A stretch of 64,000 bases of DNA. It comes from Hyphomonadaceae bacterium. GTDB taxonomy: Bacteria; Pseudomonadota; Alphaproteobacteria; Caulobacterales; Aquidulcibacteraceae. The stretch is taken from positions 62,001 through 126,000 of the forward strand of contig JAEUMT010000036.1 in the NCBI GenBank assembly GCA_016791365.1. The letters run 5' to 3'. Of the stretch, positions 1-64,000 are shown piece by piece (the first letter of the stretch is position 1; the number at the start of each line of letters is the position of its first letter). Position numbers and translations under genes: made by a program. Under the pieces are notes generated by a model. That model made no database searches, had not been told where the DNA came from, and was given only the letters and a program-made list of their open reading frames with translations.

Positions 1-178
1 CAAGATCGTCGGCTCGCCCACGATCTATGCATGGATCACGCAAGAGGGTCGCGGCTTCGAATGGCATATGGAGCCGTTCGATCTTGGCCTTATCGGCTTC
101 GCGGCGTTCGTGGCGGTGCTTGGGCGCGTGCTCGAAGCGGCTGCGAAAATCAAACAAGAGAACGATGAGATCGTCTGA
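1..178 (+). CDS. DUF2975-like membrane protein, C-terminal fragment
   Basis: This is the last 58 codons of a gene cut by the left edge of the window. The reading frame starts at base 2 and ends at a TGA that overlaps the next ATG in an ATGA junction. The tail has one hydrophobic segment followed by a charged end, KIKQENDEIV, closely resembling the end of the next gene (LKAENDQIV). That places it as a paralogue of the downstream protein in the DUF2975 family of small multi-pass membrane proteins, whose biochemical role is unknown. Such proteins are commonly encoded with a small XRE regulator, as here. The family assignment rests on the tail and the neighbours only. Confidence 0.6.
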   Translation, partial: KIVGSPTIYAWITQEGRGFEWHMEPFDLGLIGFAAFVAVLGRVLEAAAKIKQENDEIV

Positions 179-696
179 TGAGTAAAGCAGATATCCGTAT
201 TCAAAAGGCGCGCGCGCAAGCCGGGCAGATGCGCGTGATGGGCGCGGTGCTGATCCCAATGCTCGCGGCGGCGATCGGATTGCCGTTGATCGGTGAGGTG
301 TACCTCGTATCATTCGAACCTGCGCCATGGGCGGTTGAAGTCGGCGCGCCGTCCGCGGTCTTGATCAAGCTTCTGAGCTATGCGCCTGCCATGGCGGCGG
401 CTGCCGCTGTCGTTATGCTGCAGCCTGCACTCGTCGAATATCATGAAGGCCGGTTCGTCTCCGACAAAGCCAGCGCCGCGTTTCAACTCGCGGGTATCTG
501 GGCGCTTGCGGCGTTCTTCTTGAAGCTGCTTGTTGCTCCGCTCGTGATCTCTTTGCTGGGCGGGGCGCCGTTCACATGGCGCTTCGATCCGCTGGACATC
601 GCGCTGATGGTATTTGCCGCTTCCGTTATGATGATTGGCGGCGTGCTTGATGCGGCGGTGGCTGCGCTCAAAGCCGAGAACGATCAGATCGTGTGA
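178..696 (+). CDS. DUF2975-like integral membrane protein
   Basis: A 172-residue protein with four apparent transmembrane segments (about residues 20-42, 58-82, 100-125 and 135-160). It ends in the same LKAENDQIV-type tail as the upstream gene, so the two are probably tandem paralogues. The start overlaps the upstream stop (ATGA), and its own stop overlaps the ATG of the XRE regulator, indicating one translationally coupled operon. DUF2975 proteins are usually paired with a YozG-like Cro/C1 regulator and have no established biochemical role. Function here is therefore unknown; a membrane partner or sensor for the regulator is inference. Confidence 0.7.
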   Translation: MSKADIRIQKARAQAGQMRVMGAVLIPMLAAAIGLPLIGEVYLVSFEPAPWAVEVGAPSAVLIKLLSYAPAMAAAAAVVMLQPALVEYHEGRFVSDKASAAFQLAGIWALAAFFLKLLVAPLVISLLGGAPFTWRFDPLDIALMVFAASVMMIGGVLDAAVAALKAENDQIV

Positions 697-932
697 TGCT
701 GCGGATCGTGGTCACCCTCGATGTGATGCTTGCGCGCCGCAAGATGAAGTCGAAAGACTTGGCCGAGCGCGTGGGCATTACGGAAGCGAACCTGTCGCTG
801 CTGCGCACCGGCAAGGTGAAGGGCGTGCGGTTCGAAACGCTGGCGAAGATTTGCGAAGTGCTGGAGTGCAAGCCTTCGGATTTGCTGGATGTGGAAGAGG
901 GCGTGGCGGTGAGTGAGGGCGGGGACGTCTAG
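696..932 (+). CDS. XRE/Cro-C1 family small transcriptional regulator
   Basis: A 78-residue protein that is almost entirely one helix-turn-helix domain of the YozG/Cro type. It runs from LDVMLARRKMKSKDLAERVG through the recognition region TEANLSLLRTGKVKGVRF to ECKPSDLLD, the family's usual end. It is expected to bind DNA as a dimer. ATG at 696 is preferred over the in-frame GTG at 693 because it forms a TGATG overlap with the DUF2975 stop. The pairing with two DUF2975-like genes is the typical arrangement; targets cannot be read from the sequence. Confidence 0.85.
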   Translation: MLRIVVTLDVMLARRKMKSKDLAERVGITEANLSLLRTGKVKGVRFETLAKICEVLECKPSDLLDVEEGVAVSEGGDV

Positions 933-935
933 CAT

Positions 936-1019
936 CACCCATTCCCGGGGCGAGGCGGAGCCGAGAGCCCGGGACCCGGCTCGCACCCCGGCCTTCGCCG
1001 GGGTCGCGTCCGGGAAGCG
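936..1019. repeat. Intergenic palindromic repeat (R3/R3' family)
   Basis: This gap between convergent genes holds a CACCCATTCCCGGGG arm and a second hairpin in which CACCCCGGCCTTCGCCGGGG is flanked by GGACCCGG and CCGGGAAGCG. Almost the same sequence recurs at 60806-60853, and CCCGGGAATGGGTG arms recur near 39.2, 40.3 and 60.8 kb. It lies between convergent stops, so it may also act as a transcription terminator. Confidence 0.75.
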
Positions 1020-1020
1020 C

Positions 1021-1764
1021 TTAGCTCGTGGCGAACAGGACTGCTGCTTGGATGAGATACACGGCGCCGAGCGCCGTTACGATCCAGCGCGTGTACTTCA
1101 AGAAGTTCACGTCGCTCATCCGGTCGAGCACTTTGCCGCCCAGCCATGCGCCGATCATCGCCAGGGGCGCGGCGACCAGGAAGAACCACCAGGGCGGCAG
1201 GCCTGTTTCAACGGCGGTGATCAGCGGCACGCCGTAGAACACCATCTTGACTGTGTGACTGAACGCCTGCGTTGCGGCCTTCGTCGCGACGATGGCGTGG
1301 CGCGGCAGGCCGGTGCGGACGAAGAAGACGTCGAGCAGCGGGCCGGAGACGCCGGCGATGACGTTGAGGCCGGTCACCGTCAGCCCGCACGCCACCGCAT
1401 GGGCGGGCTTGGCGGCATCGAGATGAAACGCGCGCTTCGGCAGCCATGCGAGGCCGGGCACCAGACCGAGCATCAGATAGACCCACGCCTTGGTTGGATC
1501 ATAGGTGACTGACGCCAGCAGCCCCGCCGCGATCGCCGAGCCCGCGCCGTAGAGCACGATGATCCGCCAATCGATGTGGGCCCGATGCAGAAACGCGCGC
1601 CAACCGTTCGATACGAACTGCAACGCCCCATGCGTGACCATCGCGGCGGAGACAGGCATGGCGAGTGTCAGCCCGCCCATCAGCATGAGGCCACCCGCCA
1701 TGCCGAAAACGCCGGACACGGTGGCGGTGACGAGGACGAGAAGGAGGAGAGCGAACTGGGTCAT
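1021..1764 (-). CDS. TauE/SafE (TSUP) family membrane permease
   Basis: A 247-residue, strongly hydrophobic protein with about eight membrane segments in the two-half TSUP layout. It opens with LLLVLVTATVSGVFGMAGG and a second half begins near GLTVTGLNVIAGVSGP. These glycine-rich SGxxGxxGG-like stretches are the family signature. TSUP proteins export or import sulfite, sulfoacetate or other small anions across the inner membrane. The start at 1764 (MTQFALLLL) is chosen because the in-frame sequence upstream (MLPIWTAGALCC) is not conserved in character. The gene stands alone, so the substrate cannot be inferred. Confidence 0.8.
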   Translation of the reverse strand: MTQFALLLLVLVTATVSGVFGMAGGLMLMGGLTLAMPVSAAMVTHGALQFVSNGWRAFLHRAHIDWRIIVLYGAGSAIAAGLLASVTYDPTKAWVYLMLGLVPGLAWLPKRAFHLDAAKPAHAVACGLTVTGLNVIAGVSGPLLDVFFVRTGLPRHAIVATKAATQAFSHTVKMVFYGVPLITAVETGLPPWWFFLVAAPLAMIGAWLGGKVLDRMSDVNFLKYTRWIVTALGAVYLIQAAVLFATS

Positions 1765-1861
1765 AGCGCAGCAGAGGGCGCCGGCGGTCCATATTGGGAG
1801 CAACGATTGTGCATTCCTGGAGCGGCAGCGATCAGTGGCACGCGCGTCTCCTCCGCAAGTA

Positions 1862-2452
1862 TCAGCCTAAGACCAGGAGCCGCTTTTCCAGCCCCGCCTT
1901 CACTTCCGGCCACTCTTCGCGGATCACTGAGAACCAGGCGGTGTCGCGCAGGCTGCCGTCGGCGCGGCGCATGTGTTTGCGGTGGATGCCTTCAAACCGC
2001 GCGCCCATCTTCAACATCGCCGCGCGTGAGTGTTCGTTGAGCGCATCGGTCTTGAGTTCGACGCGCTCGGCGCCTTGGTCGAAGGCGTTGCCGATGAGCA
2101 GCAGTTTGCAGGTTGGGTTGACGATGCCGCCTTGCGCGGCGCGGGCGTACCAGGTGGAGCCGATTTCAACGCCGGCTTCGCGCGGGCGAATGTTGAGGTA
2201 GCAGCTCTGGCCGATGAGTTCGCCGTTCCAGAATACGGCGTGCGGGATGGAGCGGCCCGCGGCTTGATCGGCCCGCAGAAATTCGAACCACGCACCGTAG
2301 CCTTGCCTGGCGACAGGAAACGGGATGTGTCGGAACAGGTCGGGGTCGGCCCCGGCGACGGCCGTCAGTCCGGCGCGGTGATGCGGCTCGAACGGCTCCA
2401 GCCGCACAGGCCCGTGCTCCAGTATCCTTGCGGCAAGGTCCATAGCGCGCAT
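1862..2452 (-). CDS. GNAT family N-acetyltransferase (RimJ/RimL-like)
   Basis: A protein of about 196 residues with the RimJ/RimL acetyltransferase layout. It has an N-terminal [13 protein letters not shown] strand-helix, a central [22 protein letters not shown] segment typical of the ribosomal-protein acetyltransferase subgroup, and a C-terminal [20 protein letters not shown] stretch with the LNxxS motif before MGARFEG. It should transfer acetyl from acetyl-CoA to an amine. Three in-frame starts (GTG 2464, ATG 2452, ATG 2443) are close together and none has a decisive ribosome site. The substrate is unknown; it is divergent from the acyl-CoA dehydrogenase gene. Confidence 0.8.
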
Positions 2453-2518
2453 TGCCCCCGTCACGCCCCGGCTTTAGCGTGCCGCCCAACAAGCCGCCAG
2501 CGCGCCGGAGGACCTCCC

Positions 2519-3805
2519 ATGCATTTCGAACATTCGCCGAAGACCAAAGAGTGGATGGGCCGCGTCAGCAAGTTCATGGACGACCATATCGTCCCGGCCG
2601 TGCCGGCTTATGAGGCGCAGCAGAAGGAAGGCGGGCGGTGGAAAGTCATTCAGGTTGTGGAAGACCTGAAGGTGAAGGCCAGGAAAGAGGGCCTGTGGAA
2701 TTTCTTCATGCCGCCGTCGAGCGGCCATCCCAAGGTTGATGACACGTTCAACTTTGAAGGCGAGCAACTCACCAACCTCGAATATGCGCCGCTCGCTGAG
2801 ATTATGGGGCGCGTCGGGTTTGCATCCGAAGTGTTCAATTGCTCGGCGCCCGACACCGGCAACATGGAAGTGCTGGAGCGCTACGGCACGCGCGAGCAGA
2901 AAGATCAGTGGCTGACATCGCTGATGAACGGTGAAATCCGCTCGGCATTCCTGATGACGGAGCCGGCCGTCGCTTCGTCTGACGCGACCAATATTCAGTG
3001 CGAGATCAAGCGCGACGGGAATGATTACGTGATCAACGGCCGCAAGTGGTGGTCGTCGGGCGCCGGTGATCCGCGCTGCAAGGTCGCGATCCTGATGGGC
3101 AAGACCAATCCGGATAATCCCAAGCACAGCCAGCAGAGCCAGATTTTGGTGCCGCTCGATGCGAAGGGCGTGAACATTCTGCGACCGCTCTACGTGTTTG
3201 GATATGATGACGCGCCGCATGGGCACATGGAAATCGAGTTGAAGGATGTGCGCGTGCCGGCGTCGAACTTGTTGCTCGGCGAAGGGCGCGGGTTTGAGAT
3301 CGCGCAGGGGCGTTTGGGTCCGGGGCGTATTCACCATTGCATGCGCACGATCGGTGCGGCGGAGGCGGCGCTTGAGGCGCTGTGCAAGCGGATCACGACG
3401 CGGGTGGCGTTCGGTAAGACGATCGCCGAGCACTCGGTCTGGGAGCAGCGCATCGCCGAGGCGCGGACCGATATCGAGATGAACCGGCTGCTGTGCCTCA
3501 AGGCTGCGTACATGATGGACGTCGCCGGCAACAAAGTCGCGAAGAACGAGATCGCGATGATCAAGCTTTCGGCGCCGCGCATGGCGCTGAAGATCATCGA
3601 CGACGCGATCCAGGCGCATGGCGGCGCCGGCGTGTGCCAGGATTTCGGCCTCGCCAAATCATACGCCGGCATTCGCACGCTGCGTTTGGCTGACGGTCCG
3701 GATGAAGTGCATGCGCGTTCGATCGCGATGCAGGAACTCGGCAAGTATGGCTGGACAGGCAAGCGCTCGAAAGATGATGGCGTGAGCCTGCCCGGCATGC
3801 GTTGA
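2519..3805 (+). CDS. Acyl-CoA dehydrogenase, ACAD10/11-like
   Basis: A 428-residue flavoprotein of the acyl-CoA dehydrogenase family. The all-alpha N-terminal domain is followed by the flavin-binding beta domain with [17 protein letters not shown] (about residues 143-160) and a C-terminal helical domain carrying [19 protein letters not shown], the usual late signature. The opening resembles the C-terminal half of animal ACAD10/ACAD11 more than short-chain enzymes, which suggests long or 4-hydroxy acyl-CoA substrates. ATG at 2519 follows a good GGAGGA site; the longer frame upstream is antisense to the GNAT gene. A matching APH-type kinase is encoded at 12012-13091. Confidence 0.92.
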
Positions 3806-4218
3806 TGCTTTTTGCCTGGGGCGTAAGTGCGCTGGCGCTGATGATCGGCGCTGGTCTTGGCGCGCGCGCGCTGATCGACCCTGAATGGGCGGCGAAGTTC
3901 GTGCGCCTCAAGGCTGACGAACAAGGCGGCGGCCAAGCGGAGTTTCGCGCGACGTTCGGCGGCGTGTTCCTGGCGCTGCACGCGGCGGCGTTGTTGCTGA
4001 CCGGGTTTTACCTGCTTGGCGGCGAGTACGTGATCGGCGTGTGCGCGACGGGCGCGGCGTTCGTGATCGCGGCGGGTTGGGGCGGGGCCGCAACGGGGCG
4101 CGCAATTTCGATGTGGCGCGACGGCGCCGACACCAAGTTCAACCGCATGAGCGTCGGCGTTGAAGCCGCGATGGCGTTTGCGATCGCGATGCCTTGGCTG
4201 GTGTGGTTTTTGCTTTGA
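3805..4218 (+). CDS. Small four-helix membrane protein, unknown function
   Basis: A 137-residue hydrophobic protein with four predicted membrane helices (about residues 2-24, 50-70, 75-97 and 115-137) and a charged loop DPEWAAKFVRLKADEQGGGQ after helix 1. The layout resembles DUF4345-type four-helix proteins, but I do not claim the family. Its ATG overlaps the stop of the acyl-CoA dehydrogenase gene (TGATG), so the two are probably co-translated. No catalytic motif is visible. Confidence 0.65.
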   Translation: MLFAWGVSALALMIGAGLGARALIDPEWAAKFVRLKADEQGGGQAEFRATFGGVFLALHAAALLLTGFYLLGGEYVIGVCATGAAFVIAAGWGGAATGRAISMWRDGADTKFNRMSVGVEAAMAFAIAMPWLVWFLL

Positions 4219-4245
4219 GTCGGTTGAAATGCTATATTGGTTGGC

Positions 4246-4497
4246 ATGAAGACGCTTACCATCACCATTTCCGATGCAACTCTGGAAAAGCTGGCCGATC
4301 ATGCCGCCGAGAATGGCAAGACGTCGGAGGAGTGGGCCTCCTGGATGCTTGAAGATAAGTATGACGACGATTGGCTCAACGACTTGAGCGAAGAAGATCG
4401 CGCCAGTCTCGCGGAAGCACTGGCCGAGGCCGATCGCGGTGAGACGATTCCGCACGAGCAAGTCATGGAAGAGATGCGGCGCAAGTTCGGGTGGTAA
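4246..4497 (+). CDS. Antitoxin of a ParD/RelB-like toxin-antitoxin pair
   Basis: An 83-residue acidic protein. The N-terminal part, MKTLTITISDATLEKLADHA, looks like a ribbon-helix-helix DNA-binding segment. The remainder (SEEDRASLAEALAEADRGE and EEMRRKFGW) is the acidic helix that typically wraps the toxin. It should neutralise the ParE-like product of the next gene and repress the pair's own promoter. ATG 4246 is chosen over the TTG at 4237. The stop lies inside the next gene, giving a 7-bp overlap typical of toxin-antitoxin operons. Confidence 0.8.
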   Translation: MKTLTITISDATLEKLADHAAENGKTSEEWASWMLEDKYDDDWLNDLSEEDRASLAEALAEADRGETIPHEQVMEEMRRKFGW

Positions 4498-4766
4498 TCG
4501 AGTGGTCGCTGCGCGCGCAAAGCGACCTCGAACGCATTGTTGCCGATATCTCACGCCATAGCCCCGCGGGGGCAAAGCGCGTGCTTGATCGCATCAGAAA
4601 ACGCGTTGACGACCTGAACCAATTTTCAGCTCAAGGCGTCGCACGGCCCCGCCACGTCTATCGCCTTGATATTGCACGCACGCCTTATTTCGCTCTCTAT
4701 CGAATTTCGAGCGACAAGATCGTCATTCTGAAAGTCATTCATGGCCGCCGCAACCGGCGCTCCTAG
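4491..4766 (+). CDS. ParE/RelE-superfamily toxin
   Basis: A 91-residue basic protein beginning at GTG 4491 inside the antitoxin gene. It has the ParE/RelE fold order: IEWSLRAQSDLERIVADIS, then a helical hairpin, then PYFALYRISSDKIVILKVIHGRRNRR. The closing V-x-HGRR is the standard ParE-type ending. Family members inhibit DNA gyrase (ParE) or cleave mRNA at the ribosome (RelE); the sequence suggests the ParE branch, but activity is not proven. The stop overlaps the convergent DUF486 gene by four bases. Confidence 0.85.
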   Translation: MVIEWSLRAQSDLERIVADISRHSPAGAKRVLDRIRKRVDDLNQFSAQGVARPRHVYRLDIARTPYFALYRISSDKIVILKVIHGRRNRRS

Positions 4767-5125
4767 GCCGGCTTGCCCAGGAACACGAACGCGGCGCCGG
4801 CGGCGATGAGGATGAAGCCGACGAAGTGGTTCCAGCTTAGCTGCTCGCGCAGGAAGAGTGTCGAGAACACGACGAAGACGCAGAGCGTGATGACTTCCTG
4901 CATGGTCTTGAGTTCCGCTGTCGAATAGGCGGCTGAGCCGATGCGGTTCGCGGGCACGGCGAGGCAATATTCGACGAAGGCGATGCCCCATGAGATCACG
5001 ATCGCGATCAGAAGCGGCGTCGATTTGAACTTGAGGTGTCCGTACCAGGCGAACGTCATGAACACGTTTGAGGCGACGAGCATGATGATCGGCGCGACAT
5101 GCGGGGAAAAGAGGAAGGACGGCAT
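4763..5125 (-). CDS. DUF486 family membrane protein (DMT superfamily)
   Basis: A 120-residue protein with four transmembrane helices and the DUF486 pattern NVFMTFAWYGHLKF early, ISWGIAFVEYCLAVPANRIG in the middle and FSTLFLREQLSWNHFVGF near the end. DUF486 belongs to the drug/metabolite transporter superfamily and is half the size of a typical EamA carrier, so it probably works as a dimer. The start at 5125 follows a clear AAGGAG site; longer upstream frames run into a repeat. Substrate is unknown. Confidence 0.88.
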   Translation of the reverse strand: MPSFLFSPHVAPIIMLVASNVFMTFAWYGHLKFKSTPLLIAIVISWGIAFVEYCLAVPANRIGSAAYSTAELKTMQEVITLCVFVVFSTLFLREQLSWNHFVGFILIAAGAAFVFLGKPA

Positions 5126-5260
5126 GCGGGCTCCTTGAGTCGCCGCAAGGTTAGCACGCGCGCGTGCGGCGCCGGAGCGCGGGGCGCGGCGGCAAGGGGT
5201 GTCTTGGCGGCTCGAACGTAAGCGTGAGTGCGGCGACTGGTGCGCTGATAACGGCGATGA

Positions 5261-5366
5261 CGTCACCCTAGGGTCGCGCGTGAGTGCGATCCCGGGATCC
5301 AGGGTGACAGACGCGCTTTGTGACTTCTGGATCCCGGGTCTCGCTTTGCGAGCCCCAGGATGACGG
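5261..5366. repeat. R1 palindromic repeat in the 365-bp gap before arsR
   Basis: Two inverted arms: a left arm with CGTCACCC and GATCCCGGGATCCAGGGTG, and a right arm CTGGATCCCGGG ending in CCCCAGGATGACGG. The same arm sequences occur at 11844-11942, 13156-13255, 13319-13416 and 45525-45631. The gap 5126-5491 between DUF486 and arsR contains this element plus the ars promoter and no other convincing gene. Confidence 0.85.
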
Positions 5367-5452
5367 ACGCGCGAGGTCTCGCGTCGCCTACCAGTCAACG
5401 CCTCGCCGGCGTCCCGCTGGCGGTCCAAGGAGGAGCGGTGTGCGGCGCGATC

Positions 5453-5494
5453 TTGACGTATTATTATTTCGATGTTACTGGAAATATCGAAATG
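5453..5494 (+). promoter_or_regulatory. Putative ars promoter and ArsR operator
   Basis: A TTGACG box (5453-5458) precedes an AT-rich stretch with a perfect 8-bp inverted repeat, ATTTCGAT (5466-5473) and ATCGAAAT (5486-5493), with a 12-bp spacer. The position directly before arsR and the symmetry fit an ArsR-family operator. The right arm overlaps the arsR start codon, so a bound repressor would cover the initiation region. The -10 box is not clear. Confidence 0.65.
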
Positions 5495-5818
5495 AAAAGT
5501 CCACAAGCTGTCGAAGCCCTTGGGGCGCTGGCTAACGAACATCGCCTGGCGATTTACCGGCTGCTGGTGCAGGCGGGCCCTCAGGGGCGTCCGGCGGGCG
5601 CGATTGCGGACAAGCTTGATATGCCCGCTTCGTCGCTGTCGTTTCACCTGGCGCATCTGACCCGCGCTGGGTTGATCGAGCAGCGCCGCGAGAGCCGTTC
5701 GCTCATCTATTCGGCCGACTTCGCCGTCATGAATGGCCTTGTCGGCTTTCTCACCGAGAATTGCTGCGGCGGCGCAAGCTGCGCTCCCGCGGCGTCAGCC
5801 AGAAGGAAAGCGTCATGA
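5492..5818 (+). CDS. arsR: ArsR family arsenical-responsive repressor
   Basis: A 108-residue winged-helix repressor: dimerisation helix AVEALGALANEHRLAIYRLL, recognition helix DMPASSLSFHLAHLTRAGLI, and wing RRESRSLIYSADF. The C-terminus carries Cys91, Cys92 and Cys97 (NCCGGASC). This resembles the C-terminal vicinal-cysteine As(III) site of AfArsR-type repressors rather than the classical CxC site in the recognition helix. Binding of arsenite or trivalent organoarsenical should release the operator. It is first in a five-gene operon; the stop overlaps the arsI start (ATGA). Confidence 0.93.
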   Translation: MKSPQAVEALGALANEHRLAIYRLLVQAGPQGRPAGAIADKLDMPASSLSFHLAHLTRAGLIEQRRESRSLIYSADFAVMNGLVGFLTENCCGGASCAPAASARRKAS

Positions 5819-6276
5819 AGCGCCTCCATGTGCATGTCGGCGTCAACGACCTCGATCAATCGATCAGGTTCTATTCTAATCTGTTCGCCGTTGAGCCCAC
5901 TGTCCTCAAGAACGACTACGCCAAGTGGATGCTCGATGATCCGCGCGTGAACTTCGCCATCTCGACGCGTCAGGACGGCGGCGGTGTTCGTCATCTGGGC
6001 ATCCAGGTGGAGTCGCCGGAAGAACTGAGCGAGGTCTATGCGCGCTTGAAGTCGGCCGATGCGCCTGTGTTTGAAGAGGGCGCCACGACCTGTTGTTACG
6101 CAAAATCCGAGAAGTCCTGGATCAACGATCCGCAAGGCGTTGCTTGGGAAACCTTTCTGACAACGGGCGAGTCGATCACGTATGGCGGCGGAGTCGAAAG
6201 CGCCGCGCCCGAGTCACACGCCGCGACGAAGCCTGCCGCGTGCTGCGGTCCGCGCGCGCCCGAATCTGTCGCATGA
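5815..6276 (+). CDS. arsI: ArsI-type C-As lyase (VOC/glyoxalase fold)
   Basis: A 153-residue VOC-fold protein of the ArsI/CadI group. ArsI is a non-haem Fe(II) dioxygenase that breaks the carbon-arsenic bond of trivalent methyl- and aromatic arsenicals. The expected metal ligands are visible as His5, His60 and Glu112, and the substrate-binding vicinal cysteines as Cys93-Cys94 in ATTCCYAKSEKSW. A second CC pair (Cys133-Cys134) sits in the alanine-rich tail and may bind metal. CadI is an alternative name for the family, but the ars context favours ArsI. Overlaps arsR and arsC by four bases. Confidence 0.9.
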   Translation: MKRLHVHVGVNDLDQSIRFYSNLFAVEPTVLKNDYAKWMLDDPRVNFAISTRQDGGGVRHLGIQVESPEELSEVYARLKSADAPVFEEGATTCCYAKSEKSWINDPQGVAWETFLTTGESITYGGGVESAAPESHAATKPAACCGPRAPESVA

Positions 6277-6794
6277 CAGTGCGTCGCCCCTACAACGTGC
6301 TGTTTCTCTGCACGGGAAACTCGGCGCGTTCCGTGATGGCCGAGGCGATCCTCAATCGCGACGGCGGCGGCAAGTTTGTTGCGTATTCGGCGGGTTCAAT
6401 GCCGAAAGGCGAGGTGCATCCCGAGACGCTGGCGCTGTTGAAGCGCCTGAACTACGACACCAGTGTTTTTCGCTCGAAGAGTTGGGATGAGTTTGCCAAG
6501 CCGGATTCGCCGCCGCTCGATTTCGTGTTCACCGTTTGCGACAACGCCGCCGGAGAGGTCTGCCCGATCTGGCCGGGGCAACCGATGACGGCGCATTGGG
6601 GCGTGCCCGATCCGCCGTTGGCGAGCGGTTCGGCCACCGATATCGCGCGCACGTTCGCCAATGCTTATGGCGCGTTGCAGAACCGCATCGGGCTCTTTGT
6701 GAATCTGCCGTTCGAGGGTTTGGATCGTCTTTCGCTGCAAGCGCGCCTGAACACTATCGGCCGCTCCGGGGATCGAAACGGCAATGTTGCGTAG
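6273..6794 (+). CDS. arsC: Arsenate reductase, LMW-PTP-like fold
   Basis: A 173-residue arsenate reductase with the low-molecular-weight phosphatase fold. The P-loop CTGNSARS (Cys13) lies near the N-terminus, and Cys89 and Cys97 occur in FVFTVCDNAAGEVCPIWPG, followed by HWGVPDPP. It should reduce As(V) to As(III) using thioredoxin- or glutaredoxin-type electron donors through a cysteine cascade. ATG 6273 overlaps the arsI stop; a longer upstream frame is an antiframe of arsI. Its product, arsenite, would leave through the AqpS channel encoded two genes later. Confidence 0.93.
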   Translation: MTVRRPYNVLFLCTGNSARSVMAEAILNRDGGGKFVAYSAGSMPKGEVHPETLALLKRLNYDTSVFRSKSWDEFAKPDSPPLDFVFTVCDNAAGEVCPIWPGQPMTAHWGVPDPPLASGSATDIARTFANAYGALQNRIGLFVNLPFEGLDRLSLQARLNTIGRSGDRNGNVA

Positions 6795-7200
6795 CATCGA
6801 GCCCGGCGCGCCGGACTTCGAGGCGTTTGTCGCGGCGTTGCAGGCTGCGAAGCTGCCAGTTGAAGACCTGTTGTTCGAACCGTTTCGCTATTTCTGTATG
6901 GATGAAATTGCCTGGGGCGGATTTAGTGTGGAACGCGATGGTCTCATGCGCTCCGTTGTTGTGAAGCGGGAGGCCCGGGGGCGGGGCTTCGGCGCCCGCA
7001 TGATTGGCGCGCTTCTGGAGCGCGCGCGGCAGCAAGGCGTGGAGCGGCTGTGGCTGCTCACAACAGACGCCGCGCCGTTCTTTGAACGCTTGGGTTGGAC
7101 GCTTGCGGAACGATCATCGGCGCCGGCGGCGATCGCGGCGTCGCGGCAATTCAGCGGCTTATGTCCGGCGTCGGCGATGTTGATGGTGCGCGCGCTGTGA
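6784..7200 (+). CDS. arsN2: ArsN2-like GNAT acetyltransferase of the ars operon
   Basis: A 138-residue GNAT protein with the pattern of the arsenic-resistance acetyltransferase ArsN2: AKLPVEDLL, MRSVVVKREARGRGFGARM (acetyl-CoA pyrophosphate loop RGRGFG), LWLLTTDAAPFFERLGW, and the C-terminal RQFSGLCPASAMLM. The gene overlaps arsC by 11 bp and is in turn overlapped by aqpS. The substrate of ArsN2 proteins is not established; the related ArsN1 acetylates phosphinothricin or arsinothricin. The Cys in GLCPASA is a family feature that might touch arsenic, which is inference. Confidence 0.85.
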   Translation: MLRSIEPGAPDFEAFVAALQAAKLPVEDLLFEPFRYFCMDEIAWGGFSVERDGLMRSVVVKREARGRGFGARMIGALLERARQQGVERLWLLTTDAAPFFERLGWTLAERSSAPAAIAASRQFSGLCPASAMLMVRAL

Positions 7201-7877
7201 GCGATCTCCCGCGGCGCCTGGCGGCCGAACTCCTGGGTTCATGTATGTTGGCAGGCGTCGTCATCGGCTCAGGTGTGATGGCGGCGCGCTTATCGAATGG
7301 AAACGACGCGGTGGCGCTCCTGGCCAATGCCGGCGCGACGGCGGCCATGCTCTTCGTATTGATCACCGCGCTCGCGCCGATTTCCGGCGCGCACTTTAAT
7401 CCCGTGGTGACGTTGGTCATGACGCTCCGCCGCGCCATCCGGCCGCTTGACGGCGCCTTCTACGTCATCGTGCAAATCTGCGGCTGCGTCCTTGGCGCGA
7501 TGCTGGCTCACGCCATGTTTGGTTTGCCGCTTCTGCAGGTGGGATCGACGGCGCGCAGCGGCTTGAGCCAGGTGTTTTCCGAAGGCGTCGCGAGCTTCGC
7601 GCTCGTTGCTGTGATTTTGCTCGTTTCAAAGGTGCGCGAAAGCGCTATCCCCGCCGCCGTCGCGCTGACCATAGCCGCTGGTTATTGGTGGACGGCCTCG
7701 ACGTCATTCGCGAACCCTGCGATCACGGTCGCCCGCGCGTTCAGCGATACGTTCGCGGGCATCCGGCCCGATGATGCGCCCGCCTTCGTGATCGCTCAGC
7801 TGGCAGGCGCGCTGCTTGCCTGGCGGTGCTGCGCGTTCCTGGTTGGGGGCGCCGGCTTTTCACAGGCAAAGCGCTGA
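7197..7877 (+). CDS. aqpS: AqpS-like aquaglyceroporin, arsenite channel
   Basis: A 226-residue MIP-family channel with six membrane helices and two pore half-helices marked by NPVVT (in SGAHFNPVVT) and NPAIT (in TSFANPAITVAR). In rhizobial ars operons AqpS replaces an ArsB/ACR3 pump and lets arsenite produced by ArsC flow out down its gradient. The GTG start at 7197 is chosen because it makes a GTGA overlap with arsN2. It is last in the operon, and no ArsB, ACR3 or ArsM gene is seen nearby. Confidence 0.9.
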   Translation: MSDLPRRLAAELLGSCMLAGVVIGSGVMAARLSNGNDAVALLANAGATAAMLFVLITALAPISGAHFNPVVTLVMTLRRAIRPLDGAFYVIVQICGCVLGAMLAHAMFGLPLLQVGSTARSGLSQVFSEGVASFALVAVILLVSKVRESAIPAAVALTIAAGYWWTASTSFANPAITVARAFSDTFAGIRPDDAPAFVIAQLAGALLAWRCCAFLVGGAGFSQAKR

Positions 7878-7881
7878 CGCG

Positions 7882-7971
7882 TCAGGAGTTGGCGACCGCT
7901 ATCAGTGCGATGGCGCCGAACGCCATCCACATCAGGGTGATGAGCGTCGGGTTGATGCGTTCGAAACTCAA
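7882..7971 (-). CDS. Micro-ORF, single-helix membrane peptide (TTG start)
   Basis: A possible 29-residue peptide, read from TTG 7971, whose body SFERINPTLITLMWMAFGA leads into IALIAVANS. It is one hydrophobic helix. The TTG overlaps the stop of the preceding micro-ORF (TTGA), as in translational coupling. Alternatively the two micro-ORFs are one roughly 62-residue two-helix gene broken by a frameshift. No family recognised. Confidence 0.35.
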   Translation of the reverse strand: MSFERINPTLITLMWMAFGAIALIAVANS

Positions 7972-8072
7972 GCAAGCACCAGGCGTGAATATGCCGCCCA
8001 AACGGCAAACCACGATGCCGCGCCGAAGATGGCAAACACCCAGGGCAACGGACGGATCGAGGCGGATTTCAT
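7968..8072 (-). CDS. Micro-ORF, single-helix membrane peptide
   Basis: A possible 34-residue peptide starting at ATG 8072, with one membrane helix (LPWVFAIFGAASWFAVWAAY) followed by SRLVLA. It is convergent with aqpS and followed by a second coupled micro-ORF. Codon choice and hydrophobic pattern look gene-like, but the ribosome site is weak (GAAAG). It may be the 5' half of a frameshifted two-helix protein. Confidence 0.4.
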   Translation of the reverse strand: MKSASIRPLPWVFAIFGAASWFAVWAAYSRLVLA

Positions 8073-8143
8073 GGATTGTGCTTTCAAAGTGAGCGTGCGT
8101 CGCAACGCCGGAAGATCTCGTGTGAAATCTCCCGGCATTTCGC

Positions 8144-8287
8144 TTAGCTCTTCTTGGTCTCGACTGGCGCGACGGCAGGCGCCGGCGTCACGATCGCCTC
8201 GGGCTTTGCCTGGTTTGCGGTCGTGTTTGCTTGATCCGCAAGATTGCTCGCAGGCGCGTTCGGCGCCTTGTTGGGCTCATTCGACAT
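8144..8287 (-). CDS. Small Ala/Pro-rich hypothetical protein
   Basis: A 47-residue hydrophilic protein (MSNEPNKAPNAPASN, then ANTTANQAKPEA and a VTPAPAVAP stretch) with a lysine-rich end. It has no membrane segment or known domain and is probably disordered. The start is ATG 8287, with a weak ribosome site. A palindrome at 8371-8391 lies upstream. It is plausible as a real small gene from frame quality only. Confidence 0.4.
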   Translation of the reverse strand: MSNEPNKAPNAPASNLADQANTTANQAKPEAIVTPAPAVAPVETKKS

Positions 8288-8370
8288 GATTTTGATTTTC
8301 TGAAAGACGTCAGAGATTGTCTGACGCAACCCACATGGTGCGGCGCGCCAGCCGTTACAATGGCTGCTCA

Positions 8371-8391
8371 TGTGAATTGATTGGATTCACA
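8371..8391. promoter_or_regulatory. Operator-like palindrome upstream of small gene
   Basis: TGTGAAT (8371-8377) and ATTCACA (8385-8391) form a perfect 7-bp inverted repeat with a 7-bp AT-rich centre. It lies between the queD-like stop and the start of the small minus-strand gene. It could be a regulator site for that gene or part of a terminator; there is no poly-T run, which makes an operator slightly more likely. Confidence 0.35.
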
Positions 8392-8417
8392 TTGTACTCG
8401 GACCGGCAACGACGCGA

Positions 8418-8939
8418 TCAGAGATCGTTGATGCTGTCGTCGGCGCGCCAGGGCCAGGCATTGGCGCGCAGACCGCAGGTCGCGGGGTCGAAGGTTTCGC
8501 GCGTGATGATGACGGTGTTGGTGGGTGTTTCTTCGATGCGCACTTCGCGGACGGTGAAGGGGAGTTTGTCGTCGGCGATGAAGGCGGAGAGCTTGAGGAA
8601 GAAACAGGCGGCGAGCGCTTCGGTGGTGGGATCGCCCTGGAAGGTCATGATCTGCTTTAGCAGATTTGGTTCGCGCTCACGGAAGTAGTCGATGAGCGGA
8701 TCGCTTTCGCCAAGATGCAGCGCGTGATCGACCTGATCGTCGATCCAGGCGTGCCAGCGTTTCTTCACGAGCTCGAACGGCGCGGCGGAATTTGTGTCGG
8801 AGAATTTGAATGTCGAGGCCGGGTCGAGCCGGACGGTGACGAATTCGTTGTGCCCATGCGGGATCGCGCATTTGGGGCTCTTGGTCGCCAACAGGCGATG
8901 CGCCATCGCGTAGCGACGGGTGAATTCCAACGCAGCCAT
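8418..8939 (-). CDS. queD: 6-carboxytetrahydropterin synthase (QueD/PTPS family)
   Basis: A 173-residue protein of the PTPS/QueD family. The first zinc histidine and catalytic region are visible as AMAHRLL, and CAIPHGHN gives the CxxxHGH motif typical of QueD (catalytic Cys plus two zinc histidines). C-terminal VREVRIEETPTNTVII carries the conserved Glu. QueD converts 7,8-dihydroneopterin triphosphate to 6-carboxytetrahydropterin in queuosine synthesis. The protein is longer than E. coli QueD because of an insertion around DDQVDHALHLGES. No queC, queE or queF is seen nearby, so another pterin role is possible. Confidence 0.85.
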   Translation of the reverse strand: MAALEFTRRYAMAHRLLATKSPKCAIPHGHNEFVTVRLDPASTFKFSDTNSAAPFELVKKRWHAWIDDQVDHALHLGESDPLIDYFREREPNLLKQIMTFQGDPTTEALAACFFLKLSAFIADDKLPFTVREVRIEETPTNTVIITRETFDPATCGLRANAWPWRADDSINDL

Positions 8940-9016
8940 GATCAGTCCTTCAGGCACTCCCGCAGAACAGACAGGCGCCCCGCGCGCTGATTAAGCGCGC
9001 AAGGCTCCGCGTGCAA

Positions 9017-9253
9017 TCAATTGTCGCCGTCTGTGTCTTCGTCGTTCCACGGCGGATCGCCGAGATTGACCTGATCGGGCGAGGTGAGGCCGCCGACGGC
9101 CGCGCCAACCACGGCGCCCGGAAGCGCGCCAACGCCGCCGAAGACAGCGCCCGTGCCCGCGCCGATGGCGGCGCCGGAGGCCATGCGGTCACCCATTTGC
9201 GTGCCGCAACCGGCAAGGGTCAAAGCGGCGGCGGCCAAAACCACGTATTTCAT
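9017..9253 (-). CDS. Glycine-zipper outer-membrane lipoprotein
   Basis: A 78-residue lipoprotein precursor. The signal peptide MKYVVLAAAALTLAGC ends in the lipobox LAGC. A glycine-zipper helical hairpin follows (GAAIGAGTGAVFGGVGALPG and AVVGAAVGG), then a short acidic tail ending DEDTDGDN. Similar small proteins sit in the outer membrane (SlyB/YmgG-like), with roles in envelope stability. The start at 9253 is set by the signal peptide; a longer frame upstream is antisense to corA. Confidence 0.8.
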   Translation of the reverse strand: MKYVVLAAAALTLAGCGTQMGDRMASGAAIGAGTGAVFGGVGALPGAVVGAAVGGLTSPDQVNLGDPPWNDEDTDGDN

Positions 9254-9324
9254 CGGGGATGCTCCATAGCTCCTGTGCGCCCGTGCGGTATGGGGGAGTT
9301 GGGGCATGAGTGAGGCGGCGCGCC

Positions 9325-10254
9325 TCAGAACCAGCGGCGCCACTTGGCGATGCCGAACAAAATCGCCGGAGCGGCGAACATCAGCGCGACGCCAACCCAT
9401 GGACCCCACGATTCGCGAAACCATGTCATGGCGTCGAAATTCATGCCGAAGATCGAGGCGATCAGAGTCGGCGGCACGAAGGCGATGGTCGCGAGCGAGA
9501 GGGCTTTCAGGACGTTCGTCTGCGAGGCGTTGATGAGGCCGAGCATGGCGTCCTGCAGGAAGGAGAGGCGCGGCTGCAGCGTTTCGGCGATACGCTCGAG
9601 TTCGCTGACGTCGCGTGCGAGCGCGGAGACGCGGGCGGCGTCGAGATTGTATTTGTTCTTGGTGGCGCGGGCGTACACCAGCATACGCTGCATGCTGGCG
9701 AGTGAATCGTGCGCGATGGCGGCGAGGGCGCCGATGCGGCCGAGTTCGCGTAAAGACTCGTTCAAGTCCGGCGTGCTGCCTTTTGCGAACACCACCATGG
9801 AAAGCGCGTTGGCGTCGCGGGTGGCCTCGGCGAGAACGTCGGCCAGGCGTTCGGCGGCGCCTTCGATCAGCGCGTGCAGGACGTCGGCGCCGTTCTGGGC
9901 CGAGCCGATGCGGGCGGAGGCGCGGCCCTGGCCGATGTCGAACGCGCGCGGGCGCACCTGGCGCACGGTGACGAGCTTGCCCTTGGCGAGGATGAAGGTG
10001 ACGGCGCCGGCGACGAGCGGGCCTTCGTCGCGGCGGCCAAGCAGGGTTGCGGTCAAGTGGAGCGCGTCGCCCTCTTCGTAATAGCGCGCGGATTCTTCGA
10101 AGGCCGAGCGCTCGGCGGGCGTCGGCACGTCGATGCCGAGTGAGGCTTCGACGTCGGCTTCCTCGCCTTCGTCGGGGGATTCGAGATCGTACCAGATGGC
10201 GGACGCGTCCGCGCACGCGACCGTCGATCCGCCTTTGGAGAATACGCGAAGCAT
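9325..10254 (-). CDS. corA: CorA-family divalent metal transporter
   Basis: A 309-residue CorA-type channel. A large acidic cytoplasmic domain with long helices (about residues 1-245) is followed by two C-terminal membrane helices. The universal GMN motif is visible in SIFGMNFDAMTWF at the end of the first helix. CorA forms a pentamer and passes Mg2+, Co2+ or Ni2+; closely related ZntB exports Zn2+. The C-terminus AKWRRWF is basic, as expected. The start at 10254 (MLRVFSKGG) is the most likely; no operon partner is obvious. Confidence 0.9.
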   Translation of the reverse strand: MLRVFSKGGSTVACADASAIWYDLESPDEGEEADVEASLGIDVPTPAERSAFEESARYYEEGDALHLTATLLGRRDEGPLVAGAVTFILAKGKLVTVRQVRPRAFDIGQGRASARIGSAQNGADVLHALIEGAAERLADVLAEATRDANALSMVVFAKGSTPDLNESLRELGRIGALAAIAHDSLASMQRMLVYARATKNKYNLDAARVSALARDVSELERIAETLQPRLSFLQDAMLGLINASQTNVLKALSLATIAFVPPTLIASIFGMNFDAMTWFRESWGPWVGVALMFAAPAILFGIAKWRRWF

Positions 10255-10313
10255 GGGGCGGTGCTTAGCCTGCTTTGCGAAAGGTGAGAACCGGCGCCAC
10301 AGCAAGGTCCATA

Positions 10314-10416
10314 GTCATTCCGGGGCAATGCACAGCCCGCAATCCACTGGGCGTCAGACAGTCTCGCGTTTGCCCCTGGATTCCGGGCCGCGCTGGGGCG
10401 CGTCCCAGAATGACGA
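10314..10416. repeat. R1-variant palindromic repeat
   Basis: GTCATTCCGGGGC at the left and GGATTCCGGGCCGCG ... CCCAGAATGACGA at the right form an inverted pair resembling the R1 element but with ATTCC in place of ATCC. It lies between the amidohydrolase and corA genes, both on the minus strand. Confidence 0.7.
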
Positions 10417-10456
10417 GTCTAAGTTTGCTTCGGCTGGAAAACGCCCGGTGGGGAGC

Positions 10457-11773
10457 TTACTCGTCCTTGGCAACCGTGCCGCGCGCCATCACGAACGGGA
10501 CTTGCATGAGCGTGGTGACGTCGCGGGTGGGGTCGCCGTCGACGGCGATGATGTCGGCGGAATAGCCGGGGGCGATGCGGCCGGCGACGTTTTCCAGTTG
10601 CAGGTGCGCGGCGGCGTTGACGGTGCCGATGGCGAGCGCCTGCATCGGGGTGTAGCCGCCTTCGACGAGGAATTGGAATTCGCGGGCGTTGCCGCCGTGG
10701 GCGGAGACGCCGCTATCGGTGCCGAAGGCGACACGGACGCCGGCGCGGCGCGCGTTCTGGATCGATTGGCGCATGCGGGTGCCGACTTCGCGGGCCTTGG
10801 CGGCCTGGTTCGGCGTCAGCACGCCGCCGCGTTCGGCCATTTCCTCGACCGTCACGCCGGCGAGGATGGTGGGCACGAGATAAGCGCCGTTGCGGCGGAA
10901 GAGGCGGAGAGATTCCGCGTCGGTGTAGGAGCCGTGTTCGATGGAATCGACGCCGGCGCGGAGCGCGGCGTTGATGCCGCCGGCGCCGTGTGCGTGCGCG
11001 GTGACGCGCCGGCCCATGGCGTGCGCGGCTTCGACGATGGCTTGCAGTTCAGCGTCGTTGAATTGTTGTTCGACGCCGGCCGCGGTGTTGGAAAGCACGC
11101 CGCCGGTGGCGGTGATCTTGATGAGATCGGCGCCGGCCTGGATTTGGCGGCGCACAGCGCGGCGGCACGCGTCAGCGCCTGAGCAGGCTGACGGGCTGCG
11201 CAGCACGTTGAGGACGTCAGGCGCAAAACCGTTGGCGTCGCCGTGGCCGCCATCGGGGGTGACGGAGGCGCCTGACGCGATGATGCGCGGACCGGTGATG
11301 CGGCGCTCGGCGATGGCGCGGCGCAGTGCGAAGATGGAATCGTTTGGCGCGCCGAGATCGGCGACCGTGGTGAAGCCCGCCATCAGCGTGACGCGCGCAT
11401 AGCCCGCGCCCTGCAGGGCGGCGTCCGATGCGGTCAGCTGAACTTCATCGAGGAGTTGGTTGGGCCCCAATTCGTGCGTCAGATGGACGTGGCTGTCGAT
11501 GAGGCCGGCCATGACGAAGCGATTGCGCTGATCGACGATGGTTGCGCCGTCCTGCGTGATGTAGCCCGGCCGGATCGCGATGATGTTGCCGTCGGCGCCG
11601 ACGAGGATGGATTGTTCGGTGAGCACGCGGCCGTTTGAGGCGTCGGCAAGCAGGCGTCCGGCGTGGATGATGGTGGCGGCGCGCGCTTGGGCGGCTTCCT
11701 GCGCGAAACCTGAACCGGACAAGAGAGCCAGAGCGGCGACCGCCCCCGCGAACGTCATTGCGCGCTGCACCAT
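10457..11773 (-). CDS. Exported metal-dependent amidohydrolase
   Basis: A 438-residue member of the amidohydrolase (imidazolonepropionase/Xaa-Pro dipeptidase-like) superfamily. A signal peptide (MTFAGAVAALALLSGSGFAQ) indicates export to the periplasm. Metal ligands are visible as DSHVH, the bridging Lys in LIKITATGG, the histidines in VTAHAHG and SIEHGSY, and the late Asp in FGTDSG. Family members hydrolyse prolyl dipeptides, N-acyl amino acids or cyclic amides; the substrate here is unknown. ATG 11773 follows a GAGGGG site, and the in-frame sequence before it lacks signal-peptide character. Confidence 0.87.
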   Translation of the reverse strand: MVQRAMTFAGAVAALALLSGSGFAQEAAQARAATIIHAGRLLADASNGRVLTEQSILVGADGNIIAIRPGYITQDGATIVDQRNRFVMAGLIDSHVHLTHELGPNQLLDEVQLTASDAALQGAGYARVTLMAGFTTVADLGAPNDSIFALRRAIAERRITGPRIIASGASVTPDGGHGDANGFAPDVLNVLRSPSACSGADACRRAVRRQIQAGADLIKITATGGVLSNTAAGVEQQFNDAELQAIVEAAHAMGRRVTAHAHGAGGINAALRAGVDSIEHGSYTDAESLRLFRRNGAYLVPTILAGVTVEEMAERGGVLTPNQAAKAREVGTRMRQSIQNARRAGVRVAFGTDSGVSAHGGNAREFQFLVEGGYTPMQALAIGTVNAAAHLQLENVAGRIAPGYSADIIAVDGDPTRDVTTLMQVPFVMARGTVAKDE

Positions 11774-11843
11774 GAGAATCCCCTCGAATAATGCCTGCTT
11801 GATCCGCATCGATTGCGACGTCGTCAACTGCATTCGCTTGTCT

Positions 11844-11942
11844 CGTCATCCTGGACGTGCGGAGCACGGCCGGGATCCAGGGTTGGCTGCGCAGCTTGTG
11901 GCCTCTGGATCCCGGTCACGCTGCGCGTGCCCAGGATGACGG
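11844..11942. repeat. R1 palindromic repeat
   Basis: Inverted arms CGTCATCCTGGACGTGCGGA and GCGCGTGCCCAGGATGACGG, each with an inner GGATCC (CCGGGATCCAGGG and CTGGATCCCGG). This is the same element as the two copies fused to the GIY-YIG gene at 13.2-13.4 kb. It fills most of the 238-bp gap between the amidohydrolase and the APH-kinase gene. Confidence 0.9.
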
Positions 11943-11967
11943 TTTTGGCCAAGTGCAACGAACGCCA

Positions 11968-11998
11968 AATGCGGGCTGGAAGCCCGCGCTCCAACCTG
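11968..11998. repeat. R6-type short hairpin repeat
   Basis: GCGGGCTGGAAGCCCGCGCTCCAA resembles the R6 arm at 32.2 kb (GCGGGTCTGAAGACCCGCGG followed by TCCAAG): a small perfect hairpin followed by the TCCAA terminus shared by R4 and R6 elements. It lies just before the stop of the APH-kinase gene. Confidence 0.55.
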
Positions 11999-12011
11999 CC
12001 AGCGGCGGCGC

Positions 12012-13091
12012 CTACTTGAGGCCGGCTTTTTGCGCGTAGTGGAACGATGCTGCCGCGAGCGGACGGATGCGCTGGATCATCTGCGCGGCGTGGGCGCTGG
12101 CGGCGGTGCCGTCGCGCACGCGCCCTGCGATGCCCTGCAGAATGCAGGCGAGGCGGAAGGCGTTGTAGGAGAAGTACCAGTCAAGTTCGGCGATGCTGTC
12201 GCGGCCGGTCTGCGCGCAATAGAGCTTTACGGTTTCGTCGAGTGTCGGGATGCCGAGCGGGGCGAGATCGACGCCGCCGAGGCCGGAGCGGCCGTCATGT
12301 GGCATGACCCAGTTCATCAGGTAGTAAGTGAAATCGCCGAGCGGATCGCCGAGCGTTGAGAGTTCCCAGTCGAGCACGGCGATGACGCGTGGTTCGCTTT
12401 CGTGCAGCACCATGTTGTCGAGGCGATAATCGCCGTGGACGATGCCGGTGCGTTCGCCGGCGGGAATGGTCTGCGGCAGCCATTCGATGAGACGATTCAT
12501 CTCGTCGATGGTTTCGGTTTCGCTGAGTTTGTATTGCTTCGACCAGCGGTCGATCTGGCGGCCGAAATAATTTCCCGGCTTGCCGTAGTCGCCGAGGCCG
12601 ATAGCGACGTGATCGGTGTTGTGGAGTTTGGCGAGCGTCGCGATTTTGTTTTCGTAGGTGGCGCGGCGATCTTGCTTGCTCATCTCCGGCAACGCGCCGT
12701 TCCAGAGCACGCGGCCTTCGACCATTTCCATGACGTAGAACATCGCGCCAAGGACGCTGTCGTCGGTGCAGAGCGCGTATTGCTTCGCGACGGGAAAGCC
12801 CGTCGGGTGAAGCGCCGACATGACGCGAAATTCGCGATCGACGGCGTGCGCCGAGGGCAGGAGTTTGCCGCCGGGCTTTTTGCGCAGGACGTATTTGCGC
12901 GACGGCGTGACGAGTTGGTAGGTCGGGTTCGATTGGCCGCCTTTGAACTGATTGATGGTCAGCGGGCCGGCATAGCCTTCGACATTGGCGTGCATCCATG
13001 CGTCGAGCGCAGCGTCGTCGAGTTTGTGGCGCTCTTCGACGGGCTTGGTGCCTTTGAAGTTTGCATGCGGGTCTTCGGCTGGCTCAGTCAT
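12012..13091 (-). CDS. APH-fold phosphotransferase, ACAD10/11 kinase-like
   Basis: A 359-residue protein with the aminoglycoside-phosphotransferase-like kinase fold. The ATP-site lysine lies in RKYVLRKKPGG, the catalytic loop is GIVHGDYRLDNMVLH, and the magnesium Asp is in IAVLDWELSTLGDPLGD. The opening INQFKGGQSNPTYQL is characteristic of the kinase half of ACAD10/ACAD11, which phosphorylates 4-hydroxyacyl-CoAs so that the dehydrogenase half can remove the phosphate. The dehydrogenase counterpart may be the gene at 2519-3805. The two genes are 8 kb apart, so the link is inference. Confidence 0.88.
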   Translation of the reverse strand: MTEPAEDPHANFKGTKPVEERHKLDDAALDAWMHANVEGYAGPLTINQFKGGQSNPTYQLVTPSRKYVLRKKPGGKLLPSAHAVDREFRVMSALHPTGFPVAKQYALCTDDSVLGAMFYVMEMVEGRVLWNGALPEMSKQDRRATYENKIATLAKLHNTDHVAIGLGDYGKPGNYFGRQIDRWSKQYKLSETETIDEMNRLIEWLPQTIPAGERTGIVHGDYRLDNMVLHESEPRVIAVLDWELSTLGDPLGDFTYYLMNWVMPHDGRSGLGGVDLAPLGIPTLDETVKLYCAQTGRDSIAELDWYFSYNAFRLACILQGIAGRVRDGTAASAHAAQMIQRIRPLAAASFHYAQKAGLK

Positions 13092-13101
13092 TCGTTTGTC
13101 T

Positions 13102-13143
13102 CGTCATTCTGGGTTCAATGCTTCGCATTGCCTCGGAATGACG
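13102..13143. repeat. Short hairpin repeat, R1-like ends
   Basis: CGTCATTCTGGG and CCTCGGAATGACG flank CAATGCTTCGCATTG, a strong hairpin. It lies upstream of the APH-kinase start and next to the tandem R1 copies, forming part of the same repeat cluster. Confidence 0.55.
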
Positions 13144-13155
13144 ACAAGGGCCGTC

Positions 13156-13255
13156 CGTCATCCTGGACGTGCGAAGCGCGGCCGGGATCCAGGGGTAACC
13201 AGTGCGCCTCGTCCCTCCTGGATCCCGGTCACGCTGCGCGTGCCCAGGATGACGG
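13156..13255. repeat. R1 palindromic repeat, distal copy within the GIY-YIG gene
   Basis: Arms CGTCATCCTGGACGTGCG and GCGCGTGCCCAGGATGACGG with inner GGATCC boxes. It encodes the last ~32 residues of the GIY-YIG frame, and the TGA stop of that gene lies inside the left arm. Tandem with the copy at 13319-13416 at a period of about 163 bp. Confidence 0.9.
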
Positions 13256-13742
13256 GGTTAGTCGTCTCGCCTGAGATGCCGCGGCGAGAGGAAGTCTTAG
13301 TGCAAGTTGCGCGTTCTTCGTCATCCTGGACGTGCGAAGCGCGGCCGGGATCCAGGGCAACCATCGCGCCTCGTCCCTTCTGGATCCCGGTCACGCTGCG
13401 CGTGCCCAGGATGACGGAATTAACGTCTTGCCTGAGGTGTCGCGGTAGGAGGAAGTCTTCGTATAGGTCGCGCCATGTTGGGTTTTCGGATTCGATCAAC
13501 GCCAGCTTTTGCTTCCGTCCGAAGCGTTTGAGTTCCTTTTCCCTGGCGATCGCGGTCAGCATGTCGCTGTGCTGTTCCCACCACACGAGCAGCTTGCATC
13601 CGTATCGTTTCGTGAAGCCGTCCATGCGCCCTTCGCGGTGTGCGAGGCCGCGTTGGAGCAGGTCACTGGTCACGCCAACATAGAGTGTGCCGTTGCGTTG
13701 GCTCGCCATGATGTAGGCCGCGATGAACTCGTAGCGGCCCAT
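13158..13742 (-). CDS. GIY-YIG nuclease with repeat-encoded C-terminal extension
   Basis: A 194-residue frame. Residues 1 to about 105 are a GIY-YIG (URI) nuclease domain: AAYIMASQRNGTLYVGVTSD carries the two-strand signature, then LLQRGLAHREG with the catalytic-type Arg, and the late Glu in REKELKRFGRKQKL. Single-domain proteins of this type usually end near here. Residues about 109-141 and 163-194 are instead translated from two R1 repeats, separated by a diverged copy of the nuclease's own 3' end. The extension is probably not a functional domain. The nuclease may nick or cut DNA; its link to the repeats is discussed as a finding. Confidence 0.85.
   Translation of the reverse strand: MGRYEFIAAYIMASQRNGTLYVGVTSDLLQRGLAHREGRMDGFTKRYGCKLLVWWEQHSDMLTAIAREKELKRFGRKQKLALIESENPTWRDLYEDFLLPRHLRQDVNSVILGTRSVTGIQKGRGAMVALDPGRASHVQDDEERATCTKTSSRRGISGETTNPVILGTRSVTGIQEGRGALVTPGSRPRFARPG
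13319..13416. repeat. R1 palindromic repeat, proximal copy within the GIY-YIG gene
   Basis: Nearly identical to the copy at 13156-13255. The ~60 bp following each copy (toward the nuclease gene) are also alike: CTTGCCTGAGGTGTCGCGGT versus CTCGCCTGAGATGCCGCGGC, then GAGGAAGTCTT in both. So the duplicated unit includes the 3' end of the nuclease coding region. Confidence 0.9.
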
Positions 13743-13748
13743 GCGTTG

Positions 13749-15023
13749 CTAATTCAACGCGCGCCAGGCGATGTCGCGGCGGCAGAAGCCGCCGGGCCAG
13801 TCGATCTTGTTGACGGCTTCATAAGCGCGGTCGACGGCGTCGCGGAGCGTGGCGCCGGTGGCGGTGACGTTGAGGACGCGGCCGCCGGCGGCGCGGAGAT
13901 TGCCTTCCTCATCCTCGCGCGTGCCGGCGTGGAAGATTTCGACATCGGGGACTTGTTCGGCGTTGGCGAGGCCGCGGATGATGGAGCCGGTGAGCGGCTC
14001 GTCCGGGTAGCCCTGCGCGGCATAGACGACGGTGACGGCGGGGCGCTCGTCCCACACGATCTTCGGCGCGCCCGCGAGCTGACCTTGCGCGGCGAGCAAC
14101 AGGACCGGCGCCAGATCGCTTTTCATGCGGCGCATCAGTGTTTGGCATTCGGGATCGCCAAAACGCACGTTGAACTCGATGAGCTTGGGGCCGGCTGGCG
14201 TGATCATCAGACCGGCGAAGAGGACGCCGACGAAGGGGCGGCCTTCGGCTTTCATGCCGCGCAATGTCGGCAGGATGATCTGCTCCATGGTTTGATCGCG
14301 AACGGCGTCGGTGAACACGGGCGCGGGCGAGTAGGCGCCCATGCCGCCGGTGTTGGGGCCCTTGTCGAGATCGTAAGCGCGCTTGTGATCTTGCGCGGCG
14401 AGCAGCGGCACGGCGGTCTCGCCGTCGCAGATCGCAAAGAAGCTGGCTTCCTCGCCGGGCAGAAAATCCTCGATGACGATGCGCTGACCGGCGGTGCCGA
14501 ATTTGCGGAGGAAGAGAATCTGATCGATCGCTTCGTCGGCTTCGCGGCGGGTTTCGGCGATGATGACGCCTTTGCCGGCGGCGAGGCCGTCGGCCTTGAT
14601 GACGAACGGTGGTTCGCGATCGCCGAGATAGGCTTTGGCGTAGATGGCGTCGTCGAAGACCTTGTAGCCCGCGGTCGGCACCGCGTGGCGCTCGCAGAAG
14701 TCTTTCATGAAGGCTTTTGACGCTTCGAGTTCGGCGGCGGCGCGGGTGGGCCCGAAGCAGGGCACGCCGACATGCGCGAGCGCATCGGCCAGACCGGCGG
14801 CAGCGGTGGATTCAGGGCCGATGACGACAAGATCGACGCTCTCGCGCAATGCCAGTGCGGCGATTTCGGCAACGTCAGTGACCTTGTGCGCGACGCAACG
14901 GCCGAGTCTTGCGAGGCCAGGATTGCCGGGAACCGAAATCAGCTCCGAAACAAGCGGGCTCTGCTTCAGCTTCCAGCCCAAAGCGTGCTCGCGCCCGCCC
15001 GACCCGACGATCAGAATCTTCAT
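13749..15023 (-). CDS. purD: Phosphoribosylamine-glycine ligase
   Basis: A 424-residue GAR synthetase of normal length. It catalyses the ATP-dependent joining of glycine to 5-phosphoribosylamine in purine synthesis. Visible features are the N-terminal MKILIVGSGGREHALGWKL, the ATP-grasp region PFVIKADGLAAGKGVIIAET, the motif GPNTGGMGAYSPAP and the metal-binding IEFNVRFGDPECQ. The gene ends six bases before the convergently named GIY-YIG start on the same strand, so transcription may run into the nuclease gene. Confidence 0.97.
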   Translation of the reverse strand: MKILIVGSGGREHALGWKLKQSPLVSELISVPGNPGLARLGRCVAHKVTDVAEIAALALRESVDLVVIGPESTAAAGLADALAHVGVPCFGPTRAAAELEASKAFMKDFCERHAVPTAGYKVFDDAIYAKAYLGDREPPFVIKADGLAAGKGVIIAETRREADEAIDQILFLRKFGTAGQRIVIEDFLPGEEASFFAICDGETAVPLLAAQDHKRAYDLDKGPNTGGMGAYSPAPVFTDAVRDQTMEQIILPTLRGMKAEGRPFVGVLFAGLMITPAGPKLIEFNVRFGDPECQTLMRRMKSDLAPVLLLAAQGQLAGAPKIVWDERPAVTVVYAAQGYPDEPLTGSIIRGLANAEQVPDVEIFHAGTREDEEGNLRAAGGRVLNVTATGATLRDAVDRAYEAVNKIDWPGGFCRRDIAWRALN

Positions 15024-15099
15024 GGGGAAGTGGATTGGAACCTGAGGTCGCGCGGGTCAAGCGCGGGGGCGCCGGGTGTGCTTGCCAGTGCTGGTGACG

Positions 15100-15129
15100 T
15101 CGCCCTTTGACAAGCTCAGCGTGACGCCT
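15100..15129. repeat. R2 repeat, single arm
   Basis: CGCCCTTTGACAAGCTCAGC followed by GTGACGCC is a single arm of the R2 family (consensus CTTCGACAAGCTCAGCATGACG). It lies between purD and the globin gene. Confidence 0.75.
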
Positions 15130-15149
15130 TCTCTCGGGAGGTCGATCGG

Positions 15150-15566
15150 TCAGGCCATATGGGTGGGGCGGGCGACGTAGCGTTGGAGGTCGATGAGGAG
15201 GCGGCGCCAGGCGTCTTCCATTTCGGGAGACCATTCCGAAGCGCAGGCGGCGCGGAGTTCGTCACGCATCACGGCGAAGAATTGCGCGAAGGCGTCCGGT
15301 GGCACTTCGTAGCCGATGTGGGTGATGATCTCGCTGGCGATGAAATTGTGCGCGTAGCGGCGCTCGCCAATGAAATCGAGAATGGTGTTGAAAGCGTGCG
15401 AGAGCATGTTGCCGCGCACGGCGCCGGTGCGGTCCAGGACGAAGAGCGGTTGCGTTTCGGGAAAGTCGCGGAAGAGGCGCGCGTAGATGTCGGCGGTGAG
15501 ATCGCCGGCGCGCTCGGCCGCGATTTCAAGGCTGGCGGTGATGTGGTCGGCGCCGTCGAAGCTCAT
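15150..15566 (-). CDS. Globin-like haem protein
   Basis: A 138-residue all-helical protein with a bacterial single-domain globin pattern. The helix A/B region is IAAERAGDLTADIYARLFRD, followed by FPETQPLF, then MLSHAFNTILDFIGE. The likely proximal histidine is in ITHIGYEVPPDAFAQFF, with a closing helix EDAWRRLLIDLQRYV. Such globins bind O2 or NO, or sense redox state. The start at 15566 (MSFDGADHI) is chosen because the 12 residues before it are not typical. No reductase domain or partner is seen. Confidence 0.75.
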   Translation of the reverse strand: MSFDGADHITASLEIAAERAGDLTADIYARLFRDFPETQPLFVLDRTGAVRGNMLSHAFNTILDFIGERRYAHNFIASEIITHIGYEVPPDAFAQFFAVMRDELRAACASEWSPEMEDAWRRLLIDLQRYVARPTHMA

Positions 15567-15608
15567 GCCGGAGATATGGCGCGATAGGGCGGGCGTTTGC
15601 AATCCGTG

Positions 15609-15713
15609 GGCCGCGTCGCCCTTCGACGCGCTCAGGGTGACGCTACTTTGATGCTGGCGCCTGACTTGGCGTCACCCCCGGATTTAGTCCGGGGTGTCGA
15701 AGGGCGACGCCAC
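15609..15713. repeat. R2 palindromic repeat, paired arms
   Basis: CGTCGCCCTTCGACGCGCTC followed by AGGGTGACG, and GGCGTCACCC ... GTGTCGAAGGGCGACG, are inverted arms. The right half also contains the hairpin CCCCGGATTTAGTCCGGGG, seen also at 34.2 and 38.1 kb. It lies directly after the stop of the beta-solenoid-like gene. Confidence 0.85.
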
Positions 15714-15719
15714 GCTCCG

Positions 15720-17849
15720 TTACTCGTCCTTGGGCTTCATGATGCCGGAGAAGGTTACGATGGCGAGGCCGGTGAGGATGGCGCCGAGCATGGCGTAGAG
15801 CGCGTGCGCCCAGCGCCAGAGCGCGACGCCTTCGAACCAGCGCCAATCGCTGGTGTCGGAAACGGCCATGCCCTGGGAAAGTTCGGCGCGTGCGGTGCGG
15901 CCGGGTGCGCAGCGGCTCTCTTGGCCGAGGTCGATAACCGGCAGAGCGACATCGAGCGCGTAGAGCGTGGGCTCGACGGCGCCGTTGCAGGCGCGGCCTT
16001 GTGGCGTGACGAGCGCGCCTTGGGCGTTCATCGACAGCACGCCGAACACGCCGAGCGCCAGGAAGAGCGCCAGTGCGCGCACCACGCGGATGGGCGCCAG
16101 GCCGTAACCGGCGGTGACGCCGAAGAGCGAGGACAGCGCCCAGGTGAACGGGCCTGCTGATCCTGAAAGCGTATGCAGATCGTGCTGGGCGAGTTGGATG
16201 CGGCGCGCGTCTTCGCGCCGGCCCATGCGGGCGTAGGTGTTGGCGGCGTGGGTGAATGGCTGCGGCGAGAACTTTTCACCGTTGCGGCGCGAGCGCTTGA
16301 GCCAGTTGAGGCGCGCGCGCCACTTTTCGCCGTCGCTATCGATGCGGCCATAGGCGAAGCCGTCGAGGCCGAGGCGCGCGGTTTCGGCGCCCCAGCCGGA
16401 TTTCACGTCATCGTCGAGCGCGGCGCAGCTTGCGCCAACAGCGTCGATGAAGGTGTCTTGTTGGGTTGTCAGCGCGCGCGCTTCGATGGCGCCGTCGATG
16501 GCGACGTCGGCAATGGAGAACACCGCGCCTTTGGCGCCATCCGGGCCGGGGCCGCGCAATTCGAGCGCCGACCAAGCGAGCCTGCCGCCGATGCGGGTGC
16601 GATCGAGTTTGCAGCCGCCTTCGATGACTGTTTTCTGGCCGTGCGGGGCAAAGCCATTTTCGGGAAGCGTGAAGGTGAGGTTGCTGCCGACACGCGCGTT
16701 GGGCGCGCGGATGGCCCAATGGCCGGGATTGATGTAGCGGCCGCCGCCGAAGGCGAGATAGCCGGCGATGCGGGCGTCGGCGAGGAAGACTTCGCCTTTG
16801 ACGTTGGCGCCTTGCAACATGGCGCCGCCGCCCACGCTTACGCTGGTTGCGTCAATCGCGCGCCCATAAGCGTTGCCGCTGAGCGTGGTGCGATGCGCCA
16901 GTTCAGCGCCGCGCAGATCCAGGTTGCGCGCGATCGAAGCGCCCTGCAGCCATAGCATTCCGGCGATCTTCACGGTGTCGCCGAACACTTGTCCGCCGAT
17001 TTCGGCGTTCGAGAGCATCAGCGCAACGCCCAGCTCATTGCGAAACGAGGCGCCTTCGCTGACGTCGAGGTCGCGCGCGATGCGGGCGCCGCAGAAGCGC
17101 ACTTCGCCTTCGATCTTGACTTTGCGCAGCAGCACCGAGCCGAACCGGGCGCCGTCGGCATTGATGGCCTGGCCGCTTGTGTCTTCGCTGCGGTTCAAGA
17201 TGGTGGCGCCTTCGCAGGCAAAGCCGCCTTCGATGTTGGCGCTCATCAGCCAGATGCAACCGAGCGCATCGAACGAACCGTCGAGCAGCAGGTTGCCTTT
17301 GATCTCGGCGCCTTGAAGCATCAAAGCGTCATCATCGCTATCGGCGGCGCGTGCGAATTTCGCGTCGCGCGCCAGGACGTCGCCATCGACACGCACGCCG
17401 CGCAGTTTCGCCGTGAGCGTGTCGCGCCCCGGCGTGTCGAACGGCGCGACGTTGCAAAGATTGAGTTCGCCCGCGATCTCGGTCTCGATCGCAACGAGCC
17501 GGGACATGCGGCTGCCGTCGAACGAGACGCGCGCCAACCGCGCGTGGCTGAGATCGACAAGGTCGGGGATTTCGCATTCGGTCAGCGCCAGCGCGGGAAG
17601 GCCTTCGCCTGAACAATCGGTAAGGTCGAGGACGCCCTCGATGCGTGCGCCCTTGATGCGGACGCCTGGCGTGCGGATGGTCCAACTTGGATCGAGCCGG
17701 AGCAGGAGCTTGCGCAGGAAGCCTGCCCGAACGGCAGGTTTGGCGCCGCCGGGGCCGCCCATCTGGCTGAAATCGGCGATTTCCCCGGCGTTGGTCCGAT
17801 CCACCACGAAATGTTCGTGTGGCGACAGGTCGTTGGCGTCGAACGCCAT
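15720..17849 (-). CDS. Large beta-solenoid-like protein with C-terminal membrane anchor
   Basis: A 709-residue protein of unknown function. From about residue 50 to 480 it consists of degenerate units of about 20-25 residues, such as GARIEGVLDLTDCS, GAEIKGNLLLDGSF, SANIEGGFACEGAT, VKIEGEVRFCGARI and GANVKGEVFLADAR. The alternating small and hydrophobic pattern suggests a right-handed beta-helix related to pentapeptide-repeat solenoids. The C-terminal third has a basic linker (LNWLKRSRRNGEKF), then a helix-rich segment, and two or three membrane helices around ALALFLALGVFGVLS and ILTGLAIVTFSGIM. The solenoid would therefore be membrane-anchored. No catalytic motif seen. Confidence 0.75.
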   Translation of the reverse strand: MAFDANDLSPHEHFVVDRTNAGEIADFSQMGGPGGAKPAVRAGFLRKLLLRLDPSWTIRTPGVRIKGARIEGVLDLTDCSGEGLPALALTECEIPDLVDLSHARLARVSFDGSRMSRLVAIETEIAGELNLCNVAPFDTPGRDTLTAKLRGVRVDGDVLARDAKFARAADSDDDALMLQGAEIKGNLLLDGSFDALGCIWLMSANIEGGFACEGATILNRSEDTSGQAINADGARFGSVLLRKVKIEGEVRFCGARIARDLDVSEGASFRNELGVALMLSNAEIGGQVFGDTVKIAGMLWLQGASIARNLDLRGAELAHRTTLSGNAYGRAIDATSVSVGGGAMLQGANVKGEVFLADARIAGYLAFGGGRYINPGHWAIRAPNARVGSNLTFTLPENGFAPHGQKTVIEGGCKLDRTRIGGRLAWSALELRGPGPDGAKGAVFSIADVAIDGAIEARALTTQQDTFIDAVGASCAALDDDVKSGWGAETARLGLDGFAYGRIDSDGEKWRARLNWLKRSRRNGEKFSPQPFTHAANTYARMGRREDARRIQLAQHDLHTLSGSAGPFTWALSSLFGVTAGYGLAPIRVVRALALFLALGVFGVLSMNAQGALVTPQGRACNGAVEPTLYALDVALPVIDLGQESRCAPGRTARAELSQGMAVSDTSDWRWFEGVALWRWAHALYAMLGAILTGLAIVTFSGIMKPKDE

Positions 17850-17922
17850 GCGAAATACCCCCGGCTCCCCCAAGCCAGGAAGTGTTTAACCATCTGGGGC
17901 GGGCGGGCGCGAGTCGCCTTAT

Positions 17923-19350
17923 ATGAAAGTGATGTCAGACGCTGCGGCAGTTACCGCCCAATCCAACCTGCCCGAGATCACGGTTAGCGAACTCGCGCAG
18001 GCGGTGAAGCGGACAATGGAAACCAACTTTGACCGCGTGCGGGTGCGCGGCGAATTGGGCCGCGTGCTGATTGCGAAATCCGGGCACCTCTATGTCGACT
18101 TGAAGGATGAGGGCGCGACGATTTCCACGGTGATGTGGAAGGCGAACGTGCAGCAGCTTTCGTTCAAGCCCGAGGAGGGCTTGGAAGTTGTCGCTGAGGG
18201 GCGGCTTTCGACCTATCCGGGGCGCTCGCAATATCAGCTGATCTGTGAGCGCATGGCGCCGGCCGGTGTCGGCGCGCTGCTGGCGCAGCTTGAGAAGCTG
18301 AAACTGAAATTGCAGGGCGAAGGGCTGTTTGCGCGCGAGCGCAAGAAGCCGATCCCGTATCTGCCGAAGACGATTGGCGTGGTGACGTCGCCGACCGGCG
18401 CGGTGATCCGCGATATTCTGCATCGCTTGCGCGAGCGGTTTCCGTGTCGCGTGATCGTGTGGCCGGTGTTGGTGCAGGGGCCGGAAGCGGCGGGGCAGGT
18501 GTCGCGCGCGATCAAGGGCTTCAACGCCGTGCAAGGACGCGACCGGCCGGACGTGCTGATCGTGGCGCGGGGCGGTGGCTCGATCGAGGATTTGTGGGCG
18601 TTCAACGAAGAGATCGTGGTGCGCGCGGCGGCGGCGAGCGAGATCCCGCTGATCAGCGCTGTCGGGCACGAGACGGATACGACGCTGATTGACTACGCGT
18701 CGGATCATCGCGCGCCGACGCCGACGGCGGCCGCGGAGAAAGCCGTGCCGGTCCGGTCGGAATTGATCGAGCGGGTGACCAGCGCGGATGGTCGGTTGAA
18801 GAACGGGCTTGTGCGTGGTCTGGAGCGGCGGCGTACGGAATTGCGTGCGGCGGCGGCGAAGCTGCCGCGTCTGGAAACGTTGTTTCAGATTCCGCAGCAG
18901 CGTTATGACCGCGCGGCCGAACGGTTGAACGCGGCGTTGGTGGCGAATACACGCGCGGCGCAATCGAAACTGGATCGGGTTGCGGCGCGGTTGCGGCCGG
19001 AGGCGCTGGCGCAGGACATTGTGCGGCGGCGCGAACATCTGGCGCGCACGAGCGCACGCTTGGCGCCTTCGATGAAGCGTACGCTTGAGGGGCATAAGAA
19101 GCATTTGGATGGCGCGGCGCGCATGCTGGAATCGCTGTCGCACAAGAGCGTGCTGGCGCGCGGGTTTGTGATGGTGCAGCGCGAGGATGGTTCGCTGGTG
19201 CGCGCGGCGAAGGATTTGAATGCGGGCGATGTGGTGAGCCTCACATTCAACGACGATCAGAAGAAGGCCGTGATCGACCCGCCGGGCGATGGCGGCGCGA
19301 AGCCACGCGGTAAAGGCAAGCCTGGTGGGGATCAGGGGTCGCTCTTCTAG
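17923..19350 (+). CDS. xseA: Exodeoxyribonuclease VII large subunit
   Basis: A 475-residue subunit of the single-strand-specific exonuclease VII used in mismatch repair and recombination. The N-terminal OB-fold (about residues 18-120) includes VRVRGELGRVLIAKSGHLYVDLKD. The catalytic region follows with VVTSPTGAVIRDILHRL, VLIVARGGGSIEDLWAFN and ISAVGHETDTTLIDYASD, then a long coiled-coil. ATG 17923 or ATG 17932 could be the start. The small subunit xseB is not in this window. The C-terminus ends KPGGDQGSLF. Confidence 0.96.
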   Translation: MKVMSDAAAVTAQSNLPEITVSELAQAVKRTMETNFDRVRVRGELGRVLIAKSGHLYVDLKDEGATISTVMWKANVQQLSFKPEEGLEVVAEGRLSTYPGRSQYQLICERMAPAGVGALLAQLEKLKLKLQGEGLFARERKKPIPYLPKTIGVVTSPTGAVIRDILHRLRERFPCRVIVWPVLVQGPEAAGQVSRAIKGFNAVQGRDRPDVLIVARGGGSIEDLWAFNEEIVVRAAAASEIPLISAVGHETDTTLIDYASDHRAPTPTAAAEKAVPVRSELIERVTSADGRLKNGLVRGLERRRTELRAAAAKLPRLETLFQIPQQRYDRAAERLNAALVANTRAAQSKLDRVAARLRPEALAQDIVRRREHLARTSARLAPSMKRTLEGHKKHLDGAARMLESLSHKSVLARGFVMVQREDGSLVRAAKDLNAGDVVSLTFNDDQKKAVIDPPGDGGAKPRGKGKPGGDQGSLF

Positions 19351-19407
19351 CAAGGCCAATGGGCGTGCGCGCTTGCGTGCGGGGCAAGTCTTGGTCAGTA
19401 AGGCGCC

Positions 19408-20154
19408 ATGCGCCTGAGCGTGATCAATCTGCCGTCCCGCGCCGACCGGCGTGTGCAATTTCTGGCTTGGAATGAGCGGCCGGGGGTTGAGATTGCGTTT
19501 GTCGAGGCTGTGGTCGGCGCGGCGGCGGATCGCGCGGACTTGGCGGGGCGGAATTTGATTGCGGCGGATGCGGCGAACTTTTCGGCGGGCGCGATCGGCA
19601 ATGCGCTTTCGCATCACAAGCTCTGGGCCGAGGCGGCGCAAACGCAGACACCGGTGTTCGTGTGCGAGGATGATGCGTGTTTGCGCGGGGATTTCGCGGC
19701 GCAAGCTGCTGGCGCGCTCGCGCAATTGGCGCCGGGCTGGGACGTTGTGTTCCTTGGCTACAACACAAACGCGACGATCGCCGCGCAAAGCGCTGATGGT
19801 TTGAAGGTGCTGCTCAATTTCGATGAGAGCGCCAAGAAGAGCGCCGGGTATTTCGATAATTTCGCGCGCATGGCGGCGCCTGCGCCCGCGCCGCTTCTGT
19901 GCTTTCAGGCTTGGGGCACGCTTGCGTACGCGCTCTCGCCGCAGGGCGCGGCGAAGTTGTTGCAGTTGTGTTTTCCGCTGAGCGGCAAGACCGAGATCAT
20001 GATGTTCGGGCAGAACCGGATGCTGAAGCCTTATACGCTGGACGGCATGATCAATGTCGCGCTGCAGCGGGCGCCGGTGAATGCGTATTGCGTGTTTCCA
20101 CCGCTTGCGGTCAGTTCGAACGACGTGGCCGGCTCCGATGTCGTGACGCGATGA
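19408..20154 (+). CDS. Glycosyltransferase family 25 protein
   Basis: A 248-residue protein with the GT25 layout. It opens with the VINLPSRADRR start, then GAIGNALSHHKLWAEAA, and the acidic strand PVFVCEDDACLRGDF that would hold the sugar nucleotide and metal (EDD). GT25 enzymes add galactose or other hexoses to lipo-oligosaccharide. The gene overlaps the next TPR-glycosyltransferase gene by four bases (ATGA). It thus forms part of a small glycan-assembly unit of unknown product. Confidence 0.85.
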   Translation: MRLSVINLPSRADRRVQFLAWNERPGVEIAFVEAVVGAAADRADLAGRNLIAADAANFSAGAIGNALSHHKLWAEAAQTQTPVFVCEDDACLRGDFAAQAAGALAQLAPGWDVVFLGYNTNATIAAQSADGLKVLLNFDESAKKSAGYFDNFARMAAPAPAPLLCFQAWGTLAYALSPQGAAKLLQLCFPLSGKTEIMMFGQNRMLKPYTLDGMINVALQRAPVNAYCVFPPLAVSSNDVAGSDVVTR

Positions 20155-21758
20155 GAAGTGTGGCGGAGGCGTTTGCGCTGTTTCAGCGCGGCGATCTTGC
20201 CGGGGCGGAAGCGGCGTTGGGCGCGGTGTTGAAGCGCGCGCCGGAAGATGCCGATGCGTTGAACCTGATGGCCGGCGTGCTGCATGCGAAGGGCGATTTG
20301 CCTGGCGCCGCGGCGATGTTCGAGCGGGCGCATAGATTGTCGCCGTCGGATGCGGGAATTGCGTTCAATCGGGCGGCGGTGCTCTCGGCGCTGGGACGCC
20401 ACAGCGAGTGCGTGGAGATTGCGGGCGCGTTTTTGAAGTTGCGCCCCGGCGACGCGGAAGCGTTGCTGATGCAAGGGTCGTCGCTGGCGGCTTTGGGACG
20501 GTACGAAGAAGCGTTGGCGGCGCTCGATTTGGTGCGGCTCGATCGTGCTGACGTGCATGCGCGGCGCGGTGGGGCGTTGGGCGCGCTTGAACGATGGCCG
20601 GAGGCGCTTGCGGCGATTGATCGAGCGTTGGCGTCGGCGCCGGACAGCGTGCCGTTTCGTGCGATGCGGGCGCCGGCGCTCGCAAATGTCGGGCGTTTCG
20701 ATGAGGCGTTGCCTGAGATCGAAGTGGCGCTCGCAAGCGCGCCGGAGAACGCAGAATACATGGCGCGGCGGGCTTATGTGCTGAACGTCGCGGGACTGAG
20801 CGATTTGGCGCGCGAAGCGTATGACCGGGTGTTGGCGTTGAGCCCGAACGATGCGGCGGCGCTCTATGGCAAGTGCGAGATGTTGCTTGGCGACGGCGAT
20901 TTTGAGCGCGGATTGCCGCTCTATGAGGTGCGTCACCGTCTGCATCCGCGCTTGACGCCGCAATCGGCGGCGCCGCTCTGGACGGGCGATGAGCCGGTAG
21001 ATGGCAAGACGATCCTTGTTCAGGGCGAGCAGGGGTTTGGCGATCTTTTTCAGTTCTGCCGCTTTATCCCCGAACTGGCGCGGCGCGGCGCCAGAGTGGT
21101 GTTGCAGGAGCGGCCGCAGACGCTTGGTTTGATGCGGAGCCTGGATGGCGTTGCGGAATTGGCGTCGTCGAAGGCGCCCGCGCCGGATGCGGATATGCAT
21201 GTTCCGCTCGCGAGTTTGATGCTGGCTCTTGATATGCGGGTCGATACTATCCCCGCGCCGATACCTTATCTTTTTGCGGAGGCGGAGCGTGTTGCGCGTT
21301 GGCGTGATGTGCTTGGGCCGGCGCAGCGGCGGCGTGTTGGCGTTGCATGGTCTGGCGTTTCGCGGGTGGCGATGCAGGCCTGGCGCAGTTTGGACGACGT
21401 GGCGCTTGGGCAATTGCTTGCGGCGGACGCGGATTTCGTGAGCGTGCAGATGGAAGAGAGCGCGGTCGCGGCGGCGGGCGGCGTGCGTCAGTTCGGCAAG
21501 GCGATCGGCGATTTTGCCGAGCTTGCGGCGTTGATCGAGAACCTGGATTGCGTTGTCAGCATCGATACCGGAGTGGCGCATCTTGCGGGCGCGTTGGGCA
21601 AGCCGGTCTATCTCATGCTGCCATACCGCGCCGATTGGCGTTGGCTGCGGGCGCGGAGCGATACGCCCTGGTATCCGAACATGCGCCTGTTCCGGCAGGC
21701 GCGCTTTGGCGATTGGTCAAATGTGATCGGCGCCGTGCGCGATGCGCTTTACGAATAG
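20151..21758 (+). CDS. TPR-repeat glycosyltransferase, GT9/SPINDLY-like
   Basis: A 535-residue protein. Residues 1 to about 280 are tetratricopeptide repeats with units such as LFQRGDLAGAEAALGAVLKR and AGVLHAKGDLPGAAAMFERA. The C-terminal ~240 residues form a GT-B transferase domain similar to heptosyltransferase GT9, with ILVQGEQGFGDLFQFCRFIP and late VVSIDTGVAHLAGALGKPVY. Such fusions glycosylate proteins or surface glycans using the TPR part as a substrate scaffold. Its start overlaps the GT25 stop; its end overlaps the convergent DUF6165 gene by 10 bp. Confidence 0.88.
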   Translation: MRSVAEAFALFQRGDLAGAEAALGAVLKRAPEDADALNLMAGVLHAKGDLPGAAAMFERAHRLSPSDAGIAFNRAAVLSALGRHSECVEIAGAFLKLRPGDAEALLMQGSSLAALGRYEEALAALDLVRLDRADVHARRGGALGALERWPEALAAIDRALASAPDSVPFRAMRAPALANVGRFDEALPEIEVALASAPENAEYMARRAYVLNVAGLSDLAREAYDRVLALSPNDAAALYGKCEMLLGDGDFERGLPLYEVRHRLHPRLTPQSAAPLWTGDEPVDGKTILVQGEQGFGDLFQFCRFIPELARRGARVVLQERPQTLGLMRSLDGVAELASSKAPAPDADMHVPLASLMLALDMRVDTIPAPIPYLFAEAERVARWRDVLGPAQRRRVGVAWSGVSRVAMQAWRSLDDVALGQLLAADADFVSVQMEESAVAAAGGVRQFGKAIGDFAELAALIENLDCVVSIDTGVAHLAGALGKPVYLMLPYRADWRWLRARSDTPWYPNMRLFRQARFGDWSNVIGAVRDALYE

Positions 21759-22135
21759 TAGGATTTCTGTTCGACGAGGCCGCCTTTGGCGAGGCGGCTG
21801 ATGCGTTGCTTGATGCGGTGACGCAGATCGTTGCCGCGCGCGATGCGGGTGAGTAACGCCGCCGCTTTGCCAGGCGCGTTTGGCGCGCGGCGGAGGCGTT
21901 GGCGTGAGGCTTCTTCCAAAGACCAGAGCACGGTGTTGATCGCGCGCAGGCGGCGTTTGAGCACGATGAGCGCGGCGAGCTTTTCGTACGGCGCGGCGAT
22001 CTGGCGGAGCCCTTCGAGCTCGCGGCGGATTTTGACGCGCTTGGTCGGCGAGGCGATGCGGCGTGACTTGATCTCGAGGATGGTCAGCCGGTCGATCAGT
22101 TCGCCAAGCGAGAGAGGGGCGGAAAGCAAGCTCAT
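21749..22135 (-). CDS. DUF6165 family protein
   Basis: A 128-residue basic helical protein. It begins with LLSAPLSLGELIDRLTILEI, continues through NTVLWSLEEASR and ends in LVEQKSYYS, matching the pattern of DUF6165 (ISLGELIDKxTILEIK ... NxxLWxIED ... EEKSY). DUF6165 genes are often next to TPR-type glycosyltransferase genes, as here, but no biochemical role is known. It is encoded convergently with the TPR-glycosyltransferase gene and overlaps it at the 3' end. Confidence 0.75.
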   Translation of the reverse strand: MSLLSAPLSLGELIDRLTILEIKSRRIASPTKRVKIRRELEGLRQIAAPYEKLAALIVLKRRLRAINTVLWSLEEASRQRLRRAPNAPGKAAALLTRIARGNDLRHRIKQRISRLAKGGLVEQKSYYS

Positions 22136-22183
22136 GGGTTTTTGCTACCCGCTTCGCGCCGGCCGGCCAAGTTTGGCGCCATT

Positions 22184-22214
22184 ACCCCAACCCCGCCCCA
22201 CAAGGGGGCGGGAG
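22184..22214. repeat. R5 GC-rich hairpin repeat
   Basis: CCCCGCCCCACAAGGGGGCGGG is a strong hairpin between the divergent DUF6165 and DUF2093 genes. The same hairpin occurs twice at 58.6-58.75 kb. Confidence 0.7.
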
Positions 22215-22260
22215 GTGGCGAGTGCTTTGACCCGGGCGCCTCAGGGGCTAAAAGACTCGT

Positions 22261-22482
22261 ATGAACAAGCATGATCCCGGCGGGCCTGAGGCGAAGGTCC
22301 ATTATGGCGATAACGAAATCACCATCCTGCGGCAGGGCACGCATGTGCGCTGCGCGGTGACGAACGAGCCGATCACGCTGGATGCATTGCGGTATTGGAG
22401 CGTCGATTTGCAGGAGGCGTATCGCGGCCCGGCTGAGGCGACGGCGCGCTGGAAGCAGGTTCACGCGGAGAAAAAATCGTGA
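22261..22482 (+). CDS. DUF2093 family protein
   Basis: A 73-residue protein with the DUF2093 pattern: AKVHYGDNEITILRQGTHVR, CAVTNEPITLDALRYWSVDL and QEAYRGPAEA. The family is restricted mainly to Alphaproteobacteria and is commonly encoded beside lpxK; here lpxK is 4 kb away on the other strand. A paired zinc-type site is not evident (only one Cys). Role unknown. Its stop overlaps the GTG start of the M23 peptidase gene. Confidence 0.87.
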   Translation: MNKHDPGGPEAKVHYGDNEITILRQGTHVRCAVTNEPITLDALRYWSVDLQEAYRGPAEATARWKQVHAEKKS

Positions 22483-23414
22483 GAGCGCTGGCGGGACTGT
22501 TCGCGCTGTTGCTGGCGGCGTGCGCTGCGGGCGAAGCGCCGGCTGCGCCGGAGGAGGCGCCGGCGACGGTTGAGCAACCAGTCGAAGCGATCGGACCTGT
22601 GAATCCGCCGCCGCCGCAAACGCTTTCGCTGAATTGCGCGGGCGCGTTCACGCAAGGCGGCATCGCGCTTTGCCGGACGTTGCCGAATGCGGCGGTCTCC
22701 GTCGATGGCGCGGCGACTGGCAACGCGGACGCCGATGGGTGGATCGTTGTCGGCTTCACGCGCGAGCATGGCGCGACGACGCAGATCCAAGCGCGCGCCG
22801 GCGGCGAGAGCGTATCGCAGAGTTTTGATGTCGCGCCGCGGGCGTTCGACATTCAGCGCGTCGACGGCTTGCCGCAGCAGACGGTGACGCCGACCGATCC
22901 GGCGGTGCTGGCGCGCATTCAGCGCGAGACGGCGTTGAAGCAGGCGGGCTTTCAGAGTGCGGCGAACATCGAGGGCTTTCTCGATGGCTTTATCCGGCCG
23001 GTTGAGGGCGGGCGGGTTTCGGGCACGTGGGGCAATCAGCGTGTCTTGAACGGCACGCCGTCAACGCCGCACTTTGGTTACGACATTGCCGTGCCCGAGG
23101 GCACGCCGATCCGCGCGCCCGCGGCTGGCGTCGTGACGCTGGCGGAGCCCGACATGCATTATGAAGGCGGGCTCGTGTTCATCGATCACGGGCAGGGCCT
23201 CATCACGATGTATCTGCATATGAGCCGCGTCGATGTTCATGTCGGCGACACGCTGGAGCAGGGGCAGGTGATTGGCGCGGTGGGCGCAAGCGGCCGCGCC
23301 ACTGGTCCGCACCTCTGCTGGCGCATGAAGCTGCGCAACACGCAGCAGCTTGATCCGAGTGTCGCGATAGAGGGCTTGGCGGCGGCGCGGGCGGAATTGC
23401 TCGGAGCACACTGA
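22479..23414 (+). CDS. M23-family peptidase lipoprotein
   Basis: A 311-residue exported protein with lipobox LAAC at residues 12-15, so it is a lipoprotein, followed by a proline-rich linker. The LytM/M23 domain is in the C-terminal half with HFGYDIAVPEGTPIRAPAAG (His and Asp ligands), HGQGLITMYLHMSRV and GRATGPHLCWRMK. In the usual HxH motif the second His is a zinc ligand; here it is Cys (HLC), so the enzyme may use a His/Asp/Cys site or be inactive. M23 enzymes cut peptidoglycan cross-links or activate amidases. GTG start overlaps the DUF2093 stop. Confidence 0.85.
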   Translation: MRALAGLFALLLAACAAGEAPAAPEEAPATVEQPVEAIGPVNPPPPQTLSLNCAGAFTQGGIALCRTLPNAAVSVDGAATGNADADGWIVVGFTREHGATTQIQARAGGESVSQSFDVAPRAFDIQRVDGLPQQTVTPTDPAVLARIQRETALKQAGFQSAANIEGFLDGFIRPVEGGRVSGTWGNQRVLNGTPSTPHFGYDIAVPEGTPIRAPAAGVVTLAEPDMHYEGGLVFIDHGQGLITMYLHMSRVDVHVGDTLEQGQVIGAVGASGRATGPHLCWRMKLRNTQQLDPSVAIEGLAAARAELLGAH

Positions 23415-24289
23415 TGTTGCGGTCACTCGTCTTTATCGCTGCGTTCGCGTTCAGTTCGGCTGCGTTCGCGCAGGAAGTCCGGCTGCCGCCGCAGTGCATC
23501 TCGAACGGCGTGGCGGCGCCCGATTGGGCCGCATGCTTGCGCGCCTCGCCGCCGGGCTCGCAATGGCGCGCGCTGCCGCTGATCAACCTCGGCACTGAAG
23601 CGCTGCAACGCGGCGACTACGCCGGCGCCGTGCGCTATTACGACGAAGCCGTGCCGCCCGGACAAAGCATCATCTCCGACGTCATCTACCACTCGAACCG
23701 CGCCCGCGCGTATTCGCACGTAGGCCGCAACGCCGAGGCCCTGGTCGAGGCACGCATCGCCTATCGCATGCTGCACCGCGACCCGAGCCTGCCAATGCCG
23801 CCGCAGACTTACTTCCCGCCATACGCGCAGTCGGATCTGATCTACGCGTCGATCCTGCCGGTGCTGAGGGGAGGTAACGCCGAAGAGTTTGCGCCAGCGA
23901 TACAGGAATTCATCGCGCTGCCGGCGACCGATTGGGTGAGCTATGTCAACCGCACCGTTGTACTGAGCGATGTCGAGGATTATCAAGCAGCGCTCATCAT
24001 GAGCACGCGCGCAGTCGAACTCGCGCCGGACCAAGCGGTGGCGCTTAACAATCATTGCTACATCCTATTCAAGCTCGGCCGCGCCCAAGAGGGCTTGGCG
24101 GATTGCGTATCGGCGGTCGCACGCGCGCCGCGCGCTGGCTTCGTGCGTCACACGTATGCCGAAGTGCTGGGCGCGCTTGGGTATTGTGAAGCATCCGAGA
24201 ACGAACTGGCTGCCGCGCGCTGGCTCGACCCCACGAACGTGTCGTTCCAGCGCCCGGTCCCCTGCGTCGCCCACCAAGGTCGCTCGTAA
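23414..24289 (+). CDS. Periplasmic TPR protein
   Basis: A 291-residue exported protein with a clear signal peptide (SLVFIAAFAFSSAAFAQ). It has TPR-like helical pairs: LINLGTEALQRGDYAGAVRY, SNRARAYSHVGRNAEALVEA and LNNHCYILFKLGRAQEGLAD, plus several cysteines. It is probably a periplasmic scaffold acting with the upstream M23 peptidase, because the ATG overlaps the peptidase stop (TGATG). Codons end in C more often than in adjacent genes, which is a mild compositional difference. No enzymatic motif seen. Confidence 0.78.
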   Translation: MLRSLVFIAAFAFSSAAFAQEVRLPPQCISNGVAAPDWAACLRASPPGSQWRALPLINLGTEALQRGDYAGAVRYYDEAVPPGQSIISDVIYHSNRARAYSHVGRNAEALVEARIAYRMLHRDPSLPMPPQTYFPPYAQSDLIYASILPVLRGGNAEEFAPAIQEFIALPATDWVSYVNRTVVLSDVEDYQAALIMSTRAVELAPDQAVALNNHCYILFKLGRAQEGLADCVSAVARAPRAGFVRHTYAEVLGALGYCEASENELAAARWLDPTNVSFQRPVPCVAHQGRS

Positions 24290-24440
24290 TGCCGCCTCTC
24301 GGCGCCTCAAAGCGAGCTTATCTGCGCCTATGCTCAATCCAACCCAAAATCCGCGAAAAACGGCTTCGTTCCGCGAGTTAGGTCCGTTTGACGTCAGCGC
24401 GCTGAAAGCCGCGGTCGTGGTGCTGACCTAGGCGCCGTAT

Positions 24441-24466
24441 GCCGGCGAGGGCGCCGGCGCTCCAAG
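24441..24466. repeat. R4 repeat, single arm, in the gap 24290-24469
   Basis: GCCGGCGAGGGCGCCGGCGC followed by TCCAAG matches an R4 arm (GCCGGCGAGGACGCCGGCGG then TCCAAG). The rest of the 180-bp gap between convergent genes shows no gene or clear terminator. Confidence 0.65.
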
Positions 24467-24469
24467 AAG

Positions 24470-24973
24470 CTAGTTTCTTGCCACGACGTGGGCGGTGAGG
24501 ATGATTGCGGTTTCGTCGCCGTCGTTGCGCCAGCCGTGGGCGGTTTGCGCGTCTTCGATGGCGACGTCGCCGGCGCGGTAGCGGATCGGGTCCATGCAGG
24601 TGTTGCGGATTTCGGTCATCTCGCCGGAGACGACCAGGGCGCTGCCCTGCACCTGATCATGCGCGTGCCAGGCGATGACGCCGCCGGGTTCGACGACGAG
24701 GCGGCGCACGCGGACGGCGCGGGTGCGATCGCTGGCGAGCGGCGTCAGCGCGATGTCGGTGCCGACGACGCCGTGCTGGGGGCCGAAGGCTTCGTGATTG
24801 GCGCCTTCGAGCGTGCGCCCGTTCGGGCATCCGAGCGGGGCGGCGTTCATGACGGCTTCCAGCCCGGTGTCCGGCGGCGGCGGGCGGCCATCGTCGAGGC
24901 CAAGGCGCTGCTCGACGCGGTCAACGGTGGCGCATCCGGCCAAAAGCGATGCCGCCAAAAGTGCGCGCCACAT
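24470..24973 (-). CDS. Cupin-domain lipoprotein
   Basis: A 167-residue lipoprotein precursor (MWRALLAASLLAGCAT, lipobox LAGC). The cupin beta-barrel has VRRLVVEPGGVIAWHAHDQV with HAH metal ligands, a Glu in LVVSGEMTEI, and the late His of EDAQTAHGWRND. It is likely to bind a metal and a small molecule, but the reaction is unknown. The start at 24973 has an excellent GGGAGGG ribosome site. It follows the lipid A acyltransferase group on the same strand. Confidence 0.82.
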   Translation of the reverse strand: MWRALLAASLLAGCATVDRVEQRLGLDDGRPPPPDTGLEAVMNAAPLGCPNGRTLEGANHEAFGPQHGVVGTDIALTPLASDRTRAVRVRRLVVEPGGVIAWHAHDQVQGSALVVSGEMTEIRNTCMDPIRYRAGDVAIEDAQTAHGWRNDGDETAIILTAHVVARN

Positions 24974-24989
24974 GTGCAACCCTCCCAAG

Positions 24990-25451
24990 TCAGAGCGCCC
25001 TAAAGATTTCGCGGAGCGTGCGCTCCTGTTTGTTGGCTTCAAACCAGAAGCCGAACATCACCAGCACGTACAATATGAGCGCCACCAAAGCGACCATGCC
25101 GAAGTCGCCGCCGCCGACAATGATCCCGATGGCGCCGAACGCGAGGACGGCCAAGTAAAATGCGACAACCAACAGGTGCGGTTTCATCGTAACGCCGATT
25201 TGCGAGCCGATTCCGGCGCCTTGGATGGTCCCGGCCGATTGGGGGGCGAAGACGTTGTTGTAGCCGAGCACCCGCGAGATCGAGAAGCCGGTGTCGGTGA
25301 CAACGCCCTGGAAGCGTTTGTCGTTGGCGCTGTTTGGGATGCGGAGGCGGAAGAAATTCGTCTGCACCAGATGCGCACCAAGCGCGGCGACGGCGTCCTG
25401 ACGTTTCAGCGGTGAGGTGATTTCGAAGCGGTGGATCGGAAGCGGGTTCAC
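24990..25451 (-). CDS. Two-helix membrane protein, unknown function
   Basis: A 153-residue protein from a GTG start (MNPLPIHRFEI) that overlaps the stop of the upstream lpxL-like gene in a GTGA junction. The N-terminal ~100 residues are soluble (TSPLKRQDAVAALGAHLVQT, NFFRLRIPNSANDKRFQGVV). Two membrane helices follow (LLVVAFYLAVLAFGAIGIIV and GMVALVALILYVLVMFGFW), with a charged tail. The coupling to the lipid A genes suggests an envelope function; no known family is recognised. Confidence 0.6.
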   Translation of the reverse strand: MNPLPIHRFEITSPLKRQDAVAALGAHLVQTNFFRLRIPNSANDKRFQGVVTDTGFSISRVLGYNNVFAPQSAGTIQGAGIGSQIGVTMKPHLLVVAFYLAVLAFGAIGIIVGGGDFGMVALVALILYVLVMFGFWFEANKQERTLREIFRAL

Positions 25452-26362
25452 ATCACACCCGCTTCGACCCAGGCGCTCTTGGGCCAGCGGCGGTGCGACC
25501 AGAACCATTGGCCGGGGGCTTCGCGCACGCGCGCTTCCATGAATTCGTTCACGCGTTTGACGCCGTCGAGCACGCTCTGTTCGTTGTCGGGCTCGTCGTA
25601 ATTCAGCGCCAGCGGCGGGTAGGCGGTGGCGATGAAGCGCGTGCCCTCGATGCGCCGGCCGGTGATCGGGATGAGCGGGACTTTGAATTTGAGCGCGAGG
25701 CGGGTCGGACCGTCGGCGGTCATGCAATTGTGCCCGAAGAACGGGACCGAGAGCCCGGCATTGTATTTCTGGTCGTTCATCAGCGCGATGGAGCGGCCGC
25801 GTTTCAGTGAGCGCAGCAGGCCCATGCCGCCTTCCTTGCCTTTTGCCGCTTGCAGCGTGAGGCCGAACTGGGCGCGGGTCTCGACGATGTATTTGTCGAT
25901 GATGGCGTTGTTGGCGGGGCGATAGGTGAAGTGCGAGTCGGGATCGACCTGCGCCAGGCAGAGCGAGGTGATTTCCCAGTTCGAGAAATGGCCGCCGATG
26001 AAGACGGCGCCCTTGCCGCGCGTGGCTTCGATGATCTCCTTGCCATGAAATTCGACGACGCCCTTGCGGTAGAGGTCGAGATATTCTGGCATGTGCGGAA
26101 ATTCGCCGGTCATGCGACCGAGTTCGACGAAGGATTCCTTGCGCACTTCCTTGTGGAACGCGTCGCTCTCGTTCGGGAACGACATGCGGATGTTGCGGAT
26201 CGCAGTTTTCCAGGCGGAGTTAACGGGGCCGATGGTGGACACGACAGCGCCGCCCCAGCGCGATGCGCGCTCAAGGCCGAGCGAGCGCAGCGCGCCAACA
26301 TAGGTGTTGAAGGCGAACGCTTCGAGCTTAAAGCCGAGGTCGAGTGGTTTAGGCTTCGCCAT
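25448..26362 (-). CDS. LpxL/HtrB-like lauroyl acyltransferase
   Basis: A 304-residue acyltransferase of the LpxL/LpxM family, which adds secondary acyl chains to Kdo-lipid A at the inner membrane. The catalytic motif HFSNWE (in GAVFIGGHFSNWEITSL) is the HxxxxE box, followed by SHFTYRPANNAIIDKY and a late LIPITGRRIEGTRF. ATG 26362 lies inside the end of lpxK (14-bp overlap). It belongs to an operon DUF374-waaA-lpxK-lpxL-like. Which secondary position it acylates cannot be determined. Confidence 0.87.
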   Translation of the reverse strand: MAKPKPLDLGFKLEAFAFNTYVGALRSLGLERASRWGGAVVSTIGPVNSAWKTAIRNIRMSFPNESDAFHKEVRKESFVELGRMTGEFPHMPEYLDLYRKGVVEFHGKEIIEATRGKGAVFIGGHFSNWEITSLCLAQVDPDSHFTYRPANNAIIDKYIVETRAQFGLTLQAAKGKEGGMGLLRSLKRGRSIALMNDQKYNAGLSVPFFGHNCMTADGPTRLALKFKVPLIPITGRRIEGTRFIATAYPPLALNYDEPDNEQSVLDGVKRVNEFMEARVREAPGQWFWSHRRWPKSAWVEAGVM

Positions 26363-27365
26363 GCGCCGCCGTAATCCGTGATTGCACCGGCGCAAGCAAG
26401 GCGTCGAGCGCGGCTTCGTCGGCAAATCGGGCCGCGACTGGCAAGACGGCCACACGCGCGCGCCAATCGGGTGAGAGGCGGGCGGCGTCTTTTTCGGTCG
26501 TGATGAGTTGAGCGCCGTGTTCTTCGGCCATTTGGGTGAGCAGGCGCATGTCGTCTTCGGTGAAGAGATGGTGGTCGCCGAAGGGAACGACGTCGGTGAT
26601 GTCGGCGCCGACGGCTTCGAGCGTGTCGAAGAATTTTTCCGGCCGCGCGAGGCCGGCGAAGGCGATGAGCTTGCCCTTGGGCGCTTCGCCGGTTGGGGAG
26701 ATCGAGGCGTGCAGCACCGGTTTGCGGAAACCCGTGAGCCATTCGGGGTGATCGGGCGTGTCCGCGCTCCAGGTGTTGTGGAGCATGACGATGGCGTCGG
26801 CGCGCGCGAGGCCGTCAGCGAGGCGCTCGCGCAAGGGGCCGGCGGGAAACACCTGGCCGTTGCCGACGCCGTAAGCGGGATCGACAGCGACGATGCTGAG
26901 GTCCTTGCCGAGCGCGGGATTTTGGAAGCCGTCGTCCATGATGATGACATGGGCGCCGGCCTGCGCTGCCGCGAGTGCGCCGGCGTAGCGATCGCGCGCG
27001 ACCCAGGCGGCGCCGTCGGCGGCGTGCAGCAAGGGTTCGTCGCCGACTTCGGCCGCCTCCATGTCGGAGGTGACGCGCAGAGGCCCAAGGGCGCGTCCGC
27101 CGTAGCCGCGCGAAAGCGTGTGCGCGTGCGGGCCGAGCTTGGCGCGGATGGCGCGGCTGATGGGAGTCTTGCCGGCGCCGCCGACTGTGAAGTTGCCGAT
27201 GCAAATGACCGGCACCGGCGCGTGGCGCGAGATGGTGGTGCGCGCGCGGTGTGCGGCGATGGCGGCGTAGGCCCATGACACCGGCGTCAGCAATGCGCGC
27301 AGAACCACGGCCGCGTCGCGGCTTTCGATCTGGTCTTTTGCTTTCCAGAACTCAGGCGGACGCAT
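26349..27365 (-). CDS. lpxK: Tetraacyldisaccharide 4'-kinase
   Basis: A 338-residue LpxK, the kinase that phosphorylates the 4' position of the lipid A disaccharide. The Walker-type P-loop is GNFTVGGAGKTPISRAI, followed by LSRGYGG, VGDEPLLHA, and VIIMDDGFQNPALGKDLSIV with the conserved DDGxQ motif. The C-terminal LITTEKDAARL is also typical. ATG 27365 overlaps the waaA end by 14 bp, and the end overlaps the next acyltransferase gene. This indicates one tightly coupled transcript. Confidence 0.95.
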   Translation of the reverse strand: MRPPEFWKAKDQIESRDAAVVLRALLTPVSWAYAAIAAHRARTTISRHAPVPVICIGNFTVGGAGKTPISRAIRAKLGPHAHTLSRGYGGRALGPLRVTSDMEAAEVGDEPLLHAADGAAWVARDRYAGALAAAQAGAHVIIMDDGFQNPALGKDLSIVAVDPAYGVGNGQVFPAGPLRERLADGLARADAIVMLHNTWSADTPDHPEWLTGFRKPVLHASISPTGEAPKGKLIAFAGLARPEKFFDTLEAVGADITDVVPFGDHHLFTEDDMRLLTQMAEEHGAQLITTEKDAARLSPDWRARVAVLPVAARFADEAALDALLAPVQSRITAAHGEA

Positions 27366-28644
27366 TGGCCGGGCTCTGTTGTGGCGCGGGCAAGAGCGCG
27401 AGGACAGCGTCGAGGGTGCGGTCGAAGGCGTCGGCGCCCTGAGCGATGACGCTGCGCGCGGCCTCAAGTTGGCGCGCGCGCGCGGGTTCGTCGCGCCAGA
27501 GGCGGCTGATTTCGGCGGCGAGGCTTTGCGCGTCGCGGACGCTTGCGGCGCCGCCGGCGGCAAACAGCGTGTCGAACAGGTCCTGGAAGCTTTCGACGTA
27601 GGGGCCGGTGATGATGGCGGAGCCGAGCTTGGCGGGCTCGATCGGGTTGTGGCCTTTGAGCTGCGGCAAAAGACTGCCAGCGACCAGCGACACGGGCGCG
27701 AGATCGTAGAGCGTGCCGAGTTCGCCGAGCGTGTCGGCGACATAAGCGGGCGCGTTGCCGGGAGCTGCGCCGCGCGAGCGCAAAGGCGCGTTGGCGGCGA
27801 GGCGCGCGACGTCTTCGCCGCGTTCGGGGTGGCGCGGGGCGAGGACGAGGAGCGCGTCTGGAAAATCGCGGCGCAGAATGTCGTGCGCGGCGAGCGCGAT
27901 TTCGTCTTCGCCCTGGTGCGTGGACGCCGCCAGCCAAACCGGACGCGCGCCGATGGCGGCGGCAAGCGCGGCGCGCGCGGCGGCGTCGACGCGCGGCGGA
28001 GGCGCTGCAAGCTTGAGATTGCCGGATGCGCCCATGGGCGCGGGACGCAGATCGGCGAGCGCTTCCTTGGTGCGCGCGTCGGCGGCGGAGACGTAGGAGA
28101 AGGCGCCGACGAGACGCCGGCCTGCTGTGCGCCACTTGCTCCAGCGGCGCAGAGTCTTGGGGCTCATGCGTGCGTTGACGAGCGCGAGTTTCACGCCGCG
28201 TGCTTCGGCTTCGAGAATGAGGTTGGGCCAGAGTTCGCTTTCGACGAACACGCCGGCATCCGGGCGCCAATGGTCGAGGAAACGGCGGACGCAATCGCGG
28301 CGGTCGAGCGGTGCGTAGAGGTGCGTGGTGCGCGGGAGCGCGCGGCGGGCAACGAGGTCGGCGGAGGTGCGCGTGCCGGTGGTGAGCGCGAACGAGAGCG
28401 CGGGGGCGCGCGCCGCGAGCGCTTCGATCAGCGCAAGCGCGACGCCGCTTTCGCCGACGCTGGCCGCATGCAGCCAAACCAGCGCGCCGGCGGGGCGTGT
28501 TCTTGTGTAGCGGCCGAAGCGTTCGCCGAGGCGGGCGGGATCTTCCTTGCCGCGCTTGGCGCGGTCGTTGAGGTAGAGCCCCGCGAACGCGCCAAGCACC
28601 GAACTTGCGGCGCGATACAAACCAAGGACGGGCGAGAAACTCAC
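27352..28644 (-). CDS. waaA: Kdo transferase
   Basis: A 430-residue 3-deoxy-D-manno-octulosonic acid transferase (KdtA) that adds Kdo to lipid IVA. Visible are the N-terminal anchor helix, WLHAASVGESGVALALIEAL (glycine-rich acceptor site), VFVESELWPNLILEAEARGV with the catalytic Glu region, and PVWLAASTHQGEDEI, then HPERGEDV and the late GHNPIEPAKLGSAIITGPY. The GTG start overlaps the DUF374 stop in a GTGA junction; the end overlaps lpxK. Confidence 0.95.
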   Translation of the reverse strand: MSFSPVLGLYRAASSVLGAFAGLYLNDRAKRGKEDPARLGERFGRYTRTRPAGALVWLHAASVGESGVALALIEALAARAPALSFALTTGTRTSADLVARRALPRTTHLYAPLDRRDCVRRFLDHWRPDAGVFVESELWPNLILEAEARGVKLALVNARMSPKTLRRWSKWRTAGRRLVGAFSYVSAADARTKEALADLRPAPMGASGNLKLAAPPPRVDAAARAALAAAIGARPVWLAASTHQGEDEIALAAHDILRRDFPDALLVLAPRHPERGEDVARLAANAPLRSRGAAPGNAPAYVADTLGELGTLYDLAPVSLVAGSLLPQLKGHNPIEPAKLGSAIITGPYVESFQDLFDTLFAAGGAASVRDAQSLAAEISRLWRDEPARARQLEAARSVIAQGADAFDRTLDAVLALLPAPQQSPANASA

Positions 28645-29417
28645 GTGGGCTGCGCCGCCGTTTCCGCCGCTTCCATCATGGCTTCGGCGCGCGGTGGCGC
28701 CGGCTCAATGACGGGCACGCCCGCGATGCGATCGGCTTCGGCGGCGATGCGGTTCATCTCGGTTTCGAACGCAAGGCGCACGGCTTCGACTTCGGCGTCG
28801 TTCGCATCGGGTGCGGGCGGCGCGATCGGGTTGCCCCAGATCAGCGCACCTTTGCCGAAGGGGAGCGGCAACACGAATTGATCCCAGCTTTTTTCGAACA
28901 TGATCCGGTTCGACGTCGCCCATGCGAGGGGCAGTAACGGCGCGCCGGCGATTTTCGCCAGCACGATCGGGCCGCGCTTGGCGCGCATGCGCGGGCCGCG
29001 GGGGCCGTCGGGGGTCATCGCCATGACGCCGCCGCCTTCGATGTGACGGGCCATGTCGCGCATGGCTTCGACGCCGCGTTTGGGTTTGGAACTGCCCTTC
29101 TTGGCTTCGGAGCCCCGAACAACCTCGGCGCCCACTGTGCGCGAGGTGTGCGCCACGATGCCGCCCTCACGGGACTGCGAGATCAGCATCTTGGCCTTGG
29201 GCACCCCGCGCTTGAACGACCACATCTTGTGGATGAGCGGAAAGCGGCCATGCCAGATGCAACCGATGGCTTTGCCGCCGTCCGGCTCCCAGAAGGGCAG
29301 CACGGCGGCCTCGTTGACCCGCTGCCAGCGCGTGGTGACGCCCACGAACAGCATATAGCTGCCGATCAGACGCCCCAGGATGAACTGGAAAACCGGATTG
29401 CCGAGTAAGGACTTCAA
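28641..29417 (-). CDS. DUF374 lysophospholipid acyltransferase-family protein
   Basis: A protein of about 258 residues with the DUF374 layout. It contains GCIWHGRFPLIHKMW (HxR-type start of the acceptor site), KMLISQSREGGIVAHTSRTV, and MAMTPDGPRGPRMRAKRGPI with the acyltransferase-like DGPRGP motif. The family is linked to lipid A or Kdo synthesis by its place just before waaA in Alphaproteobacteria, as here. The start is uncertain: only TTG or GTG codons are available, and TTG 29417 fits the family's usual opening (xKSLLGNPVFQF). Confidence 0.85.
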   Translation of the reverse strand: MKSLLGNPVFQFILGRLIGSYMLFVGVTTRWQRVNEAAVLPFWEPDGGKAIGCIWHGRFPLIHKMWSFKRGVPKAKMLISQSREGGIVAHTSRTVGAEVVRGSEAKKGSSKPKRGVEAMRDMARHIEGGGVMAMTPDGPRGPRMRAKRGPIVLAKIAGAPLLPLAWATSNRIMFEKSWDQFVLPLPFGKGALIWGNPIAPPAPDANDAEVEAVRLAFETEMNRIAAEADRIAGVPVIEPAPPRAEAMMEAAETAAQPT

Positions 29418-29524
29418 CGCTTGGACCTGTGGGCAGCACACCGCTTCCGAACGGGGCCAGCGCCCCTTATAGGGGGCGTCCCCCGTCGCACGCCAGAAGC
29501 CCCAGCGAGCCGTCAACAGAACTC

Positions 29525-30208
29525 ATGCCCACACCGGTCAAATTCCCGGCTTTTGATCTCTCGACGCCCGAAGGGCGCCGGGCGGCGCGGCATGACCTGA
29601 TCTGGGCGGATCACGGCTTCCTGCGGAACCTCTATCAGAACTTCCATTGGATCGAGCCCGGGGTGATGGCGCGCTCGAACCAGCCGTCGCCGGAACAGAT
29701 CGCGGGCTACGCGGCGCAGGGCTTCAAAACCATCATCAACGCGCGCGGGAAATCGGACACAGGCTACTACGCGCTGGAGAAGGAAGCCTGCGAACGGCAC
29801 GGCATCACGTTGATCGATCTTCGCCTGCGCTCGCGCGAGCCGCCGAGCGTCGAGGCGATTCATCGCTGCAAACAGATATTCGAGACCATCGACTATCCGG
29901 CGCTGCTGCATTGCAAGTCAGGCGCGGACCGCGCGGGCGTTGCGGCGGTGCTCTACAAGCACTTCAAGATGGGACTGCCCATTCGCGATGCGGTGGAACA
30001 ATTGTCGCTGAAGTACCTGCACGTGAAGCAGGGCAAGACCGGCATGATCGACTTCTTCTTTCAGACGTACCTGGAAGAGACCAAGGGAAGCGGCAAACCG
30101 TTCATCCAATGGGTGGACGAGGACTACGATTTCGAGCGGGTCAAATCGGCGTTCACCGGTCAATGGTGGGCCAATATCCTGACCGACAAGGTGCTGCGCC
30201 GCGAATGA
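29525..30208 (+). CDS. Protein-tyrosine-phosphatase-like protein, CtpA-type candidate
   Basis: A 227-residue cytosolic or periplasm-unanchored protein with a dual-specificity phosphatase fold. The catalytic P-loop LLHCKSGADRAGVAAVLYKH contains the HCx5R signature (Cys nucleophile, Arg), and the general-acid region LIDLRLRSREPPS lies earlier. FKTIINARGKSDTGYYALEK is typical of this subgroup. In Caulobacter a phosphatase homologue called CtpA affects lipid A and envelope integrity. Position divergent from the DUF374-waaA-lpxK operon makes a lipid A role plausible here, which is inference. Confidence 0.82.
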   Translation: MPTPVKFPAFDLSTPEGRRAARHDLIWADHGFLRNLYQNFHWIEPGVMARSNQPSPEQIAGYAAQGFKTIINARGKSDTGYYALEKEACERHGITLIDLRLRSREPPSVEAIHRCKQIFETIDYPALLHCKSGADRAGVAAVLYKHFKMGLPIRDAVEQLSLKYLHVKQGKTGMIDFFFQTYLEETKGSGKPFIQWVDEDYDFERVKSAFTGQWWANILTDKVLRRE

Positions 30209-30270
30209 AAGGCGTTGCGGGAACCGGGGAACTCGGAAACAACGTAGCGTGAATTACCGGGGCGGCGGCA

Positions 30271-32151
30271 GTGACAGTTAACGTGCTCGGGCAGCGTTTG
30301 CCGGCTGCGGCGACGTACGTCGCGGCGCTCGCGGCGGCGTTTGCGTTGCTTGTCGTTACGGTTGCGGGGGCGCTCTGGCAGACCAATCAGGGCGTTGAAC
30401 TCAATGCGGCGGTGCGAGAGTCCATCGCGCATCGCTCCAGCCTGCGCCTGCTGATGCGCGGCATGCAGGATTCGGAGACGAGTCAGCGCGGCTATCTGCT
30501 GACCGGCGATGAGGATTATCTCGCGCCGTACTTCTCTGGTCGCGCGGATATCGATCGTGAGCTTGCCAATCTCGAGCGCTTCGCGGGCGATGATCCCGCG
30601 CATGCCGCCGAGGTTCGACGCCTGCGCGAACTGGTGAGCGCCAAGCGCGATGAGTTGCAGCAGACGATTGATTTGCGCCGAGCCGGTCGCGGCAATGTCG
30701 CCATGGAGATCGTGCGCTCCAATCGCGGCAAGGAGGTGATGGACGAATTTCGCACGTTGATCACGACGGCCGAGGCGCGCGAGCAAACGATCGTGATCGA
30801 ATCGATGGCGGCGGTGGATCGCAGCGCCCAGCGCCTGAGATTTGTGGTGCTTGTCGCGGGCATGCTGCTCCTGGGCATCGGGGCGCTGTTGGTGGTGACG
30901 GTGCGCAATGCGATGTCCGAGTTGCGCGCCTCGCGCGACGATGCGCGCTCGGCGCATGAGCGCGTGTTGCAGGAGATGGGGGCGCGCGAGCAGGCGGAAT
31001 CGAAGGTCCGTCAGATGCAGAAGATGGAGGCGATCGGCCAGCTGACTGGCGGGGTGGCGCACGATTTCAACAACATGCTGGCTGTCATCATCAGCGCGCT
31101 GCAATTGGCGCAGCGGCGGATGGCGCGCGGTGAGACGGATATCGACCGGTTTATCGAAGCGGCCATGGACGGCGCGCGCCGCGCGGCGACGTTGACGAGC
31201 CGGTTGCTGGCGTTCGCGCGTCGCCAGCCGCTGCAGCCGCAAGTGATCGACCCGAACCGCGTTGTCGGGGGCATGTCGGACTTGTTGCGTCGGACGCTCG
31301 GAGAGAGCATTTCGCTTGAAGTGGTGCTTGGCGGCGGCGTGTGGCGTGCGCATTGCGATCAGAACGAGCTTGAGAACGCGATCCTCAATGTATGCGTCAA
31401 CGCCCGCGACGCGATGCCGGGCGGCGGCAAGTTGACGATCGAGACGGCCAACGCGCATCTCGATGCGGCCTATGCCGCCGCGAATGCGGAGGTGACGCCC
31501 GGCCAGCATGTCCTGATCGCGATCACCGATACCGGTGAAGGCATGCCGGCGGACGTGCGGGCGCGGGTGTTCGAGCCGTTCTTTACAACCAAGGAAGTCG
31601 GCAAGGGTACGGGGCTCGGCCTTGCGCATGTGCACGGCTTCTTGAAGCAGAGCGGCGGGCACGTTGCGATTTATTCGGAGGTCGGCGTCGGCACGACGGT
31701 GAAACTCTATTTGCCGCGCACGCAGATGGAAGAGAACACTGCCGATGCGCCGCAACGGGCGGCCGGCGAATTGCCGGTGGGCGATGCGGGCACGATCATT
31801 CTCGTGGTCGAGGATGAGGAGCGCGTGCGCAATCTCAGCGTCGCGTCGCTGCGCGAGCTTGGTTACACGGTGGTGCACGCGTCGAGCGGCGAAGAAGCGC
31901 TGCGAAAGCTTGAGGCGAAGCCGGCCGTGACGTTGATGTTCACGGATATCGTGATGCCGGGGATGAGCGGCCGCAGATTGTCCGATGAGGCCAAGGCGAA
32001 GTATCCCGAACTCAAGGTCCTCTACACGACCGGCTACACGCAGAACGCCATCGTTCATAACGGCGTCGTGGACGCGGACGCGCGTCTGCTGACGAAGCCC
32101 TATTCGATCGATGATCTGGCGCGCAAAGTGCGTGCGGTGCTGGACGAGTAA
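30271..32151 (+). CDS. CHASE3 hybrid histidine kinase
   Basis: A 626-residue hybrid sensor kinase. Membrane helix 1 is at about residues 13-35, a CHASE3-type periplasmic sensor follows ([32 protein letters not shown]), and helix 2 is at about 191-211. The HisKA phosphoacceptor His264 lies in [14 protein letters not shown]. The ATPase domain has [22 protein letters not shown] and GTGLGL. The C-terminal receiver has [11 protein letters not shown] and the acceptor Asp in [12 protein letters not shown]. The signal and target regulator are unknown. GTG is the start; it is followed by repeats. Confidence 0.93.
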
Positions 32152-32154
32152 TAT

Positions 32155-32226
32155 CTTGGACTGCGGGTCTTCAGACCCGCATTTGTACGGGCGGCGATCA
32201 TGCGGGTCTGAAGACCCGCGGTCCAA
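32155..32226. repeat. R6 palindromic repeat, paired hairpins
   Basis: TTGGACTGCGGGTCTTCAGA followed by CCCGC, and TGCGGGTCTGAAGACCCGCG followed by GTCCAAG, are inverted arms. Each arm is itself a hairpin (GCGGGTCT/AGACCCGC). The TTGGAC and GTCCAA termini are shared with R4. It lies directly behind the histidine kinase and may terminate its transcript. Confidence 0.85.
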
Positions 32227-32238
32227 GTGGACGGTGCG

Positions 32239-32430
32239 TGGCGCCGTGCTTCGACAGGCTCAGCATGACGCCAATTTGATCGGCCGTTTGACGCCAATTT
32301 GGACGTTGGGTTGTTGGCACTGCTCAAGCGCCAATGCCTAAGTCGCGTCATCCTGAGCTTGTCGAAGGAGGCGCGTGTCTCGCTGCTGGTGCGTGGCGCC
32401 GTGCTTCGACAAGCTCAGCATGACGCCAAT
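32239..32430. repeat. R2 repeat cluster, three arms
   Basis: GTGCTTCGACAGGCTCAGCA and TGACGCC, then GTCATCCTGAGCTTGTCGAA (inverted), then GTGCTTCGACAAGCTCAGCA and TGACGCC. Short GACGCCAATTT motifs lie between them. Together with R6 these fill the 302-bp gap between the histidine kinase and msbA; no gene is seen there. Confidence 0.88.
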
Positions 32431-32453
32431 TCTGACTGCTGTGCGGAAAGCGC

Positions 32454-34196
32454 TTAGCCTGCTTGTTCGGCGCTTTGGAATTGCAGGCGCGAGAGGCGTG
32501 CGTAGAGACCGCCTTTGGCGACGAGTTCGTCGTGGCGGCCGACTTCGACGATGCGTCCGCCTTCGAGGGCGAGGATGCGGTCGGCGTCGCGGACGGTGGC
32601 GAGGCGGTGCGCGATGACGAGCACGGTGCGGCCCTTGGAGAGACGCTTTAGCGCGTCCTGTACTTGGGCTTCGCTTTGCGCGTCGAGGGCGCTGGTGGCT
32701 TCGTCCAAGAGCAGGATCGGGGCGTCGCGCAGGAAGGCGCGGGCAAGGGCGATGCGTTGGCGCTCGCCGCCGGAGAGATTGCCGCCGCGTTCGCCAGCCA
32801 GCGTGTCGTAGCCGTTCGGGAGCGCCATGATGAAATCGTGCGCGGCGGCGTTGCGGGCGGCTTCCTCGATTTCGGCGTGCGAGGCGCCGGCGCGGCCAAG
32901 CGCGATATTGTTGCGGATGGTGTCGTTGAAGAGCGCCGCTTCCTGGGCGACGAGCGAGATCGCGTTGCGGAGGGAGACGACGGTGACGTCGCGCACGTCC
33001 TGGCCGTCAACGCGCACCGCGCCCTGGCTGACATCGTAGAGACGCGGCAGCAGGTTGAAGATGGTGGATTTGCCCGAGCCGGAGGGGCCGACGAGGGCAA
33101 TGGTTTCGCCGGGTTCGACGGTGAAGCTGACGTTCTCGACGGCGGGCGCCTCGCCGTAGCTGAAGCCAACGTTGGCGAACTCGATGCGGCCGGATTGGAC
33201 CTGCAGTGGCCTGGCGTTGGGTTTGTCGTTGATCGTCACCGGCTCGTCGATGAGCGTGAAGATGCGCGTCACGGCGGCGAGCGCTTCGTTCAGCATGGTG
33301 TTGAAGCCGCTGATCGAGCGCGCGGCGGGCGTGGCGACGCCGACGGCGCCGATCATGCCGATGAGATCGCCGAGCGTCATCTGGTCGGCGGCGATGCGGA
33401 GGCCCGCGAGGTAGAGAATGCCGGCCAAGGCGATGCCGCCAAGCATTTCAAGCAGAGGCTCGCTGCGCGCGCGGTTGTGCGAGAGCTTCATGCCGAGACG
33501 GCGTTGCTCTTCGAACGAGGCGTTGGCGCGGTCGGTCTCACGCTGTTCGAGGCTGTAGGTTTTTACAAAGCGCGACGCGCCGAAGATTTCACCGAGCAAT
33601 GAGGTGACGTGGCCGATTTGCTCCTGCGCGATGCTGGTTTGTTTGCGGGCGCGTTGGGCGATGGCGCCGAGTGGGCGCGCCGCGAGGGCAAAGACGCCGA
33701 TGACGACCGAGGCCAGAACCCAGTCCAGATAGAACATCATGCCGATCGAGCCGATCAATGTCAGCGTATCGCGGATCGAGGTCTGCGCGGCGCGCACCAG
33801 GGCGTAGCCGACAATGGTGATGTCGTTGGTGAAGCGCGAGACAAGGCGGCCGATGTCTTCGCGCTGGAAGCGCGCGAAATCGACGCTCATCAGTTTGGCG
33901 AACATGGCGATCTGCAGGTCACGCAGGATTTTGAGCGACAGGCCCTGGGTCATGATCGCTTGCGCCCACATGCCGGCGGCGCGGACGGCGACGATGCCGA
34001 TGACGACAACCGGCACCAAGGCGATCTCGTTGAGATCGCCGGTCGCGATCGTGTCGGTCGAGAATTTGAGAATCCAGGCGTAGGACGCAGCTGTCGCGGC
34101 GACGAGCACCAGGATCGGCGCCATGGCGAGCAGGTCGGTTTTGTAGCGCCAGATGTATTGGCGCCAGAGCCGGGCGAGGATGGCGCCAGCCTTCAT
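32454..34196 (-). CDS. msbA: MsbA-like ABC exporter
   Basis: A 580-residue half-transporter. The six-helix membrane domain (about residues 15-320) precedes a nucleotide-binding domain with Walker A GPSGSGKST, Q-loop VAQEAALFND, signature LSGGERQR, Walker B ILLLDEATSALD and H-loop IAHRLATV. MsbA flips lipid A core across the inner membrane. This function is supported here by the surrounding pmbA-cysQ-DUF4170 and waaA-lpxK genes, although other lipid or drug exporters share the architecture. Confidence 0.87.
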   Translation of the reverse strand: MKAGAILARLWRQYIWRYKTDLLAMAPILVLVAATAASYAWILKFSTDTIATGDLNEIALVPVVVIGIVAVRAAGMWAQAIMTQGLSLKILRDLQIAMFAKLMSVDFARFQREDIGRLVSRFTNDITIVGYALVRAAQTSIRDTLTLIGSIGMMFYLDWVLASVVIGVFALAARPLGAIAQRARKQTSIAQEQIGHVTSLLGEIFGASRFVKTYSLEQRETDRANASFEEQRRLGMKLSHNRARSEPLLEMLGGIALAGILYLAGLRIAADQMTLGDLIGMIGAVGVATPAARSISGFNTMLNEALAAVTRIFTLIDEPVTINDKPNARPLQVQSGRIEFANVGFSYGEAPAVENVSFTVEPGETIALVGPSGSGKSTIFNLLPRLYDVSQGAVRVDGQDVRDVTVVSLRNAISLVAQEAALFNDTIRNNIALGRAGASHAEIEEAARNAAAHDFIMALPNGYDTLAGERGGNLSGGERQRIALARAFLRDAPILLLDEATSALDAQSEAQVQDALKRLSKGRTVLVIAHRLATVRDADRILALEGGRIVEVGRHDELVAKGGLYARLSRLQFQSAEQAG

Positions 34197-34213
34197 GTGT
34201 TCGTGGCCCGCGT

Positions 34214-34310
34214 CTGCTTCGACAGCCCCGGACTAAATCCGGGGATGACGCTACTTTGGCATAGGCGCGTGTTTGAGATGGCGTCACCCTGAGCTTGTCG
34301 AAGGGCGGCG
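34214..34310. repeat. R2 palindromic repeat, paired arms
   Basis: TGCTTCGACAGCCCCGGACT ... CCGGGGATGACGC and GCGTCACCCTGAGCTTGTCG followed by AAGGGCG are inverted arms. The left arm carries an extra CCCCGGACTAAATCCGGGG hairpin, as at 15.6 and 38.1 kb. Confidence 0.87.
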
Positions 34311-34327
34311 CCGCGCACGGGCCGTTT

Positions 34328-34353
34328 TGCCGGCGAGGCGCCGGCGGTCCAAG
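34328..34353. repeat. R4 repeat, single arm
   Basis: GCCGGCGAGGCGCCGGCGGT followed by CCAAGG is an R4 arm, next to the R2 element in the gap between DUF4170 and msbA. Confidence 0.7.
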
Positions 34354-34362
34354 GCAGGCGCA

Positions 34363-34608
34363 TCACATCTCGCCTTCGGGATCGGTCCCTGGGTCGAGGA
34401 GGCGGTGGGCGTGGATGATGAAGTAGCGCATGCGTGCGTTATCGATGGTGCGTTGGGCCGCGCCCTTCCAGGCGTCGTAGGCGGCGCGGTAGTTTGGGTA
34501 GGCGCCGATGAAATCGACGGCCTTCAAATCGATGAACTCAGGACGATCGAGGTCTTTCATCTCGCCGCCAATGACGAGGTGGAGAAGTTGGCGTGTCGGG
34601 TCGCTCAT
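34363..34608 (-). CDS. DUF4170 family protein
   Basis: An 81-residue protein with the DUF4170 pattern: LLHLVIGGEMKDLDRPEF, IGAYPNYRAAYDAWKGAAQR, TIDNARMRYFIIHAHRLLDP. The family is found in Alphaproteobacteria, typically between cysQ-like and DUF374/waaA genes. Its biochemical role is unknown; the conserved context suggests lipid A or envelope assembly. Six bases separate it from the end of the cysQ-like gene on the same strand. Confidence 0.9.
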   Translation of the reverse strand: MSDPTRQLLHLVIGGEMKDLDRPEFIDLKAVDFIGAYPNYRAAYDAWKGAAQRTIDNARMRYFIIHAHRLLDPGTDPEGEM

Positions 34609-34614
34609 GTGCCT

Positions 34615-35433
34615 TTAGCCGGTCGCTTGTTCGCGCGGGTGCGGGAGTGAATTGGTGCGCTCGATTAGCAAAGCGTGCAGGCTCGCGCCAGCGGCGGCGA
34701 CGCCGGGCACGCGCGGATCTTCATTGTTGAACTGGAGCTTTTCGCCCCAGAGGTCGGTGACGACGCCGCCCGCGGCTTCAACGATGGCGACTCCCGCGGC
34801 GATGTCCCATTCGTGCTTCCAGCCGAACAGCAAGGTCGCATCGCCCATGCCAGCGGCGACGAGCGCCAGGCGATAGGCGATCGAATGACGCTCGATGATG
34901 TCCATCTTCGGCCAGGGCGTGGCCCAGCGTTTGTCGGCGTAGCGGCTCTTCTGGCCGATCATGCGCGCGCCATCGAGATTGGCGATGTCGGCGACTTTCA
35001 TCGGGCGGCCGTTGAACCAGGCGCCGTGGCCGACAATGCCGGTGAACATCTCATCGGTCATCGGATTGTAGATGACGCCGGCATAGGCGCGCGTGCCGTC
35101 GAGGAGGCCGGCGCTGATCGTCCATTGCGGGGTCTTGCCGATGAGCGAGGCGGTGCCGTCGATCGGATCGAGGACGAAGGTGCGTTCCTTGCCGATGCGA
35201 TAGTCGGGATTGTCCGGCGTTTCTTCCGACAGCCAGCCGTAGTCGGGGCGCTTGGATAGAAACTTGATCTCCAACATGGCGTCGACTGCCTTGTCGACGT
35301 TGGTGACGGGGCCGGCTTCGCCTTTGGATTGGATGTCGAGCGGCTTCAACGACAGCTCGCGCGCCATCGCGCCCGCTTCGCGCACACTTGCTTCCAGCAG
35401 TTCGAGTTCAGACGCCGCCGATTGCAAGGTCAT
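34615..35433 (-). CDS. cysQ: 3'(2'),5'-bisphosphate nucleotidase / inositol monophosphatase family
   Basis: A 272-residue FIG-superfamily phosphatase. Metal and catalytic motifs are WLSEETPDNPDYRIG (Glu), FVLDPIDGTASLIGKTPQW (DPIDGT) and HEWDIAAGVAIVEAAGG (WDxAAG). CysQ hydrolyses 3'-phosphoadenosine 5'-phosphate formed in sulfate assimilation; inositol monophosphatase activity is the alternative. It overlaps the pmbA 3' end by 26 bp, so the pair is co-transcribed. Symbol is given for the family match and context. Confidence 0.85.
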   Translation of the reverse strand: MTLQSAASELELLEASVREAGAMARELSLKPLDIQSKGEAGPVTNVDKAVDAMLEIKFLSKRPDYGWLSEETPDNPDYRIGKERTFVLDPIDGTASLIGKTPQWTISAGLLDGTRAYAGVIYNPMTDEMFTGIVGHGAWFNGRPMKVADIANLDGARMIGQKSRYADKRWATPWPKMDIIERHSIAYRLALVAAGMGDATLLFGWKHEWDIAAGVAIVEAAGGVVTDLWGEKLQFNNEDPRVPGVAAAGASLHALLIERTNSLPHPREQATG

Positions 35434-36754
35434 CCACGATCAAGCTGGAAATTTCGAGGGAGCCGCGATTGTCGACGTCGGAGCCGCAGCGCAGGCGTTT
35501 GAAGATGTCGAGCAGATTGCCGGCGACGGTGATTTCGCTCACCGGGTGGGCGATCCCGCCGTTCTCGAACCAATAGCCCGCGACGCCGACGGACCAGTCG
35601 GCCGTGTTGGGGTTGAGGGAGGGAGAGAACATGTCGGTGACGAAGACGCCTTTGCCGGCGTTCTTCATCATCGTCGGCAAATCTTCCGCGCCGGGTTTGA
35701 CGAAAAGGTTCGACGTGCCGATCCCGGGCGGGCCGCCGTGACCGGCGGTGGCGTGGCCGTTGGGTTCGAGGTTGAGCTGGCGCGCGGCGGATGAATTCAG
35801 CAGCCACATCGTCAGCACGCCGTCATCGATGAGCGTGGCGGGGGCGACCGCGCCGCCTTCACCGTCGAACCAGCGGCTGCCAGGCGCGCGCTTCACGAAC
35901 GGATCTTCGTGGATGCGGAAGCCGTCAGCGAAAATCCGCTGTCCCATTTTGTCCTTGAGGAACGAAACGCCGCGCGCGACGGCGCTGCCCGACATCGCCG
36001 AGAAAAGCGGCCCGATGATGCGGCCGGCGAGGCGGTTCTCGAAAATCACCGGGGCTCTTTGGCTGGCGATCTTTCGTCCGCCGAGGCGGCGCGCCGTGCG
36101 CTCACCGGCGATGCGGCCGATGTCTTCGGCGGACGGGAGATCGGCGAAGAAGCGTTTGGTGCGCCATTCGTAGTCGCGCTCCATCTCGTCGTCCTTTTCG
36201 GCGACGGGCTGGGTTCCGAGCGAATAGGAGGTGCCGCGCTCGGTGGCTTCAAAGCCGGTCGAAGTCGCGTACACGAAGTTCGAGTGCTCGCTGGAGGCGC
36301 CGCCGCCGCTGGAATTGGCGATGCCCGGAATGGCGAGTGAAGCGGCTTCGCAGCGTTTGGCGAGATCGAGCAAGTCCTCGGGGCTCGGGCGCGCGGAATC
36401 GTATTGGTCGAGATCGGGCGGTGCGCCCTTGGCGTGGTAGCGGGCGTCGAGGAGGCCGGCGAACTTGTCCTCTGGCGCGTGCTTTGCCATCGCGACGGTG
36501 CGTTCGGCCAGGTCCTTGAGGCCCTTGGCGGAGAGGTCGGTGGAGGAGGCGGCGGCTTGCTGTTTGCCGATGAAAGCGCGCAGCGCCACCGAGCGGGCTT
36601 CCTCGCGCTCCATGCCTTCAAGTTCGCCCATGCGGACTTCGGCGGAGATGCTTTCGCGGACCGCCAGGGAAGCTTCGGAGGCGTCGGCGCCGGCTTGTTT
36701 CGCGTAATCGATCAGGGCCGCAAGGGCGGCGTGTGAATCAGCATCAAAGGCCAT
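35408..36754 (-). CDS. pmbA: TldD/PmbA family metalloprotease subunit
   Basis: A 448-residue PmbA (TldE) homologue of normal length. It has the N-terminal DASEASLAVRESISAEVRMG, then EREEARSVALRAFIGKQQAA, a middle RAPVIFENRLAGRIIGPLFS, and the C-terminal GTSNLFVKPG and GYWFENGGIAHPVSEITVAG. PmbA partners TldD, which provides the HExxxH zinc site; PmbA itself lacks it, as expected. The complex matures microcins and degrades unfolded peptides. It is first in the pmbA-cysQ-DUF4170-msbA series. Confidence 0.93.
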   Translation of the reverse strand: MAFDADSHAALAALIDYAKQAGADASEASLAVRESISAEVRMGELEGMEREEARSVALRAFIGKQQAAASSTDLSAKGLKDLAERTVAMAKHAPEDKFAGLLDARYHAKGAPPDLDQYDSARPSPEDLLDLAKRCEAASLAIPGIANSSGGGASSEHSNFVYATSTGFEATERGTSYSLGTQPVAEKDDEMERDYEWRTKRFFADLPSAEDIGRIAGERTARRLGGRKIASQRAPVIFENRLAGRIIGPLFSAMSGSAVARGVSFLKDKMGQRIFADGFRIHEDPFVKRAPGSRWFDGEGGAVAPATLIDDGVLTMWLLNSSAARQLNLEPNGHATAGHGGPPGIGTSNLFVKPGAEDLPTMMKNAGKGVFVTDMFSPSLNPNTADWSVGVAGYWFENGGIAHPVSEITVAGNLLDIFKRLRCGSDVDNRGSLEISSLIVDDLAIGGV

Positions 36755-36813
36755 GGCCGCAACATGGCCCTCCCGGCTTGCGGGGGCAATTGGCGTTTGC
36801 GGTAATATAATAC

Positions 36814-37218
36814 TCAGAGCTGCTGGGCGAGCCCGGCATAGAGCAGACCGCCGCCGATCAGGGCGTAGGAGAGCCAGGTCAGCACCATGCCGAACATGCG
36901 GCCGAAGTTGAGCGTGCCGGTGTTGAGGCCCCAGCCGTGCAAAATTCTTCCGAGCGTCAAAGAAATTCCGGAGGCGTGGAGAAGCCAAATTGGCGTCGCG
37001 GGATCGAAAAGCGCCAGCAAAACGATGCCGACGAGGCCCGCGGGAATGTATTCGGCGGCGTTGGCGTGCGCCCTAACAGAACGTGAAAACACCTCGTTGC
37101 CGCCGTCGCCCAACGTGATCTTGTGCTTGCGGCGACCGCTCACCACTAGCACTGCCAGCACCAGCAGAATGAGAATGTTTATGCCCGCGTAAAGCGCGGC
37201 GATCTCCAAGCGCAGCAT
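36814..37218 (-). CDS. MAPEG family membrane protein
   Basis: A 134-residue protein with four membrane helices and the MAPEG pattern RRKHKITLGDGGNEVFSRSV, RAHANAAEYIPAGLVGIVLL and LGRILHGWGL. Members include glutathione-dependent transferases and peroxidases. The conserved RAHANAxEY loop binds glutathione in characterised members. The physiological substrate is unknown; the window also encodes the GshA needed for glutathione synthesis. Confidence 0.88.
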   Translation of the reverse strand: MLRLEIAALYAGINILILLVLAVLVVSGRRKHKITLGDGGNEVFSRSVRAHANAAEYIPAGLVGIVLLALFDPATPIWLLHASGISLTLGRILHGWGLNTGTLNFGRMFGMVLTWLSYALIGGGLLYAGLAQQL

Positions 37219-37333
37219 CAGGTGGTCTCCCTCGCCATTGCTCTAGGCCGCACCCAATCGCCATTTCAACCTTTTGTTTTGCTTTCAGAAACCGCGTGTT
37301 CACTCGGACTAGGCATTATCTGCCCAACAAAGA

Positions 37334-37525
37334 ATGCCTCGAAGGCAGGGTTGGGTGGTTTTGATCGACGCGGGTTTCATCTCAAGCGTCGCATGGGCGA
37401 TGTTCGCGGCGGCAGCAGGCACAGGCCTGGCAGCCGCCGCGATAGCCTTGTTCCGCAAAGCTGAAGATAGCGATTACGATTTCGCTGCGGGCTACAACGC
37501 GCTCGCGCCGGTGCTCCAAGACTAA
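37334..37525 (+). CDS. Small single-helix membrane protein
   Basis: A protein of up to 63 residues with one membrane helix (VAWAMFAAAAGTGLAAAAIA) followed by a polar tail RKAEDSDYDFAAGYNALAPV. Start is uncertain: ATG 37334 or the downstream GTG 37355, which follows AGGGTTGG. The polar tail after a helix is gene-like, but no family is recognised. Confidence 0.45.
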   Translation: MPRRQGWVVLIDAGFISSVAWAMFAAAAGTGLAAAAIALFRKAEDSDYDFAAGYNALAPVLQD

Positions 37526-37600
37526 TCGGCGCCTAATCTTACAAAAAACAAAAGCACTGTGTCCCTTCGCGCCGCTATAGCGGGCGTTGGAGGCGTGTTC

Positions 37601-38083
37601 ATGAAATTACCTGCGATCGTATTGGCGCTGGCTTTGGCCGCGTGCGGACAGACCGGCGAGAAGCAAGATGTGCCGGCGGCGCCGGCAGGGCCCGATCCCG
37701 CGACGTTGAACATCGAGATCGGCCGCTATGGCGCGATGCTCTCGCAAGTGAGCGATCAGACGGTTGAGCGGCCCGGTTCGGCGGAGCCGGAAGTCACCGA
37801 AACGCGCGACTTGGCGCGGCGGCTGCGTGAAGCGGTTTGGAGCTACAACATTCAACGGTCGCAGCTCTGCGCGAAGGGGCTGTTCACGGAAGTCGCGTGC
37901 GGCTCCGCGTATGAGCCGGTTTGGATCGCCGAGCCGAATACGGTTGCCCCGACGCTGGAGGAGATCCAGTCGCGCGCGGATGCGCTTGGCGCGGAAGTGC
38001 AGACGCTGTGGGGTGCTGTTTGCGACGACGCGAAGTCGCGCGTGCCGGAAGAAGAGCGGATGAGCGTTTGTCCAATGGAGTAG
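37601..38083 (+). CDS. Hypothetical lipoprotein
   Basis: A 160-residue lipoprotein precursor (MKLPAIVLALALAACGQ, lipobox LAAC) with a GGAGG ribosome site before ATG 37601. The mature part has an alanine/proline linker then a helical domain with several cysteines (QLCAKGLFTEVACGSAYEP and AVCDDAKSRVPEEERMSVCP), possibly in disulfides. It is expected to be attached to the outer membrane. No known domain seen. Confidence 0.7.
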   Translation: MKLPAIVLALALAACGQTGEKQDVPAAPAGPDPATLNIEIGRYGAMLSQVSDQTVERPGSAEPEVTETRDLARRLREAVWSYNIQRSQLCAKGLFTEVACGSAYEPVWIAEPNTVAPTLEEIQSRADALGAEVQTLWGAVCDDAKSRVPEEERMSVCPME

Positions 38084-38098
38084 GCGCTGCGGGGCGTC

Positions 38099-38188
38099 GT
38101 GCTTCGACAGCCCCGGATCAAATCCGGGGATGACGCGCCTTCAGGTATCCAATTCGCGTCACGCTGAGCTTGTCGAAGCGCGGCGCGT
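38099..38188. repeat. R2 palindromic repeat, paired arms
   Basis: GTGCTTCGACAGCCCCGGAT ... CCGGGGATGACGC and GCGTCACGCTGAGCTTGTCG followed by AAGCGCG. It lies immediately upstream of a decayed GIY-YIG gene. Confidence 0.87.
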
Positions 38189-38205
38189 GGCACAGTGCCT
38201 ACGCC

Positions 38206-38305
38206 ATGCCTTCGTGGGTTTATATCCTACGATGCTTGGATGAAGGGCTGGTCGCGCGCGAAGAAGGAAGCGATGATGCGTGGCGATTGGGCGGGTCTTC
38301 AATAG
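38206..38305 (+). pseudogene. GIY-YIG nuclease remnant (internal deletion and frameshift)
   Basis: ATG 38206 begins MPSWVYILRCLD, the standard opening of GIY-YIG family nucleases (WVYILRC). Only about 35 bases later, and in another frame, ATG 38240 begins MKGWSRAKKEAMMRGDWAGL ending in TAG, which resembles the family's usual C-terminus (KGWSRAKKEALIxGDW). The middle of the gene, including the catalytic residues, is missing. R2 repeats flank it on both sides. The remnant cannot encode an active enzyme. Confidence 0.75.
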
Positions 38306-38328
38306 TTGGCTAAGTCGAAGGACGGAGC

Positions 38329-38364
38329 GAAGCGTCGCCCTTCGACAGGCTCAGGGTGACGCTC
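38329..38364. repeat. R2 repeat, single arm
   Basis: GAAGCGTCGCCCTTCGACAG followed by GCTCAGGGTGACGCTC is an R2 arm directly behind the GIY-YIG remnant. The 308-bp gap 38084-38391 holds only repeats and this remnant. Confidence 0.8.
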
Positions 38365-38391
38365 TTCTACTGTCGGTGGACTTTCATCTAA

Positions 38392-39036
38392 TCACCGCAG
38401 CTTCCAAACGGCCGCGCGCTTCACTTCCGCGTCTTCGAGCGCGCGGGTGACGGGGATGTCGTAGGAGGCGATTTGTTCGAGGTGGTCGCGCGGCAGGTAG
38501 GTGCGGCCGGGGTCGCCGATGAGGACGGTTTTGCCGGCGGCTTGTTGCTCGACCAACCAAGTGAGCACGCGCGGGGCGAGATCGCGATCGTAGAAGAGAT
38601 CGCCGACGAGGATGACTTGCGTGTCTGTTGGTTGGCCGACGGGATCGTCGCCGCTGGTTTCGACGATAACACCATTTAGTTCGGCGTTGAGGATCGCGGC
38701 GTGGGAGGCGAAGGCGTCGATGTCGATCGCGAACGCCGACGCAGCGCCGGCTTTCATCGCGGCGATGGCGACGAGACCTGAGCCGGAGGCGACATCCATG
38801 ACGCTCTTGCCGCGCACGGTTTCGGGATGATCGAGGATGTAGCGCGCGAGCGCTTGTCCGCCGGCCCAGGCGAAGGCCCAGAACGGCGGCGGCAGGCCGA
38901 GTTCGCCGAGTTGCTCTTCGGTGAGCTGCCAGAGGCTTACGGCGTCGTCGGCGAGATAAAGTGCAAGCTCCGGCACATGGCTCGGCGCGAGGACGCGCGT
39001 GTTTTCGCGGATGAACTTTGGAACGTTTGCAATCAT
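38392..39036 (-). CDS. Class I SAM-dependent methyltransferase, lysine-methyltransferase-like
   Basis: A 214-residue methyltransferase. The N-terminal VPELALYLADDAVSLWQLTE leads to PPPFWAFAWAGGQALARYIL, typical of the ETFB-lysine/Nnt1-type methyltransferases. The SAM-binding motif is VMDVASGSGLVAIAAMKAGA, then AFAIDIDAFA, and VILVGDLFYDRDLA as the post-motif acidic strand. It probably methylates a protein lysine, but the substrate is not identifiable. Start ATG 39036 is preferred to the GTG four codons earlier. Confidence 0.82.
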   Translation of the reverse strand: MIANVPKFIRENTRVLAPSHVPELALYLADDAVSLWQLTEEQLGELGLPPPFWAFAWAGGQALARYILDHPETVRGKSVMDVASGSGLVAIAAMKAGAASAFAIDIDAFASHAAILNAELNGVIVETSGDDPVGQPTDTQVILVGDLFYDRDLAPRVLTWLVEQQAAGKTVLIGDPGRTYLPRDHLEQIASYDIPVTRALEDAEVKRAAVWKLR

Positions 39037-39041
39037 CACAC

Positions 39042-39188
39042 CACCCATCCCCGGATTGGCCGCAGGCCAAGTCCGGGGCCCATAAACTCGCGTGTTTGGA
39101 AATCGGCCGTTGTGATCACCGCGCGCACTAAGAGCACCAGAAGTGTTTATGGGTCCCGGACTGCGCTTCGCGCATCCGGGAATGGGTG
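39042..39188. repeat. R3 palindromic repeat, paired arms
   Basis: CACCCATCCCCGGATTGGCC ... CCGGGGCCCATAAAC and GTTTATGGGTCCCGGACTGC ... CCGGGAATGGGTG are inverted arms ending in CACCCAT/ATGGGTG. The same architecture appears at 40157-40292 and 60634-60781. It separates the desaturase and methyltransferase genes. Confidence 0.9.
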
Positions 39189-39189
39189 T

Positions 39190-40116
39190 CTAGGCAGGAA
39201 CGGGTTGTTGTTTATTCGACGCTTCGCTCAGCACGCTTACGTAGCTGCGTGAGATGTGCATGCGGGACCAGTAGCCTTTGTCCATCAGTAATTTATGCAG
39301 CCCTTCGAGACGATAGCAGGGGACGTGCATGAAGACGTGGTGCTCGCCGTGGAAGTGGACCCAATAGGGCGCGATGAGGAGGCGCTCGGCGGCGTTGGCG
39401 AGCGTGGTGCGCGCGTGTGTGAACGGGTCGTCCTTTACTTTGACGCAGGCGTGTTCGGCGATGTTGCGCAGGCGCGTGACCAGCGGCAGCCATGTCGCCA
39501 TCGGCATGATCCAAAGCGCGAAATATGTCCACCAATAGCCGGCGGCGGTGAGGCCGGCGAGCAGCAGCGCGTTGAAGATCAGGAAGTGAGCCGTTGTTGG
39601 ATTGACGACTTGCCCCTTCTGCAGATTGCCGAAGAGTTGCGCGCGCCGTTGCTTGAGGAAGGTTTGTCCCGTCAGATCGCGCACGATCTTGCGAAACAAG
39701 GATGCGCGCGTGATTGGGAACGGCGCTGACAGCGGGAGGTCGGGATCTTCGGGTTGTTCGGTGTATTTGTGGTGCTTCAAATGATAGTCGCGATAGGCGG
39801 CGAGGCGCGCGCCCGTCGGCGCCGCGCAGAGCCATTCGCCGACCCAATTGTTGATCTTCATGCTGGAATGCAGCGCGCCGTGCGCGGCGTCGTGCATCAA
39901 AATGGCGAGGCCGAGCTGGCGCGCGCCGATCAGCATCACGGCGAAAATGTACGTCAGCGGGTTCGGCCAGAGCACGAACATGGCGCCCGCGGCGAAGATC
40001 AGGCCCCACGCGCCCGCAACGCAGGCGAGGCCCAGCCACGATGAGCGCTTGGAGAAGCGCGCCCATTCTTCGGGCGTGAACACATCTTTGGGATCGATGC
40101 GGGCGACGGCGGGCAT
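39190..40116 (-). CDS. Membrane fatty acid desaturase family protein
   Basis: A 308-residue di-iron membrane enzyme. The three histidine boxes are visible: HDAAHG (about residue 75), HLKHHKY (about 110) and HFHGEHHVF (about 257), with four or five membrane helices between. Such enzymes insert a double bond into acyl chains or hydroxylate lipids or carotenoids using O2. The substrate is not clear. The start at 40116 (MPAVARIDPKDVFTPEEW) is consistent with family openings. Confidence 0.92.
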   Translation of the reverse strand: MPAVARIDPKDVFTPEEWARFSKRSSWLGLACVAGAWGLIFAAGAMFVLWPNPLTYIFAVMLIGARQLGLAILMHDAAHGALHSSMKINNWVGEWLCAAPTGARLAAYRDYHLKHHKYTEQPEDPDLPLSAPFPITRASLFRKIVRDLTGQTFLKQRRAQLFGNLQKGQVVNPTTAHFLIFNALLLAGLTAAGYWWTYFALWIMPMATWLPLVTRLRNIAEHACVKVKDDPFTHARTTLANAAERLLIAPYWVHFHGEHHVFMHVPCYRLEGLHKLLMDKGYWSRMHISRSYVSVLSEASNKQQPVPA

Positions 40117-40156
40117 GGGCGGAGCTTAGCGCAAGATCATTCCAGTTTCACCCCTC

Positions 40157-40292
40157 CACCCACTCCCGGGATGCGGCGCAGCCGCAGGCCCGGAACCCAT
40201 AAACACGATTGGTCGCCGCTGGCGCTTCATCGTTGGGCATTTGGGGTTATGGGTCCCGGGCTCGATGCTGCGCATCGCCCCGGGAATGGGTG
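40157..40292. repeat. R3 palindromic repeat, paired arms
   Basis: CACCCACTCCCGGGATGCGG ... AACCCATAAACAC and GGTTATGGGTCCCGGGCTCG ... CCCGGGAATGGGTG. The centre between arms differs from the other R3 copies, so the arms are conserved more than the loop. Confidence 0.9.
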
Positions 40293-40293
40293 T

Positions 40294-40992
40294 TCAGCTA
40301 ACCGCTTCCGGAATCATGAACACACGTTTCAAGCCGGCTTCGCCGACGCGGGTGAATTCGAGCACGCGGCTGCCGCGCTTTTGGGTTGCCCAGCCGCGAT
40401 CGAAGATCTCATCGAGGATGGCCGCGCCGAGCGCGCCGGCGATGTGGTGGCGGCGGACGCTCCAATCGAGGCATGAGCGGCAGAGCGGGCGGGCGCCGTT
40501 CTCAAGCTCTTCGAGATCGACGCCGAAGGTTTGCACTTTGACGCGCCCGAGCTTGGTGAGCGCGAAGGTTTTTTCCGGGCCGGGGTTCATCCATTTGTTT
40601 TTCGCGAACGCATCGTAGAGCGCAACGCCGAGATCGCCGGCGAGGTGATCGTAGCAGACGCGTGCGTGACGCAGCGCTGGTTCCTTCGGGCCGGGGCGCG
40701 TGCGCAGCGCCTTAGCGCGCGCGGCGACGCCCATTAAAGTTTCGAGCAAACCGGCGACGTCAGCGTCGGCCAGACGATAGTAGCGATGGCGACCTTGCGC
40801 TTCGACAGCGACCAAGCCGCCATCGACGAGCTTTGAAAGATGTGAGCTTGCGGTTTGTTTTGTGACGCCGGCTTCGAGTGAGAGTTCGCTTGCGGTGAAG
40901 GCGTCGCCGTTCAACAGCGCCGTCAGCATGTTGGCGCGGGCGGGATCGCCGACCATGGCGGCGATAGCTGCGATATTGGGGCCGTCTCTCAT
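40294..40992 (-). CDS. ArsR/SmtB-family regulator with extended C-terminus
   Basis: A 232-residue regulator. The winged-helix domain (about residues 5-85) has IAAMVGDPARANMLTALLNG, recognition helix ELSLEAGVTKQTASSHLSKL and wing GRHRYYRLAD. A C-terminal domain follows with GPEKTFALTKLGRVKVQTFG and ARPLCRSCLDWSVRRHHIAG, whose CxxC and HH could bind metal. This long ArsR subtype is common in Proteobacteria, and its inducers are mostly unknown. A perfect palindrome between it and the divergent NIPSNAP gene suggests that it controls both. Confidence 0.88.
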   Translation of the reverse strand: MRDGPNIAAIAAMVGDPARANMLTALLNGDAFTASELSLEAGVTKQTASSHLSKLVDGGLVAVEAQGRHRYYRLADADVAGLLETLMGVAARAKALRTRPGPKEPALRHARVCYDHLAGDLGVALYDAFAKNKWMNPGPEKTFALTKLGRVKVQTFGVDLEELENGARPLCRSCLDWSVRRHHIAGALGAAILDEIFDRGWATQKRGSRVLEFTRVGEAGLKRVFMIPEAVS

Positions 40993-41009
40993 CGAAAGCT
41001 CATATAGGG

Positions 41010-41033
41010 ATGGTTCGACCATAATCGAACCAT
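41010..41033. promoter_or_regulatory. Perfect palindromic operator between ArsR and NIPSNAP genes
   Basis: ATGGTTCGA (41010-41018) and TCGAACCAT (41025-41033) are exact 9-bp inverted arms around CCATAA. It lies in the 86-bp gap between divergent starts, overlapping where promoters must be. This is the expected place for an autoregulating ArsR-family dimer. Confidence 0.75.
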
Positions 41034-41078
41034 GGGATGTCAGCAATCCGCTAGGGCTGGCGGCAAAGGACCCCTCCC

Positions 41079-41384
41079 ATGCTGACATGCTGTATTCGTT
41101 ACGAAATCGATCCGTTCAAAAAGGCGCAATTTGAGCGGTATGCGCGCGTGTGGGGCGAAGCTATTCCCCGCTGCGGGGCCGATCTGATCGGCTATTTCGC
41201 GCCGCACGAGGGCTCGGCCACGCTCGCTTATGGGTTGTACAACATTCAGAGTTTGGCGGCTTATGAAGACTACCGCGCGCGGCTGACCGATGATCCGGCC
41301 GGCCGAGAGAATTACGAGTTCGCGAAAGCGGAGCGGTTTATTCTGCGCGAGGACCGAACGTTTCTGAAATTGTGCTCGGGATGA
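41079..41384 (+). CDS. NIPSNAP family protein
   Basis: A 101-residue ferredoxin-like-fold protein with the NIPSNAP pattern: CCIRYEIDPFKKAQFERYAR, GADLIGYFAPHEGSATLAYG, and AAYEDYRARLTDDPAGREN. The ribosome site AAAGGA precedes ATG 41079. Family members are stress-related small proteins without a settled activity. Divergent transcription from the ArsR gene across a shared palindrome suggests that this gene is the regulator's target. Confidence 0.87.
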   Translation: MLTCCIRYEIDPFKKAQFERYARVWGEAIPRCGADLIGYFAPHEGSATLAYGLYNIQSLAAYEDYRARLTDDPAGRENYEFAKAERFILREDRTFLKLCSG

Positions 41385-41395
41385 TTGCGGGTTCC

Positions 41396-41548
41396 TTCTC
41401 CTGGTTAAGGAGAAGGTGGCGCGCAGCGCCGGATGAGGTTTGCTGTAGTCGGCAGCTTGTGACGCCACGTCCTGCCAACGCCGGTAAACCTCACCCGTCG
41501 TTCGCTTTGCTCACTGACACCCTCTCCCTAACCGGGAGAGGGGACGAG
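41396..41548. repeat. R7 palindromic repeat
   Basis: CTTCTCCTGGTTAAGGAGAA with GGTGGCGCGCAGCGCCGGATG, then a spacer, then AAACCTCACCCGTCG and CACCCTCTCCCTAACCGGGA with GAGGGG. Both ends are hairpins and the GATGAGG/CCTCACC motifs are inverted. It fills the gap between NIPSNAP and the glycosylase gene. Confidence 0.8.
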
Positions 41549-41551
41549 GAC

Positions 41552-42175
41552 TCAAATCTTGCTTTGCTCTGGCGTTTGGGTGTCGATGAAGCGCCAGAGG
41601 TGCCAGGCGGCGGCGCTGCGGAAGGGGGCCCAGCGTTCACCGTAGGCGCCGAGGGTCTTTGGGGTGAATTCGCGGCGGTAGAGTTTTTCGGCGCCTTTGC
41701 GGACGCCGAGATCGTCGATTGGGAGCACGTCGGGGCGGCCGAGCGTGAACATCAAATACATCTCGACCGTCCAGCGGCCGACGCCGCGCGCGGCGGTGAG
41801 GCGCTCGATGATTTCTTCGTTGCCCATGCGCGAAAGTTTGCGGGCTTCGGGAATGATTCCGTCGAGGCGCTTTTGCGCGACGTCCTTGATGGCGGCGATC
41901 TTCTGGCGCGAGAGGCCGGCGGTGCGCAGCATTTCGGGTGAAGCTTCGATCAGGTCTTCGGGATCGGGGTGGTCCTTGTCCGGGAAAAGCGCGATCATGC
42001 GGCCGTGAATGGTGCCGGCGGCTTTGCCCGAGAGCTGTTGATAGACGACCGAGCGCACGAGCGAGCGATAGGGGTCTTTCTTCTTTTCGAATGTCGTCGG
42101 ATAGGGCTCGTGCTTTGGGATCACGCGGGCGAAGCGCTTGCAGACTTTGCTGAGATGTTCTTCCGCTTCGCCCAT
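41552..42175 (-). CDS. DNA-3-methyladenine glycosylase II (HhH-GPD, AlkA-like)
   Basis: A 207-residue base-excision glycosylase. The helical domain holds RSVVYQQLSGKAAGTIHGRM, and the helix-hairpin-helix with catalytic Asp is GVGRWTVEMYLMFTLGRPDV followed by LPIDDLGVRKG (Asp of the GPD motif). No cysteine-cluster loop is present, as expected for the AlkA group rather than MutY/Nth. It removes alkylated purines from DNA. It ends two bases before ubiA begins on the same strand, so the two may share a transcript. Confidence 0.92.
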   Translation of the reverse strand: MGEAEEHLSKVCKRFARVIPKHEPYPTTFEKKKDPYRSLVRSVVYQQLSGKAAGTIHGRMIALFPDKDHPDPEDLIEASPEMLRTAGLSRQKIAAIKDVAQKRLDGIIPEARKLSRMGNEEIIERLTAARGVGRWTVEMYLMFTLGRPDVLPIDDLGVRKGAEKLYRREFTPKTLGAYGERWAPFRSAAAWHLWRFIDTQTPEQSKI

Positions 42176-42176
42176 C

Positions 42177-43124
42177 TCACACTCCCAGCGACGGCCTTAT
42201 CGTGCGGCAGATGGGTTCGAGCGCAAACGCCAACAAGACAGCCGCGCCTATGATGGCGTTGAACTTGAAGCCCGCAAGCGCCGTTTCCGGACGTTTGTCG
42301 TCGACGCCTGTCAGCATCGGCCAGATCATCAGCGCGCCGATGAGGCTGAGCGGCAGCGCCACCCATGCGCCGGCGCCTGACATCGCGCCGGCGATCGCCC
42401 AGAAGGCGAGCGCGGCGATGTAGAAGACGCTCGTCCATGTGCGCCATTTGTCCGCGAAAAGCCGCGCCGTGGAGCGGACGCCGACGAGGGCGTCGTCTTC
42501 GCGGTCTTGCAGGGCGTAGATGGTGTCGTAGGCGATGGTCCAGAGGATGCAGCCCGCGTAGAGGGCGAAGGCTTCTTGCGGGACGATGCCGGTCTCGTAG
42601 GTGGAGGCGGCGGCGCCGACGAGTGCGCCCCACGAGAAGACGATGCCCAGCCAAGCTTGCGGCCACCAGGTGATCCGCTTCATCAGCGGGTAGAGCGCGA
42701 CGAGCGGAATGGCGATCAGCGAGACGATTTGCGCGAGCGGCGGCAGCATCAGAAGCGCGATGAGGCCGATGGCGCATTGTGCGAGGAGCCACGCCCATGC
42801 GGCCTTTGTGGACACTGCGCCGGATGGCAGTGGGCGCAGGCGGGTGCGTTCGACTTGGGCGTCGATGTCCTTGTCGAGAATGTCGTTATAGGTGCAGCCG
42901 GCGCCGCGCATGGCGATGGCGCCGAGGATGAAAGCGAGCGCAAAGCGCGCGTCTTCCCAGTAAAAGCCGTAGCCGGTGCGCGCGACCGCCATGCCCATGA
43001 AGCAGGGCAGCAAGAGCAATTGCCAGCCGATGGGGCGATCGAGGCGCGAGAGTTGCGCGTACGGTTTCCACGCGACAGGCAGCGCGTCGGTCCAATGTTT
43101 GGAGAGTGCGTCGGTGGGTTTCAT
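42177..43124 (-). CDS. ubiA: 4-hydroxybenzoate polyprenyltransferase
   Basis: A 315-residue membrane prenyltransferase of ubiquinone synthesis. The first aspartate-rich motif is CTYNDILDKDIDAQVERTRL (NDxxDxxxD), and the second is AYDTIYALQDREDDALVGVR (DxxxD...D). Nine or so membrane helices surround them. It joins the isoprenoid tail to 4-hydroxybenzoate. The start at 43124 (MKPTDALSKHW) lies right against an R4 repeat. A diverged copy of the same N-terminus, reading ESKPADALKQH, lies 150 bp upstream at about 43276-43315. Confidence 0.95.
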   Translation of the reverse strand: MKPTDALSKHWTDALPVAWKPYAQLSRLDRPIGWQLLLLPCFMGMAVARTGYGFYWEDARFALAFILGAIAMRGAGCTYNDILDKDIDAQVERTRLRPLPSGAVSTKAAWAWLLAQCAIGLIALLMLPPLAQIVSLIAIPLVALYPLMKRITWWPQAWLGIVFSWGALVGAAASTYETGIVPQEAFALYAGCILWTIAYDTIYALQDREDDALVGVRSTARLFADKWRTWTSVFYIAALAFWAIAGAMSGAGAWVALPLSLIGALMIWPMLTGVDDKRPETALAGFKFNAIIGAAVLLAFALEPICRTIRPSLGV

Positions 43125-43125
43125 C

Positions 43126-43275
43126 TTGGACCGCCGGCGTCCTCGCCGGCGGTGGCCCGCAAGCTCTTGTGTTGGATCGGTTGAGCGCTGTCGCGCGGCG
43201 CAAGGTATCCGCGCGAACGCCAACCAAGGTGCGTGTTGAATGACTCCGCCGGCGGGGACGCCAGCGGTCCAAGGC
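43126..43275. repeat. R4 palindromic repeat between two copies of the ubiA N-terminus
   Basis: Left arm TTGGACCGCCGGCGTCCTCG followed by CCGGC; right arm CCGCCGGCGGGGACGCCAGC followed by GGTCCAAGG. They are inverted and about 100 bp apart. On the minus strand this element falls between a fragment of the ubiA N-terminus (upstream) and the actual ubiA start (downstream). Confidence 0.88.
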
Positions 43276-43315
43276 AATGTTGCTTCAACGCATCGGCGGG
43301 TTTGGATTCGCTCAC
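43276..43315 (-). pseudogene. Displaced copy of the ubiA N-terminal coding region
   Basis: Reading from GTG 43315 on the minus strand gives MSESKPADALKQHC before running into the R4 repeat. Compared with the present ubiA start, MKPTDALSKHW, the shared pattern is KPxDALxxH, and the 29 bases concerned match at about 20 positions. It looks like the older N-terminus, separated from the gene when the repeat arrived. Confidence 0.55.
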
Positions 43316-43319
43316 ATCG

Positions 43320-43643
43320 GCGTAATGGGCGTGGCTTTGCCTTTACGCAAGGCGACACAGAGGCTATGTGAGCGCCGTCGGAGTTTGTTGAATGACCACC
43401 CGCTTTAAATAAATACGTCGCCGCGAACGGTCGCCGTTGAGCTTTGAGAGAGCGCTAGCTCGGCTCGGCTCTAAATCCAGAAACCGATTGCGGTCTTTCG
43501 CAATCGCCAGCGGAAACCTTGTTCGCCGAGCCGTGTTGCGGGTGATTTTGCGTCTTTCAACGGTTCGCTTCCAGCACTTCGAACCCACTTAATCTACAGC
43601 AGAATCGCGCCCAGCGCGGCTGCGATCCTTCATCGGGACTCTC
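43320..43643. other. Gene-free stretch upstream of ABC exporter
   Basis: This ~320-bp stretch has no convincing coding frame and looks less GC-rich than its surroundings. It contains a 7-bp hairpin GATTGCG/CGCAATC (43486-43505) and GCTAGCTCGGCTCGGCTC-type short repeats. It should hold the promoter of the plus-strand ABC exporter and possibly the leader of ubiA. A structured RNA cannot be excluded. Confidence 0.4.
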
Positions 43644-45458
43644 ATGAGTGACGCATACGATATCGACGACGAGTCAGAGCGGGGCCGCAAGGCGAGCTTC
43701 GTGCAAGTGACCGCGTTCATGTGGAAGCATTGGTCGAGCCAGCCGGGAAAGCTGGCGATGGTCGCGCTGTTGTTCGGGCTTTCGATCATTGTCGATCTGG
43801 CGATGCCGTTCGCCTCCAAGCATCTGGTGGATGCGCTTGCGGCGGGGCCATCGGCAGAAGGCGTGCGCGCCGCGACCTGGGGTTACGTCATTATCGTGTC
43901 GCTGGCGCTGGTGTTTTACACGGCGCGCAATACCGGCGTGCGCTTTCATATCCCGTTCGCCTCCAAGAACATGGAGCGGATCGTCACGGACGGTTTCCGC
44001 GACGTGCAGCGTTTCTCCGCCGACTGGCACGCCGATAATTTCGCCGGCGCGACGGTGCGGCGCGTATCGCGGGCGATGAATGCGTATGACGTGATCTCCG
44101 ACACGTTGGTGTGGTTCCTGATCCCGGCGATCGCGGTGCTGATTGGCGTAACGGTGCTGACGTTCATGCAATGGCCGGTGATTGGCGCATTCACGGGCGT
44201 GACGATCCTGACGTTCATCGCGGTGGCGTATTTTTCGAGCCGCTATTACGTGGCTGAGCCGTTGAAGCGCTACATCAGGGCCGACACCGCGATTGGCGCG
44301 GCGCTGGCGGATGCGGTTGCGTCGAACGCGACGGTGAAGGCGTTTGGCGCGGAGACGCGCGAGCAGGCGCGCTTCGATGGCGTTGTGCAGAGTTGGACCA
44401 AGGAAGCGAACACGACCTGGGGCCGCTTCACCAATGCGTGGGTGGTGCAGAACATATTGCTTTGGGTGCTGCAGGCGGGTCTGCTCGGGCTGGTGCTGCT
44501 GGAATGGAGCCGCGGGCGCGCGAGCGCGGGTGACGCGGTGTTTGCGATTACCTCGTTCCTGCTGGTGTCCGGCTATTTGCGGATGCTCGGCGAGAACGTG
44601 CAGAATTTGCAGAAGGGCATCGCTGATCTGGAAGACGTCGTTGCGTACGCACTGGAGATTCCTGGCGTGGCCGACGCTGCGGATGCGGCGGTGTTTGCGC
44701 CGGGGGCGGGTCGGATCGTTTTTGACGACGTGTCGTTCGGCTACAAGAAGGCCGCCGATAAGCTCTACAGCGATTTCTCTTTGGAGATCGCGGCGGGCGA
44801 GACGGTGGCGTTGGTCGGGCCGACGGGTTCGGGTAAGTCGACGTTCGTGAAGCTGGTGCAGCGGCTTTATGACGTCGATGGCGGCGCGATCCGCATCGAC
44901 GGCCAGGACGTGCGCACGGTGACGCAAGGCAGCTTGCGCCAGAGCATAGCGCTCGTGCCGCAAGATCCGGCGCTGTTTCACCGCTCGTTGCGCGAGAATA
45001 TCGCTTACGCGCGGCCGGACGCCACGATGGAAGAGATCATCGATGCAGCAAAGCGCGCACGCGCGCATGAGTTCATCGATAAGCTTCCCGCGGGCTACGA
45101 GACGGAAGTCGGCGAGCGCGGCGTGAAGCTCTCAGGCGGCGAACGTCAGCGTGTCGCGTTGGCGCGGGCGTTTCTGGCGGGCGCGCCGATCCTTATCCTC
45201 GACGAAGCGACGTCCTCGCTTGACGTGGCTACGGAACGCGAGGTGCAGGCGGCGATGGCGGAGCTGAAGCAGGGACGCACGACCATCGTCATCGCGCACC
45301 GGCTTTCAACCGTGCGCGAAGCCGATCGCATCCTGGTGTTCAACGAGGGACGCGTTGTCGAGCAGGGCAAGCACGCCGAACTCATCGCGGCGCGTGGGCT
45401 TTATGCAAAGCTCAACGCGATGAGCCGGGGTGAATTGCTGGCGGATGAGGCGGCTTGA
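43644..45458 (+). CDS. ABC exporter (fused permease/ATPase)
   Basis: A 604-residue half-transporter. A charged cytoplasmic start (MSDAYDIDDESERGRK) precedes six membrane helices (to about residue 330). The ATPase domain has Walker A GPTGSGKST, Q-loop LVPQDPALFHRS, signature LSGGERQR, Walker B ILILDEATSSLD and H-loop IAHRLSTV. It is not paired with another ABC gene and most likely forms a homodimer. Substrates of this subgroup are lipids, peptides or drugs; none is favoured by the neighbours. Confidence 0.9.
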   Translation: MSDAYDIDDESERGRKASFVQVTAFMWKHWSSQPGKLAMVALLFGLSIIVDLAMPFASKHLVDALAAGPSAEGVRAATWGYVIIVSLALVFYTARNTGVRFHIPFASKNMERIVTDGFRDVQRFSADWHADNFAGATVRRVSRAMNAYDVISDTLVWFLIPAIAVLIGVTVLTFMQWPVIGAFTGVTILTFIAVAYFSSRYYVAEPLKRYIRADTAIGAALADAVASNATVKAFGAETREQARFDGVVQSWTKEANTTWGRFTNAWVVQNILLWVLQAGLLGLVLLEWSRGRASAGDAVFAITSFLLVSGYLRMLGENVQNLQKGIADLEDVVAYALEIPGVADAADAAVFAPGAGRIVFDDVSFGYKKAADKLYSDFSLEIAAGETVALVGPTGSGKSTFVKLVQRLYDVDGGAIRIDGQDVRTVTQGSLRQSIALVPQDPALFHRSLRENIAYARPDATMEEIIDAAKRARAHEFIDKLPAGYETEVGERGVKLSGGERQRVALARAFLAGAPILILDEATSSLDVATEREVQAAMAELKQGRTTIVIAHRLSTVREADRILVFNEGRVVEQGKHAELIAARGLYAKLNAMSRGELLADEAA

Positions 45459-45470
45459 GCGACGACCGAG

Positions 45471-45513
45471 CGTGGCGTCGCCCTTCGACAGGCTCAGGGT
45501 GACGCCGCTTCTG
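45471..45513. repeat. R2 repeat, single arm
   Basis: GCGTCGCCCTTCGACAGGCT followed by CAGGGTGACGCC, just behind the ABC exporter stop. Confidence 0.8.
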
Positions 45514-45524
45514 ACACTGATGTT

Positions 45525-45631
45525 CGTCATCCTGGGTCGTGCGGAGCGCGGCCCGGGATTCAGAGGTCGTAGAGCTGTGCGGTTGCCCCTGGATCCCGGG
45601 TCTTGGCTGACGCCAAGCCCCAGGATGACGG
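45525..45631. repeat. R1 palindromic repeat
   Basis: CGTCATCCTGGGTCGTGCGG and CCCAGGATGACGG arms with inner CCCGGGATTCAG and CTGGATCCCGGG. The right half (GGCTGACGCCAAGCC) is a sub-variant. It ends four bases before the gshA stop and probably terminates both convergent genes. Confidence 0.87.
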
Positions 45632-45634
45632 ATG

Positions 45635-47002
45635 CTAGTAAGCGCACGCCTCGAACGCGCGCTTCACGTCGCGGCCCCATTCGGTTTTGTAGCGTTCGAT
45701 GAGGCGTTCGGCGGGGGTGATGCCGCTGGCGGCGATGTCGTCGAGTTCGGCGAGGAAGTGGGTTTCGTCCTGGCCGGCATTATCGGTGCGGGCGCGCGAT
45801 TTCAGGCCCTGGCGCGCGATGGCGAGCGCAGCTTGCGCGATGTCCTGGGCTTTGTTGCCGCGAATGGGCGCGCGAAGGCCCATGACGGAGACGCCGCGGC
45901 GCAGGCTCTCGCGATCTTCCGCGGTCCAGCTCTTCACCAGCGACCACGCGGCTTCGAGCGCCGCGTCGTCATAATAGATGCCGGCCCAGAAGGCGGGCAG
46001 CGCGCAGAGACGTGACCACGGGCCGGCGTCGGCGCCGCGCATTTCGAGGTACGTCTTCAAGCGCACTTCGGGGAAGATGGTGGTGAGGTGGTCTTCCCAA
46101 TCTTTCAGCGTCGGCAATTCGCCGGGGAGCGCGGGCAGTTTGCCTTCCATGAAGGCGCGGAAGCTTTGGCCGGACGCGTCGATATATTTGCCGTCGCGAT
46201 AGACGAAGTACATGGGCACATCGAGCGCGTAGTCGGCGTAGCGCTCGAAGCTCATGCCTTGTTCGAACACGAAGGGCAGCATGCCGGTGCGGTCGGGATC
46301 GGTGTCGGTCCAGACATGGCCGCGATAGGAGAGAAAGCCGTTCAAGCGGCCTTCGGCGAAGGGCGAGGCGGCGAAGAGTGCGGTGGCGATCGGTTGCAGC
46401 GCGAGACCAACGCGGAATTTTTTGACCATGTCCGCTTCGGAGGCGAAGTCGAGATTGGTTTGCACCGTACACGAGCGGAACATCATCTGGCGGCCGAGGC
46501 GGCCGACCTTCTGCATGTAGTCGCGCATGATCTTGTAGCGGCCCTTCGGCATGATCGGGATGTCATCCAGCGCCCAGAGCGGCTGGAAGCCGAGGCCGAG
46601 AAAAGCGATGTTCATGTCGCTGCACACGTCGCGCAATTGGCTGAGGTGCGAGCCGGTTTCGGCGCAGGTTTGATGCAGGTGTTCGAGCGGCGCGCCGGAG
46701 AGTTCGAACTGGCCGCCGGGTTCGAGTGAGATCGAGGCCAGGCCTTGCTTCAAGGCGATGACGTTCTCGCCTTCGTAAATGCGCTCCCAACCGAATTTGT
46801 CGGCGAGCTTGTTCAGAAGCGCGCCGATGCCGTGCTCGCCCTCATAAGGGACGGGCTTTAGCGTATCGCGATAGAAGGCGAACTTCTCGTGCTCGGTGCC
46901 GATGCGCCAGGTGCTGCGATCGGGACGCGGACCTTTTTCAAGGTGCGCGACAAGGTCGGCAAAGCCCGTGAGCACGGGAGATCTTTCTGTGGTATCGGCC
47001 AA
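45635..47002 (-). CDS. gshA: Glutamate-cysteine ligase (plant/alphaproteobacterial GCS2 type)
   Basis: A 455-residue gamma-glutamylcysteine synthetase, the first step of glutathione synthesis. Visible are [16 protein letters not shown] (Glu ligands), [40 protein letters not shown] and [15 protein letters not shown]. This is the GCS2 branch common to Alphaproteobacteria and plants rather than the E. coli type. Products may support the MAPEG protein and arsenate reduction elsewhere in the window. Confidence 0.96.
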
Positions 47003-47065
47003 GCTTTCCTCCCGGTCGCAGGCTCTTTGCGGCCATGTAAGGCTTCGCGGGCCAACCGCAAGCGG

Positions 47066-47881
47066 TTACGCCCCGCGCCAGTCGCCCCATACGGACTGGA
47101 TTACGCTTAACGCAGCGATCGCGGCGGTTTCGGCGCGCAGGATACGTGGACCGAGCGAAACCGGAATGACAAATTCCATCGTCCGTAACATGCGCCGCTC
47201 CTCGGGCGTGAAGCCGCCTTCGGGGCCGATGAGGAGGGCAAGCTTTCTTGGACCGCCGGCGCCCTCGCCGGCATCTTTGTTTGAGCTGGGTTCGGCGTTG
47301 GCCGTGCTTGGCCTTGGCATGCCGGCGGGGGCGCCGGCGGTCCAAGAAAGAGCTTCGCCAATCGGAGCGGCTTCGCCGCTTTCGTCGGCGAAGATGAGCG
47401 GGCGTGCTGCGTCCCATCGATCGAGCGCGCGCGCCAGCGGCGCCGCTTCGAAAATCTCCGGCGCGTCGAAGCGTTCGGTTTGTTCGGCGGCTTCGCGGGC
47501 AATGCTTTCCAAGCGATCGACGCGGACGGTTTCGGCGATGGTGCGTAGGGTGATGACGGGCCTGATGCGGCGCACGCCGAGTTCGGTTGCTTTCTCGACG
47601 ATGAGATCGGTGGCGTGACGCTTCACTGGCGCAAACAGCAGATCCAGATCCGGCGAGAGTTTTGCCTCGCGCAGCAATGAGTCGAGGACGACGCGCATGC
47701 CGCGCTTTTCGCGCACGGTGACGCGCGCGCGCCATTCGCCGTCGCGGGCGTTGAAGGGGCGTAAGTGATCGCCGACGCCAAGGCGCAGCACCGTGCCGAC
47801 ATGGCGCGCTTGGGGCTCGTCCAGCGCAATCTCGGCGCCGGCGCGTAATTCTTGATCTATCAACAGGCGCGGTTCGGGCAT
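47066..47881 (-). CDS. rsmE: 16S rRNA m3U1498 methyltransferase with repeat-encoded insertion
   Basis: A 271-residue RsmE of the SPOUT class, methylating U1498 of 16S rRNA. The N-terminal PUA-like part is LLIDQELRAGAEIALDEPQA, RHVGTVLRLGVGDHLRPFNA; the knot has LALLIGPEGGFTPEERRMLR and SLGPRILRAETAAIAAL. Between LIFADESGEAAPIGEALS and LALLIGPEGG lies an in-frame stretch of about 33 residues (beginning WTAGAPAGMPRPS) encoded by an R4 repeat. RsmE proteins usually have only a short link there. The frame is intact, so the protein is probably functional. Confidence 0.93.
   Translation of the reverse strand: MPEPRLLIDQELRAGAEIALDEPQARHVGTVLRLGVGDHLRPFNARDGEWRARVTVREKRGMRVVLDSLLREAKLSPDLDLLFAPVKRHATDLIVEKATELGVRRIRPVITLRTIAETVRVDRLESIAREAAEQTERFDAPEIFEAAPLARALDRWDAARPLIFADESGEAAPIGEALSWTAGAPAGMPRPSTANAEPSSNKDAGEGAGGPRKLALLIGPEGGFTPEERRMLRTMEFVIPVSLGPRILRAETAAIAALSVIQSVWGDWRGA
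47240..47355. repeat. R4 palindromic repeat inserted in frame in rsmE
   Basis: Left arm AAGCTTTCTTGGACCGCCGG then CGCCCTCGCCGGC; right arm GCCGGCGGGGGCGCCGGCGG then TCCAAGAAAGAGCTT. The outer AAGCTTTCTTGG/CCAAGAAAGAGCTT parts are almost exact inverted repeats, so the element folds into one long hairpin with a ~48-bp loop. It lies wholly inside rsmE. Confidence 0.92.
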
Positions 47882-47980
47882 TGCGTGTCCTTGCTGCCGC
47901 GCCCGGCGCGTGCGCGCAAGCGTTCCTCTTGACCGGATGGCCGCTTCGGCGCTCCATCGCGCGCTCTCGCGGAGGGGATA

Positions 47981-48643
47981 ATGGCCGACAAGCTGATGGT
48001 GACCGCCGGCGACGTCATCGATGTGCAACTCACGTCCGAGACCGTCGTGATCGAAGGCGCGGACCGGCGCCACGTTGAGCCAGGACACATCACCAACCGC
48101 ATGCGCCTGTTCGTGAAGCTGACGGACGGCAAAGAGCAGAAGTACGATTTCGAAGATACAGAACTGGGCGTGCGCGAGACGCAGCGTGTTGTCGTTGTGC
48201 GCGGGCAGGGTAAGGGCAAGCGCGATCGAGGGCCCTACAATATTGTGGTGTTTAACGTGTCGAGTGGTGAGCGCGGCGAGTTCGAGGCCGGCTTGCGCGA
48301 CTATCTCGGCCACACGCCATTCTTCGGGCCGCTTTGGAAAGCGGCGGTGATGTCACTCGCGGTGGCGGTGATCTTCTGGCTGATCTCAAACTTTGAAACG
48401 CGTCACGGCGAAGGCGGCACCGGGTCGATCTGGCTTGCGGTGATGTTCGCGTTCTTGACGTATCCGGTGTGGTGGTGGCTGTGCCGGACCTGGGACCGCA
48501 TCACCGAGCGCATGCGTTATCGCGCCGCCCGCAAGCGCTTTTTGAGCGAGATGCAGGCGCGGGCGAACACGTACGCGCCGCAGGCGAGTGCGGCGCCCGC
48601 GGCGGCGCAACCGGAAACGCCGCCCGAGGCGAACCCGAGCTGA
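47981..48643 (+). CDS. Hypothetical two-helix membrane protein
   Basis: A 220-residue protein of unknown function. Residues 1-105 form a soluble, beta-rich domain (VTAGDVIDVQLTSETVVIEG, TNRMRLFVKLTDGKEQKYDF). Two membrane helices follow (AAVMSLAVAVIFWLISNFE and SIWLAVMFAFLTYPVWWWL), with a basic juxtamembrane RAARKRFLSEMQ and an Ala/Pro-rich tail. It is divergent from rsmE with a 99-bp gap. No family recognised. Confidence 0.75.
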   Translation: MADKLMVTAGDVIDVQLTSETVVIEGADRRHVEPGHITNRMRLFVKLTDGKEQKYDFEDTELGVRETQRVVVVRGQGKGKRDRGPYNIVVFNVSSGERGEFEAGLRDYLGHTPFFGPLWKAAVMSLAVAVIFWLISNFETRHGEGGTGSIWLAVMFAFLTYPVWWWLCRTWDRITERMRYRAARKRFLSEMQARANTYAPQASAAPAAAQPETPPEANPS

Positions 48644-48708
48644 ACGATGGCCTGCTGCGGGTTTTCCTTTGCGGGCGCTGCGAGGGCGGGCAAAAGTATG
48701 GTCCAGCT

Positions 48709-49236
48709 ATGAACGTCCTCGACCACCCGCTCTATACCGCGCGCCTCCGCCTGGAACCGGTGACCCCGGAAATGGCGAACGCGGCGCGCGTGGGGCCGAA
48801 TGCGTTCGCGCATGTCATCGGCGCCGATGCGCCGACCGATTGGTGCCAGGCCAGCCTTGGCCTGGTGGCGCGCTCGATCTCGCACGTGGGCCCGGCGCCG
48901 GCGCCGACGCGCGCCATCGCCATTCACCGCCAGGAAGGCGTTGTCATCGGCGACGTGCGCTTTGAGCCTTCGCCGCGCTCACAAAGCGAATTCGAGATCG
49001 GCTATGGCATCGCGCGCAGCCGCCGGCGTCAGGGCTATGCGGTCGAGGCGGTGAACGCCGTGATCGACTGGCTGTTCGAGGACGCGGGCGCTGAAACCAT
49101 CCTCGCGGGCTGCGATGCGCAGAATACCGCCTCGGTGCGCACCTTGCGGCGGCTGGGCTTTTGGCTCGATTCAAATCCCGGCCAGACCTTCTGGTGGGTG
49201 CTGGCCCCTGATCTCCGCCCGACGCGCCGCGCTTGA
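48709..49236 (+). CDS. GNAT family N-acetyltransferase
   Basis: A 175-residue RimJ/RimL-type acetyltransferase: LYTARLRLEPVTPEMANAAR, then EIGYGIARSRRRQGYAVEAV with the acetyl-CoA RxxGYA loop, and ILAGCDAQNTASVRTLRRLG with the NxxS motif, ending GQTFWWVLAP. The start at ATG 48709 is inferred from the family opening. The substrate is unknown. Confidence 0.87.
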   Translation: MNVLDHPLYTARLRLEPVTPEMANAARVGPNAFAHVIGADAPTDWCQASLGLVARSISHVGPAPAPTRAIAIHRQEGVVIGDVRFEPSPRSQSEFEIGYGIARSRRRQGYAVEAVNAVIDWLFEDAGAETILAGCDAQNTASVRTLRRLGFWLDSNPGQTFWWVLAPDLRPTRRA

Positions 49237-49334
49237 TGGGCCGGTGAACGCCGTGCTTGTCTAAAGGGTGAACCTTAGGCAAGGGTCCTTGCCAATCGCG
49301 CGAGGGCGCAAACAGAAAAGACGGAGCAGGGGGA

Positions 49335-51095
49335 ATGAGCACAACGGAAACCGCCGGCGGCGGCGGCGAGAAGACCTGGTTTGGGCATCCGCGCCAACTT
49401 GCGCTTCTCTTCACGACCGAGGCCTGGGAGCGCTTCGGTTATTACGGCATGCGGGCGCTGCTGATCCTTTATCTGGTCCAGCACTTTGTGTTCGCGGACC
49501 GTGTCGCCAACGGCCTCTATGGCGCATTCACCTCACTCGTTTACCTGACGCCGCTGATCGGCGGCTTCATCGCCGACCGTTATCTCGGCAACAAGAACGC
49601 CATTAAACTCGGCGCCGTGCTGATGTCGGTGGGCTATCTCATGCTCGCTTTCACCGGCGGTGAGCGGGCGGAGCCGTTCGTCAACATCAACGGCCAACGT
49701 TACGCGATCGAGATCGTCGACGGCACGCAATATGTGGTCGCCGACGGCCAGCAATTTGCAATCCAAGGCAATGAGGACAGTTCCATCACGCTGCAAGGCG
49801 CGACGGGCGCGCTCGCCGGCAATATCGCGGACGACGCGTACCAGTTCGGCGCCGAGCGCAATCCGCTGAACGTGATGCTGCTGTTTGTGTCGCTGGGCCT
49901 CGTCATCGTCGGCAACGGCTATTTCAAGCCGAACATTTCAACGATCGTCGGCGAGCTTTATTCGCAATCCGACCGCCGCCGCGACGCCGGCTTCACCATT
50001 TTCTACATGGGCATCAACCTGGGCTCGATTTTCTCGCAGCTCCTGGCGCCCTGGATTGCGGTCACATACGGCTACATGTGGGGCTTCGCGTTGGCGGGCT
50101 TCGGCATGCTTCTGGCGGCGCTGCGCTTCCAGATCGCCAGCAATTCGCTGAAAGACTTTGGCAACCCGCCTGCTGACGCGCCGAAACGCGGCGTGCTTAT
50201 CCTGATCTGCTCGCTGCTGGCGGTGCCGGTGATCTGGTTCCTGATGGACAATGCGATGCAGGCCGCTTCGCTTGGCAGTTCAGAGGGCGATGCCGCGGGC
50301 GGCGTGATCGGCTACATCCTGGCCCAGCCGCTGCTCGGCAAGGTCATGTTCGGGGCTTATATCCTCGCCATGTTCGGTCTGCCGATCTGGGCGCTGGCCG
50401 GGCTCGAAAAAGAAGCCAGATCCAAGCTTATCGTGGCGGTGATCCTCTGCTTCTTCTCGGTCGTGTTCTGGACCTTGTTCGAGCAGGCGGGCTCTTCGCT
50501 CACGCTGTTCGCCGAACGCAACACGGACCGCATGATCGGCAGCTACGAGATGCCGGCCGGCCAGGCGCAGGCCTTCAACCCGATTTTCATCGTGTTGATG
50601 GCGCCGCTGTTCAGCCTGATGTGGAACTGGTTGGGCTCGAAAAAGCTCGAGCCGTCCGTGCCGTTCAAGTTCGTCATCGCGCTGGCGCTGGTGGGCATCG
50701 GCTTCCTGGCGCTGGTGTTTGGCGCACGTTTCCACAACGAGGCTTTCCAGGTCGCGTTGTTCTGGTTGGCGCTGACCTATTTCATCCATTCCGTCGGTGA
50801 GCTTTGCATCTCGCCGGTTGGTCTTTCGATGATCACCAAGCTGTCGCCGCAGAAGATGGTCGGTCTGATGATGGGCGTGTGGTTCATGTCGTCGGCGATG
50901 GCGCAATATGCCGGCGGCATCATCGCGCAATTCGCGTCGACGGAGACTGTCGGCGGCCAAGTGCTGAACCCGGAAGTCTCGCTGAACACCTATCTCGGCG
51001 TCTTCCAGACCATCGGCATCGCAGGCCTGGTTTCGGCCGGCGTGCTGCTGCTGCTCGCGCCGTTCCTGCAAAAAGGCATGCAGGGCGTCCGCTAG
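49335..51095 (+). CDS. POT/PTR2 family proton-dependent peptide transporter
   Basis: A 586-residue peptide symporter. Helix 1 carries the proton-coupling motif EAWERFGYYGMRALL (ExxERFxYYG). Later signatures are GNGYFKPNISTIVGELY and FYMGINLGSIFSQLLAPWIA. An extra domain of about 60 residues (roughly 109-168, NINGQRYAIEIVDGTQYVVA and onward) lies between helices 3 and 4 and should face the periplasm. It imports di- and tripeptides. A terminator follows the stop. Confidence 0.93.
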   Translation: MSTTETAGGGGEKTWFGHPRQLALLFTTEAWERFGYYGMRALLILYLVQHFVFADRVANGLYGAFTSLVYLTPLIGGFIADRYLGNKNAIKLGAVLMSVGYLMLAFTGGERAEPFVNINGQRYAIEIVDGTQYVVADGQQFAIQGNEDSSITLQGATGALAGNIADDAYQFGAERNPLNVMLLFVSLGLVIVGNGYFKPNISTIVGELYSQSDRRRDAGFTIFYMGINLGSIFSQLLAPWIAVTYGYMWGFALAGFGMLLAALRFQIASNSLKDFGNPPADAPKRGVLILICSLLAVPVIWFLMDNAMQAASLGSSEGDAAGGVIGYILAQPLLGKVMFGAYILAMFGLPIWALAGLEKEARSKLIVAVILCFFSVVFWTLFEQAGSSLTLFAERNTDRMIGSYEMPAGQAQAFNPIFIVLMAPLFSLMWNWLGSKKLEPSVPFKFVIALALVGIGFLALVFGARFHNEAFQVALFWLALTYFIHSVGELCISPVGLSMITKLSPQKMVGLMMGVWFMSSAMAQYAGGIIAQFASTETVGGQVLNPEVSLNTYLGVFQTIGIAGLVSAGVLLLLAPFLQKGMQGVR

Positions 51096-51126
51096 GGCGA
51101 AACGCCAAAAATTGAATAAAAACAAC

Positions 51127-51163
51127 TACTCACCGGTCGGCAACGGCCGGTGAGTAACTTTTT
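51127..51163 (+). terminator. Rho-independent terminator after POT transporter
   Basis: Perfect 10-bp stem TACTCACCGG/CCGGTGAGTA with a 10-nt loop, followed closely by a TTTTT run (51159-51163), 31 bp after the transporter stop. Confidence 0.88.
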
Positions 51164-51368
51164 GGGGTAGTTCTGCACGTCACGGCGTCAAGCCGTTGCG
51201 CCGGGATTATTTTCCAGGCTGAGTAGAGCCCGGGCGGGAGAGAAGCCTCCCACCGGGCCGTTCACCATTTAGGCGAGTTCCGCCGCAATCCGGTGCGGGT
51301 CCGGCCCATATTGATGTTTACGATTGATTCACGGTCGCGCTCCCTCAGCGACCGCGGAGAAGGTGGCT
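51164..51368. other. Leader region of the VirD4-like gene
   Basis: No gene is seen. A second hairpin (GCCCGGGCGGGAG with CCTCCCACCGGGC, 51228-51258) lacks a T-run and may be a transcript-end or leader structure. The AT-rich TTGATGTTTACGATTGATTC before 51335 may hold a promoter for the downstream gene. Confidence 0.4.
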
Positions 51369-52745
51369 ATGACCAGGCAGCGCACGACCCGTCCCAAGAA
51401 GAAGCCCGCCGAGGCTTCGGGGCAGGGATTGCGCCCGGAGGTCATGGACCTACTGCTCGGCTGGCAATCGGACCACGGCAAAAGCGAGCCCATGGGCTTC
51501 GGCGCGCCTCGCGCTGAAGTTGCAATCGAGGGCGAAATCCCGATCACCTTCGGCGAGGACCGCCACCTGCTGACCATCGCCCCCACGGGCGCCGGCAAGG
51601 GCCGGGGCGTTATCATCCCGAACCTGCTCCGCTTTGAGGGCTCGGTGATCGTCATCGATCCTAAGGGCGAGACCTGGCACACGACCGCGCGCCGCCGGAA
51701 GGAGATGGGCCAGGAAGTCCGTCTGCTCGACCCGTTCGGCGCGGTGTCGAAGCGCACCGATGCGCTCAACCCGTTCGATCTCTTCAACCGCCCGGGCGCG
51801 CTGCTGGACGCGGATGCCGAAATGCTCGCCTCGCTGCTGGCGGGTGATGTCGGCTTCCACAAGGAGCCCTTCTGGGACAATTGGGGCCGCTCACTGATGG
51901 CGGGCGTGATCGCGGCTGTCGCCGAGACCGCGCCGAAGGCCGAGCGCCATTTCGGCAGAGTGCGCGAAATCCTGATGAGCGATGACGCGGTTTACAATCT
52001 CGCGGCGCTGATTGAGGGCCACGAAAATCTGAACCGGCTTTCAAAGCAGAACATCTCTTCGTTCCTGCCGATCACCGAGCAAACGCGTTCGGGCATTCTC
52101 TCGACGGCGCAGAGCTATCTCAAAGTCGTGAACTCGGATTCGGCGCTGCGTTCGCTGTCGAAATCCACGATCTCGCTCGACGCGGTGCGCCGCGGCGATC
52201 CGATGACGATCTACATCGTCATCCCGCCGGACAAACTGGAAAGCCATGGCGCGCTGCTGCGGCTGTGGGTCGGCGCGCTGATGCTGACCGTCATGGGCCG
52301 TAAGCGCCGGCCGAAACGCTCGACGCTCTTCCTGTTGGATGAGTGCGCGCAGCTTGGTGAATTCGGGCCGCTGCGTCAGTCGATGACGCTGCTGCGAGGC
52401 TATGGTTTGCAGGTGTGGCCGTTCTTCCAGGACTTGTCGCAGTTGCAGCGGCTTTATCCGAAGGATTGGCGCACGATCTTCAACAATGCCGGCGCGTTCC
52501 AGCTGTTCGGCGTTGCGAACCATCTGATGGCGAAGGAAAGCTCCGAACTCATCGGCGATATTGACGCTGATAAGCTGCGCGGTATGACCAAGGAACAGCA
52601 GATCATCTCGATCTCCAACCAGAAGGCGCTTTCGGCGCGTCTGCCGGATTATCTGATGGATGCGCCGTTCGCCGGTCAGTTCGACTCGAATCCGATGTTC
52701 GAGACGGATGACGCGCCGGTGAAGCGCAAGCCGCGCGCGCGGTAA
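51369..52745 (+). CDS. VirD4/TraG-like type IV coupling ATPase, stand-alone
   Basis: A 458-residue ATPase of the VirD4/TraG coupling-protein family. Walker A is TIAPTGAGKGRGVIIPNLLR, then VIVIDPKGETWHTTARRRKE, ALNPFDLF, Walker B LFLLDECAQLGEFGPL and FQDLSQLQRLY. Coupling proteins feed DNA or protein into type IV secretion systems. The usual N-terminal membrane helices are absent: the first 25 residues are basic and polar (MTRQRTTRPKKKPAEASG). No relaxase, VirB or other secretion genes are present, so the partner is unknown. Confidence 0.9.
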   Translation: MTRQRTTRPKKKPAEASGQGLRPEVMDLLLGWQSDHGKSEPMGFGAPRAEVAIEGEIPITFGEDRHLLTIAPTGAGKGRGVIIPNLLRFEGSVIVIDPKGETWHTTARRRKEMGQEVRLLDPFGAVSKRTDALNPFDLFNRPGALLDADAEMLASLLAGDVGFHKEPFWDNWGRSLMAGVIAAVAETAPKAERHFGRVREILMSDDAVYNLAALIEGHENLNRLSKQNISSFLPITEQTRSGILSTAQSYLKVVNSDSALRSLSKSTISLDAVRRGDPMTIYIVIPPDKLESHGALLRLWVGALMLTVMGRKRRPKRSTLFLLDECAQLGEFGPLRQSMTLLRGYGLQVWPFFQDLSQLQRLYPKDWRTIFNNAGAFQLFGVANHLMAKESSELIGDIDADKLRGMTKEQQIISISNQKALSARLPDYLMDAPFAGQFDSNPMFETDDAPVKRKPRAR

Positions 52746-52766
52746 TCTCCACCTGTAGGCAGTGGG

Positions 52767-55700
52767 TTATTCCGCCGCCAACGCCTGTGCGCGGCCGAGA
52801 TCGACGCTGACGAGTTGGCTGACGCCTTGTTCCTGCATGGTGACGCCGTAGAGGCGATCCATGCGCGACATGCTCACCGGATTGTGGGTGATGACGATGA
52901 AGCGCGTCGTCGTGAGGCGCTTCATTTCTTCGAGCATGCGGCAGAAGCGGTCGACATTGGCGTCGTCGAGCGGGGCGTCGACTTCGTCCAGCACGCAGAG
53001 CGGGGCGGGATTGGCGAGGAAGACGGCGAAGATGAGCGCGGTGGCGGTCAGCGCTTGTTCGCCGCCGGAGAGCAGCGAAAGATTGGTGAGGCGCTTGCCC
53101 GGAGGCTCGGCGAAGATTTCGAGGCCGGCCTCGAGCGGGTCTTCGCTTTCGGTGAGCTTCAGGTTGGCGCGGCCGCCTTCGAACAAGGTGGCGAAGAGTT
53201 GCGCGAAGTGCGCGTCGACTTCCTCGAACGCGCGCAGCAGACGCTGGCGGCCTTCATTGTTGAGCGTGGTGATGGCGCGGCGGAGCTTGGCGACGGCTTG
53301 GGCGACGTCTTCCTTCTCGCGCGCCAGCGTGTCGATGCGTTCCTGGGCTTCCTGCAGCTCTTCTTGCGCGCGCAGGTTTACCGGGCCCGCCGCTTCGCGT
53401 TCGGCTTTGAGACGCTCCAGGCGGCGCTCGACTTCTGAAATCGGCGCCGCGCCGAGCGCGCTATTGAGGAGGGCGCCGGCGATGTCGGCGAGCTTGTCGG
53501 GCGTGACGCCGGCTTGCTCTTGCGCGGAGGCGGCGATGTCGGCGACGCGCGCGGCGTTGGCTTGCGCGTGCGCATCGGCGCTGGCGCGCTTTTCGCGGGC
53601 GTCGGCGTGGGCTTGTTCGAGAGAGCGGGCGCGATCGCCGGCGATGCGCGCGGCGGTTTCGGCTTCGGCGACTTTATCGCTGGCTTCGACGCGGCGTTGT
53701 TCGGCGCTGCCGGCTTCGTCCATTAGGGTTTCGAGTTTTTGGCGCGCGGTTGTGGGCGCGGCCTTGGCGGCGTCGCGGCGCTTTTCGATGTCGTCGAGTT
53801 CTTTGGAGAGCGATGTCAGGCGCGCGTCGGCGCTATCGACGCGGGCGCGCCATTGCATGGTCTCGGCATCGACGGCTTTGCGGCGCGCGTCGCGCTGGGC
53901 TTTGTCGCGGACGATGCTTTGGGTGGCCGCGGCGGCTTCGGCGGCGGCGAGGCGCGCGGCTTCGACGACGCTGCGCGCGGCGGCGATGGCGGCTTCGTCG
54001 ATCTTCACAGGCGCTTCGCCGGCTGCGCCTTTTGCCGCGCCGGCGGCGGCGCTTGCGTCGCTGATTTCGGCGGCGAGTGATTGGGCTTGAGCGCTGAGAT
54101 CGGCGCTGCGTTCGGCGTTGCGCGCGCGTTCGGCTTCGAGGCGCTCAGACTCGCGCTGCGCGGCGGCTTCGGCGGCGGCAAGTTTTGGCGCTTCGGCGCG
54201 CAGCGTTTTCGCTCTTGCGTCGGCGGTTTGGCGTCCGGCTTTTGCGGCTTCCCACGCGGCTTTGGCTTTGGCGGCGTTGGCTGCGGCGGCTTCGAGTTCC
54301 TTGCGGGCCGCGGCGAGGCGGTTCTTGTGTTCGAGACGAACGGCGGCCGGTTGCGGGGCGTCGGCGCGGCGCACGAAACCGTCCCAACGCCACAGATCGC
54401 CTTCGCGTGAGACGAGGCGAGCGCCTGGCGGCAGCTGCGCGGCAAGCTTTGCGCCGTCCTTGGCGTCAACAACGCCGATGAGCGTCAGGCGCGCCGCGAG
54501 TTGCGCCGGCGCTTTGACGAAACGCGTCAGCGAGTGCGCATTGGCGGGGAGGTTGGGCGTGGGCGCTTCGGCGCCGGCCCAGCGCGCGGGGGCGTCCGCA
54601 TTGGTCGATGCGTCGATGTCGTCGCCGAGCGCGGCGGCAAGCGCGCGTTCATAGCCCGGTTCGACATCGATCGACGCGAGTACGGGCGGAAACTTGGCGG
54701 CGTCTTTTGGCGCGAGCTTGTCGAGGGCGCGCACTTCGGCGTCGAGTTCCTGCAGCGCTTTTTCGGCGGCGCGGTGCGGCGTGAACGCGGCTTCGTCGGC
54801 GGCTTCGGCGCGCTTGAGCGCTGCTTCCGCCTGGGCGAGATCGGCACGGAGTTTTTCGCTGGCTTTCCGCGCGGCGTCGGCGGCGGATTTCGCGGCGGCG
54901 GCGCGCGTTTCGAGATTGGGGGTTGGTGGAAGCGATTTGATCTGCGCGTCGAGCGCGCGTTTGCGCTCTTCGAGGCGGGTGAGGCGCTCACGCGCGCCTG
55001 CGGCGGCGTCGGTGAAGGCCTGGGCGCGGGCTTTTGCGGCTGCCGACGCGGCGGCGAGCGCTTCAAGCTCTGCTTCCGCTTTGGCGCGCTTGGCGATCGC
55101 GGCGGTCTCGGCATCTTGCGCGGCTTTTAGCGCTGCCTGCGACTTGCCGCCGTCACCGGCGCCGAGTGCGGCGGACTCTTCCGTCAGGCGCGTCAGGGAC
55201 GATTGTGCGTCCTGCTTCAAAGCGTCGAGGCGTTCGGCTTCGTCGCGATTGCGCTGTGCGTCCTGATCGCAGCGTTCGATCACGCCCTGCGCTTCGGCCA
55301 GATCGCGTTCGAGGCCGACGCGTACGCCTTCGAGGCGGCGCAGTACGGCGGCGGCGATCATTTCCTGTTCGCGCAATGGGGCGAGGCCTTCGCGCGCCTC
55401 TGATGCGCCGCGTTCGGCGGCGCTGGCTTCGCTGGCGGCGGCGGCGACGGCGCGTTCGGCTTCGCGCAGGTTGGCCTGGGATTCAGCCTGGCGCTGGCGG
55501 GCTTCGGTCCAGCGGCGGTGCAGGAGCAAGGCTTCGGTTTCGCGCAATGTCTGCGCCAGGCCACGATAGCGTTCGGCTTGGCGTGCTTGCTTTCTCAAGC
55601 TCGCGGCTTGGCTTTCGATCTCGGCCAGGACTTCGTCGAGGCGGGTGAGATTGGTTTCGGCGGCTTTGAGTTTCAGATCCGCTTCGTGACGGCGTGCGTG

Positions 55701-56219
55701 GAGGCCGGCGATGCCGGCGGCGTCTTCGAGGATGCGGCGCCGGTTCTGCGGCTTGGCGGAGATGAGTTCGTTGATCTGGCCCTGGCGCACGAGGGCAGGC
55801 GAGTTGGCGCCGGTCGCGGCGTCGGCGAAGAGAAGTTGCACGTCCTTGGCGCGCACTTCCTTGCCGTTGATGCGATAGGTGGAGCCGAGGCCGCGGCGGA
55901 TGCGGCGGGTGATTTCGAGCACGTCTTCGTTGTGAAACGGCGCCGGCGCGCGGCCGCGCGCGGCGTGCAGGACGACGGTGACTTCGGCGTGCTCGCGCGC
56001 GGGGCGTCCGGCGCTGCCGGAGAAGATCACATCGTCCATGTCGGCGGCGCGCATGGACTTGGCGCTGGTGGCGCCCATGACCCAGCGGACCGCTTCCAGG
56101 AGATTGGATTTGCCGCAGCCGTTCGGACCGACGACGCCGGTCAGGCCTTGCTCGATCGGCGCGCGCGCCGGATCAACGAAGCTTTTGAAGCCGAGGAGGC
56201 GCAGCTCTGTGATGTGCAC
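52767..56219 (-). CDS. smc: Chromosome segregation SMC protein
   Basis: An 1150-residue SMC, the normal length. Walker A is GPNGCGKSNLLEAVRWVMG at residues 31-49, followed by two long Ala/Glu/Arg-rich coiled-coils around a hinge (about residues 500-640, PPVLASIDVEPGYERALAAA). The C-terminal head has LSLLSGGEQALTATALIFAV and VLDEVDAPLDDANVDRF. It works with ScpA/ScpB to compact and segregate the chromosome. The start is GTG 56219, 20 bp after the dsbA stop, as in other Alphaproteobacteria. Confidence 0.97.
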   Translation of the reverse strand: MHITELRLLGFKSFVDPARAPIEQGLTGVVGPNGCGKSNLLEAVRWVMGATSAKSMRAADMDDVIFSGSAGRPAREHAEVTVVLHAARGRAPAPFHNEDVLEITRRIRRGLGSTYRINGKEVRAKDVQLLFADAATGANSPALVRQGQINELISAKPQNRRRILEDAAGIAGLHARRHEADLKLKAAETNLTRLDEVLAEIESQAASLRKQARQAERYRGLAQTLRETEALLLHRRWTEARQRQAESQANLREAERAVAAAASEASAAERGASEAREGLAPLREQEMIAAAVLRRLEGVRVGLERDLAEAQGVIERCDQDAQRNRDEAERLDALKQDAQSSLTRLTEESAALGAGDGGKSQAALKAAQDAETAAIAKRAKAEAELEALAAASAAAKARAQAFTDAAAGARERLTRLEERKRALDAQIKSLPPTPNLETRAAAAKSAADAARKASEKLRADLAQAEAALKRAEAADEAAFTPHRAAEKALQELDAEVRALDKLAPKDAAKFPPVLASIDVEPGYERALAAALGDDIDASTNADAPARWAGAEAPTPNLPANAHSLTRFVKAPAQLAARLTLIGVVDAKDGAKLAAQLPPGARLVSREGDLWRWDGFVRRADAPQPAAVRLEHKNRLAAARKELEAAAANAAKAKAAWEAAKAGRQTADARAKTLRAEAPKLAAAEAAAQRESERLEAERARNAERSADLSAQAQSLAAEISDASAAAGAAKGAAGEAPVKIDEAAIAAARSVVEAARLAAAEAAAATQSIVRDKAQRDARRKAVDAETMQWRARVDSADARLTSLSKELDDIEKRRDAAKAAPTTARQKLETLMDEAGSAEQRRVEASDKVAEAETAARIAGDRARSLEQAHADAREKRASADAHAQANAARVADIAASAQEQAGVTPDKLADIAGALLNSALGAAPISEVERRLERLKAEREAAGPVNLRAQEELQEAQERIDTLAREKEDVAQAVAKLRRAITTLNNEGRQRLLRAFEEVDAHFAQLFATLFEGGRANLKLTESEDPLEAGLEIFAEPPGKRLTNLSLLSGGEQALTATALIFAVFLANPAPLCVLDEVDAPLDDANVDRFCRMLEEMKRLTTTRFIVITHNPVSMSRMDRLYGVTMQEQGVSQLVSVDLGRAQALAAE

Positions 56220-56239
56220 GGGAGCCGCGCCTCTCCTGA

Positions 56240-56908
56240 CTAGCCGCGAGCCGCGATGGCTGCGTCAAGCGCCGCGGCCATGCCGTCATAGGTCATGATC
56301 TCCGGGCCCTCGAGCTTTGTGCCGTTGAGGAAGAACATCGGCGTGCCGCTGACGCCGTCGCGCGTGGCGAGTTCGCCGAGGCGCTGCATGCGTTCGGCGC
56401 CCGCCGGATCGGCGATGCACGCCATCACGACGTCGCGCGAGAGACCGGCGGCGGCGCCGATCTCAACCAGCTTGGCTTCAATGCCCTGACGCGAGCCGGC
56501 CTGGAACATCGCCGGCTGTTGTTCGAACATCACGCCGAGGCGGCTGAAATATTGCTCCGGCGTTGCGTTGTTGCAGCGCGCCACCTGGTATTCGGCCAGC
56601 GCGATCGTCGGGATCACGCGTTGCGGATCGACGGGCGCGAGAACTTCACGGAAGACGAAGTGGATCTTGCCGGTGTCGATGTAATTGGTCTTGAGCTGCT
56701 CGAAGACGGCTTCTTCAAACTCGCGGCAGTGGCTGCACATCGAGGAGCCGTATTCGATCAGGGTTACGCCGGAATCCGGGTTGCCGATCGACATGTCGTC
56801 AGGCGTCAGGCCGCTTGTGCCGCCCGAGCCGCCATTGCAGCCGGCGACGCTCAGAGCGGCAAGCGCGCCCCCGCCCAAAAGCAAATTCCGGCGTCCAAAC
56901 ACGACCAT
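56240..56908 (-). CDS. DsbA-family thiol oxidoreductase, lipoprotein or Tat-exported
   Basis: A 222-residue thioredoxin-fold protein. The signal sequence FGRRNLLLGGGALAALSVAG has a twin arginine and ends in a lipobox VAGC. The active site is SSMCSHCREFEEAVFEQ (CSHC), and the cis-proline region is RDGVSGTPMFFLNGTKLEGP. It probably forms or isomerises disulfides in periplasmic proteins. It lies between DUF721 and smc on the same strand, a conserved alphaproteobacterial order. Confidence 0.92.
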   Translation of the reverse strand: MVVFGRRNLLLGGGALAALSVAGCNGGSGGTSGLTPDDMSIGNPDSGVTLIEYGSSMCSHCREFEEAVFEQLKTNYIDTGKIHFVFREVLAPVDPQRVIPTIALAEYQVARCNNATPEQYFSRLGVMFEQQPAMFQAGSRQGIEAKLVEIGAAAGLSRDVVMACIADPAGAERMQRLGELATRDGVSGTPMFFLNGTKLEGPEIMTYDGMAAALDAAIAARG

Positions 56909-56964
56909 GCGTAACCTCCAGATTGGCCGGGAGGCATAGAGTTTTTTTGAAGCGGAGGAAACCT

Positions 56965-57519
56965 CTAGCCCTGCTTCACCGCGCGGCCCAAACGCAGCAG
57001 GGCCGATCTCAGGCCATCGTCAGCGGCGGAGTCGAGGGTTTTCGCCAGAGCGGCCTCTTCAGCCTGGCTGAGCGGCTTTTGGAGGGGGCGGACGTTGGAG
57101 GGTTGGATGGCCGGACGGGCAGGCGCGCGGTGGTCGACGCGGATGGCTTTGACCTTGGCGCCGGCGGTGCGCAGGCGCTCGACGAGGAGCGGCGTCTGCT
57201 GCTGGAGGAAGGGGGCAAGGGCGCTGGGAACATGGATGGTCAGTGTTCCGGCGGCCAATTTGACGGGGGTTGCGCGGGCAAAGCTCTCGCCGGCGATCTC
57301 CCGCCAGCGGCGCTTCATCTCGTTGAGGCCGAGGCCGGTGTCCTTCAGGAGCGGCTTTAGGACCGCGGCGAGGGCCTTGTTGGTGGTCGGCGGCGGGGCC
57401 ACGCTCTGGCGACCGCGGTTCGCCGACAGCGTTTGCGACGCCTGACCCTCGGTGGGGCCGGCGGCTTTGGGGCCAAGGAACGCATCCTCGGCCGCACGGA
57501 AGCGGTCGCGTAGTGACAT
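56965..57519 (-). CDS. DUF721 (DciA-like) family protein
   Basis: A 184-residue protein. The DUF721 domain (about residues 50-130) contains LAAVLKPLLKDTGLGLNEMK, RRWREIAGESFARATPVKLA, and GTLTIHVPSALAPFLQQQTP. DUF721/DciA proteins help to load the replicative helicase in many bacteria. The start at 57519 (MSLRDRFRAAEDAFL) is chosen; the 17 residues before it are unlikely because they run into the mutY promoter. It is the first gene of the DUF721-dsbA-smc unit and is divergent from mutY. Confidence 0.82.
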   Translation of the reverse strand: MSLRDRFRAAEDAFLGPKAAGPTEGQASQTLSANRGRQSVAPPPTTNKALAAVLKPLLKDTGLGLNEMKRRWREIAGESFARATPVKLAAGTLTIHVPSALAPFLQQQTPLLVERLRTAGAKVKAIRVDHRAPARPAIQPSNVRPLQKPLSQAEEAALAKTLDSAADDGLRSALLRLGRAVKQG

Positions 57520-57568
57520 GGACCGTTGAGCGAATCGTAATCCCATGAACAAAGGGTAAAGACGTCCC

Positions 57569-58612
57569 ATGCCCGCGCTCGCTCAAAAACGATCTAGGTC
57601 TGTGGATAAGGGGTCGGCAACTCGGGATAAGTTGCGGAAATCGTTGTTGAAATGGTACGATCGCGCGGGCCGCGATCTGCCCTGGCGGCTGCGTGAAGGC
57701 CGGCCGGAAAGTTACAGGGTTTGGCTCTCCGAGATCATGCTGCAGCAGACGACGGTGGCCGCCGTCGCCCCGTATTTCACACGATTCCTGGAGCGTTGGC
57801 CGACGGTTGAGGCGTTGGCGGCGGCGCCGCGCGATGAGGTGCTCGGGGCCTGGGCGGGGCTTGGCTATTATTCGCGGGCGCGAAATCTCCACGCGGCCGC
57901 GCAACAGATGGCGGCGGCGGGCGCGCCGGAGAGTGAGGCCGGCTGGCGCGAGTTGCCAGGCGTCGGCCCATATACGGCGGCGGCGATCGCGGCGATCGCG
58001 TTCGATGAAGCGACCAATGTCGTCGACGGCAATGTCGAGCGGGTGATGTCGCGGCTCTATGCGGTCGCGACGCCGTTGCCGGAGGCGAAGGCGGAACTGC
58101 GCGCGCTGGCTGGTGCGCTGGTGACCGCCGATCGCCCGGGCGATTGGGCGCAAGCGTTGATGGACCTTGGCGCGACGGTGTGTGCGCCGCGTTCACCCAA
58201 GTGCGAGGCGTGTCCGTGGATCAAGGACTGCGCGGCGTATGCGACCGGAGCGCCGGAAACATACCCACGGAAGCGGGCGAAGGCCGAGCGCCCGCGACGC
58301 TACGGCGCAGCGTTCCGGATCGAGCGCGACGGGGCGCTCTGGCTGGCGCGGCGCCCGGACAAGGGTTTGCTCGGCGGCATGGCGGCGCTGCCGTCGACGG
58401 AATGGCGCGCGAAGAAGTGGTCGCGTGCGGAGGTGCTAAGGCATGCGCCGGTCGCGGGCGATTGGAAGAAGGTCGGCGCGATCGAACACGTTTTCACGCA
58501 CTTCGCGCTGACGCTCGATGTATATAGCGCCGTGACCGCGCCGCCGAACGATGGCTGGTGGGGCGATGCGAGCGCGCTGCCGACGGTGTTTAAGAAGGCG
58601 GCGAAACGATAA
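57569..58612 (+). CDS. mutY: A/G-specific adenine glycosylase
   Basis: A 347-residue MutY, which removes adenine opposite 8-oxoguanine. The N-terminal part has PWRLREGRPESYRVWLSEIM and LQQTTVAAVAPYF. The HhH-GPD region is ELPGVGPYTAAAIAAIAFDE and VVDGNVERVMSRL (catalytic Asp). The 4Fe-4S loop is CAPRSPKCEACPWIKDC (Cx6Cx2Cx5C). The C-terminal NUDIX-like domain recognises 8-oxoG, with HVFTHFALTLDVY. It is transcribed divergently from DUF721 across a 49-bp gap. Confidence 0.97.
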   Translation: MPALAQKRSRSVDKGSATRDKLRKSLLKWYDRAGRDLPWRLREGRPESYRVWLSEIMLQQTTVAAVAPYFTRFLERWPTVEALAAAPRDEVLGAWAGLGYYSRARNLHAAAQQMAAAGAPESEAGWRELPGVGPYTAAAIAAIAFDEATNVVDGNVERVMSRLYAVATPLPEAKAELRALAGALVTADRPGDWAQALMDLGATVCAPRSPKCEACPWIKDCAAYATGAPETYPRKRAKAERPRRYGAAFRIERDGALWLARRPDKGLLGGMAALPSTEWRAKKWSRAEVLRHAPVAGDWKKVGAIEHVFTHFALTLDVYSAVTAPPNDGWWGDASALPTVFKKAAKR

Positions 58613-58613
58613 C

Positions 58614-58749
58614 CCCTCCCCCTTGTGGGGAGGGGCAGGGGTGGGGCGTCAGCTCTAGCGTTTTGAAACCACGCTGTTGCATGCAATCGCGATTGTGGCT
58701 TGAAGCTGCCGCCGTTACCCCCAACCCCGCCCCACAAGGGGGCGGGGAG
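58614..58749. repeat. R5 palindromic repeat, paired hairpins
   Basis: CCCCTCCCCCTTGTGGGGAG followed by GGGCAGGGGTGGGG, and CCCCCAACCCCGCCCCACAA followed by GGGGGCGGGG, are inverted hairpins around a ~75-bp loop. A single copy occurs at 22184-22214. Confidence 0.85.
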
Positions 58750-58762
58750 CAGGACGACGCAA

Positions 58763-59242
58763 ATGAGCGAAACATTTGAAGGCGGATGTTCGTGCGGCGC
58801 GGTGCGTTTCAGGCTCATGTCGCGACCGATGTTCACGCATTGCTGCCATTGCTTCGATTGTCAGAAGCAGACGGGCGGCGCGTTCGCGATCAACGCGCTG
58901 ATTGAAACGGCGCGGATCGAGATGCTGAGCGGCGAGCCGGCGAAGTACGAGATGCCGAGCCCGAGCGGGCGCGGGCATGATGTCTATCGGTGTGCGAAAT
59001 GCGAAGTCGCTGTGTGGAGCGATTATGGGCGGCGGCCGTATTTGCGGTTCGTGCGCGTATCGACGCTGGATGCGCCGCACGCGATCGAACCGGACGCGCA
59101 TATCTTCACCAAGAGCAAGGCGCCCTGGGTGCGGATTCCGGAAGGCCAGCGCGCATTTGATATTTTCTACGACATGAAGGCCGAGTGGCCGGCTGAGAGC
59201 ATGGCGCGGCGCGAAGCGGCGTCGGCCTCGGCCAAAGCATGA
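58763..59242 (+). CDS. GFA/CENP-V family zinc protein
   Basis: A 159-residue protein with the zinc-binding GFA pattern: FEGGCSCGAVRF, then THCCHCFDCQKQTGGAFAIN and YRCAKCEVAVWSDY. These are the CxC and CxxC pairs that bind two zinc ions in glutathione-dependent formaldehyde-activating-type proteins. The biochemical role of most members is unknown. Its stop overlaps the next ATG (ATGA). Confidence 0.88.
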   Translation: MSETFEGGCSCGAVRFRLMSRPMFTHCCHCFDCQKQTGGAFAINALIETARIEMLSGEPAKYEMPSPSGRGHDVYRCAKCEVAVWSDYGRRPYLRFVRVSTLDAPHAIEPDAHIFTKSKAPWVRIPEGQRAFDIFYDMKAEWPAESMARREAASASAKA

Positions 59243-59742
59243 GCGAGATGAACCGCAACGAGGCGCTGATCGGCTCGGCTGCGTTCTTTGTCGTGGCGCC
59301 GTTCATGGTGGCGGGCGTCATCCCCTGGATGATTACGCACTGGCGGTTCGGCGAAGGCGCAAGCGCCGGCGTTTCGATCGCGGGCGGTGTGATCATCGCG
59401 CTGGCGGCGGCGGTGTTGATTGAGTGCTTCGTGCGTTTCGCGCTCAAGGGCGCCGGCACGCCCGCGCCGCTCGCGCCGACAAAGACGCTGGTGGTGAGCG
59501 GCGCTTATGCGTTCGTGCGCAACCCGATGTATGTCGCGGTGACGTCTCTGATCTTTGGTCAGGCGCTGCTCTTCGCGTCGGCGGCGCTTATTGCGTACGC
59601 CATCACCATCGCGTTCGCGTTCATGGTGTTCGTGATCTATTTTGAAGAGCCGCGGCTCACGCACGATTTCCCGGACGAGTATCCCGTGTATTCAGCGAAC
59701 GTGCCGCGTTGGCGTCCGCGCTTTACGCCGTGGCGGCCCTGA
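59239..59742 (+). CDS. Isoprenylcysteine-carboxyl-methyltransferase-like membrane methyltransferase
   Basis: A 167-residue membrane protein with four or five helices and the ICMT/PEMT C-terminal pattern: VVSGAYAFVRNPMYVAVTSL (RNPMY), then FEEPRLTHDFPDEYPVYSAN and VPRWRPRFTP. These bind SAM at the membrane face. Bacterial relatives methylate lipids or small hydrophobic molecules; the substrate is unknown. Coupled to the GFA gene by a 4-bp overlap. Confidence 0.87.
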   Translation: MSEMNRNEALIGSAAFFVVAPFMVAGVIPWMITHWRFGEGASAGVSIAGGVIIALAAAVLIECFVRFALKGAGTPAPLAPTKTLVVSGAYAFVRNPMYVAVTSLIFGQALLFASAALIAYAITIAFAFMVFVIYFEEPRLTHDFPDEYPVYSANVPRWRPRFTPWRP

Positions 59743-59794
59743 AAAAGCGAAGGACGCGGAGGGGAGCGCTCCACGTCCTTGCTTGAGTGATCGC

Positions 59795-59813
59795 CGCCTA
59801 AGGCTCTTAGGCG
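59795..59813. terminator. Hairpin, likely bidirectional terminator
   Basis: CGCCTAAG/CTTAGGCG with a GCT loop is a perfect 8-bp stem. A weaker hairpin (AAGGACG/CGTCCTT) lies just before it. It sits between the plus-strand methyltransferase and minus-strand small frames. No long T-run follows. Confidence 0.55.
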
Positions 59814-59819
59814 ACGATC

Positions 59820-59935
59820 TCATGCAGCCTGGTTCAATGTAGCCAGCGCGCCAGGAAGGAGGAGCATTGCGGCTAGCGCCAGGCTTGCAAACTTGGTGCT
59901 GATTGCGGTGGTCGTCTTCGCGTTGTTGTTTTGGT
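59820..59935 (-). other. Possible small exported peptide, start unclear
   Basis: The minus-strand frame ending at 59820 reads TTTAISTKFASLALAAML followed by LPGALATLNQAA, a signal-peptide-like or single-helix sequence. No ATG, GTG or TTG lies suitably close upstream in frame. It may be a gene with an unusual start, a frameshifted remnant, or chance. Confidence 0.25.
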
Positions 59936-60001
59936 GAGATGAAGGTAAGCGTGTGTGCGTGGGCGCGCAGTGACGGTGGTCACGGGGTGCGTGGCGTCGC
60001 G

Positions 60002-60142
60002 CTACTGACTGACCACGATGAGCGCGATTGCGCCGACAATCCAAGCGGCGACGATGAAACCCGTCGCGAGCCACCACGCGTCCGGCGGCTTATGGCGCGG
60101 CGGCGGCGAACGCCGCGGTGGTAAGAAATCTGGGCTAGGCAT
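60002..60142 (-). CDS. Small proline-rich single-helix membrane protein
   Basis: A 46-residue frame: a proline/arginine-rich start (MPSPDFLPPRRSPPPRHKPP) followed by one membrane helix (DAWWLATGFIVAAWIVGAIA) and LIVVSQ. The positively charged region before the helix predicts N-terminus-inside topology. It is too short for routine gene calling. No family recognised, but the clear two-part design supports a real gene. Confidence 0.5.
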   Translation of the reverse strand: MPSPDFLPPRRSPPPRHKPPDAWWLATGFIVAAWIVGAIALIVVSQ

Positions 60143-60377
60143 CGCAGCGTCCCGTTACAGGCGGGAGCTTTACGAGATGCCCTCTGTCGCCGGCGCCTGA
60201 GGCGAATGCCAGCGATGGAACACCGTACCATAGATTTCCCGCCGCACAGTACTTTTTGGGGTGCAGTGACAGTGGTGCCGATGATGTATTTCGGCTGGAG
60301 TCTCAGTGAGGCGCTAACGTACTTTGGACCGCACGCTCTGTCGGCGGCGGTCGTTCTCATTTGGTAGCGTGGTCGTC
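60143..60377. other. Gap with no gene seen
   Basis: No coding frame or repeat family is visible in this ~235-bp stretch between divergent small membrane genes. It is less GC-rich than nearby genes (GTACTTTTTGGGGTGCAGTG region) and should contain both promoters. Confidence 0.4.
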
Positions 60378-60632
60378 ATGAACATGATTGGTCTGGGCGC
60401 AATCGCTGGTTTTTTGATCGGATGCTTTGGCGCGCTTGCGATGATCCGAATGCTTATTAAGCGAACTCCGAAGAACGAACATGGCGATTGGATTTTGGAT
60501 CGGTCCGATGCCGCCACGCGCCGATGCTTCAACTATTTCGTCGCGTTCTGTGCGTTTGGGGTTCTGTCAGGCTTAGTAGGTTTTTGGTTCGGAGGTTGGC
60601 CGGAAGACGGCATCCTTTGGCGGCCCAATTAG
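60378..60632 (+). CDS. Small two-helix membrane protein
   Basis: An 84-residue protein with a first helix (IGLGAIAGFLIGCFGALAMI), a cytoplasmic polar loop (KRTPKNEHGDWILDRSDA) and a second helix (YFVAFCAFGVLSGLVGFWFG). ATG 60378 or 60384 could be the start. Codon use is less GC-biased than in most of the window. No family recognised. Confidence 0.6.
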   Translation: MNMIGLGAIAGFLIGCFGALAMIRMLIKRTPKNEHGDWILDRSDAATRRCFNYFVAFCAFGVLSGLVGFWFGGWPEDGILWRPN

Positions 60633-60633
60633 C

Positions 60634-60853
60634 CCTCCCAGGGCTTCGCGCAGCGAAGATCTCAGGTCCCATAAACACGCCTGTTAGCTGATGATGTTGT
60701 GATCGCTTTGGGGGCGAACGGCTCGCAGGCGTGGTTATGGGTCCCGGGCCCGATGCTTGCGCATCGTCCCGGGAATGGGTGCTTCACGCGGGACTGGCGG
60801 CTCTGGGTCCCGGATCGCACCCCGGCTTTCGCCGGGGTTGCGTCCGGGAAGCG
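60634..60853. repeat. R3 and R3' palindromic repeats
   Basis: CCCTCCCAGGGCTTCGCGCA ... GGTCCCATAAACAC and GTGGTTATGGGTCCCGGGCC ... CCCGGGAATGGGTG are R3 arms (to 60781). A second element with GGTCCCGGATCGCACCCCGG and CTTTCGCCGGGGTTGCGTCC then GGGAAGCG (60806-60853) matches 971-1019. The M1 peptidase stop follows directly. Confidence 0.87.
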
Positions 60854-62716
60854 TTAAGCGGTGACGATGCGGTCGACAGAATTGGTGACGAGGTTGTGGT
60901 ACATTGGGCGGGCTTCGGCGTAGAGGCGGCGCGCGATGGGGCGGCCCCAATCGCCTTGGGCCCAGAGCGCGCGATAGAGCGGACGCACGAACTTGCCGCG
61001 GCCCTGGCTGGTCAAGAAATGCGACAGCGAGGCGACGCCGGGCTCGTAGCGATTGTTCACAACCAGTTCGAGCCAGTTGAACAACACTTCGTTGTTGCCG
61101 AGTTCGTTGAGCTGCAGCGCGGTTTCGAGCGCATCCAGGCGCGCGCGGGGCAATGTGCGCGGCAGCTTTTGCAGGAAGCGCTGGCGCTCTTGCGTCGCCC
61201 AGCCTTGCCACTGCGATGCGTCCGGCGCGCCGCCGGCGTTGAATGTGGTGACGGCCGCGTCGACGCGATCGAACGCGGGCGCATGCGGCTCTTGCACGTT
61301 TGACGGCAGGCCAGGTTGGTAGGCCCACGCATCAAGCTGCAATTGCTGTTCGAGCGCCGCATCGCCGCGCACGGCGCGTTCGCGCAAGTCGGCGAGGAAT
61401 TTTTGCGTCGTCATCGGCTGGAAGGCGAAGCGATCGAAATACGAGCGCAGGTACGCGTCGAAACGCTGGCGGCCCATGATGCGCTCGATGGTGCGCAAGA
61501 AGAGCGCGCCTTTGTCATACACAATCGCGCCGGTGTCGCCTTCGCCTTCTTCGTCAGTCGGCACGTGCAGGCATTGCAGGGCGGGCGGCAGCGTGCGGAT
61601 CGCGTCCTGGATGCCGGCCCAGTCCAGCACTTGCGCCATCTTGGCGCGATCTTCGCCGTAGAGCGCTTCAGTGATGCGGTTTTCGAAATATGAGGTGAAG
61701 CCTTCGTTGAGCCAGCCATCGTTCCAGACGGCGTTGGTGACCAGATTGCCTGACCATGAGTGCGCCAGTTCGTGCGCGATCAAGGACACGAGTGAGCGGT
61801 CGCCGGCGAGGAAGGTTGGGGTGAGGAAGGTGAGACGTGGATTTTCCATGCCGCCGAACGGGAAGGATGGCGGCAAGATCAGCACGTCGTAGCGGCCCCA
61901 GCGATACGGGCCGTAGAGCGCTTCGGCGGTGCGGACCATCGCTTCCATGTCGCCGCATTCGTAGAGGCCGCGCTCGAGCACTGACGGTTCGGCCCAGACG
62001 CCGGTGCGCGGGCCGACGGCGCCGAACACGAGATCGCCGACGGCGAGCGACATGAGATAGATCGGCACCGGATGGGTCATGCGGAAGCGGAAGGCGCGGC
62101 CGCCTTCGGCCGGCTCGCCATCTGGCGTCAGCATCTCGGCGCTCATCACAGCTTTCAAACCTTCGGGCACGACCAAGCGCACGTCGTAGGTTTGGCGGAT
62201 GCCGGGACTATCCTGTGTCGGCGCCCAGGTGCGCGTGAGGATGGCCTGGCCCTGGCTGAACAGGAACGGCTTGCCGCTCGCGGTCTGCGCGGGCGTCAGC
62301 CATTGCAGCGCGTCGGCGCCGGGCGATGATTCATAGACGATCGTGATCTGGCGGGCGCCGTTGAGCTGGATTGTCATCGGCGCGCCGCGGGTTTCGTCGC
62401 TTTCGCCGATCGTGAACGGCAGCGAACGGCCGTTGCCGGTGACGATGCCGATGTTGAGGCCTTTCACGTCGAGCACGATCTCGCGCGCATCGTCGCGAGC
62501 GGCGATGGTGAGCGTGCAGGCGCCGGCGATGACTTTGCGTTCGAAGTCGGCGCGCACATCGAGCGAGACGTGCAAAACGCGCGCTTCGTCGGGTTTGGCG
62601 TAGGATTGCGTGTCGTGTGGCAGCGGCGGCAACGCGCTGCGCATGTCTGTGGTCGCACATGCGGAAAGTGCGGGGGCGGCCAAGGTCGCCGCGAGCAAAG
62701 TGCGCCGTTTGATCAT
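60854..62716 (-). CDS. M1-family aminopeptidase lipoprotein, LTA4H-like
   Basis: A 620-residue zinc aminopeptidase with a lipoprotein signal (MIKRRTLLAATLAAPALSAC). The N-terminal beta domain is followed by the catalytic domain with FPFGGMENPRLTFLTPTFLA (GGMEN exopeptidase loop) and LIAHELAHSWSGNLVTNAVW ... NDGWLNEGFTSYFENRIT (HExxHx18E). The C-terminal helical domain matches leukotriene-A4-hydrolase-type M1 enzymes. It should trim N-terminal residues from peptides in the periplasm. Confidence 0.94.
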   Translation of the reverse strand: MIKRRTLLAATLAAPALSACATTDMRSALPPLPHDTQSYAKPDEARVLHVSLDVRADFERKVIAGACTLTIAARDDAREIVLDVKGLNIGIVTGNGRSLPFTIGESDETRGAPMTIQLNGARQITIVYESSPGADALQWLTPAQTASGKPFLFSQGQAILTRTWAPTQDSPGIRQTYDVRLVVPEGLKAVMSAEMLTPDGEPAEGGRAFRFRMTHPVPIYLMSLAVGDLVFGAVGPRTGVWAEPSVLERGLYECGDMEAMVRTAEALYGPYRWGRYDVLILPPSFPFGGMENPRLTFLTPTFLAGDRSLVSLIAHELAHSWSGNLVTNAVWNDGWLNEGFTSYFENRITEALYGEDRAKMAQVLDWAGIQDAIRTLPPALQCLHVPTDEEGEGDTGAIVYDKGALFLRTIERIMGRQRFDAYLRSYFDRFAFQPMTTQKFLADLRERAVRGDAALEQQLQLDAWAYQPGLPSNVQEPHAPAFDRVDAAVTTFNAGGAPDASQWQGWATQERQRFLQKLPRTLPRARLDALETALQLNELGNNEVLFNWLELVVNNRYEPGVASLSHFLTSQGRGKFVRPLYRALWAQGDWGRPIARRLYAEARPMYHNLVTNSVDRIVTA

Positions 62717-62794
62717 GTAGAATGTCCCAATCTGCTGTTGGCGCGGTAACGCGAAGGCCAGGATCGGGCAAGCGCGCTAGTGTCGCGCGCGAAC

Positions 62795-63790
62795 TTACGG
62801 GGCGGCGCGGATCTGATCGAAGACGCCGCCGTCGCGGAAATGGGTTTGGTAAGCGTCGTGCCAACTCAGGAACGCGTCCTCGACGGTGACGAGGGGGACG
62901 CTTGGAAAGCGCGATTCATTGTGCTGCAGCACGCCGGCATCGAACGGGCGGTAGAAGTTGCGGGCGATGATTTCCTGGGCGTCGAGCGTGTAAAGGAACT
63001 CAAGGTAGGCGTCGGCGGCGGCGCGGACGTTGGACGCGCGCGTGTTGGCGTCGACGACCGCAACCGCCGGCTCGGCGCGAATGCTGAGCGAGGGCGTGAC
63101 GATCTGAAAGCCGCCCTGGGCGACGAGATTGTGGGCTTCGTTTTCCCAGGCGAGCAGCACGTCGCCGGCGCCGCCGTGGAAACTCTCGGTGGCGGCGCGG
63201 GCGCCGGTGGCGAGTTCGGCGGCGTTTGCGAACAGGCGCTGCACGAAGACGCGTGGTTCTATCCGCGTGCGGCGCTGCGCGAAGGCCCACGCCGCGAGGT
63301 ACGCCCAGCGCGCGCCGCCTGAGGTTTTCGGATCGGGCGAGATCACGGCGACGTCGTCGCTGATGAGATCGGGCCAATCGCTGATGCGCTTTGGATTACC
63401 TTGGCGCACCACGAACACGATGATCGAGGTGTAAGGCGCGCTGTTATTGGGCAGGCGCGCTTGCCAATTGCGGTTGATGAGCCCGCGCTCGGCGATGACG
63501 TCGATGTCGTAGGGCGTTGCGAGCGTGACGACTTGCGCGGGTTCGCCATCGATCACGGCGCGCGCCTGCGCCAGGGATGCGCCATGCGACATGGCGATGC
63601 TGACGGGGCCGTGCTCGGCTTGCCAGAAGCGCGCGAAGGCGGGGTTGATCTCGGCGTAGAGTTCGCGCGTTGGATCGTAGGAGACGTTGAGAAGCGACAC
63701 GGCGGCGCGATTGGCTCGCGGCGTTTGCTCCGCGCAAGCGGCGAGCAGGGCGGCGGACGCGGTTCCCAAAAATGCGCGGCGTGATGGCAT
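62795..63790 (-). CDS. Sulfate/thiosulfate ABC transporter substrate-binding-like lipoprotein
   Basis: A 331-residue binding protein with a signal RRAFLGTASAALLAACAEQ (lipobox LAAC, twin arginine). It has the sulfate-binding-protein pattern: LLNVSYDPTRELYAEINPAF, SIAMSHGASLAQARAVIDGE, VTLATPYDIDVIAERGLINR, SPDPKTSGGARWAYLAAWAF and GAGDVLLAWENEAHN. It should capture sulfate or thiosulfate in the periplasm. No cysT/cysW/cysA genes lie in the window on its 3' side; they may lie beyond the right edge or elsewhere. Confidence 0.92.
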   Translation of the reverse strand: MPSRRAFLGTASAALLAACAEQTPRANRAAVSLLNVSYDPTRELYAEINPAFARFWQAEHGPVSIAMSHGASLAQARAVIDGEPAQVVTLATPYDIDVIAERGLINRNWQARLPNNSAPYTSIIVFVVRQGNPKRISDWPDLISDDVAVISPDPKTSGGARWAYLAAWAFAQRRTRIEPRVFVQRLFANAAELATGARAATESFHGGAGDVLLAWENEAHNLVAQGGFQIVTPSLSIRAEPAVAVVDANTRASNVRAAADAYLEFLYTLDAQEIIARNFYRPFDAGVLQHNESRFPSVPLVTVEDAFLSWHDAYQTHFRDGGVFDQIRAAP

Positions 63791-63832
63791 ATCTGCTGAA
63801 CATCGGGACGATGGCGCGCAAGTCAATCATCT

Positions 63833-64000
63833 GGGCGTGGCGCCGTGCTTCGACAAGCTCAGCATGATGCCAATTTTGGCGTTGGCTTGTGAACTGCCCC
63901 ACTGCCCCCACCAGCGTCAGCCTGAGCTTGTCGAAGGCGGCGGGAGATGCGTCAGCCGTTGGTGCGTGGCGTCGTGCTTCGACAAGCTCAGCATGACGCC
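63833..64000. repeat. R2 repeat cluster at the right edge
   Basis: CGTGGCGCCGTGCTTCGACA then AGCTCAGCATGATGCC, an inverted GCGTCAGCCTGAGCTTGTCG then AAGGCGG, and again CGTGGCGTCGTGCTTCGACA then AGCTCAGCATGACGCC up to the window edge. No gene is seen after the start of the binding-protein gene at 63790. Confidence 0.88.

Follow-up and report, generated by a model that had tools for sequence, protein, structure and literature searches.

A small GIY-YIG nuclease gene and its own flanking palindromes form a conserved genetic unit proposed to spread CGTC REPs

The stretch of DNA analysed here (the window, 64,000 nucleotides of contig JAEUMT010000036.1 of a Hyphomonadaceae bacterium) contains a small GIY-YIG nuclease gene which runs into a palindromic repeat, R1, that also occurs elsewhere in the genome. 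The locus raises the question whether gene and repeat belong together and whether the one could move the other. The original prediction was that the gene may be the mobiliser of R1, with a nicking nuclease in place of the transposase of REPIN-RAYT systems. The features of the locus are as follows.

11844..11941, no strand: dispersed R1 dimer without a gene, 1.2 kb downstream
12012..13091, minus strand: phosphotransferase (APH)-like gene, one border of the insertion site
13156..13254, no strand: R1 palindromic dimer, second tandem copy, holding the stop codon of the read-through frame
13158..13742, minus strand: GIY-YIG nuclease gene, 194 aa (open reading frame with PF01541 match)
13263..13312, minus strand: copy of the nuclease 3′ end ahead of the second R1, 78% identical
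13319..13416, no strand: R1 palindromic dimer proximal to the gene, two CGTC-tagged halves, tags outward
13424..13473, minus strand: nuclease 3′ end ahead of the first R1, original of the duplicated segment
13749..15023, minus strand: purD-like gene, other border of the insertion site, ending 7 bp before the nuclease gene

The conserved domain (approximately 13446–13742) makes up the first 99 codons of the nuclease frame, and the rest is R1 DNA read in frame. A Pfam scan of the window protein gave PF01541 (GIY-YIG) alone (E 9e-11, residues 10–79, 42.3 bits against a curated cut-off of 22.6), with neither NUMOD nor any other DNA-binding domain and no HUH/Y1 domain. NCBIfam contained nothing specific for the protein, and the nearest solved structures are those of the UPF0213 proteins 1zg2 and 1ywl. 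The residues Y10, Y21, R31, E68 and N87, which we take to be the conserved catalytic Tyr, Tyr, Arg, Glu and Asn of GIY-YIG enzymes, are invariant in the alignment of 21 relatives. The comparison of the 99-aa domain with its orthologue in the related genome G029 (dN 0.061, dS 0.843) showed that it is under purifying selection.

As originally described, the nuclease frame crosses one R1 dimer and stops in the second, and the two dimers stand in tandem at about 163 bp (161–163 bp from start to start). The repeated unit was also correctly recognized as the 3′ end of the gene together with R1: approximately 50 bp of the gene precede each dimer, 13424–13473 and 13263–13312 being 78% identical over 50 bp. 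The fusion of gene and repeat is real in the window, and it is a local accident of this lineage. The G029 orthologue, which is 88% identical and located at the same site, has a single R1, and its frame stops 27 nt past the domain, ahead of the repeat. Because this orthologue ends before R1, the fusion was ruled out as a functional feature.

The R1 dimer is approximately 98 bp long and consists of two facing halves (CGTCATCCTGG-N8-AGCGYGRCCGGGATCCAG) separated by a spacer of about 25 nt, with the CGTC tags outermost. Each half (CGTCATCCTGG...CCGGGATCCAG) carries the CGTC tag at one end and a CCA tail, as CGTC REPs do. The R1 loop is longer, and partly unpaired, compared with the four published CGTC REP families; with its imperfect stem, R1 is missed by a strict hairpin detector. 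The gapped R1 pattern matches 3 times in the window, where 0 matches are expected, and R1 is therefore not a chance occurrence. Eighteen half-elements, corresponding to approximately 9–10 dimers, were counted in the 3.46-Mb genome, two of the dimers lying at the nuclease gene. The sequences outside the tags of the copies are unrelated, and Rfam gave no match. The gene-less dimer at 11844–11941 is missing from the syntenic interval in G029. The expected coincidence of R1 and the gene was borne out in part within the genus: R1 was found in 6 of 30 genomes, including all three whose nuclease gene has R1 beside it, and of the three R1-bearing genomes lacking an R1-flanked gene, two (G012 and G003, in which the gene was not detected) are incomplete drafts.

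The genome of the window (G000) has two more GIY-YIG genes. One of them has palindromes (R2) on both sides; the other has two tandem palindromes (R3) at its 3′ side, and here too the duplication comprises a whole unit. The sequences of the three palindromes R1, R2 and R3 are different. Away from their own genes, R3 is absent from this genome and R2 almost absent; this near-confinement implies that the palindromes travel with the gene instead of being drawn from a scattered pool, and also that not every such gene spreads its repeat.

How general the association is was assessed at 216 GIY-YIG loci, of which the order supplied 62, the class 70 and a named set from many phyla 84. This last set was retrieved with a consensus protein, the alignment of 21 sequences being too divergent as a query; the consensus biases the set towards this nuclease subfamily and not towards any flank. 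Palindromes within 150 bp were scored with a sequence-free gapped inverted-repeat score, with open reading frames of the same contigs as controls. This score was used instead of RNALfold energies because the GC-rich background yields many strong folds, and gaps were allowed since an ungapped score misses clear repeats at two loci (L038 and L039). A palindrome was found at 44 of 62 GIY-YIG loci of the order, compared with 10.7% of 847 control frames (Fisher P 1e-25), at 30 of 68 in the class (controls 8.0%, P 7e-13) and at 36 of 83 in the many phyla (controls 11.5%, P 3e-11); these P values, like those below, take no account of phylogeny. Homologues mostly lacking the repeat, which would have spoken against the original prediction, were thus not what the survey found, provided that the repeat is understood as each nuclease's own palindrome.

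A second detector recorded CGTC-type hairpins within 250 bp; it misses R1, so its counts at the order level are low. In the set of many phyla, such hairpins were present on at least one side of 64 of 84 genes (8.9% of controls, P 1.5e-39) and on both sides of 47 (1.7% of controls, P 1.9e-39), and GTCA...TCCA halves were found at 64 of the 84. The 8-mers enriched in the flanks make up the CGTC REP consensus; one of them, GTCATTCC, is present in 58 of 84 flanks (7.6 expected). At approximately one quarter to one half of the loci no palindrome was picked up by the detectors.

The flanking repeats have a regular arrangement. Where hairpins stand on both sides, they face each other across the gene with the tags outward (REP> [gene] <REP) in 35 of 47 cases from many phyla and 13 of 18 from the class. 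Most of the gene-flanking halves in other phyla have a stem of 8–9 bp starting with AT and a loop of 4–5 nt, and at L081 and L315 complete REP dimers stand on each side of the gene. All listed close pairs of scattered REPs have this same orientation, with tags outward. In genome G258 the scattered dimers have spacers of about 50–120 bp, and the nuclease gene lies within one such pair. The shared orientation makes the scattered dimer look like a unit without the gene, which occupies the position of the dimer spacer.

The two hairpins of a gene also match each other (0.781, compared with 0.435, sd 0.017, after shuffling). Among non-syntenic gene pairs from different phyla or classes, flanking repeats were shared by 1% of pairs at a protein score ratio of 0.4–0.5, 5% at 0.5–0.6, 20% at 0.6–0.7, 54% at 0.7–0.8 and by 8 of 8 pairs above 0.8. 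Gene pairs within one genome with a ratio below 0.7 shared them in 3 of 33 cases, and in G151, which has ten such genes, the palindromes are mostly different, the left one usually matching the right one. The repeat type tracks the relatedness of the nucleases and not the host genome, and the gene with its own flanking palindromes is a conserved genetic unit.

The unit is present or absent at orthologous sites, that is, it is gained and lost. At the purD site, gene and R1 are present in G000 and G029, and G027 has a remnant in which the first codons are joined to the end of R1. The purD-APH interval is empty and free of REPs in G001, G004, G006 and G022, and G010, G020 and G024 have a different REP dimer at the site. 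In Azospirillum lipoferum 4B, a unit with REP dimers on each side is located between sufB and sufC. Neither unit nor REP was found between these genes in A. ramasamyi, A. oryzae, B510, A. argentinense, A. brasilense and A. thermophilum, the flanks of which are up to 97% identical to those of A. lipoferum. In Shinella PSBB067 and in the Niveispirillum/G258 lineage, other nucleases (48% and 64% identical to the A. lipoferum protein, respectively) with other REPs occupy the same place. As the three nucleases are not mutual closest relatives, three separate insertions at sufB-sufC are likely to have occurred. Neither an exact insertion junction nor a target duplication was discernible at the purD site, which is too divergent, or at sufB-sufC, where in the best empty-site pair the flanks differ by approximately 20–45 unaligned bp around the unit.

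Further observations concern such sites and copies. The position right after the sufB stop codon seems to be a recurrent insertion site (L129, L242, L315 and L330). Broken or truncated GIY-YIG copies (L088, L124, L149 and L169) and fragments (in G054 and G008) fit elements that turn over, and up to 11 GIY-YIG matches were seen in one genome.

The abundance of CGTC REPs was compared in 290 alphaproteobacterial genomes by means of a fixed pattern, the reversed control pattern of which gave zero matches. At least 10 CGTC REPs were present in 31 of 98 genomes having this nuclease subfamily, in 2 of 52 with only weaker-scoring GIY-YIG proteins and in 6 of 140 with neither (P 4e-10); 39 of the 98 carriers had none by the fixed pattern. 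RAYT-type Y1 transposases, which are scarce in alphaproteobacteria (PMC6006769), had no effect on CGTC REPs once the nuclease was held constant, and the effect of the nuclease persisted both with and without Y1. Many copies without the gene, the other finding that would have opposed the original prediction, were encountered in a minority: six near-complete genomes (G261, G320, G256, G189, G136 and G234) contain 29–105 well-formed CGTC REPs and uvrC as their sole GIY-YIG gene. Genus-mates of three of these retain the gene (G161, G258 and G339), and the REPs of the six may be orphans left after gene loss or may be served by another enzyme.

The predicted link between gene and repeat was thus borne out and is not limited to R1: matching palindromes occur in many phyla, their type goes with the lineage of the nuclease and the abundance of CGTC REPs is correlated with the subfamily. 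The nicking and moving ascribed to the nuclease belong to the explanation that we favour, with a probability of roughly 0.6, in which gene and palindromes form one unit, the nuclease recognizes, nicks and mobilises its own REP and the scattered dimers are gene-less derivatives. From the linkage, layout, pairing, copy-number correlation, presence or absence at orthologous sites and selection that were observed, we infer recognition, cleavage, mobilisation and a single-stranded intermediate. The unit would consist of a CGTC-tagged hairpin, a short spacer, the nuclease of approximately 100 aa, another short spacer and the inverted hairpin, approximately 0.4–0.6 kb in total, and head-to-head dimers such as those of R1 would derive from it by loss of the gene. 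The nuclease would recognize its own hairpin, probably as single-stranded or cruciform DNA, and nick it close to the unpaired CGTC tag or at the tag itself; from this nick the whole unit would be copied or moved, as would, in trans, the gene-less dimers. To our knowledge, GIY-YIG enzymes are hydrolytic nucleases and do not act as strand-transferring transposases, so that host repair or replication would have to complete the movement. The nuclease would then have the role for CGTC REPs that RAYT transposases have for GTAG REPs, its fold and chemistry being unrelated to theirs. What weighs most against this explanation is the existence of the six REP-rich genomes lacking the gene and the failure to read an exact junction.

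Other explanations have to be weighed against this one. The nuclease could be a homing-like parasite which cuts the spacer of REP dimers and has its gene copied in there, the REPs being spread otherwise. In favour of this, the gene occupies the position of the dimer spacer, homing endonucleases of the GIY-YIG type have been described (PMC1564403), some REP-rich genomes lack the gene, and lineage-specific pairing would also be expected of a nuclease that matches its target. Recognition of the REP is common to this explanation and the favoured one, but homing predicts REP dimers at empty sites, and none were found at sufB-sufC of the six Azospirillum strains or at the four empty purD-APH sites. 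Moreover, R3, confined to its own gene, provides no pool of targets, many genes have complete dimers on each side (as at L081 and L315) and NUMOD was not seen in the window protein; we consider homing unlikely. It is still less probable that the unit is mobile with palindromic ends which merely resemble the scattered CGTC REPs, these stemming from RAYTs, other transposases or replication errors. A broad spectrum of transposases was indeed proposed in the 2013 survey (PMC3733652) and the window's genome has three Y1_Tnp matches, located elsewhere than the nuclease gene. Yet Y1 shows no association with CGTC REPs once the nuclease is taken into account, and none of the tyrosine transposase genes in the survey itself had CGTC repeats at its flanks.

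A host nuclease that trims or polices REP hairpins, with the flanking palindromes exerting feedback control of its expression, would account for the strong purifying selection, and hairpins adjacent to genes can serve as terminators or mRNA stabilisers. The patchy presence of the gene, the occurrence in one genome of many paralogues whose repeats differ, the fragments and remnants and the insertion within the sufB-sufC operon make such a housekeeping role very improbable. That the association is due to chance or to detection we regard as next to negligible: REPs favour intergenic DNA, where small genes lie, and R1 is multicopy in the window's genome, but when only intergenic control sides of 100 bp or more were counted, the palindrome was still found at 10% of control sides versus 44% of GIY-YIG sides. 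The left-right matching and the lineage pairing also argue against an artefact, and so do uvrC and other GIY-YIG loci of REP-rich genomes, which had a lone hairpin at 1 of 18 and were otherwise unflanked.

The favoured explanation, a nuclease acting on its own REPs, places the unit among the systems consisting of REPs and an enzyme. In REPtrons (REPIN-RAYT), too, a single small enzyme gene is flanked by REP hairpins in inverted orientation, each tagged with an unpaired tetranucleotide, and cognate pairs of REP and enzyme as well as scattered gene-less dimers are common to both. Their enzyme is of the HUH/Y1 type (TnpA-REP, related to IS200/IS605) and their tag GTAG, whereas here a GIY-YIG protein, the cleavage by which is inferred, is combined with CGTC. 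The unit is REPtron-like but not a REPtron, since the HUH enzyme and the GTAG tag were tested for and are absent; it is a new relative of these systems, with a REPtron-like arrangement and a different enzyme and tag. The CGTC REPs described earlier, which include Neisseria dRS3 and Rickettsia RPE, share the tag, the head-to-head dimers, the CCA tail and the main home in alphaproteobacteria (Di Nocera et al. 2013); as described, they are without a dedicated transposase, whereas here a nuclease gene lies inside them.

With stand-alone bacterial GIY-YIG proteins (COG2827/UPF0213, Slx1-like), the nuclease shares the single-domain form; weaker-scoring GIY-YIG proteins have no association with CGTC REPs, in contrast to this subfamily. 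GIY-YIG homing endonucleases have the same catalytic fold and a similarly selfish-looking distribution, but the genes studied here are not in introns or inteins, they have hairpins on both sides and their empty sites are REP-free. As in MITEs and their parent transposons, gene-less pairs of terminal repeats occur beside rarer copies carrying the gene; unlike there, no DDE transposase is present and target duplication was not detected.

Few bacterial repeats are as common as CGTC REPs. The survey that defined them in 2013 judged that they ‘apparently lack a dedicated transposase’ (PMC3733652), and the survey of the GIY-YIG superfamily does not mention palindromes (PMC1564403). Our literature search, with preprints and most subscription journals outside its scope, found no paper joining GIY-YIG proteins with REP sequences. 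We propose the GIY-YIG nuclease as the best candidate so far for spreading CGTC REPs, which names a specific enzyme for the question left open in 2013. The enzyme–repeat pairs predicted from sequence alone in dozens of genomes turn it into a question for the bench. If the proposal is true, REP systems can use a hydrolytic nuclease in place of a transposase, and a function is obtained for the many genes whose sole annotation is ‘GIY-YIG nuclease family protein’. In its widest form, for which the odds appear to us about even, the unit would be a class of minimal mobile elements in many phyla, with a GIY-YIG nuclease of approximately 100 aa as the sole protein acting on its own terminal hairpins. 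CGTC REPs, with Neisseria dRS3 among them, would then be non-autonomous copies of it, and GIY-YIG proteins would represent a further enzymatic route for the spread of bacterial DNA elements.

Some single loci deserve mention. In Neisseria gonorrhoeae (L314; NZ_CP119142.1, 1878719–1884985, a chromosome-sized record, yet listed as a plasmid), an unannotated GIY-YIG gene with 65% identity lies among CGTCATTCCCGC repeats of the dRS3 type. In plasmid p1 of Planktothrix agardhii (L319; 15859–22113), a GIY-YIG gene amid GTCATTCTGA-type repeats has an MmeI-type restriction enzyme on one side and DISARM drmA on the other. Within the window, a degenerate CGTC-type hairpin (cgtcattctgggttc...cggaatgacga) at 13092–13146 is located directly upstream of the start of the APH-like gene, and a similar copy is found at L040 (6715–6767). 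Additional GTCATCC/GTCATTCC half-elements are present at 45526–45629 and also at 10314, 47161 and 5355, those at 45526 and 45620 having a dimer-like spacing.
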